Assembly: GCA_910589415.1 (NCBI GenBank)
Contig: OU342634.1
Location: 558,001 to 622,000, forward strand
Length of the DNA stretch: 64,000 bases
Direction of reading: 5' to 3'
Source of the DNA: Malachius bipustulatus
Lineage: Eukaryota > Arthropoda > Insecta > Coleoptera > Melyridae
Below the pieces are notes generated by a model. That model saw nothing but the letters and a program-made list of their open reading frames with translations, had not been told where the DNA came from and searched no databases. A program made the translations under genes and the position numbers. Below are positions 1-64,000 of the stretch, piece after piece (position 1 is the stretch's first letter; every line of letters begins with the position of its first letter).

Positions 1-1535
1 ACGACCAATGGATTAATATATTCGGTTTGAGCCTTTTCGATTACGCCCCATTCTAACATTTCCTGAATTTGCTCATGAATTACTTCCCGATAAGCGTGTG
101 GAACGGGGTATGATTTGCAACAAAATGGAGTTTCATCTTTCATCACTATTTTATGTTCATAATTTTTCATACAGCCGGGTTGTTCCGAGAAAACCTTACT
201 ATGTCTACCAAATACCTTTAATAACTCCATTTTTTCGCTTTCATTTAATGTCTCAGTTTTTTCAACAATTTCTTGTATTTGCTCCATTGTATAATTCTTA
301 GGTTCCGGTTTTATTTCATTTTTAAACTCAGCATAATCAACCCTAACACCATCGTCACGACGAACACAGTCACTATAGGCAAATTCCTGCGATTCATTGT
401 TAAAATTTCCCTTAATCGTTACAGTTTCAGAATTAATTACAATTTGATGTTCTACTATAAAATCGTATCCAAGTATCATATCTCTAATTAAATTCGGCAC
501 CACTAAAAACGACACCGGTGTTATTTGTTTGTCTATCGTCAGATTAAGCTGGACCTGGTGGTTTATTTTCTGGCTCTTACCTCTTACTGCGCCTACCAAA
601 GTAACTCCTGTTGCCGGTAAAAACAATAAACCCTCCTTTGTTTTCTTAATTTTATCTATTAATTCTTTAGAGATACAACTCACTTGAGCACCAGTATCAA
701 TCAACGCATATATTGGGCCTAAACTTTCAATCTTTACCTCTATGGACGGACACTCGGGTACACCTGGCAACGTTTCATGGTCTTCATTCAGGATTTTATC
801 TCCGATTTGGTTAAATACCGTACGAATTTGCACTGTTCGTTCTGGTTCCCTGACATTTACATTTTCCTCGACACTACTAGTACTATAAAACTGCCCTTCA
901 GTTGAACACCTGTTATTTCTGCCTTCATCAATTCCTGCGCTCGCAACCTCAACAGCTACCCCGGTGGTCCCTGCTACTTCCAAATCGACACGCTCGACAA
1001 TATTTACCTCTCGGTTAGAATGATTATTATTTCTGGGAGGAAAATCTCTTACCTGACCTTGAGGTTTTCTATCATTACGCCATGACGCACTATTGTTTTG
1101 ATTATTCCGTGTATTGTTGTAATTCTGAGACGGTTGGGTATTAAAGTTTCTGTTTTGTTCCGGACTCATGTAATAATTTCCCCTGCTCTCATTATTATCA
1201 TTGTCATGATACCTACGACGTTCCTCTCTATCATTCCAATCGTGGCCATTATTCTGCCTGCTTTGATAACGATTTTGATTTTGGTATCTACGCGAACGAC
1301 CTTCCATCTCATCCAACTGTCTCAAATAATTTTCGATCACACAAGGATCGTTCAAACTATTCAATGGTAAACTATTTCTTACATTAGAGGGAAAATGGGC
1401 AATGATTAACGGAATTAGTTCCGCATCTCTCAGAGGATTTCTAAGATACGACGCGTCTCTCATCAATTTTAAAAAATACTCCGATTTGGAAATTTTTTCA
1501 TCATATTCCCCATACTGAACTTTTCTTAGCAGTTC
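1..1535 (-). pseudogene. Ty3/gypsy-type Gag C-terminus, aspartic protease and start of RT (runs off window)
   Basis: On the minus strand the frame stays open from just after the TGA at 1536-1538 to the window edge. It is the same frame as the upstream gag, with codons starting at coordinates divisible by 3. It begins with the rest of the Gag domain. An Asn/Arg/Gln-rich basic stretch follows (about 1050-1350) and no CCHC zinc knuckle is seen. Next comes a retropepsin-like protease whose active-site motif IDTGAQVSC lies at about 680-700. The connector then leads into the beginning of reverse transcriptase, with MLEWGVIEKA and YINPL at about 10-60. Protease plus RT after Gag in one frame, and the tRNA-Lys-type primer site upstream, fit a Ty3/gypsy-like element. 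The rest of RT, RNase H and integrase would lie left of the window. The part shown has no further stop in the stretches checked, so the element may be fairly young. Confidence 0.85.
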
Positions 1536-2489
1536 TCATTCTTTACTTATTGGCCAGTAGCGGTCTAAAAACTCCCACTCGAATTGTTCATAGGAACCAA
1601 TTTCAACCTCTCTCCACTCGAACCAATTTCTTGCCTCATTTACTATCAACCTTGAAATTAAACTTAACCGCCTATCTATAGGAACCATAGCCTCCTCTGC
1701 AATCTTACAAAAATTTCTTAAAAATTGGACCGGGTTTGTTGATGATTTCGGATCAAACCTCAAATTGAAACCTCCTAATTCCCTAAATAGTGATAAATAC
1801 AATTGCGGATTTACATTCCCGCTCGAATTAGCCTCAAAACTCGCACCCCCCTTTTTAGTAAAATTTGCATCCTCTCTAGACGATTTTTCACTATTACCCA
1901 GCTTTCCAACCTCAACTGAATTTTTTTTCCACTCTTTATGATCCCTTTTCTGGTTTTCATTTTCATTTCCAACCTTTTCTATGCCTTTCAAACCGGTCAC
2001 TTCTTTTAGAACTTTACTGACTACTTCCGTAGTACTTTTTTTTATGACTTGCTCAAATTTTAAAGCCATTGTTTCGATAACACTTTTTTGCTTTTGGTCT
2101 ATTTCTTTTACACTTTCTATAACTAACTTAGTCCCTTCATCGAATTTTTTAAACAATAGCTCCTTATTCTTTTCGTCTTCCCCTCGATTTTCTCCTATCT
2201 TATTTGCCAGTGAATCTGTTACAGATTTTAATAGTCTCTCATTCGATTTGACAATATCTTCCCCAAATCCTCTCATATTATTAAAAAAATGCTGCATTAA
2301 TCGCGCATTGCCTAATTCAATTTTCTCAGCAACAAATGCCATCTGACTCATCCCCTGAGAATTTTCCCGTATATTTTCAGTCTCACCTACAGGTATATCT
2401 GTCAAACTTTTTGACTTTGCCATTTCACTATTGGTTCCTTCCATCACTTGATGCTGTTTATTTGCTTTACTCTTTGCTCTAGTAAGCAT
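1536..2489 (-). pseudogene. Gag N-terminal part of the minus-strand gypsy element, ended by in-frame TGA
   Basis: An ATG at 2489 (minus) opens 317 codons. The N-terminal two thirds is charged and Lys/Glu-rich with coiled-coil character. The C-terminal part resembles a retrotransposon Gag domain (FRELGGFNLRFDP, then FLRNFCKIAEEA, then NWFEWREVE). The frame stops at TGA (1536-1538) directly after ISKE, but Gag-like sequence continues in exactly the same frame on the other side. The domain is therefore interrupted rather than finished. A CGA-to-TGA change would explain this. Programmed readthrough is possible but the stop falls inside a folded domain, which makes it less likely. The primer site lies about 115 bases upstream. 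Gag proteins form the particle that packages element RNA. Family-level call only. Confidence 0.8.
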
Positions 2490-2602
2490 TACTGTTCCTC
2501 TCGTCTAAGCTCGCTATGTACACAATACATCATAAAATTCAATTTTCAAGGTTTCGCATTCTTTTGAATCTTGTTTATTTTTTTTATTATTTTTGTTTTC
2601 GT

Positions 2603-2620
2603 GCCCCACGTTGGTCGCCA
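2603..2620 (-). promoter_or_regulatory. Primer-binding site, tRNA-Lys type
   Basis: The minus strand reads TGGCGACCAACGTGGGGC. This differs by one base from the tRNA-Lys1,2 primer site TGGCGCCCAACGTGGGGC found at 54319. It sits between the gag ATG and the LTR, where reverse transcription of an LTR element is primed. Confidence 0.8.
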
Positions 2621-2621
2621 A

Positions 2622-3762
2622 ATATGCACTCGTGCAAATTTTAACTCTACTAATTTTGTGAATTCTTTCCTCGGCTAGAGACTCTTTTATGAACTTTAAG
2701 TATTCAAATTCAGGGCTAATGGGCAATATTAATTCAAAAGCAAACGAAACCCGACAACTTAACTTAATTTATTCATTAAATCAAATTTCCAATCAGAACA
2801 ATAATTAAAATCATCAATAGTAAACAAGTAATAGTCTACAATTTATAGCTAATAAAAGAAAATAGCATGCTTCCAGATACCTAACTAAAGTCTTCTTTCT
2901 TCGCACGTGCCTAAATTCCAAAGGAGATCGTTATATTATTATTTTATGGATTATGGTATCGATAACAACGTAATTTATTTATTAATTATCAGGATTTCCG
3001 TTTTAGTTATTTGGAGTTATTACTATTATAGTTTATTATTGTTATTATTATTAAATGAGGTTTTATCCTTTTATTTGATAGTTTAAGGGTTTTATTATAA
3101 TCTTTAATTATTTAGTAGTTATTTTAATGGTGATTGCTTACTGCTTTAACCTGGCTGTGCTCAGGGTTGATTTCCTCTGACTATAGTACACAACACTCCG
3201 ATCGGTCTTCACCTTAATATCCACGCAAATCCCGAAACTCAATAAGTACCGAGTATACCTACGTAGGTACTCGTTTCGTTCTCGAGCTCTACCGTCCAAT
3301 TTGCTGGCTAAAGGTAGACTGTCTGTCCTGTCCTTGGAACTCCTTCATTTCATCGCTGCAGGGCTGAAAACCTCCGATCTCCCTTCCTTTCTCTAAATAT
3401 GCTCGTCTGACTTTTGTCACGTTAACACCTGCAATCGTCATCTCGATTGGAAGCACATGAATGTTCAACTTTACTCACACAGACACATTATTTTAAAACA
3501 ATAGAGAGTATAGCCAGCTTAGACGCTTTTATAAATCAAACAAATTTCTAACTGGGTGCAATCCAAATCTTTATTCTCGTGGACCAACGACGAAAACAAA
3601 TCCCTGAAAGTAGCACATTCTTTATAGTCTCCCGAAAATGTCGGAATTGTCAACCGCTGTTAGTTTGATGTTGGAAGATTTATCAGAAATAGGTTTCTGA
3701 TCGATAGGTTTAGTCTTCCCGGTTGTCTGTTCTACGAACAAATTATTATAAATAGTCTGTAT
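2622..3762 (-). repeat. LTR of the minus-strand gypsy element (outer edge uncertain)
   Basis: The stretch next to the primer site should be the 5' LTR. In minus orientation it has a TATAAAAG box at 3526-3533 and an AATAAA signal at 2768-2773, in the right order for U3, R and U5. The inner end probably lies near the TGCAC/GTGCA palindrome at about 2625. The outer end cannot be fixed because the other LTR is outside the window. 3762 is only where a different sequence seems to begin. Confidence 0.5.
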
Positions 3763-4239
3763 TGTAACGGCGAGACCCCGGGTCGCAGGATCTGTGGCGA
3801 AAAGCCACCGAGTGATCGTCTAGTTTCCCTAATTTCTCCTAATAGGACCGCTGTGTTTTCCTACGTTGTGTTTACCTAGTTTTTACCGTAGTCACTCCTG
3901 CTCTTTGATTGAGGTATGCCAGGATTACTATGACCGAAACGGATGCGCAAAGAACCTACTGGGATTTTTCTTTTGTCGGAAAAGCGGGGAATTTAACTGG
4001 GACTCGTTGTTAACTGTTGGCTTTCTATCAGAGGTTTTAAAAGCGAGTGATGAGCGAGAGAATTCGTTTGCAAGGGTGTAAAATGGTGAATGGCGAGATG
4101 GGCTGTGTTTTTGCATAGAGAGTACAAAAGAAAATGGAAAGCGAAGAGGGATCCCTTTCATCCATCTTTCAAACTATAATCCATTTCGGATTCCACTCTT
4201 TTACACACCTGTGCTTTCTTTTTGGTTTTTGTTTCGTTT

Positions 4240-4470
4240 ACAGACTACCCGGTATATTGCGGGAATGTCTTATTATTTCGTTTCGCTTTATTTCAGTTAC
4301 AGACTATCCGGTATATGCGGAAATGTCTGTGGGTTTAACTATTCAACGATTTTCCTTGCCTAATTTCCTTTTTCTAGTTTCTTTGACTTCACTTCAAGCA
4401 ACTGCTTGAATTAATTAAAGAATACAACCATGTTGTTTACAGACGACCCGGTATATGCGGGAATGTCTGT
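4240..4470. repeat. Three dispersed copies of an ACAGAC...GTCTGT hairpin
   Basis: Copies lie at 4240-4270, 4299-4330 and 4439-4470. Each has outer arms ACAGAC and GTCTGT (the first copy lacks the final GT), inner arms CCCG and CGGG (or variants), and the loop core GTATATG. The folds are imperfect palindromes of about 32 bases, spaced unevenly, so this is not a simple tandem repeat. Confidence 0.8.
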
Positions 4471-4787
4471 CTATTTCCTATTCAATTCCTCGTACGAAAT
4501 TATCGTGTATTTTCAACCGGGAGAATCACCCTGTATGTCTAGCTGAGTCGCCTGTGGATTTGACTCGGGTTAAATATCGCGCCAAGACGGTTGGCGGCAA
4601 TTCGGCTACCGAGCTACAGCAGTTCGTGTTCCGTTACGGGGGTTCGGGCAGTTTAAGATGCGAGGCTCAGTCGAGTACGGGGTTGCCACTTCTCCTGAAT
4701 GCTGACTTGCATCTTTTATAAAATCGTTCATTCCGACTCTCTTTTATTTAATGATTTTATTTGCACAGTTGATTTACCTAGGAGTGT

Positions 4788-4885
4788 GAATTATTTCACC
4801 TCCGTTTATTTTTACTGGAAGAGGGAATTATTTCGCCTCCGTTTATTTTTACTGGGAGAGGGAATTATTTCGCCTCTGTTTATTT
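4788..4885. repeat. 37-bp tandem repeat, about 2.6 copies
   Basis: Units start at 4788, 4825 and 4862, each beginning gaattatttc followed by a cctccgtttattt-like core. The third copy is partial. The units are nearly identical, so the expansion is fairly recent. Confidence 0.9.
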
Positions 4886-6375
4886 AATTCATAACCTGGG
4901 TGATACTGTATTTAGTTATCACTTTGTATACCTTGTTGTTATTTGTCTTGTTCTACCTTTTATTGCACCCGTCGATGCTGCCTCGTCAGGCGACCTTTAT
5001 GTCACATAATTATGTTACCTTGCCCTTAGGCATTTGTCACTGTTATACCTGATGATTTACCTTATTTGCTTTTCTGATTGAAACCTTAATCAACTGTATT
5101 ATTGTAGATTTTTCTACACACCTTGATTTATTTCCCGGAGCATGTTGGCTCCGTTCTCGAAGATCTTTGCTACTCAACGTGATTATTAGCTGACCATACT
5201 ACAGACCACGACTCTTTAACCATTAATCTAGTTAATGATTGAAAATGCTGGACTTTTGTTTATCATTCGTGTTTAGGCTTGTTTACAGACAAATTACTTA
5301 ATCTTTTGTATCGGCACCAACACACCGGTCCGCCAGTAACACGAGTACGTCGGCCTATCACCCCAAAGAGCGTAGATAGTATGATGAGAACATAATAATA
5401 ACATTTGTCACATAAGATTCAGGTGTGTATAAAATCTGGTTAGAAGAGATTCGGAAAAACGACCTTATAATGACACTTTGGTTTTCTGGATCTAAATTGG
5501 CTTTCCCATACTCGGGATTAATTTTGATTTGCTTTGGATTTTTTTATTTGTGAATTGCGATTCATGATCCTAACTTTATTTTGATTATTGGATTTCCTGA
5601 CATGTGAGGGCGTTTATTACACCTGGCAACCTTGCTTTGGTTTGCGTTACTCTGTCCTGCTCTGAGGGTGCTTTTGCCCTGTTGTACGATTTCCACTTTA
5701 AAGAGGTATACTCTTGTATTGGTACAACGGAGGTCTTCACCTGGACATCGAGGTGAATCCCTACCCCAACGTTTGGAAATAGAGTACGTATTTTAACTCC
5801 TAATTGGGTGTTATAATGGAATTAGTATTTCCTGATAATATTTGCGAATTAATAGAGGCTACATCTGACAACGCTGCCTTGTTCTATCTAGACCTGTGCT
5901 AACCGGGGGTGCTCTGCTATGTGATCTTTATTTATGGTGTCATATAATGGCGAGAAACTCCTTTCACTTTCTAAATCGTATTTTAAAGGGACTGCTTCCT
6001 GCCTAACAATCTGCGCTAAATAAAAACTCGGACTCTTCGAAGAATAGGATGATTGAATCATGGGCCGTTTTGTTTACAAATTATTAATTCCTAACCTGGG
6101 TCTGTTTTCTCTCCTAGCTCTATCTCGATTTCCTATTTATAAATTATTTGTTGATGAGTAATTGCTTCCGGCCGCGGACTCTTGTTTGAGTAGGTACCTA
6201 CTAGGTATTTACTGCTGATGCCGCCTAATTCCTAACTGATTATTTTTCTTGATTTAAAATGGGCTCTGCGCTCGTGGATTTGCCGAATCTGTTTGATTGT
6301 TTTACGTTGTTGAAAATGTGGTTGCAATGATATCTGCCCTAATTAATTTCTTAAGGGGTTTTTCCTGGATTTAGG

Positions 6376-6740
6376 AAGGATAATTCGGCTGGAGTTCACA
6401 TAAGTCATCTCTGGCCGAATCACTGGGTAAGAATTGTGATTAGAAGTTTGTTTGGGTGCTATTTAATCCTAACTAATTAGGAAATTGAAATTCTCGGGCT
6501 GACTAAGGACAATTCGGCTGGAGTTCACATAAGTCGTCTCTGGCCGAGTTGTTGGTTAAGAATTGTGATTAGAAGTTTGTTCGGGTGCAATTTGACCCTA
6601 ACTAAATTTTCAATGGAAATTCTCAGGTTGAAGAAGGACAATTCGGCTGGAGTTCACATAAGTCATCTCTGGCCGAACTGCTGGTTAAGAAGGAGTCGTT
6701 ATCTGGAGTTCACATATGTCATCTCTGGACAACGACTAAA
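6376..6740. repeat. 129-bp tandem array with four conserved-loop hairpins
   Basis: Units begin at 6376, 6505 and 6634, a period of 129 bases. Each carries the loop core tggagttcacataagtc (then a/gtctctgg) flanked by arms AATTCGGC and GCCGAA/G. A fourth copy of the loop at about 6691-6738 is flanked by the completely different arms AGTCGTT and AACGACT, which also pair. The loop is conserved and the stem is replaced, a pattern expected of an RNA structure rather than a DNA site. Confidence 0.85.
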
Positions 6741-7544
6741 GGGTTAAGGAGTCAGATGCGACCTGCTCGGAAGCTGATCTTCATCTGTGTCGAGCAGCGG
6801 CAAGGCGTTTGCTTTTATAGATGCCGCGGCCCGCCTTCTAAACATCACGCAACAATGCATCGTGATTTAGTCCTTAATCGTATTTCCCTAATTACTGGAC
6901 TTAGCGATTTGGCCTCGCGGCTATCTCACTGAATTTTCCTAAACCTGCACTATCTAAATTTTCCTTCAAATCGGCCGACGCGTTTAGGTACTTCTCATTG
7001 TGTCTAGTTATTATAATTACACCGACTTAACTTTCACTTCGTGTTTTCCCTTACTTGCCGCCTAGGTACCGGGATGCTTTTCCGGCTATTGGGGTTTATT
7101 AATTCGCCCTACCGATTGATGAACTTTTCATTCTCGTAGGTATGATATCCCACGAGATACCATTGTCTCTGCGAAGGCTTATTGTTTAAATTCTGATTTC
7201 ACATTCCTTCACACGGTCTGTTTCTTTCCATCCGTTCTTGTATGTAGGTCACCTATTATTTCGTCACGCGGACCGACAGTGTCTACCCTAACATCTGGCA
7301 ATGGTTTATTTACCCTTGCGGTGGTCGCTTTCTCGAAGGACTGAATTGTGGCTAGCTGGAGCGATTTTGTTTTATGAATATTTAATGTGCTGGCGGGATC
7401 GTTTACTTGATGCAACGGCGGGCGGCTGCGCTTTGATTTTCTAACAATTTTACCTTTAGGTATTTACGTACCTAATCTCGCACTATTTGCTTTTTCGGTT
7501 TGGGGCTGATTTAATGAGGCGAAGGAAATAATTTCCTTATCATC

Positions 7545-7838
7545 CTACCTAGGTGCGATCCATTTCAGTATAGTGTAGAAGCTATCGAAGAAATGCTGAC
7601 GAACTACTTTCTCCACCTCAAAATCCGGTTTGTCCTCTTCCGACACCAAACCTATAATGGATACGTGTATCTTTTCAAAATCTTCGAAAAGTTGATCCAA
7701 CACAACATATCTAAGTTTAAAACGGATATGCACGCTCTGATCCGCCACAGCGGTCTCAGCCAAAGTCAGGATCTCGTCCACGACATCAATATGCAACTGC
7801 CTTTTGGCTCGATACTCGGTTATTTTACTTTTTGGCAT
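7545..7838 (-). pseudogene. Truncated N-terminus of a BEL/Pao-like Gag
   Basis: From the ATG at 7838 (MPKSKITEY) about 97 codons run to a stop at 7545. The helical, charged sequence with RYVVLDQLFEDFEKIH and IIGLVSEEDKPDFE resembles the N-terminal Gag region of BEL/Pao elements. This is family recognition by eye, moderate at best. The ORF is far too short for a complete Gag and breaks off where the hairpin-rich segment begins, so the rest has been lost or displaced. A primer site and LTR lie upstream in the correct order for the minus strand (8341-8769), which supports a retroelement rather than a host gene. Translation could also be taken from an in-frame GTG at 7892, but the ATG is the likelier start. 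Confidence 0.5.
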
Positions 7839-8340
7839 GACTGAGATCGAAATTCTATACCAAAACGAAATAAAAACGAAATCAAAACTCACGAATTGAG
7901 CAAAAAAAACTTGTAAAATATTTCAAAGTTCCTACTTATCGATATAATTATCAACCTTCAATAAAATGCCGGCATATAGGTATCTATGCACAAATTCAAT
8001 TTATAAAATCAACTTATTGAATTCAATAATAATTACTAACTAATTGTTACTAACAATAATTACAAAAAAAAACAAAAATTTAAGTATTTTCCAAACCGCT
8101 GGAATGAAAATTGTATATCTTTAATTTATTTCGAATTATTAAATTAAATAAATGCGATTCTAAATATTCCTGATATAGCTTTATACCTACTTCAACGAAG
8201 CTAAAATGCGATAGGTACTTATCCTTATCAGGAACGATATACACGTCGAGTTACCGTTTAGATAGGCGGTCAATATAATTCAAAAAACAATCGATTCAAT
8301 TTTGCTATTTTCACACTGTCAAAGAGGTACCAAAGCTAAT

Positions 8341-8359
8341 CCTTGGCTCGAAGTGACCA
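8341..8359 (-). promoter_or_regulatory. Probable primer-binding site of the BEL/Pao-like element
   Basis: The minus strand reads TGGTCACTTCGAGCCAAGG. It starts with TGG, matching a tRNA 3' CCA end, and lies two bases from the inferred LTR end (TG...CA). The tRNA cannot be assigned by eye. Confidence 0.5.
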
Positions 8360-8361
8360 AA

Positions 8362-8769
8362 TGTTAAGTACAGCCTCAAATACTGTACCGATTTTTAAAT
8401 TAAATTAATGGACTGTATTTATTTACGATATTGCCTGAAAATCCACCTACCTTCTCCAACTGAAGAGTATGGGCTTCCTTCCTATCCTAGGCCTAGGTGA
8501 TGAGTGATGAGTCTGGCTCCGATGTGGTCTCGAACGATCAACAGTGTGAAAAAAACTTGGAAAGGCACCACTGAATGCAAAAACAATAATTTTGTCGCGG
8601 CGCACCGAATTTCTTTTGGTCAGCGAATCTGACTCCTAATACCGACGATTGCCAAGTGGGCGCTCGATCTGCTACTCGCTGGTCCGATACGGCGAGTGGG
8701 GTTATCAGGCAATATATAACCGATTCAAACTAAAATTAAATTAACGACCAATAAGGCACCTCTGTCACA
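8362..8769 (-). repeat. Putative 5' LTR of the BEL/Pao-like element
   Basis: In minus orientation the segment runs from TGTGACAGAGG to ACTTAACA, about 408 bases. It begins TG, ends CA, and has a TATATA box at 8713-8718. No second LTR is in the window, so the limits are inferred from the primer site and terminal dinucleotides. Confidence 0.5.
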
Positions 8770-9649
8770 GTGGAAAACCCGCAAAAAAAAAACAAAAAGG
8801 AAAAGAATAGCTATCTACAATATTTACAATTTTGGGGCTTTAACAGGGAGTAAAACTTATATTCAGCAATATTAGACCAATATTCTCATAATACAGGGCA
8901 TTTTAAAATCAGTAATTATCTCAAAATGCTTAATTTACGTTTGTGCAACCGGCCTTCACTGAATCAACAATAGTTATTTATTATACAAGAGAAAAAAGTG
9001 ATAGATTTTAGCTCGAGATGTGATTTCGTCCCCGACGCGTTTAGCGGAGGGGACAAACACATCGAGAGCTAAAATCGCACTTTTTCTCGTGTGTAATATA
9101 CAATTTTTTTCTGCGAGAAGAAATATCAGTGTTAGAATGTCGAAAAACGTAGTTAGATAACTGAAAATTATGTCGGAAAAATGATTTATGTTATATTTAA
9201 ATTTTCAAACTGGTAGACTTTTGTAGTAATCGACGTTGCCTGGTAACGAAACGATTTAATTCGATAAACGTCATAATTTAATTAAAATTTTAGATAGTTC
9301 TGCAAAGATTCCTGTAAGGTCTCAATGAGTGAATTTATTAATATGGATAGTGATTGTTATGAAAATTCTCTTAATAATTGCCATTTGGATAATAAGGTAA
9401 CTTTCCTTTAGGTACGTATATTTGATATAAATTTAATGATATCTGAGTGTTAATAGTAGCTATACCTAAGCCGCCATTTCGGGGAAAAAAGTACTCATTT
9501 ATTTCCCTGCTAATTCATTTATTTCCCCGATATGATGCAGCTCATAATAATGAGGCATTTTTCTACCTGTTAACGGGGAAAAAAGGGCACACTTTTAGCC
9601 CGTCGCAGAAAAAAATAATTATTTATTTCTTCTGGATTACTTAAACTAT
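8770..9649. other. Non-coding AT-rich DNA with a fold-back repeat
   Basis: No gene is seen. 8985-9094 is an imperfect palindrome with arms of about 48 bases (core GATTTTAGCTC and GAGCTAAAATC) and a GC-rich loop near 9046. 9102-9115 and 9602-9615 carry the inverted motif TTTTTTTCTGCGA. A lone CAACCGGCC end at about 8946 resembles MITE termini but has no partner. Confidence 0.5.
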
Positions 9650-10069
9650 CCAGTAAGTTTGTATGACGTTGCTTGACAACGTTCAGAGCCGAGAGTTCCC
9701 TCCATAATAGTTTAGGATTACCTCTATTTAATGAGAATTTACTTTCAAAGTAGGCTTTTTTTCTCTTTGAATAGCTTTGGATGTGAAATTCCGTAATTCT
9801 TTATAATAATTCCAATTACTTTCAATTTTAGATTTTCTAGCCCTGATCAGGGCTTTACCCCAGAGTGACATTAAAAGTTTTATATTATCGGTGATGTAAG
9901 GTAAGGATCTTCTTCGTCTAACATTCATCTCCCGGAGTGGTGCGTGGGTGTTGAACAATTGCAAAATATAATCATTTAATAAAGTAATTTTATCATTTAA
10001 TAATGCTCCAGCATTGTTAATAGTCTCAATTTTCACGTACCAGCTAGAACACTTAGAACAAATCACCAT
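9650..10069 (-). pseudogene. Endonuclease-RT linker of a jockey/CR1-type LINE (LINE 2)
   Basis: The minus frame reads through THAPLREMNVRRRRSLPYI and KALIRARKSKIESNWNYYKEL, the typical linker between endonuclease and RT in jockey/CR1-type LINEs. RT itself is missing. The sequence is lost at about 9650, so the element is 3'-truncated or deleted there. It continues the endonuclease part at 10376-11140, from which it is separated by a plus-strand LINE tail. Confidence 0.7.
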
Positions 10070-10072
10070 TAT

Positions 10073-10323
10073 TTTGATATTCCTTTATTAGCTTATGGCA
10101 AAAGAGAGACAATTATTTCTAGATTATCGAAATTGTGTAATCTTAATTACCGTTGGTTCGATTTTTATAACTCTTCTTTCAGTCGCATGAAAGCTAAGTC
10201 CAAATTAGTCCTTGAATATGCATGATTACCTTTGCAGCTTTTTGTTTATATACCTTGCTGTGCATTTGTTTTTTTGATATATATGTTTTATTTTGTATGG
10301 GGCTCACCCCGTTGGTATAAGAA

Positions 10324-10354
<31 letters not shown>

Positions 10355-10357
10355 ATT
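10073..10357 (+). mobile_element. 5'-truncated LINE tail with (aaat)n end, inserted in LINE 2
   Basis: In plus orientation a short C-terminal reading frame (about 10073-10221) ends in a stop. A 3' UTR follows, ending ggggctcaccccgttgg and then an aataaataaat tail at 10320-10357. The tail and the opposite orientation mark it as a separate insertion into the minus-strand LINE. I could not find a clean target duplication. Confidence 0.6.
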
Positions 10358-10375
10358 TAAGTCGTGCATATGCAG

Positions 10376-11140
10376 AATGATATGCCACGGCATCTCAACA
10401 AGATCCCTCCTGAATAATGTGTTATTAATCTTTGAAAGAGATCTGAAAATAAATTTAGAAGGCGAGTTTACTATAGCTGTATGGATGTCACAATGACAGA
10501 AAACAAGCTCGTGATCAGAGAAGGGAAAAGGCACAGCATCGTGCAAAGAAACCGACATGTCATCAGGAACTATTATGTAGTCAATCAGAGTGGCAGTGTG
10601 GGCGGTTATTCTAGTAGGTTTATCAATGATCTGCCTCAAATTTAAGGTGCTAAGGGTATCGATCATAGCCCGGGTGCTCCTATTAGAGAGGTCAAGCATA
10701 TTGATATTGAAGTCGCCAAGACACAAATTCTTGGAATAATCAAGCGATATCATAACAGTCTTTGAACTTACCAAGAAAGCTACTAAATTTCCCCCCATGT
10801 GGCCTGTACAAGCAACCAACGGCAGTCTTTATTTTATGAATGGTAACCTCGACCCTGATGTACTCAATGTCATTATTTATAGAAGAAGTGATAAGCGAAC
10901 CTTGAGCTCGTCACGAGTGTAAATCGCCAGACTGCTGCCCCGCCCACCCCGTGAAGCGAGAAAAATGCTACAGGCCCTGATAAACAAAAGACTCGGATCG
11001 ATGTTCTCATCCAACCAGGTCTCGCTCAAGCACAAGACATGAAAGTTTGACCCCATGACATAATCCCTGAAGTCGCTAAATTTGCTCAACAGGGAGCAGA
11101 TATTTATATGGCAGACTCTCATATCATTCGCGTCGGTCAT
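10376..11140 (-). pseudogene. Apurinic-type endonuclease domain of LINE 2 ORF2
   Basis: ORF2 starts near the ATG at 11140 (MTDANDMRVCHINICSLL). The endonuclease carries LCLSETWLD, then GDFNINMLDL at about 10710 and SDHELVF at about 10520. These are the catalytic Glu, Asp/Asn and His motifs of LINE endonucleases, which nick the target DNA. Two frames must be joined near 10820-10877, so the gene is broken. ORF1 lies upstream on the same strand and the linker downstream at 9650-10069. Confidence 0.75.
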
Positions 11141-11599
11141 GGAACTCAGTGTATGATAATATTTACAGAAACATAATAATATATAGTTATATGGCAACAA
11201 TAATTAAGTCTAGTATTAATTGGTGTGGCAATGACTATAAATCAAGAAAAAATAGTAAAAACATCAGTAATCACCCATGTGAGCACGAACTGCAGCCTGC
11301 GGAGACAAGAGCAAATTTAAGATTGAATTTATCAATACAAATAAAAATAGTATACTATAACGTAGCAAAATAATAATTTCAGTATCCTTTCGCAGCGATT
11401 CTCCTCCAGTCCCAGAGGCGTGAGGTAATCTGAATTATTAGTAAAATAAGTTTAAATTAATTGCCTTGGCTCAAACTGCTCCTAACCTAAACATACAGTG
11501 GCATATTATGAAATTAAACATTAAATATACTGTTCTAATAATCAACCAGATGAAATTTATCATGAAAGCATTAAACTAAATTAAGTTAAATAAATCATA

Positions 11600-12349
11600 A
11601 TCATGGCCAAATCAGTCGTAATCAATGTACAAGAGGCTTCAATCGGTATCACGTATTCAGCTGACAACAGCGGCGTTGAGTTGATCTTCGGTGGTGACAT
11701 ATTTAACGGCGTCTCCCACTTTAACCTATATGCGACCCCTATTCGTCCAGCAATCATTTCCGAATTTTTCTTTGACTAGCTTGAAAATTTTTCTGCGTCT
11801 AGGGGACACCACCTCCGCCAGTGAGATACTGGTGCCCTTCAGTTGCCTCTTAGCCTTGAAAACCTTTTCTTTCAGCCACACACAAACGAACTCGACCATT
11901 ATCGGGCGCTTACTTTTATCAGTTTTTTTTGCCGCTTCGATAGCAGCTGGATATTTCTCTGTGTCTTCAACATTATATGCATACGTGAATCTATGATTTT
12001 TATTACTAAACTCAAAAATTTATCTTCAGAATCTTGTTCTTTAATCCCGAACATACCTAATTATTTTATTTCTATTTGCTTGCTGCAAACAACTGTCGAA
12101 TGGGTTTTCAGCTGACACCAGTTGATCGCGAAGTTCATCTACCTGAGATTGAATAGCTTCCAGTTGATTATTTACTTCCGCTTTAAATAGATCAACCCTA
12201 TGCATGATGGAGTCCAATGTGACTTCATTGGCATCATTCGTGGGTGTTTTAATCCTAGTTATTTCATCCTTAAACCGTCCAATCTCTTCAACGAAATGAA
12301 TCTTTAAATCGTTTACCTTAGCATCCAGATCTTTAATTGTCTTCGCCAT
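11600..12349 (-). pseudogene. ORF1 of LINE 2, coiled-coil RNA-binding protein (decayed)
   Basis: Translation from the ATG at 12349 (MAKTIKDLDAKVNDL) gives a coiled-coil segment of about 100 residues with heptad-like Leu/Ile/Val, ending at a stop at 12041. Beyond it, at 11640-12040, pieces in other frames look like the RNA-binding C-terminal part of a LINE ORF1, for example GTSISLAEVVSP and RRRKIFKLVKEKFG. At least one frameshift separates them. ORF1 proteins coat LINE RNA. The arrangement of ORF1 then endonuclease on the minus strand supports the call. Family is uncertain beyond a coiled-coil ORF1. Confidence 0.6.
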
Positions 12350-12884
12350 AGTTATCACTCAGCAACAATGCACAGGACCAAAGTTACACAGAAATTTTAC
12401 TATTCACAAGGTATTAGTTTACTGATTGACAGAAAGCAAATACAACAATTATACCACTATTTAAACCAACTTTATAACCGATTATTCAGGAGCACGTCGC
12501 TGTTATCAGTTCAGCGACATCGGTAAAAATTGTTTATCACATCGTAAAATATCACAGGTAATTCTGCTGAATTCGTATTAAAAACGTTTCAAATAACAAA
12601 CCGTAATCAGTATTTAGTGCGTCACTGTCACTGACAGTAGCCGATCAACTGGATGAAAATCTTATCGTATCAATCTAAGTGTATCAAGACGCAAGCTGTA
12701 TTTCCGTCTCACTCTCGCTCATCTTTTTAGAATTGCTGACGATTTAAACGTATTTCTGACAATACGTCCCATTTTAACTCGATTGACTATGCAATGCAAT
12801 AGAAGGAGTAAGAAACATAACGAGATGATGTATCCTTAGTTATCACAACAGACAACACTCAGTGTACAGACTATGACTGTTTGA
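12350..12884 (-). other. Probable 5' UTR/promoter region of LINE 2
   Basis: Non-coding sequence upstream of LINE 2 ORF1. It ends where a fragment of an inverted-repeat family begins at about 12885. No TATA box is convincing, which is usual for LINE internal promoters. Confidence 0.35.
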
Positions 12885-13350
12885 CGTTTTAAAAATTTCC
12901 AAGACCGACTAGATCAGTTTTTATAGTCAACTTTGTTTTTTCTTATGGCCGCCCCATTTTTTTATCTCATTGGGTATAAAAAAAAGTCAATGAAACCATA
13001 AAGCTCTTAAATTTGGAAAACAAAAATAATAAATTTTCTTCTCTTTTTTATGAATTATTTCACAGAATTTTTTTGCAGAAAAAAAAGAATAAAATTTATT
13101 ATTTTTGTTTTACAAATTTAAAAGCTTTATGGTCCCATTATGGAACCTACAAAAATTACAAAACTCACAAAAAAACTAATTATTTATTTTCAACACTAAA
13201 AAAGATTTCGATGAAATAAGAAATGTGGAGTTTTCAGTTTTTTTCAGGAACGACTGAAGTTATTCCAGTTTTTGTTTCTGATTCTTAATCAGTATCAAAT
13301 TGTGCACATTTTTTGTGATAAACTAACCCTGTATCTCGCCCTGTATCTTT
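12885..13350. mobile_element. Degraded copy of inverted-repeat family C
   Basis: It shares the family motifs gaccgactagatc, gtcaactttg and cttatggccgcc with the copy at 17769-18764. Its two halves pair, with aaattttc... arms around 13060. The left terminus is missing. Confidence 0.6.
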
Positions 13351-13570
13351 TACGATTCACGATATAAATATTGGGAGCCACGAAATAGTCATGACCCTGT
13401 ATATTTAAGTTAAACAAAAGTTTTTTTTCTGACAGGTTGTATTGTGTACTAGACGACATGTACTATTATTGAAAATCAAAAACGACATCCAAGGTACTAC
13501 GCAACATAAGTTAACATGGGGTGTAAATTTTAACATGTATACAGTGATTGCCAAAAAGTTGGCATCATAT

Positions 13571-14109
13571 TGTTAAGGGTCTCACACTTATAATATCGGA
13601 TTTAAATTTAAAGCCTGCAAATGTCTTTAGTCTCTAACACAAATACAACTTATTAACTTATAACCTCTAAATCTAACTAATCAGCTGTCCTCTTATCTCC
13701 ACACACTACAGATTTTACACCACTTGTCTGTAAATACTTCACTTCTGTTTTCTACTTCACACTTCACAATTTACTTATTGTCACTTTACTCTATGTCTCC
13801 CTTATGATACTTCAGCTTTCACGTTCAACACACGACTGACTCCTAGAGCGCCGACAGCTCCGCTTTTATATCCCTGGTTGTGAAGTCTCGAAATGTCAGA
13901 TAGTTCACGAACAGTAGAACACGGAATCATTCTGGTATTTAATAAAACTGTCCACATTGGTGGGCAATGTGTCATTCTTGTTGTATGATTAGAATTGTCG
14001 CGAAAGAGTCATTTCCTTGAATGGCTGAGTCATCATAAAAATTGAGGAAGTAAACAAACAAAAATATGTGTCTGGAATTGTTCGCGACTGTGTTTGTGTC
14101 TCCTATACA
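13571..14109 (-). repeat. Solo LTR inside the left arm of element F
   Basis: In minus orientation it runs from TGTATAGGAG to CCCTTAACA (539 bases), with ATATAAAAG at 13864-13872 as TATA box. No internal region follows. The flanking F arm continues after elements A and B, so this is a solo LTR left by recombination. ATAT occurs at both sides of the disrupted F arm, but the exact duplication is blurred by A and B. Confidence 0.6.
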
Positions 14110-14111
14110 TA

Positions 14112-14751
14112 CAGTGTGACCCATTTGTTCTTGAAACACCCTGTAGAATCTTAATTAATGGTGAGATTTTAAAGAAATTTCTTTTAAATCATAGAGCTTG
14201 ATAAACTATGTTTTGGGAGCAAAAAGCGTCTCATTCCTACAAAATCCAAGGCCTACTAGATCAGTGTTTACTAGGTACTTCAATTTTTTAATTATAATTA
14301 TTTATTTATTTATTTATTTTTTTATTATTTTTTTTTCTTTTTTTTATTTTTTTTTTACTTTTTTTTACTTTTTTAATTTTAATTTTTACTAGGATAGCTT
14401 TTGACTTTTTTCAAATTAATTTATGAAAATTCGGAGTATTATTATGAATTTCTAAAATAACTACAAGATCCTTTTTACTCTGACATTTTCAATAAAATTT
14501 AGTACAGTACCGTTTTGAGGGCTGGTGAATCCCGTGGCAAGCCCAGTTTTTTTCTAAAAAAATCGCTAATATGAATTTTTGAGATTTTACAAGTAAACAC
14601 TGATCTAGTAGGCCCTGGATTTTGTAGGAATGAGACGCTTTTTGCTCCCAAAATATAGTTTATCAAACTCTATGATTTAAAAGATTTTTTTTTTAATCGC
14701 ACCATAAATTAAGATTCTACAGGGTGTTTCAAGAACAAATGGGTCACACTG
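14112..14751. mobile_element. Inverted-repeat element A (TA target)
   Basis: Ends are CAGTGTGACCCATTTGTTC and its inverse, flanked by TA on both sides. The arms are about 170 bases and the centre is T/A-rich (tttatttattt run at 14300-14380). No coding capacity is seen. It touches element B across a shared TATA. Confidence 0.85.
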
Positions 14752-14755
14752 TATA

Positions 14756-15434
14756 CCGTGTGTCCCCGGATCGACTTTAAAAGAGGAAAAACTTTTTTGT
14801 TTTTGATTTCTCAGAAAATTTCACTCTTCATGATCTGGCCTGCTTGATTTCAAATCCCCAAAACAAAAGTTACTTTTTAGGTAACTCGAACGGTTCTTGA
14901 GATAATATAATTTTTCTTTATTAATTGGAATTTTTTTCATAATATGTAATTTAATTTTTTCTGAAGAAATTCAAATAATCGTAACATGAAATGAAATTCT
15001 CAAAAAGGACAACTATTAATTTTCTATTCGAATAATGCTCCTCCTTTTTCTGCACAGATTGACAGATTTCAATGCGAGCTTTCCCAGTTCCGTAACATTG
15101 AATTAGATAAATTCTTTGTTGTAAAGTCAACATTATAGCATACAGTAGATTAATTAGCAGTTCAATTGATTTGTTAGATTTGACAACTGCTGTCAGTGTT
15201 GTTTTTCAATGAAATCATCATACCAAGCTTACGTCTAAAAATTACGAAAAAAAATTCAAGTGCAATTATTGAAGAAAAATTATATTATCTCAAGAACCGT
15301 TCGAGTTACCTAAAAAGTAACTTTTGTTTTGGGGATTTGAAATCAAGCAGGCCAGATCATCAAGAGTGAAATTTTCTGAGAAGTCAAAAACAAAAAAGTT
15401 TTTCCTCTTTTAAAGTCGATCCGGGGACACACGG
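14756..15434. mobile_element. Inverted-repeat element B with transposase N-terminal remnant
   Basis: Ends are CCGTGTGTCCCCGGATCGAC and its inverse, flanked by TA. The arms are about 160 bases and almost perfect. The centre, on the minus strand from 15133, begins MLTLQQRIYLIQCYGTGKA, which resembles the start of the DUF4817 helix-turn-helix of insect Tc1/mariner-like transposases. The similarity fades within about 30 residues. So B is an internal-deletion derivative of an autonomous transposon. Confidence 0.8.
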
Positions 15435-15862
15435 TATAATATGAAAAAAAAATTATTTTTGACTTGTCAAAAAAATATGAGAATAAAAAATCTTCACTTC
15501 CTTGAAAACTTATTTTGCCGTAATCAGATATACAGAGTGATCCTTACTTATCCAGAAAATAGCTTTTTCTAAATAGTGAGAATCATAAAAGTGCTATTTT
15601 TCGAAAACTAATCAAGATTTCGATTTGATTTTGGTATAATTTGTCAGTTTCAGCCTACTTGATAGTCTCGTAATCCAAAAACACAAAAAAAGACACTTTC
15701 GAATATTTTTTTCAAAACAGCTTTTTAATTTTTTTTGGAAATATTTTCTAATTTTGATTAGACTGGATTTCAAATTGCAACATTTTTTAAATGTAAGCTT
15801 TCAAGATCTGATATTGTAATGGACCATGAACATTGTTAATTATTACTTCACATTTCTTTACA

Positions 15863-16409
15863 TCGGTTGAAAAGGGTTTGTTGGGATTTCATTGCACCTT
15901 TTATGACATGGCAACCTTGCCAACCCCGCATCGGCAGGCATGGTCCATCCGACCTTGACCATCGGTGCGGGGTAGGGAGAAAAAGGGCTTGGACGGCTCA
16001 AAACATACCCGCCAGCAGGGACTGCGTTGCGCACTGTGATGCAAGCAATACCTTCGAAGTTCGAAGTGTCGGGAGCAGCATCTCTCTTGTAATAAATATT
16101 ATTGTGATCATTATAATCATTTAATAAACTCACGATTTTTTCTTCAACTGATCAAGGTCACCGAGATAACCGTGCGGGCCGATCAAAGGCCGTGAACCGG
16201 GCAAATCAAACATCAGCCGCAAAGGGCTGAATAATCTTGGTACCGTGGCCGGGACAAGAGGCCCTACATAATAATTTAGTCAACCCTTTCGGATTCACGC
16301 GATTAACAAACGAACAGGGATATTTTATGACAAATTTGACTTTTTTGATGCAGTTCGCTTTTAATTTCTTTAATTGTTTTATTAAATTGAATAATTTAAG
16401 TGATTATAA
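15863..16409. other. Unclassified GC-rich patch between nested elements
   Basis: 15890-16300 is richer in GC than its surroundings and contains hairpins such as ccccgca/tgcgggg (15932-15975). It lacks a convincing ORF or terminal repeats. It could be a LINE UTR or SINE-like sequence. I do not recognise it. Confidence 0.3.
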
Positions 16410-16699
16410 TGCCCGGTTTCACCAACAGTAAATAAGACCTTATTCATAGAATAAACTTATTCATTTGTTAAAAAAGGGCAACTTCTGTTTCACCAAACAC
16501 GAATAGCTCTATTCTATGAATAAATCTGCAAATAAACTAACCAGCCAAATAGTTCCAGTTAACGTCTCTATTCGTGGTTTAATAACCCCAATTTCCCTTC
16601 GGCAGTCCTACAACACTGGTTAACGTGAGAAATACTCTAAACTTAATCTTAGGGCCGGTTGTTCAAACGTAAATTAAAAATTTTCAGATAATAATTATA

Positions 16700-17560
16700 T
16701 TAATTAAGTTTAATTTTATTCAGACAGGACCAAGAGTGTATTATATCCAAGTCCTCTTGTAAGAGGAGTTGATCATTATCATTTAAAACCCTATTGAAAA
16801 TTTTTATGTCATCTGCATAGATTAACACTTTGACGAACTTTAGTTCCATACATACATCGTTAACAAAAAGTATGAAAAGCAGAGGACCAAGGTGTGACCC
16901 CTGCGGGACACCGGATAAAGCAACGAAGGTGTCAGAGAGGTTGCCCTTTACTCTGACCTGCAATTCTCTGTTAGAGAGGTATGACAGAACCCATTTCAGG
17001 GTTCCTCCACTTAACCCAAACAACGAGAGCTTATAAACAAGTAAGTTATGATTGACCAAGTCAAAGGCTTTAGCGAAATCTAAATATACTGCATCTACTT
17101 GTTTAACAGTGTTAATCGTTTGATCACTAAACACCTCAGAAATGAAATTATTATAAAAAATAAGATTTGTCAGTATTGATCTGCCTTTAACAAATCCATG
17201 TTGATTTTCTACAATGAATAACAAACAAATTTCACTGAGAAGATCTGCCATTATAAGATCAAATATTTTTCAAATAGTACCAATAATGGCAATGGGTCTA
17301 TAGTTCAATACATCCTGTTTATTGCCCGACCTATGGATAGGCGTTATGAACGACTTCTTCCATATGCTCGGCATATGTCCAGAGATCAATGACTGTCTAT
17401 ACAGCAAATGAAGAGGTTCAACAATAGAGGCAATACAATTTTTAACAAAATACGCAGTTAGTCCATCCGGGCCAACAGTGTTTTTATCTTCGAGATTTTT
17501 TATTGCATAATGCTATTTCATCAAAACTTATAGGTAGTGAAATCAAGATCATCATTTTAG
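16700..17560 (-). pseudogene. Reverse transcriptase domain of LINE 1
   Basis: The well-preserved part (17251-16700) contains HGFVKGRSILTNL, then VYLDFAKAFDLVNH (first catalytic Asp), then SGVPQGSHLGPLLF, then LIYADDIKIF (catalytic Asp pair). These are RT motifs in the order of jockey/CR1-type LINEs. The upstream stretch 17260-17560 is full of stops but still resembles the N-terminal RT region. The frame ends at 16700, before the thumb, so the 3' part is lost next to element G sequence. RT copies LINE RNA at the nicked target. Confidence 0.85.
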
Positions 17561-17580
17561 TGCTAGTTGGTGGTAAAAAG

Positions 17581-17766
17581 ATGAAAGTGACTTGAGGTAA
17601 ACAAATTCAAAATTTTTAGCAAACATATTACAGACTTCTTTACAGTTATTACTATAGTATCACCATGCAAAAACATCTCCTCAGGGATGTCATTGGATTC
17701 AGATAATTTATTTACATAGCTCCAAAAGTGTTTAGCACTTTTAGATGACCTGCTTTCAATTTTGTC
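17581..17766 (-). pseudogene. LINE 1 endonuclease-RT linker, second half
   Basis: Reads KIESRSSKSAKHFWSYVNKL and then SNDIPEEMFLHGD, the stretch that precedes RT in these LINEs. It continues directly the piece ending at 19499 once elements C and D are taken out. Confidence 0.7.
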
Positions 17767-17768
17767 TA

Positions 17769-18764
17769 CAGGGTGCACCATGTATCCTTCTCTATATTGC
17801 TATCTCCTGAACGCTGAGAGATACAGGGTTGGTTACATTAGAGAAAAGATGCGCAGTTTTGTGGCCATCTCGAATTCGTCAAAACATGCAAGATATCTGT
17901 GACCGTTCCTGAAATATCCTGAAAAAACTGAAAAATCGAGATTTCTTATTTTCGTCATATCTTTTTTATTATTGGAAATTAATAAATATTTTTTTGTAGG
18001 CTTACATAAACCGTTAAGAGCTATCCATCTGATATTTCAAAAATTTTCAAGGCCTACTAGATCCAAGAGTTTTCACAGTTAACTTTCGTTTTTCTTATGG
18101 CCGCCATATTATTTTTTTATATCGTTACATTTGAAAAAAATAATGGAAACCAACAATTAATAAACTTCAAAAAAAAATTTCAAATTTTTATTCTTCTTTT
18201 TTCAAAGAAAAACCTAAAAAAATCGTCGAAAAACATCAACATTTGTGAAATGCGCGCCGAAATAGTGCTTGCCTTATGGTTTTTTAATTCATCTATGAAA
18301 TTCGGTCTAAAAATGTGTCTTTTTTGTAAAGAAAAAAGAAGAATAAAAAAATTTTAAATTTATTTTTTGAAGTGTAACAATTTTTAGTTTTTATGATTTT
18401 TTTTATACCGAACAACATAAAAAACAATATGGTGGCCGTAAGAAAAACGAAAGTTGACTATGAAAATTCTGGTATCTAGTCGGCTTTGAAAATTTTTGAA
18501 ATGTCAGATGCGTAACTCTTGACGACTTATGTAAGCCTACAAAAAATTATTTATTAATTTCCAATAATAAAAAAGATATGACCAAAATAAGAAATCTCGA
18601 TTTTTCAGTTTTTTCAGGATATTTCAGGAACGGTCACAGATATCTTGTATGTCTCGACGGAATCGAGATGGCCACAAAATTGCGCTCCTTTGGACTTGTT
18701 TAACCGACCCTGTATCTGTTAGCGTTAGGAGATAGCAATATAGAGAAGAATATATGGTGCACCC
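17769..18764. mobile_element. Inverted-repeat element C, type copy
   Basis: The left end is CAGGGTGCACC after TA. The right end is GGTGCACCCT with the final G missing. Arms of about 400 bases pair across a central loop. The terminal motif recurs about 54 bases inside each end (17824 and 18712). Four more partial copies occur in the window. Confidence 0.85.
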
Positions 18765-18766
18765 TA

Positions 18767-19496
18767 CACCGTGTTTTATATTAAGTCGGCACTATTGCTA
18801 ACTTCGTTATTATTTAACCTAGAAAGTCGGTTAAATTAGCAAACTAGTATTTTTTCTCCTGAATAAAATGGCGAAAGCAAAAAAACAATTGAACATCGCG
18901 TTTTCGAGATATTTAAAAAAATGTAATTTTTTTAATGGAACACCCTGGTATATTTTTAGATGGATTGGTTGCAAATTTTTTTTAAAGGAAAAAGTCTCTA
19001 TGCACTATGATCCTAAAATAATAAAATTTTACAACACAAACAAGTTCTGTTATTTGTTTATGTAAAATTAAATCCTTTTCAAGGTAACAACTCTTATTTT
19101 TAGTGTATTTTTTTATTGAAAAATACACTATTGAGGACGACATAATTTTTTTACCTTACATTAAGTAGGTACACTAAATTACAATAATTGTCGCAGCCTA
19201 CTTTTGGAGTAATAAAATAATGAATAATTAATGAATTTATTATTTTAGGATCATAGTGCATAAAGACTTTTTCCTTTAAAAAAAATTTGCAACCCATCCA
19301 TCTAAAAATATACAGGGTGTTCCATTAAAAAAATTACATTTTTTTAAATATCTCGAAAACGCGATGTTCAATTGTTTTTTTGCTTTCGCCATTTTATTCA
19401 GGAGAAAAAATACTACTAGTTTGCTAATTTAACCGACTTTCTAGGTTAAATAATAACGAAGTTAGCAATAGTGCCGACTTAATATAAAACACGGTG
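18767..19496. mobile_element. Inverted-repeat element D, abutting C
   Basis: Ends are CACCGTGTTTTATATTAAG and its inverse, flanked by TA (18765-18766 and 19497-19498). The left TA is also the TA expected at the right end of C, so D entered exactly at the edge of C. Arms are about 190 bases and nearly perfect, with no transposase remnant recognised. Confidence 0.85.
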
Positions 19497-19498
19497 TA

Positions 19499-19995
19499 CT
19501 TATATGCCGCTTTATCAATCCTGGACTGCCGAATACACATGCCCCTAAGCCTCTTAAACTGAATACCATCACTAGGAACCCCAAAACTAAACCATTGCTT
19601 ATGAATTTTTTTCTTATTAATAATATTCGAGACCAGTGTGCTAGAGTACCAAGACGGATAGGTATTTGGTGATTTAGCTTTCACTGGAACATGTTCCTGT
19701 ATCAACTCGTTTAATACAGTATGAAATTTATCCGCATTGGACTCCACACAACTACCCTCAAATGCTTCTATCCAATCTATGTTTGATAACTTAGCATTAA
19801 TTGCATTGTAATCAGCATTTCGAAAAATATTATTATAAAAATAACATATTCATCAACACTGCAGAATTTTCTCGAACCAGGCTTGTCAGCACATGAACAG
19901 ACGGCCAAAAGATCATCGGGAGCTTCACTGTAGTTAGTCCATAGGGTTTCACGGAGATTATAATCACCAAGGATCAAGAACTCTGATTCTTTATG
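19499..19995 (-). pseudogene. LINE 1 late endonuclease and linker, first half
   Basis: ESEFLILGDYNLRETLW (19930-19995) contains the GDYN motif of the endonuclease. KFHTVLNELIQEHVPVKAKS and YPSWYSSTLVSNIINKKK follow as linker. A frameshift lies near 19800. It joins the N-terminal endonuclease at 24790 across element E. Confidence 0.75.
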
Positions 19996-21244
19996 TACAG
20001 GGTGTCCGGGAAAATGTGGGAAATCTCTCGGAATCAGATAGAACTTAAAAAAAAAAGATGACAAGCTCCCATAATTTTTTTTCCTAGCGGCCCTCTTTTT
20101 ATTTCATAATCAATAAAAAATTTCATAAGTGGGTTCAACAATCGTAGTTCTATAGTAAAGGCCATAGATATTATGCAGTGTGGGTAGCATAGGGCAATGC
20201 ATTTTAAATGGGTAAAAAAATGACAGAGTTGTCAGCTCAATGCAAGCAGTGGCACAGGTTCATATAAAAAAATTAAAATCGAAAGGAAATTGACATTTCT
20301 ATTCTCAGGATTTCTAGACAAAAATAATTGAGGTTCTGTTGAAATGACAAAAAGTATTAATTTTTTGATGTTTCTATAACGTATAGACTGAATATTGCAA
20401 TGCTTGTAGGGTACGTATTGCTTTTACATTATAAAAATATTATTTGAACACATTCGTTATTTAAACAGATAGGTAAAATAAAAGTTGTGCTTGTTAATAA
20501 AATTTTATTTCTTGCTACTTTATTGATGACTTTATTATTTTATCGTGGCTTTATTTATCTATTAGGGAAGTGGCTATATCATTTTTGATAGATAGGCAGG
20601 TATACTGCCTTCGCATTTTATATACAGGGTGTCTCTGAAAGGTGCGGAAAAAAAGCTACCACAAATTCCTGAGGCCTAAATAAGCCGATCTAACCCAATT
20701 TATCTCCGTCCAAAAGTGGATGATTTCGGAGATACAGGGTGTCAAAAGTTCAATTTGGTTTCCGTTTTTCTTAAATAACTTTTTTAATAATTGGTATATT
20801 TTCACAATATTCGGCTGAAGGGGCTTTTGTGGGGTGAAAAATTAAAAACTGCAATCATTTTTATTGTAAAATTTAGAGGGCGCCACCTGCGGTACCTTGA
20901 ACACATTCAAAACGAACTATCTTTTTTGGGCCACTCTGTATTTAACTTTTAAATAAAAATTCTTATTCTCCAACGTCTTTTACCAAAAAAAGGCATACGT
21001 GGTAAGAGTTGATTTGAGCAGCCGTTTCTGAGATATCTGGATTTAAGAAAATCACTACGTGCATGGCCAGGCCTAAGTAAGTAATTGTATTGATTGAACA
21101 CAATTTGAAGCAAAGGCGTTGAATTAAAATAACTGTCACTGAAAGCTACAAAAAAACGACTAGGTACATAAATGTGGATTTAACTTTATAGGTACTTTAG
21201 TTAAAACAGTCAATAAGAGATTTATCAACAACAAAAATTTAGTT

Positions 21245-22364
21245 TAATTTAATAAAAAAAAATGCTTTTATCAAATGTTCAAAATGATCTCCATTTTCGT
21301 GTATACAAAGATTTATACGTTTTAAAAAATTAAACTGAACTCTTTGAAGCATTTCGTGATCATTTTTAAAAACGTCCATTCCGGTTTCAATACGTTTCCT
21401 TAATTAACCTTCTGTATTTACTATGGCCTAGAAGACACAAGGGTTTTCAAAGTTCCCCATAAAAAGTAATCCATCGGTGTCATAGCAGGCGATCGAGCTG
21501 GCCAACTTGTGGGTGCATCATTGGCTCTACCTATCCATCTATTTGGATACTGTTCGCTCAAATAATTACGTACATTTATCGAAAAATGTGGAGGAGCACC
21601 GTCATGCATAAACCACATTCATCTTTGAAGTTCCAAAGGCAGGGGATCAAACAAGTGTGGTAATTCGTTTTGCAGATGTTCCAAATAATTTTCGCCGTTA
21701 AGTCGAGGTGGTAAAATGACAGGACCAATTATGAAAGTGTCTATGATTCCTGCCCACACATTGATCTTAAACTCATGCTGATAATGGCTTACTTTTGATA
21801 AGTAATGGCTTACTTTAATCGCATGAGGATTTTCTCCAGCATAGACATGTACATTGTGCAAATTAGTTATGCCACTCCGCGTGAAACAGGCTTCATCTGT
21901 GAATAAAATTCCTTGTGTAAAGTTCCTATCCTGATTCTTCTTGGAAATGAACCGGCAGAAAGCTAGACGTGGTTCATAATCATGGGGTAAAAGGTCTTAT
22001 ACCCGTTCAACATGAAATGGGTGCAGTAACTGTTCTCTGGTCACCCTGTTAACAGTATCTTTGCATACACCTAGCTCTAAGCGCAATCGTCTGGTGCTGA
22101 GTTTAGGATTTTCTTCAATCCTATTTAAAATATCTTCCTCAACCTCTGGAGTTCTTATCGTACGTGCACGACCTTAATTAATAGAAACAGGCGTAAACCT
22201 ACCTGTTTCACGAAGACGTCTTTCATTAAAGGTTTTATGGTTTGGTAAACGACGATTCGGAAATCGTTCACTGATAATCTGCAAGATTCTAAACCATTTC
22301 CTTGGCAATATCCAAAAACCAATAACATATCGTTCATTTCTTCATTAGTATACTGTACGGCCAT
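21245..22364 (-). pseudogene. Tc1/mariner-like transposase with DUF4817 N-terminus, decayed
   Basis: Starts at the ATG at 22364 (MAVQYTNEEMNDMLLVFGYC), a DUF4817-type helix-turn-helix. The catalytic DDE/D core is recognisable: FTDEACFTRSG (about 21885), HDGAPPHF (about 21600) and SPAMTPMDYFLWG (about 21455). I count 43 residues between the second and third acidic residues. The C-terminus ends with a CIHENGDHFEHL-like motif near 21260. Damage includes frameshifts near 22160, in-frame stops at 21619 and 21421, and a 21-base tandem duplication at 21782-21823 that repeats KVSHY. It cannot be active. Transposases of this kind excise and insert the element at TA. Confidence 0.85.
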
Positions 22365-22457
22365 TACTAAACTAAATTTGTTTTTTAGATTCGATTTGAC
22401 ACCAATTACTTACTTGCTTTATAGTGACAGTGATCTCGTTGATGTAAATTCGTTAAG

Positions 22458-22762
22458 TGGGTCCCGTGGTGTAGTGGATAGAGCGTTCGTCCACCAGCCG
22501 GTAAACCTTGGTTCGAAACTCACCAGCAGCCGAAAAGTATTTGTTGTGCTACACTCGAGCCAAAATCGGGATGCACCTTGTGGAAGGCAATGGAAAAGCA
22601 CCGCATAGTACTCTGCCTCGTAATACTTCTCAAATAGTGCCTTTCTCGGACTCTTCCGATAAAAAGGGTGGCCCCAAAAGAGTGAACTTCAACAGTACGC
22701 GCACCACAGGCATATGTGAGAGGTAGCTCACACCTGAAACCTGGTATGGCCTTTAAGTAAAA
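22458..22762 (+). mobile_element. tRNA-derived SINE, copy 1
   Basis: The head carries an A box TGGTGTAGTGG (22467-22477) and a B box GGTTCGAAACT (22510-22520), spaced as in a tRNA-type RNA polymerase III promoter. A body of about 200 bases ends near ggtatggcctttaag. The second copy (44272-44589) shares head, body and end, so this is a SINE family rather than a tRNA gene. By eye the head is closest to tRNA-Arg. Confidence 0.85.
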
Positions 22763-24789
22763 TAATTTTAATTCAATGCCTTCGCTTCAAATTGTGTTTA
22801 ATTATTACAATAATTACTAATAACTACTTACTTAGGCCTGGCCATGCACGTAGTGATTTTCTTAAATCCAGATATCTCAGAAACGGCTGCTCAAATCAAC
22901 TCTTACCACGTATGCCTTTTTTTGGTAAAAGACGTTGGAGAATAAGAATTTTCATTTAAAAGTTAAATACAGAGTGGCCCAAAAAAGATAGTTCGTTTTG
23001 AATGTGTTCAAGGTACCGCAGGTGGCGCCCTCTAAATTTTACAATAAAAATGATTGCAGTTTTTAATTTTTCACCCCACAAAAGCCCCTTCAGCCGAATA
23101 TTGTGAAAATATACCAATTATTAAAAAAGTTATTTAAGAAAAACAGAAACCAAATTGAACTTTTGACACCCTGTATCTCTGAAATCATCCACTTTTGGAC
23201 AGAGATAAGTTGGATTAGATCGGCTTATTTAGGCCTCAGGAATTTGTGGTAGCTTTTTTTCCGCACCTTTCAGAGACACCCTGTATACATTAACACTTTT
23301 AGAAAAAAAAAACAACTTCGAGTAGATGTCTCAGTATTTTTGCAAGTTATGTATAAGATTCTCCGCTTTGGCTATATACGGCAATGTAATCATATAGGTA
23401 CTCATAGTCTATCTTCACGTAGTGCCTATCACTTATTTGCAAATTACTTCTTTTTATCAGGGAACTTGGGTCAAATACTTACTTTATTCTTCTTCTCAGG
23501 GGGATGTTACCAATGAGTGTGCTAACATTGTGCTTTTTCAGTTTTATTTTTCAGCATTATTGCTCGTATTCAAGGAATAATACAAAAATAAATATAACTT
23601 CGTGAATTCTTTTATGACCTCTGTAATTAACGTGACAGTTTTTTTATTTAATTATCAATGTTTGGTTACCAACGTAACGTCAATTATTGCCACTACAACA
23701 GAGTATCTGTCAGTTATTATGAGTATCACAGACTATCATACCAAATTCCGCATCTACCAATTATTCTGTGGAGTAAGTAAATGTAGATCTTTGGGAAATG
23801 TGTTCTCGCAAGGAATTGTAGAAGGAATGACAAATACCGCGTCATATCATTTACATTCATTTAATATAAATAAAAATTAATATTAATTATCAATACGGTA
23901 TGTATACCTACACCTACGAATTTATATGTTCTGACTAAATAAATAATCGAAACTATTTTGTTCATAAAATGGATACATACCTATTTGAAAAAGAAGAATA
24001 TAATAAACTTTGACAGATTCAAAAGAATATACATAATAATAATAATTATCTGAATATTGTAATAATGTATGAAGTTATAAACTCTACTGTGCTCTTCCAT
24101 GTTGTGCAATCCTCACTTATGAACGAGATTAATGTTAAAAAATCAGTCTGCGGAGGTACAAAACGTTACAGAAGTGCAACGAATTAAATAATTTTCAAAA
24201 TGAAGAGCGTACGCTCGTGGACGCCTGCTTCCTAGAAGTACAACAAAAGCGGCAACTATGGCCGCCATAAGAGCAATACTGCATCATAACTATGGCCTTT
24301 ACTATAGTATGTTACAATGTAATAGAAATGAAACATTAATTCTTTTATTTATTTTTTCTCGAAAACGGTTCATTTTATCAACAACGAATAAGAGTACCTT
24401 TTCTGTAGCTTAATGTTCAAGGTATCCAAATTTTTTTTTTTTTAATCCTTATCATACAGGGTGTTAAAAATGTAAGCATTAAAATGTACAACCTAGTCCG
24501 CCTCTGGTAAACTAAACAAGCTAATTTATGTTTTAGGGGCAGTATTTTAAGAGGTCCTTACTACTGTTTAATATTTTAGATTTTCATTAATTTTAATCAA
24601 GTAGTTGAAAAGTTATTCAAGAAAAATTGATTTCCAGTGGCGTCCTTTAGGAGGCCGTACCTCCGTAGGGAGGGCCGCTAGGAAAAAAAATTATGGGAAC
24701 TTGTCATCTTTTTTTTTAAGTTCTATCTGATTCCGAGAGATTTCCCACATTTTCCCGGACACCCTGTATATCAATGAGACGTTCGACAG

Positions 24790-25165
24790 ATCTCATGTAA
24801 TTAGTGTAGTTATCAGAGATAACTTAAGGGGAATAAAAGCAGCCAACGATTAGACTCTTGGATAAATTATGGATTTCAATAAATATTTCCTCAATGGTTA
24901 AAACAACTCCAGCACTGAGATACTTTTTAGTGGCAATTAATATACCACCACCCCTAGGTGCATTAAAATGGTCATATTTATTTGTCCCTTCTATAAATAT
25001 TGTAACCGTGAAAACCAATTTCAGCATCTGAAATGCCCGAGTGAAGCCATGTTTCTGTAAGTACATCAGGCGATGGTGACAGTAGCCCAATATTTCTGGT
25101 AGTAATGTCCAACCTGGTTCTCAAGCCCCCGACGTTCTGATAATAAGTCACCAGGTTCCCGCGCG
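24790..25165 (-). pseudogene. LINE 1 endonuclease, N-terminal part
   Basis: Pieces in two frames read YYQNVGGLRTRLDI, then DVLTETWLHS (catalytic Glu), then APRGGGILIATK. These are the opening motifs of a LINE endonuclease. The sequence breaks at the insertion of element E and continues at 19995. Confidence 0.7.
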
Positions 25166-25249
25166 TTGATTTTATTCGTTTTTTGGCAAAACTTCATCTG
25201 AGGAGACATAATCCTCCAATGAATCCTCCTTAGATCTAGCAGAGTTCTT

Positions 25250-26218
25250 AGCTTTTTTACTTTCAAGGTAACAGTTTTCGGGTTACCATTAACAAACTTC
25301 TTGTTTCTTCCACATATTTTTATTTTCTTCAAGTTCATTAAATATCTTAGCCTGTCTTCTAAGCTGATTAAAATATGATCGCTGGTTTTTAGTTAAGTCG
25401 TACGAGACTGTATACTCTTTAGGGATGAGACGCCAATGTGTGATAATATTAGTGACGTCGCAACGATTGTCACATTTAACCAAAATTGGCCGCATTTTGC
25501 CAGCCACAAATACACCGAGGCGTTTAACCTTTTTAATATTCAGTATGTATTCAGATTTTGTATACTGCTTAGGGCAGACTTAACTCTGTCCACATCATAG
25601 TCACGCTTGAACTTCGAATTTCCATCGTTGACTTGCTCTGGTACATTTCAAATTATCTGGTTATTTTCTCGTCTTTTACAATCCTTATTAATAACAGGTA
25701 AAGCACCACCGTGCACATCCAAGGATGAATTAGCCAGAGGGTCACACTTATTGACGTGAGTCAATAAATTATCTTCGAGCTCGGAGCAACGCCCTGCCAA
25801 ATCTCCAACAACAGAGATACTTTCACTCATGTGTCTTGCAAAAGATGATTTCAGCGCATTATGAGAGTCTTGCAATCCATCAATTCTTGTTTATATTTGG
25901 AATTTCAGTTGTGACTAATGCATTCAGTGTATTACCAATCTGATTAAATTGTTTAATTGATGCTTGTAGTTCAGAGATAGTCTCTACAAGGCGAGGATTA
26001 TCGCCTCCATTCTTCATACAATCCTTGCAACGATAAACTAACAAATTTCTGGTCTTCAACTTGATAACTCTGATTTCAGACGCCGTGGCACCGGATAAAT
26101 TTTTACCGCTACCCTCATGCTGTTTCTCATTGGCATGATAATGGTCTAAGCAGACACAGCAAGTGGCAAAAATATCACCCTCAATAAAGCCACCCCTGCA
26201 ACCGGCACAGGAAGTCAT
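25250..26218 (-). pseudogene. LINE 1 ORF1 with PHD-like zinc finger
   Basis: The ATG at 26218 opens MTSCAGCRGGFIEGD, then CCVCLDHYH, then YRCKDC. The Cys/His spacing resembles a PHD-type finger, seen in ORF1 of several insect jockey/CR1-type LINEs. The frame ends at 25880. A coiled-coil-like stretch follows at 25875-25648 in another frame, and a basic segment at 25507-25289 (RPILVKCDNRCDV) that looks like the ORF1 C-terminus. At least two frameshifts are needed. ORF1 would bind LINE RNA. Confidence 0.65.
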
Positions 26219-26600
26219 TATTCTCTATTTTCTGATGTTGTTTATTTGTTTACTTTTTGATTATTTTATTTATTCACAATTTATTCCTTCAGTTTATAGG
26301 AATAATTTATTTTCTTTAGAATATAAGATGGCAATTTAAATATGTTATCACTTTGCAGTTTTTCTCTATCTCCCTTATCAGAGTTTCACCAAAAAACAGC
26401 TTCAGTTTCTATTAATTGATTTCCATCCACTTCAAACTTCTCCACATCCAATTAAATCACAGCTCAACCAATTACACCACTGTATAGATTAAAATCTCAG
26501 CTTCGAGTAGATATAACCCACACTTTTATATTCCACTTATCAACCACAGAAATTACACTCAAACATCAGAGCCAAATTAGCTGCTGCTATATGTTAAACT

Positions 26601-27320
26601 GAATGTTATTGAATTTGAAAGTGTTTAAGAAATAAATTATTATTCCAATTAATACCTACTAAAATTATTTGAATATTACAAGGTAGGTACTTCAATTTAT
26701 TCTAAATAAGATTTATCAAACACTGCTATCATAATCAGTTATTTTTCGAACCAAACTTTAAACATCTTCATGGTTTTCTTCCCAATCTTCCGATGAAGAG
26801 CATGAGGCAAGAAGGCGTCCCAGAAGAGACCTTGAAGACTTGAACAAGAGGGAAAATCAGCATTGCTTCATATTCATTCTTTAGTCCCTCGGCTTGCTTC
26901 TTGCTTCCCAAAGTTGACAGCATATGCAAGTCGCATGGAGTGACTTGGGAAAAGCTTTATGAGTTTTCGCTTTTTTTTCACTCTCCATTGTTGTTCATCC
27001 TCTTAAAGAGTTTATACACTATGGTTTATTTAATAATTATAATAGGTATACATGTATCCACACGAAGCGCACGTAGGAATGAATAAACCGTTCAACCACA
27101 CACAACACGAATTATGATTTTATTTCAAGTTTATGTTACTGCAATGCCATGCATAAATGTACAATTTATGTTCGAAATTATACTCATTATCTGCCTATTT
27201 TATGAATAACTAACTGAGCTCTCAAACATGTCGGTAAAACAAGAATAGATTTAACTAGAGAATAAAATTTATTCATTCAATAGTTCTTTACAGATTTATA
27301 TGATGTTGGTGAAACCGGGC
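26601..27320. other. Remainder of element G right arm, non-coding
   Basis: AT-rich DNA. Only the last 120 bases match the inverse of the left arm of G. No ORF is convincing. Confidence 0.4.
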
Positions 27321-27805
27321 ATAAGTAATTTAATATAGCGTTTAGCGTGTTTTTGTTCAAATAAAATTAATCAACAGTGAAGTTTGAGCTTAAAGTAGCT
27401 ATTTAGAAGGGAAAAAAACAGCTCTCAGAGAAACCGTTTCTCCTTAAAAGTGAATTGAAAAAATCAAAAAGTCAAATATCACTTTTCAGCCAACATAAAG
27501 AAATGTGAAGTGGTAATTAACTAACACTTTTCATGGACCATTACAATAGATCTTGAAAATGGACATATTGTACAAAAATCAAATCGAAATCTTGCTTAGT
27601 TTTCGATAAATAGCACTTTTATGATTTTCACCATTTCGAAAAAAAGCTATTTTCTCGATCAGTAAAAATCACTTTGTATATCTCATTACGGCAAAATAAG
27701 TTTTCAAGCAAGCAGTAGATTTTTTGCTTCTAGAAGTTTTGACAAGTCAAAAATAAAAATTTTCCCCATATGATGTCAACTTTTTGGCGGTCACTGTATA
27801 ATAAT

Positions 27806-28624
27806 ACCGCGCGTTTCGAAACAAACCCCCAGTCTATAACTTCGTTCCAATTTCATCATAACTTCTGAAGTTTTCATGAGGTATTTTCGACTACTTTTGA
27901 CATACTTTGCACCTGTCGTAGACCTGACCGCACTTCCGGAAGTAACCAGAAATGACATCAACTTTTGACATTTGAATGGAACAGCCTGTATATTATTACA
28001 TTTTCAGATTGTCTGAGAAGTAATAACATTGGTGTTTATAATTCAAATTTGAACGAGTGATTTATGAGTTCTAAACAAACGAAAATCGCAATTTTCCATT
28101 TCAAAGCAGCTTACAGGAAAATGGGTCAAGCTCAAGATATCGAAAAACGGTTTACATGTCCCTATCTTAACTTTTCATTTGGTATCGTATCATTTAGCTG
28201 ACACTTTTATACAGGGTGATGAAAAGTAGCAGATTTTTCAACAATTTTTATATCAAATTCATCCACACAGCAGGATACCATATGAAAAATTACGATCAGA
28301 ACATGTAAGCTGTAATTATTAAGTATATGTAAGCTGTATGAGATTTTCATTTGTTTATTACTCATAAATCACATGTTAAAAACTTGAACTATTAACACCG
28401 TTGCTATTACATTTTCTCAGACAATCTGAAAATGTAATAATATACGGGTTGTTCCATTCGAAAATCAAAACTTGATGTCACTTCCGGTTACTTCCTGAAG
28501 TGCAATCAAACTTACGACAGGTGCAAAGGATGTCAAAAGTAGTCCTAAATACCCTAAGAAAACTTCAGAACTTAAGATGGAATTGGAAAGAAGCTATAAG
28601 CTGGGTCGGTTTTGTCTAAACTAC
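27806..28624. mobile_element. Inverted-repeat element K
   Basis: Two diverged arms of about 380 bases pair, for example attacattttcagattgtctgag (centred 28008) with its inverse near 28425. A relative lies at 41148-41570. Ends are eroded, so limits are approximate. Confidence 0.7.
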
Positions 28625-29594
28625 TGACATTGTAATGAACATGTTTTTGGAAGCTGACACATTCCATGAATTTGTTTTCATTATCTGGTTCTCATAGAGG
28701 ACGCTAATTACACAGTTCGTACCACAGAAGTAAAAAAGTCAGGAAAGAATATTATGGGAAATCGCTGGTGACCACCGAAATCGAACTCTAATATGGTGGA
28801 CGATGCCAGACAAAGACAGGACACAACTGAAAGAATGCCACAATGCCACTTCCTCCTTTTTGCCGAACTTCCGTCACACAGCAGCCAATCTCATAATATG
28901 GCTGACTTCCGTCACACTCATCACAAAGGCCAAGTAACATTATGCTCTTTCCGGACTCTATTACTTCTTTGGTTCGTACCTCGTAGTTCCAAACATAACT
29001 TTTTGAGTTTAGATTATCTAAACAAATTTTTTAAACATCATTTAAATTTACACCAAAAAGGTGCTCTTGAAACTCGATACTGTGTACCGTTTTCGGAATA
29101 TTTTGATTTGCAAATGATGAAGTAATGAGAATGACTGATGCTGGTATAAGGTAAGAATTAAATTATTTACCTACTTGGTTGGCAATTTGAAAACTGACGT
29201 TCACTGTTAGTTAAGACGGTATTGTCAATGACATTACATCTTAAAAAATGTATGTGTTTAAATTTTTTTTTTACAACACCCTGTGTCTTCAATTCGGATG
29301 CCTTTACGAATTTTTTTTACTAATCTAACCCTACTAACTTTTTATTGTTCTACCTATCTTAGCAAGAGGGCTACCTTTTTTTAAACAACCTTTATATTAG
29401 TTGTGTACACAATAAAGGCTCAGATTTATAATTTTTGATATGAACTAGGTACATTGACTAGACTCACAAGAAGTGACAAAAAATAAAGCTCGACAAGAGA
29501 TGACGCAAGCCGAACCCACCATGTACTTTATTTGATTTCGCTAAAAAAAATAAAGTGTGATATGCATTGATACAAATGGTACACATTTTGAGCT
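28625..29594. other. No gene recognised
   Basis: AT-rich sequence with a single lone caccctgtgt motif near 29278. I see no repeat pair or coding frame that I can support. Confidence 0.4.
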
Positions 29595-29627
29595 GTTGCT
29601 TTAATAATAATTCTTACTACTTACTAC

Positions 29628-29999
29628 AAGGCCCAAATCCGATCATCCTTGGAGTACTAATCACATGTTTGGAGCAACTCCTAAACATACGCTGAGATTA
29701 CTCGACTCCATTCAGAAACCATCCGCTTGATTGGGGACCCAGATTTGACAAAAAATTTCAACACTCTCGAACATCGAAGGAAAGTAGCTGATCTAAGTCT
29801 GTTTTACAGATATTTTTATGGGAAGTGTTCAAAAGACGTGGCGACATCTTTCATGTATAGAACTGCATCACTTTGGAACAACATTCCAAAGGGCGTGTTT
29901 TCTGAAGAATATGACCTTCAATGATTCAAAGCCAACGTGAATCTACATCTCCGCTCTCAGAGCGTCATAGGGGTTTCCCTTCAGTGCATGTGCATTTTC
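29628..29999 (+). mobile_element. 5'-truncated LINE tail (family LINE 3, copy 1)
   Basis: The frame reads LIGDPDLTKNFNTLEHRRK, then FYRYFYGKCSKDVATSF, then ASLWNNIPKGVFSEEYDL. This is the C-terminal end of a jockey/CR1-type ORF2. A short A-rich tail follows at about 30000. Its upstream part is shifted. A longer minus-strand copy lies at 45068-45717. Confidence 0.75.
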
Positions 30000-30181
30000 A
30001 ATTCAAAATAAAAAAAATTATGGAGTTTTTGAGATTTTACTGTTTTAGTGTATTTAAAAAAAAAAAATATGTATACTATTGAGGACGACACCACTACGAA
30101 AATCACCCAAACTCATCAATATGTCATAATGTCCACCGATCCTGACTCCCAGATCATGAAAAAGTAGTTTTCCAAAACTAC

Positions 30182-30199
30182 TTGACCTGACCTGACCTT
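30182..30199. repeat. Telomere-like CCTGA repeats, left flank of R1-clade LINE
   Basis: TTGACCTGACCTGACCT lies immediately next to the poly(T) that is the LINE poly(A) tail on the minus strand. The matching right flank is 32016-32036. Confidence 0.75.
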
Positions 30200-32014
30200 T
30201 TTTTTTTGGGGGGGGGGGGAGGGGGAATCCTCATGGACACTTCGGGTATGGTTCCTCCCGCCCGAAGTAGTGTCGGACTCCTACCGACTAAAAACCCTCC
30301 ATTGTTTGCTGGTGTTCGGCACGGTATACTGCCTAGGGTGCTTTCATCATGCCGAGCCAGTTTCTTATCTTCCGCCTATCTCGCCCTCGTACTTCCTCCT
30401 CATCACTTCGCACATGTAAGATAGTAATATGTTTCTTCTCTTCCCCTCTAGGTGTCTTGTCATGGACTCTAGGTCCAGGGGCCCCCCGAGCTTTCCCTCC
30501 GCCTGTTCCCTTTCGCCTCTCCATCTATCGCAGTCCAACAAGGTGTGTTGTGGTGTATCTACCACTTTACAGCAGCTGCAGTGGTCATCCTCGGTCCTAC
30601 CTATCCTCTTAAGGACCCGTGTCCGGTCAGCGCCTGTGTTGTGTAGTGGTTGAGCTGGTTTACTGCCCTTCCCTCAAACCACGACTTCACGTTTGGGATA
30701 AGGATTTTTGTCCACTGTCCTTTGGTTGTCTGGGACCATCTTGTTTGCCATCTCTCCAGGGAGTCTGCCATTAATGCTCCATCTGTTATCTTATCATCTT
30801 CTGGAGTTTTTTTTATGTCGCTCAACTCTATTTCTCACTTGCTCTTCCACAGGAAGAACTCCTGCCAGCACCTGCAGCGCCTCCAGGGAAACCGTTCTGT
30901 AGGCCGAGGTGACCCTGATCAATGTCTGCCTCTGCAGCGCATCCAGAATCGCCCCATACTTTTTAATCGTAATGGCGTTTTTCCATACTGGCGCCGCGTA
31001 CAACACGATGGACTGTACCACCGAGGCCAATAATAGTCTTCTTTTGGCTGCGCTAGGGCCTCCTATCCTGGGCATCACTCCTCCCAGTGCGGACATTGTC
31101 TTTGAGGCCTTTCGCACAGCCTCTTCAACGTGCTTCCCAAAAATCATTTTCGTGTCCAACGTCACACCAAGTTATTTCAGGGCCTCCTTCGCCACGATTG
31201 TTGTTCCCAACACTTCAAAGTTCACTCTTGGTGTTCTCTTGGCGTTTGAGAATACCATGGCCTCCGTTTTTTGGGGTGCCAACTCTAGTTTCATTTCGCT
31301 CATCCATGCGTTTATTCTTGCCAGCGCCTCGTTACCTCGGTTTTTTAGGGCATTTTCCGTTGGGGCGCTCACCGCTACTGCCAGATCGTCAGCAAACGCG
31401 ATCAGCTTTACGCCGATTGGCATCCTCGATCTGAGCACTCCATTGTACATGATGTTCCACAGCGTTGACCCTAATATTGAGCCCTGTGGAACACCACATG
31501 TTATCTTGATCTGTTTCTTCCCCTCCTTGATTTTCCTGTCTTGGAAGTACCCTCCTATCACCTTTCTCAGGTAGAGGGACACTGGAATGTTGGCCAGTGC
31601 CTCTAGGATTCTGCTCCATTTAGCGCTGTTAAAAGCGTTCCTGACGTCGACCGTTATCAGCGCGCACAGTCCAGGTCTTCCCCTGTGCCCTGTGCCCATA
31701 TTTGGCTTTTTTCGCCTCCTCCAAAACTTCCTCTACCGCGTGGATCGTGGACTTTCCCTTCCTGGAACCGAATTGTAGGCTTGATATAGAGTCCTTCTCT
31801 TCGATCTCCGTCGATAGTCGATTCAGGATGATGCGCTCGTAGAGCTTGCCCAGCGTGTTGAGGAGGCAGATCGGCCTGTAGGACGAAGGATCCTCCAAGC
31901 CTCCCTTCCCCTCCCATAGCAGCACGACTTTCGCCGTCTTCCATATAGCCGGAAAGGCACCCTTCTTCATTAAGTTATTCATCACTACCTTGAAGTATTC
32001 AGGGTCCACTTCTG
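30200..32014 (-). pseudogene. R1-clade LINE, 5'-truncated: RT and C-terminal zinc knuckle
   Basis: From about 32009 downward the minus strand encodes RT motifs of R1-clade LINEs: SYRPICLLNTLGKLYERII, FGSRKGKSTIHA, VDVRNAFNSAKW (first Asp), CGVPQGSILGSTLWN and LIAFADDLAVAV (Asp pair). The thumb and C-terminal region follow, then a Cys/His motif CSCCKVVDTPQHTLLDC at about 30550-30515. Endonuclease and ORF1 are absent, so the copy is 5'-truncated. It is broken by a frameshift near 31690, an in-frame TAA at 31172-31174 and frameshifts near 30810 and 30590. The 3' end is unusual: a C-rich run and then about ten A (30200-30230). Telomere-like repeats lie on both sides. GC content is higher than in neighbouring DNA. 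Confidence 0.9.
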
Positions 32015-32015
32015 A

Positions 32016-32036
32016 CCTAACCTGACCTGACCTACA
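32016..32036. repeat. Telomere-like CCTGA repeats, right flank of R1-clade LINE
   Basis: CTGACCTAACCTGACCTGACC lies at the 5' edge of the LINE. ACCTGACCTGACCT is shared exactly with the left flank, so it is either a 14-base target duplication or remnant of a longer (TCAGG)n tract. Confidence 0.75.
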
Positions 32037-32264
32037 GGTGTTTCTTATTAACGTGAGAAAAACTCAGGACGAGGAAGATTCAGGATTCCTCATGTTATTT
32101 TGTGAAGACAATTTCATTTGAACGTATGTCCGCAACAGCTTGAATTTTGTTGTAGAGGGTGTTGAATTTTTGGTTTTTCAAGGGTTATTTTTTATTAGCT
32201 TCGAAAATAGATAGGATATTTTTTAAATTTTAGTATAGGTGAATGGAATGTAAAACCACATACA

Positions 32265-35205
32265 GGGTGTTTCATTGGTAAACGGACAAACGGAAACCGT
32301 GGATAGGGGACACTGAGGTGGTTCTAAAAAACCCATGGTTAATGGGTCTGACGTCATTAATAACATAGATACAGGGTGTTTTATGGATATCGTCAATTTC
32401 TTTCAAAGGCCATAACTAACGAACCACGCTGTATATTTTTTTGAAATTTGGTGAAAAGTTTCCATTTCGCTACATAAACGTTTGACATAACAACCGAAAA
32501 GAAAATCCAGGTCCGGACTTACAAAAAATTATTAAATGTTAGTGTTCGTAAAACAACACCCTGTATATCAGAATTTTCAAAGTTCGTTTTGGTATTTTGA
32601 AAGAATAGAAAATTTTGAACTAAACAGTGTACTTTTTGTAGTTGCGCATCTGATTCTTCGATGGGCATTTTGATCTCGAAGTTAGATTTTTGCTTAAAAC
32701 AGGTTCATGACCTTCAAAAATGTTCATCTTTTTTATGAATTAAAGAAGATAAATTATTGTAGCCTATTGGAATTTGCAAAACATGTCTGGCAGTACGTCT
32801 GTATCTCATTAAACTCTTGAAAAGTTTGAATACAGGTCCGTACCAGAACAAATATTGAAATTTTTGTTTATTTTTTCAACACCCTGCGTCACCGGAAGGC
32901 CGAAAACCTCACCGGACGCTCTCCGAAGACGCATCTCCCCGAATCCGAAGAAAAAAATCGTAACATAACTTGTAATAGTATTAAGTACCAAGCATTTAAT
33001 AAATGGTGAAAATAGTATCCAAGCTCCTTGTCACATAATACATTATCAACCTTAGTAAAAGAATAAGAGATAGGTAATAATTGCATGTAATTTATTACAT
33101 CTAACCTAAACAACGAACTACATTAGAAAAATAAATTGAAAGAATAAGATACAATAAAAAATGTTATGGATAATTTAAATAAGCCAACAGTACACAAAAA
33201 GTTACAAAAGTTGCTCAAAATGACCCCCATTCTGTTGAATGCATTTTCGTGCTCGTTTTGTAATGCTTCTTATTGCTTTTCTAATAATGTCTGGATTATT
33301 TCTTAATTGTCCGCAAGCCTCTTCTATTCTTTGTAAAAGTTCTTCCCTACTATTTATTTCTGTGGACTACACTTTGGACTTTAAATATCCCCAAATGGCA
33401 TAATCCACAGGGTTAAAATCGGGTGATCTCGCCGGCCAATTGTGAGGTCCACCCCTCCCTATCCACATATTTGGAAAATTCTCATTTAAGAAATTTCTCA
33501 CCATCACCCTAAAATGGGGTGAAGCTCCATCGTGCTGGAAATACATTCCTCCAACATCAAAATCTTCAAGCAATACAGGCAAAACATTTTGGAGTAAGTC
33601 TAAATATGCTTCTCCAGTGAGTCTATTAGGTAAAACATGTGGCCCAATTAAACGATCATTGACTACTCCGCACCAAACGTTAAAAGAAAATCTTCTTTGC
33701 GAATGACACTGTCTTGTCGCATATGGATTTTCTTCTCTCCAAACGTGACAGTTCCTCAAATTAAACACCCCATCTCGTGTGAACTGCGCCTCATCGGTAA
33801 ACAAACATCGGTTCAAAATCCTTCGATTTCGGATTATCCACCTACTGAAATCTACTCTAGCTATGTCATCTCCATCCTCTAACCTCTGTACATCTTGTAT
33901 GTGAAATGGATAGAGATTATTTTTTCTTAATCTTCTCCAAACAGTGACATGCGGCAAATTAAGAATATGACCAATTCTTCGCGTACTTAGAGTTGGATCA
34001 ATTTCTACCATATTTATAATGTTCTGTTCCATATCTAGATGTTGCCTTTCGTTATGTTCATTTCTCTTTGCGGTTGGAAATCGCCCATGCTCTCTAGTAT
34101 AATTAAAGACATCGGAAAAAGTTTTATTGTTTGGAATACGCCGTCCAGGAAAGCGTCTTGCGTACTCTCTTTTCGCAGCTCTTGAATTGCCATCACAAAA
34201 TCCATAAATGTACAAAATATCTGCATATTCTGCGTTGGAAAATTGGTACGGCATAATGTAGATAACTGATTTTAATTACTGACAGGTAAATATGATATTG
34301 CACTACACCCAAAACACAAGCTGTAGCTGTCAAAATAACTTGACAGTTATAGAAATAATTGAGTAGGTATAACTGTCAAACTAACTTGACAGTTATACCT
34401 AGTTATACCTAAGAAGAACCATAAATTACTTTATCAAAAATTAATTATACTTAGATTAAGTTTTTGTATCATGTTTTTACTGAACGTTAACATGTAGCAC
34501 AACACTAGAGTAGGTATGTTTTCATAATTATTGTTCAATGGTTGTTACATTTTACATAATACCATTACAAGTTATGTTATACAGGGTGTTGAAAAAATAA
34601 ACAAAAATTTCAATATTTGTTCTGGTACGGACCTGTATTCAAACTTTTCAAGAGTTTAATGAGATACAGACGTACTGCCAGACATGTTTTGCAAATTCCA
34701 ATAGGCTACAATAATTTATCTTCTTTAATTCATAAAAAAGATGAACATTTTTGAAGGTCATGAACCTGTTTTAAGCAAAAATCTAACTTCGAGATCAAAA
34801 TGCCCATCGAAGAATCAGATGCGCAACTACAAAAAGTACACTGTTTAGTTCAAAATTTTCTATTCTTTCAAAATACCAAAACGAACTTTGAAAATTCTGA
34901 TATACAGGGTGTTGTTTTACGAACACTAACATTTAATAATTTTTTGTAAGTCCGGACCTGGATTTTCTTTTCGGTTGTTATGTCAAACGTTTATGTAGCG
35001 AAATGGAAACTTTTCACCAAATTTCAAAAAAATATACAGCGTGGTTCGTTAGTTATGGCCTTTGAAAGAAATTGACGATATCCATAAAACACCCTGTATC
35101 TATGTTATTAATGACGTCAGACCCATTAACCATGGGTTTTTTAGAACCACCTCAGTGTCCCCTATCCACGGTTTCCGTTTGTCCGTTTACCAATGAAACA
35201 CCCTG
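32265..35205. mobile_element. Transposon M: young mariner-like element with 620-bp inverted ends
   Basis: Ends are CAGGGTGTTTCATTGG and the inverse, flanked by TA (32263-32264 and 35206-35207). The arms 32265-32884 and 34584-35205 look near-identical along their whole length. The terminal motif recurs 107 to 109 bases inside each end (32372 and 35096). Inverse-oriented copies occur near 32570 and 34903. One transposase gene lies between the arms on the minus strand. Near-identical arms and a single defect in the gene point to recent activity. Confidence 0.95.
33202..34254 (-). pseudogene. Mariner-like transposase with DUF4817 N-terminus, one in-frame TAG
   Basis: The ATG at 34254 opens MPYQFSNAEYADILYIYGFC. 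The frame runs 295 codons to a TAG at 33367-33369, then continues in the same frame for about 54 codons to a TAA at 33202-33204, ending NGGHFEQLL. Residues 1-70 are a DUF4817-like helix-turn-helix. A second helix-turn-helix (IGHILNLPHVTVWRRLRK) follows. The catalytic core has FTDEAQFT, QHDGASPHF and SPDFNPVDYAIWG. I count 41 residues between the second and third Asp if the latter is in PVD, which fits the DD41D group (rosa/Visitor type, recalled not checked). Full length would be about 350 residues, normal for the family. The enzyme would cut at the element ends and insert at TA. Only the TAG stands against activity. Confidence 0.93.
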
Positions 35206-35207
35206 TA

Positions 35208-36057
35208 TATTTTAGTTTGAAAAGTTTTTCTATTGCTCCACCAGTGGCATCCCCGCAAACATAATCCTGTGACATTAAAAAAAAAAAATAGTACGCTTTA
35301 AATGTTTCAAAACTAGTGTCGGAAAATGAAGGGCAAAACACTTCACTCGATCCTAAAATCTCTGCCACTGGCATATGAAAAAAAAAATTGTTAGCATTAA
35401 AAAAGTTGCTACCGGTTCATTTCCGGACACACGTTGATGGGAAATTTTTTGTTTATTTTTGACCAAAGAATCTCGCTCTAAAAGTTTTTGCAATATTAAA
35501 GACACACCCTGTATAAAAAACGTCTGCTATTTTGAAATTAGTTCACAGATTCTCATTATCCGAAACAACATTTATCGAAACATATTTTTGTACCACATTC
35601 AGGTTCTTTAATAAGGTACAGGGACAAGCTAGGTATATGAGATGAACATATTTCAAACTGGTTTTTATTTGTGCATTCCATCAATAAATCAGGGTACGCT
35701 TTTATCTGTGTGCGTACATGAATAATCCGACACAGATAATCCATGTACGGATAGTTGGTACTCTACTGTATTTCCATACTTTATGAAGAAATAAATAAAA
35801 TAGAATAAAAATTCTCCTACCAAGGTATGCTCGATTTATTAAACATGAAAATATACAAAAATTGATTATTCAATCCAGCAGGCCTAGACCCCAAATGGTC
35901 TATTTTCAAATTGAAATTTTTTTGTTATACCTATAAATTCGCTTGTTCGGGAACACACTGTATAGTATTATTATAAATACTATAGATGTATTTTTGTAAA
36001 TAAAAAACAATATACTTATACATATTATTAAAAATACCGTAATTCTGAATTCCAATA
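35208..36057. other. No gene recognised; scattered terminal-motif remnants
   Basis: AT-rich sequence with an isolated cacaccctgtat at about 35503 and cacactgtat at 35954. No matched partner was found. Confidence 0.4.
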
Positions 36058-36059
36058 TA

Positions 36060-37630
36060 CAGGGTTCCAGTTTGTATGTTAATAACCTTGCAAACGGCAG
36101 AACATGTAAAAATAATTACATTTTTTTCCTATTAAGTATTGCTGTAAAACACTTTATTTTTGAGATACAGGGTGTTAAACTTTTATTAAAATATGATCTT
36201 TTTTAACGAGTGAGTGGGCTCAATTCGTAAGTAATTCTAATAATCAGTATGCGTTGTTACATAATGATTTGCCCACCAGCATACCATATCGACACAGCAG
36301 TCGATTTTTCACTTCCACGGTCTTCAGACTAAAGGTTCAGCATGGTAGGTTTCCGGCACACTTAAATAGGATTGGCATTTCTGATGACCCAATCTGTCCG
36401 GACTGTGTCTCATCAGACATTGGCTCACTGAGCCACATAGTGTTGGAGTGTCGGAAAAACATACAAGCCACTCGCAAGCTACTCCAGGCGATACACTCAA
36501 AAGTTGATATCACGCCTAAGTCTATTACTGATATTCTCGCCGTAGCAGATCTCGATATTTATAAAGCCTTGGTTGACTTTTTTATTTCAATTCAAGTAAC
36601 TCTTTAATTTTAATACATTCATATCTTCTTTTTCCATGAATTAGTCTCCTATTCCGTCTGATGAACGTTCTGGAAATGTTCTGTGGCTAATGAACAATGT
36701 TCGAGGCCAACCCAACCTTTCACACACACACATGATCTTTTTCGAAAATATCCCAATTATTTTCTACCCAATATTGTTGAATTTTGGTAGTTTGATTTGC
36801 TGTAATAAGGGGCTAATTTAGCTCTAAATAGTTTAAAATGATCAAGTCCAGTGATCTCCCAGTAAGCACCTCAACGAATATTACTTTGAAAGGACTTGAA
36901 AAAAGTACGCCAATGGCTTTTTTATTTTTATTTTCTGCCAGATTTGGCAATGACAAGTACAATTATTTTCTTGTCTATTAGATTTTTTCGCATCTTGCTT
37001 CGTTTTTGAAATAAAAATATAATCTACTTAAATGCAAGTCTCTGGACCACATAAGAAACACAGGGGATTTTTTTGCAATTATAATTTTTTTATTACTTCT
37101 TTTTAATAATATGTAACAACAAGAACAAATAAACACTAAATTAAATACATTTCTTAACACCTAAACAAAGGAATTTTATTTAAAAAAATTTCTCAATGTT
37201 TCTTGGTTGTCCAGAAATAAGCAATTAAGTGAATTCTATTTTATGGTTCAAAAGCAAAGCAAGATACCAAAAAAAAATCTAATAGACAAAAAAGTTGTAC
37301 TTGTAATTGCCTAATCTGAAAAAAAAACTAAAAAAAGCCATTGCCTTACTTTTTTCAAGTTTTTTCAAAATAATATTCGTTGAGGTACTTACCGGGGCGC
37401 CACTGGACTTAATAATTTTAATCTAAATAAAACTGTAAAATTTCAACAATATTCGATAAAGAATATTTAAGATATTTTCGAAAAAGACCATTTTTAATTA
37501 AAGGTTTAACACCCTGTATCTCAAAAATTAAGCGTTTTAGAGCAATACATACTGTATAAAGAAAAATACAAATATTTTTACGTGTTCTATCGTTCGCCGG
37601 AGTTATGAACATACAAACTGGAACACCCTG
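36060..37630. mobile_element. Inverted-repeat element O
   Basis: Ends are CAGGGTTCCAGTTTGTATG and a diverged inverse, flanked by TA. The motif recurs 108 and 114 bases inside the ends (36168 and 37516). The arms also pair around gccaatgg/ccattgcc. A LINE tail split the left arm. Confidence 0.85.
36204..36731 (+). mobile_element. 5'-truncated LINE tail with 11-bp target duplication and (ca)n end
   Basis: ATGATCTTTTT occurs at 36193-36203 and again at 36732-36742, so the insertion limits are clear. The reading frame 36254-36607 is the C-terminus of an ORF2 with a Cys/His motif, CPDCVSSDIGSLSHIVLEC, typical of I/jockey-group LINEs. It ends in a stop at 36607, then a 3' UTR of about 120 bases and a short cacaca tail. 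It is intact over this stretch, which suggests a recent event. Confidence 0.85.
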
Positions 37631-37632
37631 TA

Positions 37633-38368
37633 TGTAATTCCACATTGGCTTCTCATCATTCAGCCTCATCAGCATTCATTGTAACCTAATTTCATTCAAT
37701 AATATCTTCCAATTTAATTCATCCAATGAGTTCCAATGAGTTCTATTCTTGTTTTTTAAAGCCTTCTGAGCACCACTCCTGAATGACAGTAAGTCACCTA
37801 ATTCTGCAAATAATTTTTTGGCAAAAAATTATGTTCTTACTTTTCTTTGCTTTGAAAGCTAAAAAATCCCGACATAAAAGGACGAGGAAACAAACGACTG
37901 CAGTATGCAGATTTTCAGAATTAAAAATGGTTTTCTTTCACTCATTGTACTCATTGTATTCACGAGAAACACGGTACTTGTGTAATTCTACAAAATCATA
38001 ACTTCGTACTTAACAATATAATAATTCTTAAATTTTGTATAAAACTAGGAACTGTTATGATTTTGTAAAACTGCACGCAATTTACGGGTCTCTAGAACTA
38101 TTCTCCTATTATATTTGAAATTATATTTATAATTTATATTTATATTCAAATATATTATATTTGAAAATTAAATTGTAAACCAATCATGTCTTAATAATTC
38201 AAGTCAATTCATTTCTAAAATAATAATTGTTGATTTTTGCTAACTGAGTAATTTATTTTCTGTTACAGCATTCTGATGCCTGAAGATAATATGTTTATTA
38301 AACCACATCAGAAGAAACTGTAAATGTAAACATGTAGGTATTTGTATTTCTTACTTAAATTACATGGA
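37633..38368. other. No gene recognised
   Basis: AT-rich DNA with a TA-rich stretch at 38110-38165. Nothing else can be supported. Confidence 0.4.
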
Positions 38369-38752
38369 CAGTCGCGGTCAGAAACAACTAGGGCCTTGTT
38401 TTTTTTTTACTCCCTAAACGTGTCCCTCCAGTAGAGTTATCATTTTGTTTCATTGGATTACATGGACTTCTCACAATCCATTCCATCAAAATCCATTTGA
38501 AAAAACACTAAAATGCGCTGCTGCTTTTATTAGCTTTAAATGGGGCCTTTATGGAGTCGTTTTTTGAGTTTAGATATTTCAATTTGTAAAGTGAATATTA
38601 GGAGTTGCCTCCATATATATTTCAAAAGTTATGGCCTCCCATCATTCTTTCTTTTTGCTCACTCGTTATTAAGCCACATTTATTAAATTAAATTTTACAA
38701 AAACTCACCCCAATATAAATATGCCCTAGTTTTTTTTTACTGCCACTGTAAC
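38369..38752. mobile_element. Small Tc1-like MITE
   Basis: The left end CAGTCGCGGTCAGAAACAAC and the inverse of the right end, CAGTGGCAGTAAAAAAAAAC, both lead into TAGGGC. They resemble Tc1-type termini (CAGTGGCGGTCA). The centre is non-coding. TA is visible only on the right. Confidence 0.55.
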
Positions 38753-38933
38753 TAGACTTAATTTTTATATTTTATGTAAATAAATGTTTTCTCGTGTGTG
38801 TCATTTTATTGATTTACCCGTTATTTTACCTTTTGAATAAGATCTCACATCTTGCGTTTCTATCCGTAATGCGGCCCCATTAACTGAATGATTAAAAAAA
38901 AGAACCTCCTTGACATTTAAAATTGTGACGTTA

Positions 38934-39730
38934 AGGTGCGTACAGACATGCAACAGAACATCGTCACGTAACACCGCCGCGTATCATTTCTGTACGCGGC
39001 GATGTTGCGTCGTCAGCCCGGTTTAAAAAAAAATTTAGTGCAACAGAACATCGCCCCGAAACATCAACGCGAAACGTGTAGGCGTCCCAGATTTTTTAAT
39101 TAGTTGCACGAGTGTATTCGAAAAAGATGGACATTGCGGCTGCAGCATATACAGGGTTATGCAAATTTCATGGTGCCAGTATTGGGATATCCTAAACCAT
39201 AAGAGATACAGGGTTGCTTAAATTAGAGAAAAGTTGCGCTATTTTGTGGCCATCTCGAATCCATCAAAACATTCAAGATATCTGTGACCGTTCCTGAAAT
39301 ATCCTGAAAAATCACACATCCACAAAACCACAGATCAAGACGCTGGTGGCAGAATCAATTATACACCAGTAGAACTGTATACGGCGGTCGTCAGTTATTA
39401 AGAGATTTTAAACTTTCAGTCAGTGAGTGGCCTATATAAAAACTTCACAAGAATAACGCAAACTGATTTTGAATTTTTGATCAATTTGACCAACACAAAA
39501 ATCAAAACAACGCAAGTGTTTCGCAGAAACGTCCAAACCGGCAAATCTATAGTGCAACGTCGTCGCGAACATTTCTTTGATGTGACGCCGAAATACCGAC
39601 AACTGATGGGACGCTGCGATGTTACTGTATTACGCTGTTACTGTACTGGTACGATGTTGCAGAGTGCCGTCCAGACTTGATACGCGGTGAAGTTACGTTA
39701 CGGTGTTCTGTTGCATGTCTGTACGCACCT
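38934..39730. mobile_element. PIF/Harbinger element P with transposase remnant
   Basis: Ends are AGGTGCGTACAGACATGCAA and its inverse, both flanked by TTA (38931-38933 and 39731-39733), matching the TWA target of PIF/Harbinger. Inside on the plus strand, around 39345-39540, pieces read RRWWQNQLYT, then RQLLRDFKLS, then YKNFTRITQTDFEFLINL. These resemble the start of a HARBI1-type nuclease. The rest of the enzyme is deleted. A fragment of family C sits in the middle. Confidence 0.8.
39148..39316. mobile_element. Fragment of family C (left arm) inside element P
   Basis: Begins CAGGGTTATGCA after TA. It shares gagatacagggttg, ttgtggccatctcgaat and tctgtgaccgttcctgaaat with the type copy. Only the outer left arm is present. 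Confidence 0.7.
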
Positions 39731-39733
39731 TTA

Positions 39734-40599
39734 CATTAACGTCGCGACGCTGTAAAACGGCGCCATATTTTCACTAAATTCAGAAAGAAATCATTTAGAA
39801 ATTACTATTAAATCATTAAAATATTAAAATCCAAATAAAGAAATCGACAACAAGATAAGGCAGGTTTTTTATGTTCATATCAGTTGTTGTTTACATCAAG
39901 TGCCTCTATGAAGGAACAGAAAACAAGACGCAATTCAGCGAAAATTATTAAAATAATAAATTCAAGCAAATAAATACGAAGCCAAGAGAAAAACAAGATA
40001 AGAAGTTGTTGCTTACATCCGGTACCTATACAGGTGATTCAGTCATGATGGATCAAACTAAACAAGGGTGATAGAGGAACTCCATACACATCGATCTAAC
40101 CCCCATATGTGTGATCGGAAAATTGATGGTTTGGGAGTTATCATCACTTAAGTGTATTTCCTGAAGAACCTGATTTTCCAAAGACATTGTGTGTCATGCT
40201 GGCTTAACAGCTCGGTTTAGCTTGATGAAGTTTTCCACAGATGTAGTCAAATAATGAGTCTATCACATCGTGTGTAAGCTTCCCCAATGCAAGGGACACA
40301 ATTAGAAAAAAAAAAGAAAATTTCATAAAAAAATTATTGAAGCAGAAATATTTTCTTTTACTTAACAACGTTCCTGTTAAAATTTTTTGGGGGTAATTTG
40401 TTTTTGGCATGTTTCAAAAACTTCTCTGTTCAATTCGCAATCTACCCTACAAATTTCATCCAGCTAGTCATTTCCATAATATTAATGGGCAAAAAGAAAA
40501 AGGCGATATTTAATGTTCGGATGCAATTACGTGTCACAGAATTGTAAACCGTTTTTAAATGTAAAATATTGATATAACAAAAGACAAAATGGACATCAA
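39734..40599. other. No gene recognised
   Basis: AT-rich non-coding DNA. The minus-strand ORF at 40204-40410 is short and unlike anything I know. Confidence 0.4.
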
Positions 40600-41020
40600 A
40601 AGCACTCGTCACATTAATTATTGTTCGAAATGACCACCCCTAGCCGCAATACACATACGACATCTTAAAAAAAATATTTTTAACCTTCTAAACGCCTCCC
40701 TGTTATTTTCAACTGTTACCTTGGTTTCAGACATCTTTTATCTGAATTCCTGCAAGCTGGAATATTCTTTGTAATACACCAACTCTTGTAATGACCCCAG
40801 AGAAAAAAGCAGAGCGGATTCAAGTCCTGGGACCTAGGAGGCCATGCTATCGGTCCTTCACGCCCAATCCACCTGTCAGGAAAGCTTTAGTTAAGGTTAT
40901 TTATTACATTTAACCCATAATGGCATGGGGCTCAATCATTCTGGAGAAACATCCGCTGTCTTGTTTGTAAATTTACATTTTCCAGAAAAATAGGCCGCTC
41001 ATTCTGCAGAAAGTTGATAT
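40600..41020 (-). pseudogene. Fragment of a mariner-like transposase
   Basis: Minus-strand pieces in shifting frames read FPDRWIGREGPIAWP and then RSQDLNPLCFFLWG, preceded by ERPIFLENVNLQ and HYGLNVINNL. These align by eye with the catalytic C-terminal half of the transposases at 21245 and 33202. Many stops and shifts make it an old remnant. No matched ends were found around it. Confidence 0.65.
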
Positions 41021-41147
41021 AGGTACAGGGTTATTCACGGTATACGCCACGGATGATTATGGCCGTGTCTCTGGATTTTAGGATCTTTTTATTTTTGGAG
41101 TGGATAGAGACCTGGCAGAGGTACGTTTTAAAATTATATTCATAATG

Positions 41148-41570
41148 TACAGGGTGTCCCAAAAGCATGAAACATATCAAAGTTATGTTTTTTTAAATGA
41201 AATGCTCCTATGTTACTGCATTTTTAGATTGCCTGGGAAGAAAAAAGAAGATTGGCTTTTACAGTTTTGGTGTTTAAATTCAAAAGTTTTTGAGTTATAA
41301 ACAAGTGAAAATCGTCATTTTTCAAGTTCAAGGCCCTGTACAACGAAAACGGTTCTAGATAGAGAAAAACGGCTTACATGTCCCTATTTTAACTTTTCAT
41401 GTACTATCCTATGGTATAGAAACATTTGTACTTTCTTTGATTTTTTTATTTGTCGACGCGTGGAGAAGTCTCAGAATTTTTCAAATTTTTTATCACCCTG
41501 TATAAACATTTCATCTGCATCATTGGATAGTACATGAAAAGTTAAAATAGGGACATGTAAAAAAAACTAC
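41148..41570. mobile_element. Inverted-repeat element related to K
   Basis: Starts CAGGGTGTCCCAAAAGC after TA. Its inner part acatgtccctattttaac pairs with its inverse near 41545, and it shares this core with element K. The right terminus is eroded. Confidence 0.6.
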
Positions 41571-41582
41571 AATCAATAAAAT

Positions 41583-41980
41583 TGGTCGTAAAATATAAAT
41601 AATAATAATAATAATAATAATAATGTTTATTGCCCAACAGTTTACACCACTAGAGGACATTTCATATTCAAGTTGATGTGGTATAAATACTGTATGATGT
41701 ATCATAAGATATCTGAGTACAGAAAGCAACAATATATTAAGGTAAACTTACACATAAGTAATCTAATCAACATTACAACTTAAAATAACTTCATTTACCT
41801 CAATCCTGCCGATGTAAGCCCTATAAGCATTCGAAATCTGTTCTTTGGTGACAGCTCTAATCTGTTTAAATAAATGCAGATCACCCCCTTAGAAGTCTTT
41901 TTATATCTCTTACGGAATTCATCTTTTTTCTTTAAGTTTTTTATAATTCCTCCATCAAACCAAGGAGGATAGATATTTTT
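41583..41980 (-). mobile_element. LINE fragment with (att)n tail
   Basis: In minus orientation a short linker-like frame (YPPWFDGGIIKNLKKK, about 41980-41900) is followed by 3' UTR and an ATT-repeat tail at 41598-41632. Most of ORF2 is missing, so the copy is internally deleted or a hybrid. Confidence 0.6.
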
Positions 41981-42004
41981 GATGTTAACATGAAAATTAA
42001 TTCA

Positions 42005-42556
42005 TGTTAACATAAAAAATCTCAGAATCAAAGTCAATTTATTTTTTCATAAATTTTTCAATCTTCTTTTTTCAAAGAAAAACCTAAAAAAAAATCGTCG
42101 AAAAACGTCAACATTTGTAAAATACTACGGAATAGTGCTTGCCTTATGGTTTTTTGATTTATCGATGAAATTCGGTCTAAAGTTGTCTTTTTTGTAAAGA
42201 TAAAAGAAGAAGAAAATTAATTTTTTTTTTTTAAGTTTAACAATTTTTTGACTGAAAATTCTGGGATCTAGTCGGCTTTGAAAATTTTTTAAATGTCAGA
42301 TGAGTAGCTCTTGCTGACTTATGTAAGCCCACAAATAATTATTTATTAATCTCCAATAATAAAAAAGATATGGAAAAAATTAGAAGTCTGGATTTTTCAG
42401 TTTTTTCAGGATATTCCAGGAAGGGTCACAGATATTTTGTATGTCTTGACTGATTCGAGATGGCCACAAAATTGCGCTTCTTTGGACTTGTTTAACCGAC
42501 CCTGTATCTGTTAGCGTTAGGAGATAGAGAAGGATACAATACATGGTGCACCCTGT
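42005..42556. mobile_element. Family C copy, right half
   Basis: Shares aatagtgcttgccttatgg, gtcggctttgaaaat and accgaccctgtatctg with the type copy. It ends in ggtgcaccctg next to TA. The left half is missing. It abuts the next copy head to tail. Confidence 0.75.
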
Positions 42557-43408
42557 ATACAAAATATCTGTGACCGTTCCTGAAATATCCTGAAAAAACT
42601 GAAAAATCGAGTTTTCTTATTTTTTGAATATCTTTCTTATTATTGGAAATTAATAAATATTTTTTTGTAGCCTTACATAAATCGTCAAGAGCTACCCCAT
42701 CTGTCATTACAAAAATTTTCAAGACCGACTAGATCCAAGAGTTTTCAGTCAACTTTCGTTTTTCTTATGGCCGCCATATTATTTTTTTATGTCGTTCGAT
42801 ATAAAAAAAATGAAAACCAAAAATTAATAAACTTCAAAAAAAAAATTATTCTTTTTTTCAAAGAATGTCAAAAAATCATCGAAATACGTCAACATTGTTC
42901 AACTACGCCGAAATAGTGCTTGCTAAGGCAAGCACTTATTTCGGTTTTTAATTTATCAATGAAATTCGGTCTGAAAAGTTGTATTTTTTATAAAGAAAAA
43001 AAAAGAATAAAAAATTTTTAAATTTATTTTTTCAAGTTTAACAATTTTTTGTTTACATTATTTTTTCATACCGAACGACATAAAAAACAATATGACGGCC
43101 GTAAGAAAAACAAAAGTTGACTAAGAAAACTCTGAGATCTAGTCGGCCTTACAACCTTGCCGACTTATGTTAAGCCTACAAATTTTTTTAAATTAATTTC
43201 CAATAATAAAAAAAAATATGAAAAAAAAAGAAATCTCGATTTTTCGTTTTTTCGGGATATTTCAGGAACGGTCACAGATATTTTGTATGTCTTGACTGAT
43301 TCGAGATGACCACAAAATTGCGAATCTTTGGCCTAGTTTAACCGACCCTGTATCTGTTAGCGTTAGGAGATAGCAATATAGAGAAGGATATAATGGGTGC
43401 ACTGTATA
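42557..43408. mobile_element. Family C copy, left end truncated
   Basis: Starts within the arm at atatctgtgaccgttcctg and ends gggtgcactg. Both arms and the central loop are present, so this copy folds like the type copy. The direct abutment with the previous copy suggests recombination between C copies. Confidence 0.75.
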
Positions 43409-44271
43409 TGTACCAAAATTTATAATCATTTTCCAAATACACAATTACAAAAAATATGATTTAAAAAAATTATTAAAAGAAATTAAAAATATTTTTTGTA
43501 CAACTGCCATTAAAAGTCACACTTTTAACGACAGCTGACAGTGTTAAAAATATTTTTAACACTAGTGTTAAAAGTAATTCTGTCTACTTTCTCTGTACTA
43601 TTCTCTTAACTTTCTTAACTACATTCTCTCATGATGAAATCAGACAAAATTATAGGTGATAAGATTTTTTCATATTCTCTCTATTACTGGCAAACATATT
43701 AATAAAAAATAAGTACCTAATAAGTCGAGAATTCCAGACAATAATAATTGTTCAGAAATTGCAATTAATAATAATTATTTTGACGTCTCTTATATTTGTA
43801 TGCACGCATTTGTTAGTATAACCATAGCGTCGGCAACGGTTGCTATGCATAGTACACTCGTATACTTATCTGTAATATTTTAAAATACAATTTGAAGTTG
43901 AGTGTCATTCTAAATTCATCAATTTTATTATCAAAATAGAGCAGTTTTACAAAAACCATTGTATGATATTCGTCTTAAAAGTAATTTTATTTTTTCGTGA
44001 AATTTGTTCAATTCGCTCCGCTACGCTTCGCTCATTTCACAAACATTTTCACTCAAAAATAAAACTTCACTTTTAACACTAATATCATAAATAGCTATTA
44101 TTACAAAAATGTTTTACTACAGAACCGATTAAATGAATATTTGAACAATTATTTGGATTTGTAATTTCAAATTATAACTTTATAACTAATTTTAGATTTA
44201 TTTCATTTTTAGTTCATTTTCCACAAAAAATACAATAATGTGTTTTTACAATAAGGAATTAAATGTTATTA
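43409..44271. other. Non-coding DNA with short palindromes
   Basis: Contains TTTTAACACT/AGTGTTAAAA (about 43553-43575) and a GC-patch loop cgctccgctacgcttcgctc at 44015-44034 flanked by pairing TTTCAC/GTGAAA-like arms. These resemble small fold-back elements. No gene seen. Confidence 0.45.
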
Positions 44272-44589
44272 TTATTTATTCTTCTTCTTAAAGTGCCATA
44301 CCCGCATATCGGGCGTAGGCTACCTCTCGCATATGTCTGTGGTGCGCGAGCTATCAGTTTACACAGACATATGGGACCTCCCTTTTTATTGCCGGAGTCC
44401 GAACGGCACTGTTTGAAAGGTTTTACTAGGCAAGGGTACTTGCGGTGGTTTGCCGTTGCCTTCCGCAAGGTGGATCCCGATCTTGGTTCGACAAGCACAA
44501 CAAATAGTTTTGTTGGCTGCTGTGAGGTTCGAACCAAGGTGTATCGGCACGGCGGACCAACGCGCTATCCACTGCGCCACGGGACCCAC
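44272..44589 (-). mobile_element. tRNA-derived SINE, copy 2
   Basis: In minus orientation the A box TGGCGCAGTGG (44569-44579) and B box GGTTCGAACCT (44525-44535) are better preserved than in copy 1. The body carries the same gcaaggtgg / cggaagg type stretch and the gagaggtagc end domain, then a (gaa)n/(taa)n tail to about 44262. By eye the head is closest to tRNA-Arg. Confidence 0.88.
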
Positions 44590-45067
44590 TATTATTATTT
44601 ATTAGAAGACAAAAATTCAACATTAAAGAGAGTTCTATAAAAATTATCAAAAATAAACGGTAAATGTACTTCCATGAAAGATTTGTAAGATTGTTTCTTT
44701 ATAACACCAAGTTTATTAAGTAATCAAATATTTATTTAAAAAAGGCAAACGTAATTTTATGATAAAATAAAATATGATAAAAAATAAGATTTGGCTTTCA
44801 TATCGCTTCCTTTGGTTTTTTCTCTGCTATATCTCAGCTCCGCTTAACGTAGCCAAAGCTTGATATCATCCTCGTAATGGTAGACGTATACTGCATACGT
44901 ATTGAATTCTTGTAATCTTCTCTGTACGGGGAGGTTGTTAGTAAAATATCACAACAAAGGACAAACTTTTCTCTCTCTGCGGCATTCACAGAGCATTGGA
45001 CAATACCAAAATATGCCTTGGATAGGTTCCCAGGATCAAGGAGGGCAAATAATAACAATATAGTCAA
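44590..45067. other. No gene recognised
   Basis: AT-rich DNA between a SINE and a LINE tail. The minus-strand ORF at 44834-45094 overlaps the LINE tail and has no recognisable domain. Confidence 0.4.
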
Positions 45068-45717
45068 GGATTTTTTTTTATTGAAAATGCACATGCACTC
45101 TGCAGGGAAATCCCTATGACGCTCTAGGAGCGGTGCATGGGCGAAGATATCGATTCACGTTGGCCTTAAATCTCTGTAGGTTGTATACTTCGGGAAACAC
45201 GCCCTTTGGAATGCTATTTCAAAGTGATGCGGTTCTATACATAAAAGAAGTCTGAAATAGGGTGGTATCAAGCGGGCTACGTCTTTTGAACACTTTCCAT
45301 TAAAATATCTGACTCAGGTCAGCTACTCTTCTTCGATGTTCGAGAGTGTCTAAATTTTTTGTCAAATCTGGGTCCCCCATCAAGCGGATGGCTCTTTTCT
45401 GAATAGAGTCGAGTAGTCTCAGCGTATGTTTAAGAGCTGAGCTCCAAATATGTGAGCAGTACTCTAAGGATGGTCGAATTTGAGTTGAGCCTTGTATAAG
45501 AGGAGAAGCTGTTGTGGTGTATAAAATTTGTTCGTGCGGAAGAGTGTTCACATGAGTGAACATGATCACGCCAAGACATGTTCGCTCCGAGGCTCACTCC
45601 AAGTAAACGAAGAGATGACGCTGGAGTAAGAGAGTGTCCCGCCATCATCATATCTGGCTCCAAAACGTTGGTCTTTTTGGAGAAGATGGCTGCTTGGGTT
45701 TTTCCAGCATTAAATTA
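45068..45717 (-). pseudogene. LINE 3 copy 2, C-terminal RT region and 3' end
   Basis: On the minus strand the sequence begins within NAGKTQAAIFSKK (about 45710) and reads SLRLLGVSLGANMSWRDHV, then LRLLDSIQKRAIRLMGDPDL and TLEHRRRVADLS. This is the RT thumb and C-terminal region of a jockey/CR1-type LINE. It has frameshifts near 45560 and 45300. The 3' end, near 45068, has an A-run and matches the plus-strand copy ending at 29999. Confidence 0.8.
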
Positions 45718-46396
45718 GACTTGGTTTCTATCGCCCCAAGTTAGAATGTCTTGCAAGTGTAACATCTCAATTGAGATGTTACCATTTTTTACATAATTTA
45801 TAATTATTTTTCTATAGTGCGGTAGTGACCGTGATCGCCCTGTATAGGTATCTCGATGGCTGAGTTTTACATTCCACTGCCTTGGTGAAAATTCCCGGTG
45901 GTAGGGAACGTTGTTCGGACGTCGTCGAGCAATCGGTGGCAGTCGCCGGTGATAATTTAATTTTTTGATAACAAGGGAAATAAATTCGGCGATTTTGGGT
46001 CTCCTACACGATTTTTCTTTAGAGTTCTCGAAATCCAGAACCATGTCCGGCTAGAAAGTGAATTGTTCTCTTCCAACAGGGCACTCGCCCTCCTTTTCAT
46101 AGGCAAACACCATCCCTTGCCGTCAAGATGAGTCCACACTACCAGGACTCATCAGTAGCAGGACCCAGTCACCAGAACTCCAGGTGACAACTGGAATATC
46201 CTGAGGCAGCGGCGTGCTGTCCATATATGCTGGAACATCCGATCCTGAGGCCACGTCAAACATCGCATCAGAACAAAAGCTAAGTGCCTGACGTCATTAT
46301 AATTTTTTTCTTGTTTTAAATTATTAATTTATTTCAATAAAGACATCCCTTGAAGATTCGTAAGATCTTGTCAAATTCTAATGCTCATTCTTATTG
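45718..46396. other. Non-coding stretch with a 24-bp perfect palindrome
   Basis: 45759-45782 consists of the half-site GTAACATCTCAA followed by its exact reverse complement. 45820-46300 is less AT-rich and ends near an aataaag signal at 46337. It might be an LTR or UTR remnant. No coding frame is convincing. Confidence 0.45.
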
Positions 46397-46679
46397 TTAA
46401 CCCTAGAATACTAACCTACGTAAATTTTACGTGTCCGTTCTAGTTTTTCATCCGCCTTAGCAACAGTTTATGGAGTAGGAGGTTGTCAAGCCTGCAGTGC
46501 TCTCCCCACCCCTTCCTTGTTTAAAGGAATAACTTGTTTATTCGTGTTTAGTTTGTTACCTATCTTGATAGAGCCTGGAGTAAACCACTACTTACACGTA
46601 ATATTTACGTGAGATTAGTATTTACGTGTGAAAATTTGTACGTAAATTTAACGTGACATTATTATTTAGTGGTGATAAA

Positions 46680-49336
46680 ATGGCGAAGAATTCTAACAAT
46701 AATTCAGAAATATCTCTAAGGGATAAAGAACTAGACGATATAATTAATGCGAGTGATTTTAGTGATATTGATGAACATGCAGAAGACCGACAAGAATATA
46801 ACCCTTATTATAGTGATGACAGTGTTGATGACAGTGTCGCTGATCGTGATTATGTTCCAGATGAAGTCGATGAAGATCTATATGAAAAACTCCAACAAAC
46901 GTGGCAGTCTAAGAAGAGAGAAGCAGCTGATAAAAAATTGAATCACAATCCAAAACGTCGTCAAATAGAGAGCCCGCAGCCGTCAACATCACGTGCATCG
47001 CTCAATGATGAATTGGCTCACACGCCAGTCGAGGATCATGTAATTGGTTGCAAAATTTTGATAATGTATGGAAAGAATGGTCATGTATGGAATACTTTGC
47101 CTATAAAACCGGCAGATGGAAAAACTTCTGCCAATAATATTGTTTACATTCGACCAGGTCCAACAAATATTGCTAAAGATGCAATAGAGCCTGAAGATGC
47201 GTTCAATTTATTTTTTAGCCAAGAAATTCTCAACGAGGTGTTGTTATATACAAACCAAAAAGTCACACAATTGCGAGATAAATACAAAACCAAAAGTTCT
47301 ACTGTTTCTGACACGACAATGGATGAACTAAAGGCACTGTTGGGTCTTATTTTTCTATCAGCGGCATTGAAGAATAATCATCTTTCAGCCAACATGTTAT
47401 TTGATGTTACATATTCAGGAGATAGATACAGAGCAACAATGAGCAAGGAAAGGTTTAATTTTCTCATAAACTGCTTGCGATTTGACGATTCCGCTACGAG
47501 AGAGGAACGTAAGAGAGATAATACTTTTTCCCCAATTTCTAACATATGGGATATGTTTATTGAGAAGTGCATTGAATGTTACAAGCCTGGTTCTTATGTT
47601 ACCATAGATGAACAGCTCGTAGGTTTTCGCGGCAGATGCCCGTTTCGTATGTATATGCCAAACAAGCCCAATAAGTACGGCATCAAAATTGTTATGTTGT
47701 GTGACGTAGCTACTAAATACGTAATAAATGCCAGTCCCTATCTTGGTAAATCGACAAACACCAATGGTGCTCCATTAGCTAGCCACTTTGTTGAAAATCT
47801 TACTAAACCTTTACAGGGGAGCAACCGAAATATCACGATGGATAACTGGTTCACCAGCATTCCGCTTGCAACGAAATTACTAGGCAATCCTTTCAAAATG
47901 ACTCTAGTTGGCACACTTCGGAAAAATAAAGCGGAAATACCACCTGAGCTAATACTGAATTGTAAATCTCGTCAATGTGGTACATCCATGTTTGTGTTCG
48001 ATGAGAAAATGTCACTAGTATCTTACAAACCGAAGCAGAACAAAATAGTACTTTTATTATCGACAATGCATACTACTGGTGCTCTGAATCCAGAAACCAC
48101 AAAGCCGGAAATAATCCATACATACAACGAAACGAAAGGGACTGTTGACACATTTGATCAAATGGCTCAAAACAAATGTTGCAATAGAAAGACTAGACGG
48201 TGGCCACTCTGCATTTTTTATAACATGATGAACATTGCATCAGTCAATTCGTATGTTATACAGGGTGTTGATTTTCAAAGCGGGCCATAGGGGATTAGCA
48301 TTGCTAAAGTGGTTTTTGAGGATTCCTGCTCGCCGTTTAAACTGACAGAAATGGTTTTGGTATCAAAATGAAGCTAAAATTATTGCGCATAACGCTTGAA
48401 ATCAGAAATTAATTTAATTTCACGTTGTTTTCTAAAATTCTTCAGTAAAAATTCAAGTAATTGTTAATGTTTAATCACAAAATAGCATGCCTTGCCTAAA
48501 CAATAATGACGTTTCTACGTTTTAACAATCCAATAATAAAACTTTATAAGTCAGTAGGTAATAATAAAGTCTGGTTCTATTTAAAAATGGGTTATACAAA
48601 CCAAGAAAGAGTCTTTATGGTGAAAACCTACTACAGTGTAGCCAGTTACAGGAAGGTTCGCGATTTATTATTTGCCGTGAATTTTTTTAATAGACCAATT
48701 TTTATTATTGGATTGTCAAAACGTAGAAACGTCATTATTGTTTAGGCAAGGCATGCTATTTTATGATTAAACATTAACAATTACTTGAATTTTTACTGAA
48801 GAATTTTAGAAAACAACGTGAAATTAAATTAATTTCTGATTTCAAGCGTTATGCGCAATAATTTTAGCTTCATTTTGATACCAAAATCATTTCTGTCAGT
48901 TTAAACGGCGAGCAGGAATCCTCAAAAACCACTTTCGCAATGCTAATCCCCTATGGCCCGTTTTGAAAATCAACACCCTGTATATCATCATAATGTAGCT
49001 CGGAAAGGCACATTGAAACCACTAACAAGACTACAATTTGTGTTAAAACTCCATGAGCAGTTAACAAGACCATGGCAGCTGCATAGGCTTCACACTATCC
49101 CAAGCATCTCACGAAAATTGAAAGATAGTATTTCTCAAGTGTTGCAAATGCAACAAAAGGAGGAAGTCATAGTAAATCATGAACGTCCTCAAGATAAGGG
49201 AAGGAGAACCTACTGCAGTTTATGCCCATCGGTGAAAAAGAGAATGACAACTACATATTGCTATACATGCAATCGTGCTCTGTGTGGTGAACATCAAATC
49301 AAGGCATGTTTGCAGTGTATTCAAAAAATTAATTAG
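46680..49336 (+). pseudogene. piggyBac transposase (DDE_Tnp_1_7), split by an insertion
   Basis: The eukaryotic start is the ATG at 46680 (MAKNSNNN), not the upstream GTG frame. An acidic N-terminus is followed by the catalytic core. Core motifs include DELKALLGLIFLSA, YVTIDEQLVGFRGRCPFR and then NKYGIKIVMLCD (acidic catalytic residues), and NITMDNWFTSIPLA. KGTVDTFDQMAQNKCCNRKTRRWPL follows in two overlapping motifs typical of the family. The frame is cut at 48260 by a TA-flanked element. Coding resumes at 48983 and ends at 49336 with a Cys/His-rich tail (CSLCPSVKKR, then CYTCNRALCGEHQIKAC) characteristic of piggyBac. Removing the insertion and one TA restores the frame. Apart from the insertion I see no stop in the gene. 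Confidence 0.95.
48261..48980. mobile_element. Inverted-repeat element R inside the piggyBac gene, with transposase N-terminal remnant
   Basis: Ends are CAGGGTGTTGATTTTCAAA and its inverse, flanked by TA (48259-48260 and 48981-48982). Long arms of about 275 bases pair across the centre. There a plus-strand ATG at 48587 opens MGYTNQERVFMVKTYYSVAS, the start of a DUF4817-type transposase, which runs into the right arm after about 36 codons. It is an internal-deletion derivative of a mariner-like element. Confidence 0.92.
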
Positions 49337-49551
49337 TGTCCATTTTTCTAATTTTTGCTTCGATTTTTTTTATACTATATCCAAGTATTCATGACTTTTA
49401 GTTTTTATTAGAATAATCTGTTTTTAGTTTTATTGTTAACTTTAATATTATTATAATCTGTTTTTATGAGCAATAATTTGTGTTTGGATTTTTTGTTAAA
49501 TTTGTCGTTAAGTTAATAAAACATATGGAGAGAATATTGAATTATATCAGC

Positions 49552-50133
49552 CATAGAGATAGAATAGAGAGGAGACGACATGACGTGACACAAATGGGAT
49601 CAGGTCCGCCATATTGATACCACTTTTATGTCAAACTTATGTTATGACATAAGTGAACGCTTTTTATTGAATTTCATTTGATTTAAGGACTGTCTTTAAG
49701 ATCTTTGGTGTTAAATTGAAAAGCCAAAGATGGTTTCTTGTGCAGTTCGTACCTGCTGTAGTAGAGACTGCACTGATAAAAAAAAAACGTCCGGAATAAC
49801 ATTCCATAGGTAAGTATCAACAATATACAGGACCGTACCTACTTGCATAGTACACTAAAAATCTAAAATTGAAAATGACCATGATTATTTGCCGGATATT
49901 TTATATTCTTTTATTGACTTGAAAAACACAAAAGGTCTGCAATATCCATCTGAAGACGTGTTAAAAATATGTATGAAATGTGAGAAACATTTTTATGAAA
50001 ATTTTGCAAATAAAAATTAAGTCTGACCCTGTCGAGTCGCCATATTGTTACTCCTATAAACTCCACCCACTGATGCCGTTTTTTAATGTACTATTAGGTG
50101 ATCATAGCGGCTCCTCTCTATTCTATCTCTATG
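49552..50133 (+). mobile_element. P-element derivative (582 bp) with 8-bp target duplication
   Basis: A 23-base perfect inverted repeat beginning CATAGAGATAGAATAG forms both ends. ATATCAGC flanks it exactly on both sides (49544-49551 and 50134-50141). An 8-base duplication is the signature of P-type transposons. Inside are a THAP-like first exon (49730-49809) and a short C-terminal-like reading frame (49916-50020). The middle of the transposase is deleted, so the element is non-autonomous. Confidence 0.9.
49730..49813 (+). pseudogene. THAP-domain first exon of a P-type transposase, residual
   Basis: The ATG at 49730 opens MVSCAVRTCCSSRDC and then TSGITFHR. The early Cys-x4-Cys pair and the TFHR end fit the beginning of a THAP zinc finger, the DNA-binding domain of P-element and THAP9 transposases. 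GGTAAGT at 49809-49815 is a good splice donor at the position where an intron would split the HR codon. The frame stops at 49813 if unspliced. The second half of the finger is absent. Downstream, 49916-50020 reads YPSEDVLKICMKCEKHF, which looks like a piece of the C-terminal region of such enzymes. Confidence 0.7.
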
Positions 50134-50240
50134 ATATCAGCTGATAATAACAAAATCTAGTCTAAATTAGAAGTACGTAAATTTACGTGTCATTAGTATT
50201 CACGTACTAGCTACGAGCGTTAGTATTCTAGGTTATTATA

Positions 50241-52187
50241 CAGGGTGAGTCAATAGTGAGAGATCGGAACATTGCTATTGAACCGTACAGGGTAAAACAA
50301 AATTTCAAACGCCATCCCAAATCGTTTGTTACTCTGCATATTTCAAAAATATTTTCACTTATACAGGGTAGACCATATTTTGCCTACATGTATCAATTTT
50401 TTTTTTCAAATGGAACCCCCTATATTTTATGACATATTCTTATTCGACTCTGAAATAGCTTTATGTCAATACATATTGTTTGACATTTATGTGCGGCGTT
50501 GACATTTAAAAAAATATTTTCAAAAAAATTAATCGCATGCATGTATTTACTGAAAAGAAGCCTCAGAACTTAGTTTTGGAGTTTTAAGGTTGAAATTTGG
50601 TCTCCACATTGAGAAAGGCCAGGTCTATCATCGCGATATAATAAGACTGCATGAGATCTACTATACAGGTTAGTCACAAATAACTGTCAAATTTTGCTTA
50701 CTTCCGAAGGTCATAACTTCACTTTTTCAAATGGCACACTCGGTATTTTTTCCATAATTAGATCCATCTCTGATCTGACTACATTTTTCATTTGGTATGT
50801 ACTATACCTAAAATGCACAGTTTGAGAGATGTTACACATTTTCCGTTGGTCTGACTGCAGAAGATGCAAATGTCATATAAAACCGGGACTATGAAGAAAA
50901 ATGTGACATTTCTAGTGACATTTATCATCGAACTCAAAGCTCGAGCGAAATTAAATAAAAAATAAAATACAAGATATATGACAATATGTAATTTTCAATT
51001 AAAATAATATCAAATCAAATGTCATATATGTCAAAAAGATGCAAATGTCATATAAAACAGGGTGCTATGAAGAAAAATGTGACATTTTGCTTTAAAGTGA
51101 TATGGAAGAATGTGACATTTTTAGTTTTTACTAGTGTCACTGTCACTGCATGTTTAAATTCCAAGTTCTCGTTAGTTAAATAGAATTTTGGTAAATGGAT
51201 TTACGTTTACAAGAGCAAGTAGGCATGACTTATTGTTTGGGAGAAAGTGAGAGAAATCCTCTCCTTGCGGCAAGAATTTATGTGCAAGTGTGTATTTGAC
51301 AACTTCGTTGCAGTTTATTTTTTAAATCATATTGTATTTCACTTTATTGTTGTTTTCCTCTAAATGGATTTATTCTTTTGGGCAAATGAATAAATTTTTT
51401 GATTTGATTTGATATTACATATTTTAATTTAAAAATATTGTCATATCTTGTAATTTATTTTTTATTTTATTTCGCTCGAGCTTTGAGTTGCTATTACGCT
51501 GCAATGATAAATGTCACTAGAAATGTCACATTTTCTTCATAGCCCATGTTTTATATGACATTTGCATCTTCTGCAGTCAAACCAACGGAAAATGTGTAAT
51601 ATCTCTCAAACTGGGCATTTTAGGTATAGGACATACCACATGAAAAATATAGTCAGATCAGAGGTGGATCTAATTGTGGAAAAAAATACCGAGTGTGCCA
51701 TTTGAAAAAGTGAAGTTATGACCTTCCGAAGTAAGCAAAATTTGACAGTTATTTGTGACTCACCTGTATAGTAGATCTCAGTCTTATTATATCGCGATGA
51801 TAGACCTGGCCTTTCTCAATGTGGAGACCAAATTTCAACCTTAAAACTCCAAAACTAAGTTCTGAGGCTTCTTTTCAGTAAATACATGCATGCGATGAAT
51901 TTTTTTGAAAATATTTTTTTAAATGTCAACGCCGCACCTAAATGTCAAACAATATTTATTGACATAAAGCTATTTCACAGTCGAATAAGAATATGTCATA
52001 AAATATAGGGGGTTCCATTTGAAAAAAAAAATTGTTACATGTAGGCAAAATATGGTCCACCCTGTATAAGTGAAAATATTTTTGAAATATGCAGAGTAAC
52101 AAACGATTTGGGATGGCGTTTGAAATTTTGTTTTACCCTGTACGGTTGACTAGCAATGTTCCGATCTCTCACTATTGACTCACCCTG
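50241..52187. mobile_element. Inverted-repeat element Q with transposase N-terminal remnant
   Basis: Ends are CAGGGTGAGTCAATAGTGAG and its inverse, flanked by TA. Arms of about 700 to 900 bases pair. The centre holds a plus-strand ATG at 51195 opening MDLRLQEQVGMTYCLGESE and then LLAARIYVQ, a DUF4817-like start that stops after 34 codons at 51299. It was inserted right at the end of the piggyBac element. Confidence 0.9.
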
Positions 52188-52189
52188 TA

Positions 52190-52511
52190 TATAGTGATTT
52201 TGTATACTCTTTTTTGATAGTTAGTTTATGCTCAATTTTTTTTTCTAAAGTATTTTTTTTTGATAATCATTACTAATACCTATCACTTGTTAGATCACTT
52301 AAGTTACAAATATTCAGCTTTGTTAATTAACTCATTAGTAAAAAACTAGCTATTGCCCATTTTTATTGTTATTATTGTTATCATCTTGAATAATTGTGCA
52401 ATTGAATAATGCAATTTTGTTAAATAAATTGTTTTAATCTGTGTTGTTCTTATTGTCTCACCCCATCTGGTTACTCTTAATGTGCATTGCCATTCAGTAA
52501 TATATTGCTTA
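52190..52511 (+). repeat. Probable LTR portion of gypsy element 2, left of a Harbinger insertion
   Basis: AT-rich DNA with a run of aataaa-like signals at 52420-52430. After removal of the insertion at 52512-54209 it joins the stretch that ends at the primer site 54319. So it is plausibly U3-R of the 5' LTR. No second LTR is available for proof. Confidence 0.35.
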
Positions 52512-54209
52512 CAGCCAATATTATAAACGCTGGTTAAGGAAGATAACTCGGAGTTAGTCCCTATCTGCCAGTTAAAAGAGCAACAGGTGTATTATAAAGC
52601 TTTTTTCAGCTCTCAAGGTTAACTTTTTAACTGCCAGATAACTTTAACTCGTAGTTTGCATGGATAACCTTACTATTCGGTTTTATAAAGCTATTTTTAG
52701 CTTGGTTAGGTTAAAGTAGCCGGTTAACTTTGCTTATCTGGCCGATAAAGTTAACCGTCAGATTTCCGCCGGTTAAAGTGGTAAACTGGCATATTATTTT
52801 GTTGAATATTAAGGTAATTCTTATTGGATCTTAGTTTTTATAGGTTTACATCCTCCCTAATTGATAAAATTTTGAGTGTGAGTTTTCTAATAATGAAATA
52901 ATTTCAATGTTAACTTGAAAATAACTTTTAATAAGTATACTTACCTAAATTAATATTTATTTTAATTTTTTTTTTATTTATGAATTTTACCATAGGTAGG
53001 TATGAAAATATAAGTAAACACTGCCCTTTTTAATAAAAAGCCAAGTTACAATTTCACAATTAGGTATTATCACTTTAACTAAAGGGTAGGTAGGTATAGG
53101 TAGGTAAATGATTTATAAAAAAACGATATTCAGATATGAAAATGAAAAACTAGACACTTTAATCTATTCGACAATAAAATAACAGAAAATTGTAAGCCAT
53201 ACATTTATTCAGTTAATAAAAAAATCCACTAATCAACAAATAGGTATAGGTAGGTACATTTTATAAACCCTTCTTTCCTTCTTTCCATGTGGACCAAAAA
53301 ACTATTACTCGAAACTCGAACCGAACGTTGTAGGTAGGTACATAGTATTCTTCGATGTCTCATAATGTGGAATAAAAATTAAGTTTTGTAAATAAATACT
53401 TAGGTACTAGGTTCTGACTGCTCTCAGTCTCAACCAAGCTATAGTTTACTTTATGTAGGTACTTCGTACTTCATTTTATTCATTTTTGACTACGAATAGC
53501 GCTGCTCTGAAATGGAAGCGGCGGCCGACGGACCGACGAACACTGGACTGGACTGGAGTACTGGGACTTGGGCATTAAGGGGGCATTGCTCTTGGTCTGG
53601 GACACTGGACTGGTTAAGGCCGACGCATTAGGCAGAGCCCCGATCGTCCCTTTTCGCCTGACATTTTTACGAATTATTATTATTTTATGCAATCTTCAGT
53701 CTTCCGTTGGCCGTTGTTGAGTGTTTTGATTGATTTGATTAGCTTGTAACTGGAAAACGCTCACTGGTTTTATTACTTATGTGTCGCAGTCCATTTTTCA
53801 CGATTCAATTTTCACTTATTATTATCACTCGCCGTGTGCCGAGAATGAATATCCATTACAAACAATAAAATAACGGTAGACAGTAATAAATGCAGATTTG
53901 ATAATGTTCATTTTCTAAAACCTAACCTTGTCATTACACGAACGAAACGAATTAAATTCAGAACTGTCACTACTGTCAGATCTTATATTTAATTCCCTGG
54001 AATGTCACCCGAATAGCGCTTCGTTCGAAGTTCGTGTAGGCTCGTCGCCAACGTAGAGTTAAATATGTCCGACTTCCGGCGATAGCTAACCGCGAGCTAG
54101 GCTCGGGGATATCTTGCTTTATAATACGCAAGCGGAAACTTAACTCGGAGTTAGTGTTATCTGCCAGATAACTAACTATCTACTTAACCAGCGTTTATAA
54201 TATCGGCTG
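52512..54209. mobile_element. PIF/Harbinger-like element U
   Basis: The left end cagccaatattataaacgct and the right end (inverse, two mismatches near the tip) are flanked by TTA (52509-52511 and 54210-54212). The ends share a gataactcggagtta motif and several internal ggttaac/gccagata repeats. About 1.7 kb long. The interior has gtaggtaggta microsatellites and no recognised transposase, so it is probably non-autonomous. Confidence 0.7.
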
Positions 54210-54212
54210 TTA

Positions 54213-54318
54213 ATAATTTAAAAATTTTTATTGAAAATTTATTGGTAGCTAGCTGGCTGCTAAGTAGCGTTCTTTCCCTCCCCGAAATTTGCTCGGGGTG
54301 GAATAGAGTGTTATAAAT
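54213..54318 (+). repeat. Probable U5 end of the gypsy element 2 LTR
   Basis: Ends a base or so before a perfect primer site. Contains the ccccgaaatttgctcgggg hairpin at 54278-54296. The left continuation is on the other side of element U. Confidence 0.4.
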
Positions 54319-54336
54319 TGGCGCCCAACGTGGGGC
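54319..54336 (+). promoter_or_regulatory. Primer-binding site of gypsy element 2 (tRNA-Lys1,2)
   Basis: TGGCGCCCAACGTGGGGC is an exact complement of the tRNA-Lys1,2 3' end as used by many retroelements. Plus-strand orientation matches the gag and pol at 59431-63813. Confidence 0.85.
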
Positions 54337-55543
54337 TTCTCTATTCTAGAGAGGCATCGTGTGAACCTACTTTTGCTGTATTCAAACTTCAATTTTTTTT
54401 GTGGCAATGTTGCATTTTGAGTGATCGGTATGGGTTGAGATATGAGAGCGACGACAGAAGGCATTATTTTCAGTAACTTAATTTTTTTAAAATAACATTC
54501 ACGTTAAAAAATTTATGTTTTCAACCCTTCTTCGTGGAATCTCTGCATACTTATTGATTGTGAATAAGACACTGGTGTTTTATACAGTAAAATTTTATAA
54601 AACATTGGTGTTTTATTCATAATCAAAAAACATTCACGTTCGCAATAGGGGTAGGTAGGTACTCAGAACTTGAAATTTATATATTTTAGGAAATTAGTAC
54701 CTAGATGATTTGGTGTGTGCTTATCAGTTTTATGTACCTTTTTGATAGTGCTTATCAGTTATTGTCATGCTGCTCTCTTGAATTTGCTTTGAATGATGAA
54801 CATATTTTTACATTTATTTTTATCAAGCAGGAATAAATTATTAAACTTATGTAGGTACCCGGATCAGGATATTTTCAATTTCATGAAATTTAATTTATTT
54901 AATTATGAGCTATTCATTCATTTACTTAAGGAGGGCGATGTTTTGTTGGAGAGAACCATGAACAGTTTGATAATTTAAATAATTTATTTGAAAATCATTG
55001 GAAATTTTGAATTTGGAAGTTAATAAAAACTTTGCAATTTGTTTTTGAATTAAAGCCTCATAGGAGAGAACTCAAAGAAATTTTTTTTTGCCTGTTTAGT
55101 ACGTTAGTATCTTTATTAATTTTTCGTATTTGGAACCTTTAGGTATCCTTGTCGTGAAAGAAACCAGGTAGTGCGCGCTTATTTTTTTTTATGAGTTTGA
55201 GTTAGATTTTTTTTTTGTAATTCAAGTTAGGGTATTATTATTGTGTTTTGCGTGTTTGATAAATATATTCGTGTTGCTTTGGTTAGCCACCATCTGGTAC
55301 TCTCACACGACTTGGTTAGTTAATTAATTTGATTGTGGCACACATTGCATTTTCTTGTTGCTACTAATATTGATTTTTTTTTATTTGTAAATATTTAAAT
55401 ATAATGTTATTATTTTGTGTATATATTTTCGCTTGAATAAAACGGTGCTTAGGAATCATTTTTGATAGATTTGAATATTTATTTTGAATTATTTTTGTCA
55501 GTATTTATATCTGGGTTGTCTGCCGCTCACCGTATATCTATAC
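54337..55543 (+). other. Leader region of gypsy element 2 (left part), non-coding
   Basis: AT-rich DNA without a supported ORF between the primer site and the inserted gag-only element. It continues at 59146-59430 up to the gag ATG. Linking it to the downstream gag is inference from order and strand. Confidence 0.45.
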
Positions 55544-56467
55544 TGTAACGAATTCCGAGGCATTCGTAGTTAATTATTATTTATTTTAATTAATCGAGGG
55601 GTTTTATCAGAAAGATTCAGTTTTTACAGCGGTGATTAGCAGGTTATCTCGCCAGCACCGGCTATATAAGCAGACCCAGCGAACAAGCAAGGCAGAGAGC
55701 TTCCGAGGTATTGACTCGCGAATCATCTCCCTTCTGGTGAACTGAGCCAGGAGGTCCCGAACAGGAGGCATGCATTGAGTGCACTCCGACACGTTTCTCC
55801 AGCCGGTAGCAGTGGGTCAATGAATTGAGTTGCACCTAACTGCAATACGGCAACGGGAGATCGATGAGAGTGAATTGAGCTCCCGTCGACTGCCAGTCAC
55901 AGCAGGGTAACAACCGGGACTGTAGTGAGGTCCCGGGCGGGCCCTTTCAGACGGCGCCTGGCCTGCATTGAGGGCCAGACGTCATAAGCGTCGGGATCGC
56001 AACGTATTGAGTTGTCGACCCTAAGCTATTACTAATATCCACCTCGGCATTCCGTGAGCGGGCTTATGTTTTTCAGATTGAGGTGTCCTTGAATAATATC
56101 TCCCAGAAGTCGCCGCGGCGCGTATACCAGAGGCCGCGGCCGCCGCAAGCACGACACGCAACGGGCGATGGCAGTGGAGCGACTGCCGTAGCGAGTACGA
56201 AGCCGGAGATAGCCCGTCCGGGCGACCAATTGACGGAGAGGCGCGCTCTAACGTCGATATCTCCATCCAATCAAGCAGACCGCCGAGAGAAGAGGCCGGC
56301 CCATATCATTCAGGACGCAGTGCTAATATTCAATCATTACAGATATGTGTAAATATGTTTAATTGTAAATAAATGCTTTTATAATTTAGACTGAATTGTC
56401 ACGGGTAAAAGAGGGCACTTATCCATCCCTGTGTGATCATCTCTACCCAACCGAAAATCCCGTTACA
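55544..56467 (+). repeat. 5' LTR of the gag-only element
   Basis: TATATAAG at 55673-55680 predicts transcription from about 55700-55710. AATAAA at 56368-56373 places the R/U5 border near 56390. The stretch between contains the eight-hairpin array listed separately. The 3' LTR carries the same features 2674 bases downstream. Confidence 0.95.
55701..56021 (+). ncRNA. Array of eight hairpins with common loop GNANTGA
   Basis: Hairpins lie at 55701-55722, 55730-55754, 55764-55787, 55815-55836, 55861-55889, 55914-55936, 55953-55983 and 55993-56021. Heptaloops are GTATTGA, GAACTGA, GCATTGA, GAATTGA, GAATTGA, GTAGTGA, GCATTGA and GTATTGA. The pair closing the loop is T-G in six, G-C in the first and C-G in the last. 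Stems of 6 to 11 pairs differ in every hairpin, for example CCTTCTGG/CCAGGAGG, CCGGGAC/GTCCCGG and CTGGCC/GGCCAG. Several share a single bulge three or four pairs below the loop. The array starts where transcription should begin, so it would form the 5' end of the RNA. The 3' LTR copy is at 58375-58695. Confidence 0.8.
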
Positions 56468-56471
56468 AGAT

Positions 56472-56484
56472 TGGCGCCCAACGT
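56472..56484 (+). promoter_or_regulatory. Primer-binding site of the gag-only element
   Basis: TGGCGCCCAACGT matches the first 13 bases of the tRNA-Lys1,2 site, four bases after the LTR. The match ends there, shorter than at 54319. Confidence 0.8.
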
Positions 56485-56672
56485 AAAATTTAAAACTCTT
56501 CAGTAACAGAACCCAGTACAGTACAGTCACAGGATCAGACAGAAGAAAACAGTAACAGTATCTAGCGGGATGAGTGACAAGATTGACGCCGAATATTCAA
56601 GACAGCAGTAACAGCATACAGCACACGACAGAACTGCAACAGAAACAAACAGGAACAGAACCAGGGCACAAG

Positions 56673-58106
56673 ATGGCCAGCAAAAACGGACAAAACAGAA
56701 TCGCTGAATTGGAAGCCGAGTTAGCACGAATAAAACTGGCTCTCCAGTCAGCAAGGGGACCGGCAGCAGCACCAACGGGGTACCACCAGCCGCCGCAAGT
56801 GGAAATAATCAACCAGGCCCTCGAATGGGGACTGCACTTCGACCACAAGCGAGACGACGCAGTCCTCTTCATCGAACGCCTGGAAGAGTTACGGAACACG
56901 TACAGCTTCCCGAAAAGCGGCATGCTGAAGGCGCTACCAGTGCTCCTAGAAGGAGAAACGCTGCTCTGGTACAGGGTCAACAAGGACGACTGGCAGGACT
57001 GGGACCAGTTCGACAGGAGTTTCAAGCGCGCGTTTCTCCCGTACGAGTACCGATTGGCGCTGGAGGAAGAAATCAGAGCCAGGAAACAGAGGCCCAACGA
57101 GTCGATCAGGGAATACGTAACGGAAATACAGACCCTGATGCGACGGGACGGATCGATGTCACCCAGCCAGGAACTCGAGAGAGTGAAGAGGAATATGCGG
57201 CCGGAGTTCCACATCCACCTCCACCTGCATAAAGTCACATCGGTAGCGCACCTCTTAGATATAGCCTGCGCGTTCGAGTCTCTCGAAAGAGAAAGAACCG
57301 CCGCTATATACTGGCCGTCAACCTCCGCGAGCCCGCCGTCAGCGACGACCCTAAGTCAGCCAGGAACACAGGATCCACAGGGCAGTCCTTGCTACAGAGG
57401 CCAACAACAGAACGATGTGGAACAAAAGCCCACATACGTCGAAGAGGAATTAATGTTTATTCAGTGCTGCTCCGCCGGACCAGCAGAGCAGAACAAGACA
57501 GAAGACAGACCGGAACGGTGCAAAACAGGGGACAGACCAGAACAGGCTGCAAGGCAGCACAAAACAGAGAACAGAACCAGACAGTCAGAACAGAAGAAAC
57601 CAGGAAACAGGCCAGAGCAGGCAAAACAGTGCAGCACGAGGCACCAAACAGAGAGCAGGCCAGAGCAGACTGCGCAGAGCACAGAACAGACGAAACAGAA
57701 AAAAGCAGAAATCACAGCAAAACCGAACAGAATAGACGAGAACATGCCAGAGAAGAACAAGACAGCAGAGATTAACAGGACAGGACAGCACAGCAAGACA
57801 GAGCGAAGAGGAGTAAAACTCCACAGAGCAGAGCAGCAGACCAGAGAAGTACACAATAGGGGCTCAGAACCTCTACTAAGCGAGACAAAAGCGGGACCCG
57901 ATAAACGCTTCGACGAAGGAGGAGCCCTGGGGAAAGGCTGCAGGCACGTCAAGGAGGTGTACAGACAGGACAGTCCCTGGAAACCACAACTCATCACCGG
58001 AAAAGGCGACAGGATATTCCAGGAGCATATCCTCGAGCATTGTCCCGGGCCACCGTCCCGAGCGTCGGCCGGACTGATACGGACTTCGAACACGGGGGTG
58101 TTGTGA
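56673..58106 (+). CDS. Gag protein of the gag-only LTR element
   Basis: The ATG at 56673 (MASKNGQNRIAELEAEL) gives 477 residues. The frame is open further upstream, but only from a GTG, and a 13-codon upstream ORF starts at 56570. Residues 1-25 look like a coiled coil. About 40-190 is a retrotransposon Gag domain (VLFIERLEELRNTYSFP, GETLLWYRVNKDDW, FDRSFKRAFLPYEYRLALE, NESIREYVTEIQTLMRR). From about residue 270 to 430 the tail is low-complexity, rich in Gln, Glu, Lys, Arg and Thr, with recurring RPEQ and KTE motifs. No CCHC zinc knuckle is present. The intact frame beside sub-percent LTR divergence suggests selection or recent insertion. It would assemble particles and package RNA while borrowing an RT. 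Codons are GC-rich compared with neighbours. Confidence 0.9.
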   Translation: MASKNGQNRIAELEAELARIKLALQSARGPAAAPTGYHQPPQVEIINQALEWGLHFDHKRDDAVLFIERLEELRNTYSFPKSGMLKALPVLLEGETLLWYRVNKDDWQDWDQFDRSFKRAFLPYEYRLALEEEIRARKQRPNESIREYVTEIQTLMRRDGSMSPSQELERVKRNMRPEFHIHLHLHKVTSVAHLLDIACAFESLERERTAAIYWPSTSASPPSATTLSQPGTQDPQGSPCYRGQQQNDVEQKPTYVEEELMFIQCCSAGPAEQNKTEDRPERCKTGDRPEQAARQHKTENRTRQSEQKKPGNRPEQAKQCSTRHQTESRPEQTAQSTEQTKQKKAEITAKPNRIDENMPEKNKTAEINRTGQHSKTERRGVKLHRAEQQTREVHNRGSEPLLSETKAGPDKRFDEGGALGKGCRHVKEVYRQDSPWKPQLITGKGDRIFQEHILEHCPGPPSRASAGLIRTSNTGVL

Positions 58107-58217
58107 AAAAAGAAAAATCGACAAAATGGTTTGGAGTACATTTTGTTTATTTGTTTCAGGGTATTTCTTTTATTTTCAGGCGCAGCAATTTTTCTTTTTT
58201 TTCCATTGGGCCGGGGA

Positions 58218-59141
58218 TGTAACGAATTCCGAGGCATTCGTAGTTAATTATTATTTATTTTAATTAATCGATGGGTTTTATCAGAAAGATTCAGTTTTTA
58301 CAGCGGTGATTAGCAGGTTATCTCGCCAGCACCGGCTATATAAGCAGACCCAGCGAACAAGCAAGGCAGAGAGCTTCCGAGGTATTGACTCGCGAATCAT
58401 CTCCCTTCTGGTGAACTGAGCCAGGAGGTCCCGAACAGGAGGCATGCATTGAGTGCACTCCGCCACATTTCTCCAGCCGGTAGCAGTGGGTCAATGAATT
58501 GAGTTGCACCTAACTGCAATACGGCAACGGGAGATCGATGAGAGTGAATTGAGCTCCCGTCGACTGCCAGTCACAGCAGGGTAACAACCGGGACTGTAGT
58601 GAGGTCCCGGGCGGGCCCTTTCAGACGGCGCCTGGCCTGCATTGAGGGCCAGACGTCATAAGCGTCGGGATCGCAACGTATTGAGTTGTCGACCCTAAGC
58701 TATTACTAATATCCACCTCGGCATTCCGTGAGCGGGCTTATGTTTTTCAGATTGAGGTGTCCTTGAATAATATCTCCCAGAAGTCGCCGCGGCGCGTATA
58801 CCAGAGGCCGCGGCCGCCGCAAGCACGACACGCAACGGGCGATGGCAGTGGAGCGACTGCCGTAGCGAGTACGAAGCCGGAGATAGCCCGTCCGGGCGAC
58901 CAATTAACGGAGAGGCGCGCTCTAACGTCGATATCTCCATCCAATCAAGCAGACCGCCGAGAGAAGAGGGCGGCCCATATCATTCAGGACGCAGTGCTAA
59001 TATTCAATCATTACAGATATGTGTAAATATGTTTAATTGTAAATAAATGCTTTTATAATTTAGACTGAATTGTCACGGGTAAAAGGGGGCACTTATCCAT
59101 TCCTGCGTGATCATCTCTACCCAACCGAAAATCCCGTTACA
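58218..59141 (+). repeat. 3' LTR of the gag-only element
   Basis: Same length as the 5' LTR with about eight substitutions, for example gaggggt/gatgggt near the start and gtgtgatc/gcgtgatc near the end. None of the noted changes falls in a hairpin stem of the array. Confidence 0.95.
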
Positions 59142-59430
59142 ATACATATATAGGATTGCGTTTCCATCTATTGCATGTGCTTACCTTGTCGGGAGAAACA
59201 GTTTGTTTGTAGGGAATTCGCATTGGTCTGTCTGCCCAATAGAATTTTTTTGTTACTTTGGTCATTGCTTTACCCACTTTTTGGACAAGTGTAGCTTAAT
59301 TGTTGTGTCACCCTGGTATCATTTTCCTTCCCAGCGATAGCTAGGTCAACTGTTTGGTGTCCTTTCTCTACTCAGTGCCAATTCGTTTTTAAAAATTATA
59401 TTTAGGAATCTGTTATCTTTAATCTTAATC

Positions 59431-61480
59431 ATGCAGGTAAACGATTTGTTAGAAGATGAGCTTACATATGAGATCGTAATTCGTGGTGTTCATGCACCGG
59501 ATACTGTCGATGAGAATAGAAGGTTCTTGAGAGGTTTGCTGTCACAGGAAATGAACAATCGGAGCTTTTCTGAAAGTGAGTCGCTCACTACCGCATTTTC
59601 TTTTGAGGAGGACAAGACAAGGTTTGAGACCTCATTGGTCAAGGTCAAGGAGTTAATTGTTCGGTTTGCTCCTGGGTACAGTTCTAATGAACATCGACGC
59701 ATCAGTTCGCGTCTTTTACATCTTTCGGGGAGACTTCGTCGTATGAAACCCAACTCTGATGAAGAAATCAGTCAACTGCAAAATTTGAAAACTCAGTTAA
59801 TTCTCGCAGAATCAGATCTAATCGAGAAGTTAGACGTGAATAATCCCCCATTGTCTCAGAATCCCCCATTGTCTCAGAATTCCCCATTGTCTCAGAATCC
59901 CCCATTGTCTCAGAACCCTCCATTACCTCAGACCTCTGTGCCTCAAGTGAACCAGGTTGTATCGTCTCCACCACTCACTCCAGTCGCACCTCAGCATCGT
60001 TCCACTGTTGTGTCGAGCCCACAATTACCAGCATCTGTCGGATCTGTGAATCAGGTTGGGGAAGCCACTGTATATGGTCGAGAATTTGTTAAAAAGGTGC
60101 CTGTATTTAAATGGGATATACAGGGTGTCCCATAATATGTGGGCAATCTCCCGGATTTGGGTAAATTTCGTAAAAATAAATGAAAAAATAGCTGTAAAAT
60201 TATTTCCTCAGAGACACCCCTACAAAGATATTAGCTGTTGAAGTTGAGGGTTGAAAATCAATTTTTTGCAATAACTTTTTTATTTCTTGACCGATTTTGA
60301 TAATTTTTGGTGTTATTTTGTATTATTTTGAACTGTTTAGAATAGTGTTTGTTAATTTTTGGTATCACATACATAGACCTCGGGATGGCATAACCCCCTC
60401 ATTCACTTGAAATAAAACAATAAAAATAACAATTTTACAGTTTTTTAAGGTTATTTTCTTTTTATTTGACATTTTTTACATAAAAAATGTATCTTTATTT
60501 ATTTCGATAGAGCGAACCGTTATCGAGATAAACGTCCTTCTAATAGGTGATGCGTCGCAGGAACTTTCTAAATTTCTAGTAAATTTTAACAAGATGGCTG
60601 ACCTATGACAGTAAATTGAGCAGGAAACAAAACAATAACTTAATTAAAACACGTCCAGTGTCAAAATATTTCATTTCATGCAGATTCAATTCTAACTGAT
60701 TTTCTGCGTAGTCAGCGTTTCTGTAACTCATTTTAAAATCAGTTAGAATTGAATCTGCATGAAATAAAATCTTTGACACTATTTGACGTGTATTTAATTA
60801 AGTTATTGTTTTGTTTCCTGCTCAATTTACTGTCAAAGGTCAGCCATCTTGTTAAAATTTACTTGAAATTTAGAAAGTTCCTGCGACGCATCACCTATTA
60901 GAAGGACGTTTATCTCGATAACGGTTCGCTCTATCGAAATAAATAAGGATACATTTTTTATGTAAAAAATGTCAAATAAAAATAAAATTAACCTTAAAAA
61001 ACTGTAAAATTATTATTTTCATTGTTTTCTTTCAAGTGAATGAGGGGGTTATGCCATCCCGAGGTCTATGTATGTGCTACCAAAGATTAAGAAACACTAT
61101 TCTGAACATTTCAAAATAATACAAAATAACACCAAAAATTATCAAAATCGGTCAAGAAATAAAAAAGTTATTGCAAAAAATTGATTTTCAACCCTCAACT
61201 TCAACAGCTAATATCTTTGTAGGGGTGTCTCTGAGGAATTAATTTTATAGCTATTTTTTCATTTATTTTTACGAAATTTACCCAAATCCGGGAGATTGCC
61301 CACATATTATGGGACACCCTGTATAGAAGTTTTCAGGTGACGGTTCTCTTGTCCGATTTATGCAGATGGTCGAGTCCCTGATGCCCTCTCGTGGTTGTAC
61401 TAAGGCTGATCTATTTACTTCTGCCTGCGATTTGTTTGAAGGAATTGCATGGACATGGTGGGATAACGGTAATTTTTATC
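59431..61480 (+). pseudogene. Gag of gypsy element 2, split by palindromic element S
   Basis: The ATG at 59431 opens MQVNDLLEDELTYEIVIRGV. A helical N-terminal region is followed by a tandem peptide repeat (NPPLSQ and variants, five units, 59839-59930) and a Pro/Ser-rich spacer. VPVFKWD at about 60095-60116 starts the Gag core, which is broken by element S at 60121-61321. After S the core resumes in FSGDGSLVRFMQMVESL and CDLFEGIAWTWW (to about 61465). With S and one TA removed the frame is continuous except for a TAG at the junction. Soon after, the sequence jumps into RT, so protease and the N-terminal half of RT have been deleted. Confidence 0.8.
60121..61321. mobile_element. Palindromic element S, 1.2 kb
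   Basis: Ends are CAGGGTGTCCCATAATATG and its inverse, flanked by TA. The two arms, about 585 bases each, pair almost throughout and leave a loop of only about 30 bases near 60725. No coding remnant is seen. Similarity between arms is high but not perfect. Confidence 0.92.
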
Positions 61481-61519
61481 ATCCATTGATCTTAAGTCAG
61501 CGTTTTTGCAAATCCTTTA

Positions 61520-62715
61520 GATCAGGAATCCAAGCTTAAAACGGCATTTTCAGTTCGAGGTAAAGGCTTATTTTGTTTCAAACGACTTCCCTTCGGTCTC
61601 AATAACAGTTCCAGTGCCATGTGTCGGTTGATAGATAGTGTTTTAGGACCTGCTCTCGAGCCATTTGTTTTTTATTATTTGGATGACATTATTGTGGCGA
61701 CGAAGGATTTCGAGACGCATCTTCGTGTATTGCGAGATGTTTTTACGATAGGCTGAAAGCGGCAAACCTCACTGTCAACTTTAGAAAATGCAATTTTTGT
61801 CGACCTTTCCTGGACTTTCTCGGTTTCGTGGTTGATGACAAAGGATTGAGGACCAATCCGGAAAAGATTTCCGCCATCGTTAATTTTCCAAGCCCCACTA
61901 CTATCACTCAGATACGTAGGCTCATAGGCATGATTGGGTACTATCGTCGCTTTCTTAAAGACTTTGCTTCCATTGCGCCGCCTATCAACGATCTTCTCAA
62001 GGGTAAAAAGAAAGGTCAACCAGTGATCTGGACTCCTGAGGCTGAAAGGGCTTTCCAGAAAATCAAAATACTCCTGACTAGCGCTCCTATTCTCGCCAGT
62101 CCTGATTTTGCAAAACCATTCACGATTATGTGTGACGCTTCGGATACTGGGGTTGGAGGTATCATTTTTCAGGAGGAGGATGGTCTGGAGCATCCTATCG
62201 CCTTTTTCAGTAAAACATTGAACAAGTATCAGAGGAAGTATTACACCACGGAAAAGGAGCTCCTCGCAGTCCTGCTATCTGTAGAGAAGTTTCGTTGTTA
62301 TGTGGAGGGAACGAAGTTCAAGGTTATTTCAGATCATTCCTCCTTGCAATGGCTTTGGAGCATGAAAGATCCATCACCGCGTTTAGCTAGGTGTCTCCTT
62401 AGGCTTTCTCGATTTAACTTTTCTATTGTTCATCGCAAAGGAGCGGATATTCCTGTTGTGGACGCTTTATCCAGGTCAGGTGTCGATAGTTCTCCTGTCA
62501 CATCTCAGATCTCCGTTTTGGATTTGGCCAAGTTGGTACCGGACAAATGGTACACTGATATGCTATCGAGAGTTCAGGAGGATCCAGACAGGTTTTCCGA
62601 TTTGAAGGTTGAGAAGGGTATTCTCTATAAGCATTTCGTTCCTAAGAGCCTTTCCTCTGAATCAGTCTCGGAGTGGAAAATAGTTGTTCCCACCAAGAAT
62701 CACCCAAAATTTTAA
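61520..62715 (+). pseudogene. Pol of gypsy element 2: RT C-terminal half and RNase H
   Basis: The first frame (61520-61755) reads KTAFSVRGKGLFCFKRLPFG and then FVFYYLDDIIVA, the RT catalytic YLDD box. A frameshift near 61742 moves the frame to 61747-62715: FLGFVVDDKGLRTNPEK and GMIGYYRRFLKDFASIA (RT connection). RNase H follows with IMCDASDTGVGG, YYTTEKELLAVL and VISDHSSLQWLW. ADIPVVDALSR ends the tether. This is Ty3/gypsy order and sequence. The RT N-terminal half and protease are absent, deleted between about 61470 and 61520. A second frameshift at about 62710 separates it from integrase. Confidence 0.92.
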
Positions 62716-63813
62716 AAATGTTTCACGATGACCCAACTGCTGGCCATCTTGGTGTTTTCAAGACCCTTTCTAGGATTACCAACCTGTACTATTGGCCACG
62801 GATGAGGCAATGTGTTCGTTTTCATGTTACCAAATGTAAGGTCTGCTCGAGATGCAAGCCTAGTAATTTGCCCCAGGCTGGACTGATGGAAAAGTATCGG
62901 GAGGTCAAATACCCGTTTCAAATGATTTCGGCTGATTTGTTGGGTCCCTATCCTCGTTCGAATAAGGAAAATCGGTTTGTTTTAGTTGTGTGTGATTGGT
63001 TCACCAAATTTGTTCTTCTGCAACCCTTATCTCATGCAAATCTGCAGCAATCGTCAAATTTATTGAGAACCAAGTCTTCCTCGTTTTTGACGTTCGTCAA
63101 ATTGTGTTGGTGGACAATGGACCACAGTTTATTTCGAGGGAGTTTAGGTCTCTGATGAGGAACTATAATGTTCAGAAGGCCTGGTATACGGCAAAATATC
63201 ACCCGCAGACGAATCCCACAGAGTGAGTTAATAGAACAATCACCACAGCAATTAAGTCATACATCACGGAAGATCACCGAACTTGGGATGAGTCAATATT
63301 TAAGGTAGCACAGGCAATCAGGCTTGCGAAGCATGAGGTTGCGGGATATTCCCCTAGCTTCCTCAATTTTCTCAGAAATGTACCTGTCAATGGTGTTTTT
63401 TACGGCAAAATCACTGATGATGCCAGGAATCCGGTGGACATCTCTGAGGAGGTCGTCAATCCAGAATTTATCCAGAAAGTCCCGGAATTATATCGCAGGG
63501 TGCAGGAACGTCTTCGTCGCTCTTACGAGACCAATAGGGCCAATAGGGGCAGGTATAATTTGCGGAGACGAGATGTTAGTTTTCAGGTCGGCGATCGCGT
63601 GCTCAAGCGCAACTTCCATTTGTCGAAGGCCGCGGATAATTTCAATGCCAAATTGGCACCAAAATTCACCCCCTGTATAATAGACAAGGTTAAATCTCCC
63701 TTAGTCTATGTTGTTAAGATCTTGACGGCAACAAGTTGGGTGACTTTCACATCAAGGATCTGAAACCGGATCCTGCTGAGGATGACTCAGATGGAGATCC
63801 ATTATTGACATGA
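62700..63813 (+). pseudogene. Integrase of gypsy element 2
   Basis: The zinc-binding HH-CC region is present (FHDDPTAGHLGVFKTL, then CKVCSRCK). The core has MISADLLGPYPRS (first Asp), VDNGPQFISREF (second Asp) and YHPQTNPTE (Glu). Frames change near 63040. A TGA at 63224-63226 falls directly after the catalytic Glu, and the same frame then reads on (VNRTITTAIK, then YNLRRRDVSFQVGDRVLKRN) to about 63720. A last frameshift there leads to an acidic C-terminus ending at TGA 63811-63813. The GDRV/LKRN segment is the C-terminal DNA-binding region. Integrase would insert the cDNA. The damage makes this copy inactive. Confidence 0.9.
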
Positions 63814-64000
63814 ACATGAGTTTATATTTTGTTCTTTTTTTTATGAGGTATTTGTTTTGTTTGTATTTTGATTTGGTCATCTTTTAGTTTTAAATTCTGT
63901 CTGGCCGGCCATCGGCGGCTACTGCAAAGGGGTAAGACAGTACAGCCAGCGACCTTCCCCATGAGCCGATCATCTGGCCCACATTTCTTTTCCTCCTTTC
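63814..64000 (+). other. 3' untranslated region of gypsy element 2, runs off the window
   Basis: Non-coding DNA after pol. It contains the inverted ggccggcc core (63903-63910). A 3' LTR should start here or beyond the window, but no start can be fixed. Confidence 0.4.

Follow-up and report, generated by a model that had tools for sequence, protein, structure and literature searches.

What is a row of short hairpins, all presenting one loop motif on different stems, doing near the start of a retrotransposon transcript? The question is raised by a locus of Malachius bipustulatus, where the window (the whole 64,000-nucleotide stretch of DNA that was analysed) contains an element bounded by two LTRs. 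The original prediction was that eight consecutive hairpins in this LTR, each with a GNANTGA loop, are maintained by selection on RNA structure, and that they may serve as a multivalent packaging or dimerisation signal read by Gag. The element is laid out as follows.

55544..56467, plus strand: 5' LTR (TGTAAC...GTTACA), a direct repeat of 58218-59141, about 99% identical
55663..55668, plus strand: TATA box (TATATA), with the first stem 38 bases downstream, start to start
56368..56373, plus strand: AATAAA, the presumed poly(A) signal, downstream of the array
56472..56481, plus strand: primer binding site (TGGCGCCCAA...), adjoining the 5' LTR
56673..58106, plus strand: gag open reading frame with its ATG at 56673, matching Retrotrans_gag (PF03732)
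58218..59141, plus strand: 3' LTR, in which the array recurs

The LTRs have TG...CA ends and both are flanked on the outer side by ATAC, the target-site duplication. The Gag matches PF03732 above the cut-off (E 3.3e-11), and the Ty3_capsid profile gives matches below its cut-off in the window Gag (E 0.012) and in four relatives (1e-5 to 8e-5). No pol was found between the LTRs, and by its sequence features the element is a short, gag-only LTR retrotransposon of the Ty3/gypsy type. The description of its Gag as lacking a zinc knuckle and having a long charged tail is borne out, as there is no profile match to a CCHC knuckle in the window Gag and 80 of the final 252 residues are charged; a SAP-like N-terminus was not seen in it either. 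The layout, with the TATA box at 55663, then the array, then AATAAA at 56368, also agrees with the claim that the array lies downstream of the promoter and would stand at both the 5' and the 3' end of the RNA. Specifically, with the start and poly(A) sites placed from the sequence, we infer that the array lies in R, and since it lies wholly in R it would be copied at both RNA ends. Just 3' of the array and still inside R, a branch-point-like TACTAAT followed by TTATGTTTTTCAG (56028-56078) resembles a 3' splice site.

Other elements surround this one in the window. A piggyBac-type transposase open reading frame of 545 aa lies at 46653-48290 on the plus strand (DDE_Tnp_1_7, E 1.8e-74), and long inverted repeats at 50237-52191, 48253-48988 and 60117-61325, with arms of up to 413 bases that are mostly 93-98% complementary, are probably foldback or MITE-like elements. 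A hairpin at 54523-54652 (plus strand) gives sub-threshold matches to several miRNA families, the best being mir-4922 (E 0.0013, well below the gathering score). Gypsy-like pieces occur at 3-1466 (minus strand; protease) and at 61828-63155 (plus strand; RNase H and integrase zinc domain), and within the window no cluster of GNANTGA hairpins lies near them.

The array itself consists of these hairpins.

55701..55722, plus strand: hairpin 1, loop GTATTGA at 55708-55714, G-C closing pair, 3' bulge after 4 bp
55730..55754, plus strand: hairpin 2, loop GAACTGA at 55739-55745, 9 bp
55764..55787, plus strand: hairpin 3, loop GCATTGA at 55772-55778, 3' bulge after 4 bp
55814..55837, plus strand: hairpin 4, loop GAATTGA at 55822-55828, 3' bulge after 4 bp
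55863..55887, plus strand: hairpin 5, loop GAATTGA at 55872-55878, 4 bp, one mismatch, further pairs
55914..55936, plus strand: hairpin 6, loop GTAGTGA at 55922-55928, 8 bp
55958..55978, plus strand: hairpin 7, loop GCATTGA at 55965-55971, 7 bp
55996..56019, plus strand: hairpin 8, loop GTATTGA at 56004-56010, C-G closing pair, 3' bulge after 4 bp
58375..58693, plus strand: hairpins 1-8 again, in the 3' LTR, each displaced by +2674

All eight GNANTGA heptamers of the array (55701-56021) sit between pairing arms, as had been claimed, with at least four contiguous pairs each, and the same eight are present in the 3' LTR; of the other sites in the window 2/119 reach 4 bp, one among the 43 on the plus strand and one among the 76 on the minus strand. 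The loop-closing pair changes in the way described, being G-C in hairpin 1, T-G in hairpins 2 to 7 and C-G in hairpin 8. That no two stems are alike holds overall, but the inner 4 bp of hairpin 4 (caat/gttg) and hairpin 8 (caac/gttg) differ by a single base. Seven of the eight hairpins appear as 7-base loops in the MFE fold, the exception being hairpin 5, which is shifted to a different register; the centroid structure places its heptaloop on 4 bp, then a 1x1 mismatch, then 5 bp, a register that the genomic copies support. The fold z-score is -3.57 on the sense strand, with 0/100 shuffles equally good, versus -1.48 on the antisense strand, with 9/100. Shuffled sequence does not reproduce the array: for the wider pattern GNRNTGA, dinucleotide shuffles average 0.020 hairpins, with 2 the most seen in any of 5000, and fitting MFE loops number 7 in the real array versus at most 1 in 200 shuffles. 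A covariance-model search of positions 54500-60000 against Rfam matched neither copy of the array at E values up to 5. A likeness to the IRE, whose loop motif is CAGUGN, was considered and rejected, since it is confined to hairpin 6 and loop position 4 is free.

How the array has evolved can be read from its genomic copies. A single genome of 544 Mb was searched, the copy search scoring the best 40 of 1254 candidates, and the loci in hand yielded 90 arrays, 70 of them distinct and including both LTRs of some elements, with 12 matches dropped as incomplete, cut or weakly covered. Among the 70 distinct arrays, loop positions 1, 3, 5, 6 and 7, the G, A, T, G and A that were said to stay fixed, are nearly frozen at 0-1 changes per column, and positions 2 and 4 are free (2-8 changes per column). 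Mean changes per column are 1.49 for stems, 1.52 for the loop columns together and 2.70 elsewhere. The stems change in step on their two sides, as in hairpin 4 (caat/gttg to cgat/gtcg), hairpin 5 (gagt/gctc to gaat/attc and gaat/gttc) and hairpin 7 (ctggcc/ggccag to ccggcc/ggccgg), and in some copies the stem of hairpin 8 is quite different. Same-branch double changes on stem pairs number 20 versus 5.3 +/- 2.1 expected under independent evolution (500 simulations on a tree of the array rows, maximum 13), and the end state is a canonical pair in 16 of the 20. Stem cells are paired in 93.6% of cases versus 80.2% in the tree-based null, and there are 15 pair-to-pair double changes versus 0-3 when the 3' partners are slid by 1-3 columns, although the slid controls still give 5-15 double changes of any kind. 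The predicted covariation is therefore found against the tree-based null and the slid controls but not in an R-scape-like all-pairs G-test with a tree-based null, in which 0 of 66 stem pairs were significant and the 5 significant pairs all lay outside stems. We attribute this null result to low power, as the test covers 53,628 pairs at about 2 changes per column, and the structure-directed tests were used instead for that reason. If the loop-closing pair is set aside, G.U occurs in 193 cells and A.C in 158, a difference too small for these cells to tell much about which strand is folded. Nevertheless, with compensatory stem changes beyond the phylogenetic null beside a conserved loop, the claim of selection on RNA structure is upheld: the stems are kept by selection on pairing, not on sequence, the loop is kept by identity, and the RNA structure of the array is secure.

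The hairpins are not peculiar to the window. Gag searches of the same genome gave, from the matches listed, a set of families to which we assigned letters, and at least seven more families or subfamilies, the most distant with about 36% Gag identity, have a recognisable array. Family a is that of the window, gag-only. Family b (about 64% Gag identity) has a gag-pol frame of 1410 residues with a CCHC match, the fetched part of relative b showing one frame that runs from gag through CCHC and PR into the start of RT; its hairpins are homologous to those of gag-only family a, and the two are 77.6% identical in the array versus 89.9% in U3, meaning that the array is not the better conserved part. 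Family c (59%, also with a CCHC match) has 11 pattern sites, of which 7 have four inner pairs and 8 appear in the MFE fold; some of the stems are common to b and most are not. Family e (58%) has 3 hairpins, and family f (81%) has 6 in the MFE fold. Family d1 (36%) has 6 hairpins with the loops GAGTTGA, GAGATGA and GCGTTGA, and d3 has 8 with GNANTGA loops on wholly different stems. In d4 the loops are AAGTTGA, AAGTTGC, ACGTTGC and ATGTTGC (ANGUUGM); several of its hairpins have 3-bp upper stems and internal loops, and its 8 hairpins rest on the MFE fold, contiguous 4-bp stems being present at 3 of the 11 pattern sites of the piece. In families c, e, d1, d3 and d4 the stems are largely or wholly different from those of the window. 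Taking one leader from each of eight families, R-N-R-N-T-G-M heptaloops make up 52 of the 73 MFE terminal loops, one of the 52 (window, GAGAGTGA) being an alternative register; shuffles of the eight leaders average 0.07 hairpins or less, with a maximum of 3 and at most 1 fitting MFE loop. In a separate count over eight leaders, several of which are related, four inner pairs close 46 of 65 GNRNTGA sites, versus 0/8 antisense and 3/190 in the rest of the window. In general form, 3 to about 10 short hairpins follow one another, each with the heptaloop R-N-R-N-U-G-M (G-N-A-N-U-G-A in the window's family) on an upper stem of mostly 3-9 bp, below which a small bulge or internal loop is common.

The wider survey also bears on the Gag proteins. 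The link that was drawn to a knuckle-less Gag proved not to be specific, since families b and c carry arrays together with CCHC matches, and loss of the zinc knuckle is thereby excluded as the key. A SAP-like N-terminal stretch is found by Pfam, below cut-off, in relative P0002 and was seen by eye in b, c and d1. One longer relative of the window element (L054, 295-2262, minus strand) has a 655 aa frame with gag and a protease domain, and no zinc-knuckle or RT match, making it a partly reduced element; frames of similar length (640-675 aa) are found repeatedly among the Gag matches listed. The Gag tree (17 rows, rooted at the midpoint, with 4 of its 14 inner forks open and a short row for e) contains two array-bearing clades, {a, b, c, e, f} with support of 100/99 and {d1, d3, d4} with 100/100, so that the array is either ancestral to the group or was gained twice. 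Gags of Diabrotica, Photinus and unnamed source lie on the same side as these two clades, and g, h, i and j lie on the other (81/92). Those database Gag relatives that carry an organism name come from beetles (among them Diabrotica virgifera, Photinus pyralis and Gonioctena quinquepunctata), and no relatives were found in the viral contigs searched. Within the second clade d3 and d4 are sisters (97/93), yet their loops differ, GNANUGA versus ANGUUGM.

The array has limits in its distribution. Families h (L102) and i (L103), in which the TATA box and primer binding site are in view, have 4-bp stems at 0/16 and 0/10 pattern sites by the contiguous criterion, which is not fully sensitive in that it misses most sites of d4; no other loop shared among their hairpins was noticed by eye. 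In family j (L104), whose Gag is almost that of i and whose LTR was not recognised, the count is 0/15. As no array is seen in h and i, it is not general to gypsy packaging. Family g (L093, reverse complement, about 620-1050), a Gag relative with a different primer binding site, has ten units after its TATA box in which a GTGTNNGYCC core lies between short complementary arms. These units are perhaps the same layout with another loop, a case that is only suggestive because most of them are tandem copies. Pieces left out as uninformative are L075 and L078 (array position outside the piece, or LTR interrupted), L092 (a d1 relative with no recognised LTR), L084 (an LTR without its middle), L080 (only the last hairpin in view), and L094, L095, L097, L098 and L099 (pieces at family g Gags, without sites).

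We propose that Gag selects its RNA through the array, which would act as a multivalent site, and we give this reading an even chance. Each loop would be a putative protein-binding site, most likely read by the element's own Gag, and the presence of several sites on each RNA, at both its 5' and 3' ends, would provide the avidity for cooperative, selective capture into particles. Gag is the best candidate on two grounds: it is the multivalent RNA-binding protein of such elements, and sister Gag families in one host have different loops. That d3 and d4 differ in loop within one genome speaks more for a reader evolving along with the element than for an unchanging host factor. Within Gag, the candidates for the reading part are the SAP-like N-terminal stretch and the CCHC knuckles found in b and c; family a has neither, so its RNA may need the Gag of relatives, or the capsid part may suffice. 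The gag-only copies keep the array, and their RNA would be taken by particles of their own or of an autonomous relative. More tentatively, and with somewhat more doubt than belief, we extend the proposal to an address code. The Gag of each family would read a family-typed heptaloop (GNANUGA, GNGNUGA or ANGUUGM) repeated in R at both RNA ends, a different loop in a sister family would mean a different packaging specificity, and non-autonomous elements would be carried along by keeping the tag.

The strongest competitor, which we consider unlikely, is that the loops are read by a host RNA-binding protein for nuclear export, stability or localisation, much as happens with the CTE/RTE export elements of simple retroviruses. 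Unspliced element RNA must exit the nucleus, retroviruses are known to have export structures in R, and a slowly evolving host reader would also fit conservation down to about 36% Gag identity. However, such a reader does not sit well with a loop pattern that shifts between the sisters d3 and d4 within one host and is not seen in families h and i. The likeness to CTE/RTE is that of cis-acting structured RNAs in retroelement transcripts, as the accessible text on those elements presents them. The CTE is recognised by NXF1 and read through internal loops, whereas the conserved part here is the terminal heptaloop.

Control of translation in the leader is improbable. Here cap-near structure would block scanning, and synthesis of Gag would rely on internal or regulated initiation, with Gag itself perhaps the repressor. 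From the end of the TATA box to the start of the first stem is 33 bases, which probably puts the stem near the cap, and the leader of about 980 bases (start assumed at 55693) has 9 upstream ATGs with open reading frames of 2-13 codons. Blocking calls for stable stems, however, not for one invariant loop, and upstream mini-ORFs overlapping the loops (ATG-NAN-TGA) were rejected as an explanation since they occur only in hairpins 3 and 4 of the window and in none of the hairpins listed for c, d1, d3 and d4.

A role in reverse transcription, in first-strand transfer within R, or in RNA dimerisation through kissing loops is also quite improbable. The position of the array wholly in R, copied at both ends, suits transfer, but strand transfer requires homology only, not one loop. 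Dimerisation was one branch of the original prediction, and a 5' palindrome in a hairpin apex has been proposed to drive it in Ty3, according to the accessible part of that report (PMC11381356). The heptaloop is not palindromic; like loops clash at position 4 and between G1 and A7, and positions 2 and 4 drift freely, so that homotypic kissing is not what is conserved and this branch is unlikely for like-with-like contacts. Unlike loops with complementary bases at position 4 have a potential for pairing over 4-5 bases.

An element acting as DNA, either a repeated transcription-factor site or a cruciform, is very improbable. A TTGAG-like core is indeed repeated just past the promoter, but the bases flanking it are free yet complementary and undergo compensatory changes, T.G closing pairs are mismatches in DNA, and the antisense fold score falls well short of the sense one; on the covariation and the T.G pairs we take both forms to be largely ruled out. 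Chance or functionless tandem duplication, for which the 50, 50 and 50 base spacings between the loops of hairpins 3 to 6 could be the trace of an old duplication, has next to no probability given the shuffle averages of 0.02 hairpins, stems that differ among hairpins, and frozen loop columns beside changing neighbours.

The proposed Gag-read tag has partial counterparts among known systems. The operators of the RNA phages MS2, Qbeta and PP7 are small hairpins read by coat protein, with short loops and a 5' bulged A. The array hairpins share with them the small size, the fixed loop and the bulge below it, and reading by a shell protein is known for the phages. They differ in having longer loops, a 3' bulge of any base in half of the window's hairpins, and rows of 3 to about 10 hairpins. 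In satellite tobacco necrosis virus 1 (STNV-1), AxxA hairpins have been proposed to bind coat protein, and there too, in the accessible text, several short 5' stem-loops combine a common loop motif with variable stems (PMC6475782). That motif is of 4 bases and comes from SELEX, and the same paper disputes it in vivo (PMC6475782), whereas the loop here is of 7 bases, is backed by evolutionary conservation and stem covariation, and lies in an LTR retrotransposon. Ty3 and Ty1 likewise have structured 5' RNA ends, used in packaging and dimerisation; the packaging sequence of Ty3 is not precisely defined, the dimer site proposed for it is palindromic, and the accessible parts of these reports describe no set of repeated hairpins sharing a loop (PMC4974528, PMC11381356). 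The idea of repeated packaging-type hairpins with a loop motif is therefore already known from STNV-1 and the phage operators, as far as those sources go. For an R-region array in an LTR retrotransposon that combines a conserved loop with covarying stems and switches loop between families, no description was found in the literature searched, judged from titles and abstract openings, which agrees with the earlier statement that none was known for this class.

How LTR retrotransposons choose their own RNA is poorly defined, and here evolution marks a repeated site base by base. Even with a host reader, the array would be a conserved RNA element absent from the Rfam search and from the literature searched. 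Synthetic RNAs of about 25 bases can serve to probe it. If Gag reads the array, it would be a simple, modular packaging tag for gypsy-type elements, would explain the persistence of gag-only elements, and would offer a natural series of loop variants for the co-evolution of a capsid protein with its RNA address. If the address code is also true, these beetle elements would hold a eukaryotic retroelement counterpart of the phage coat-protein operators.
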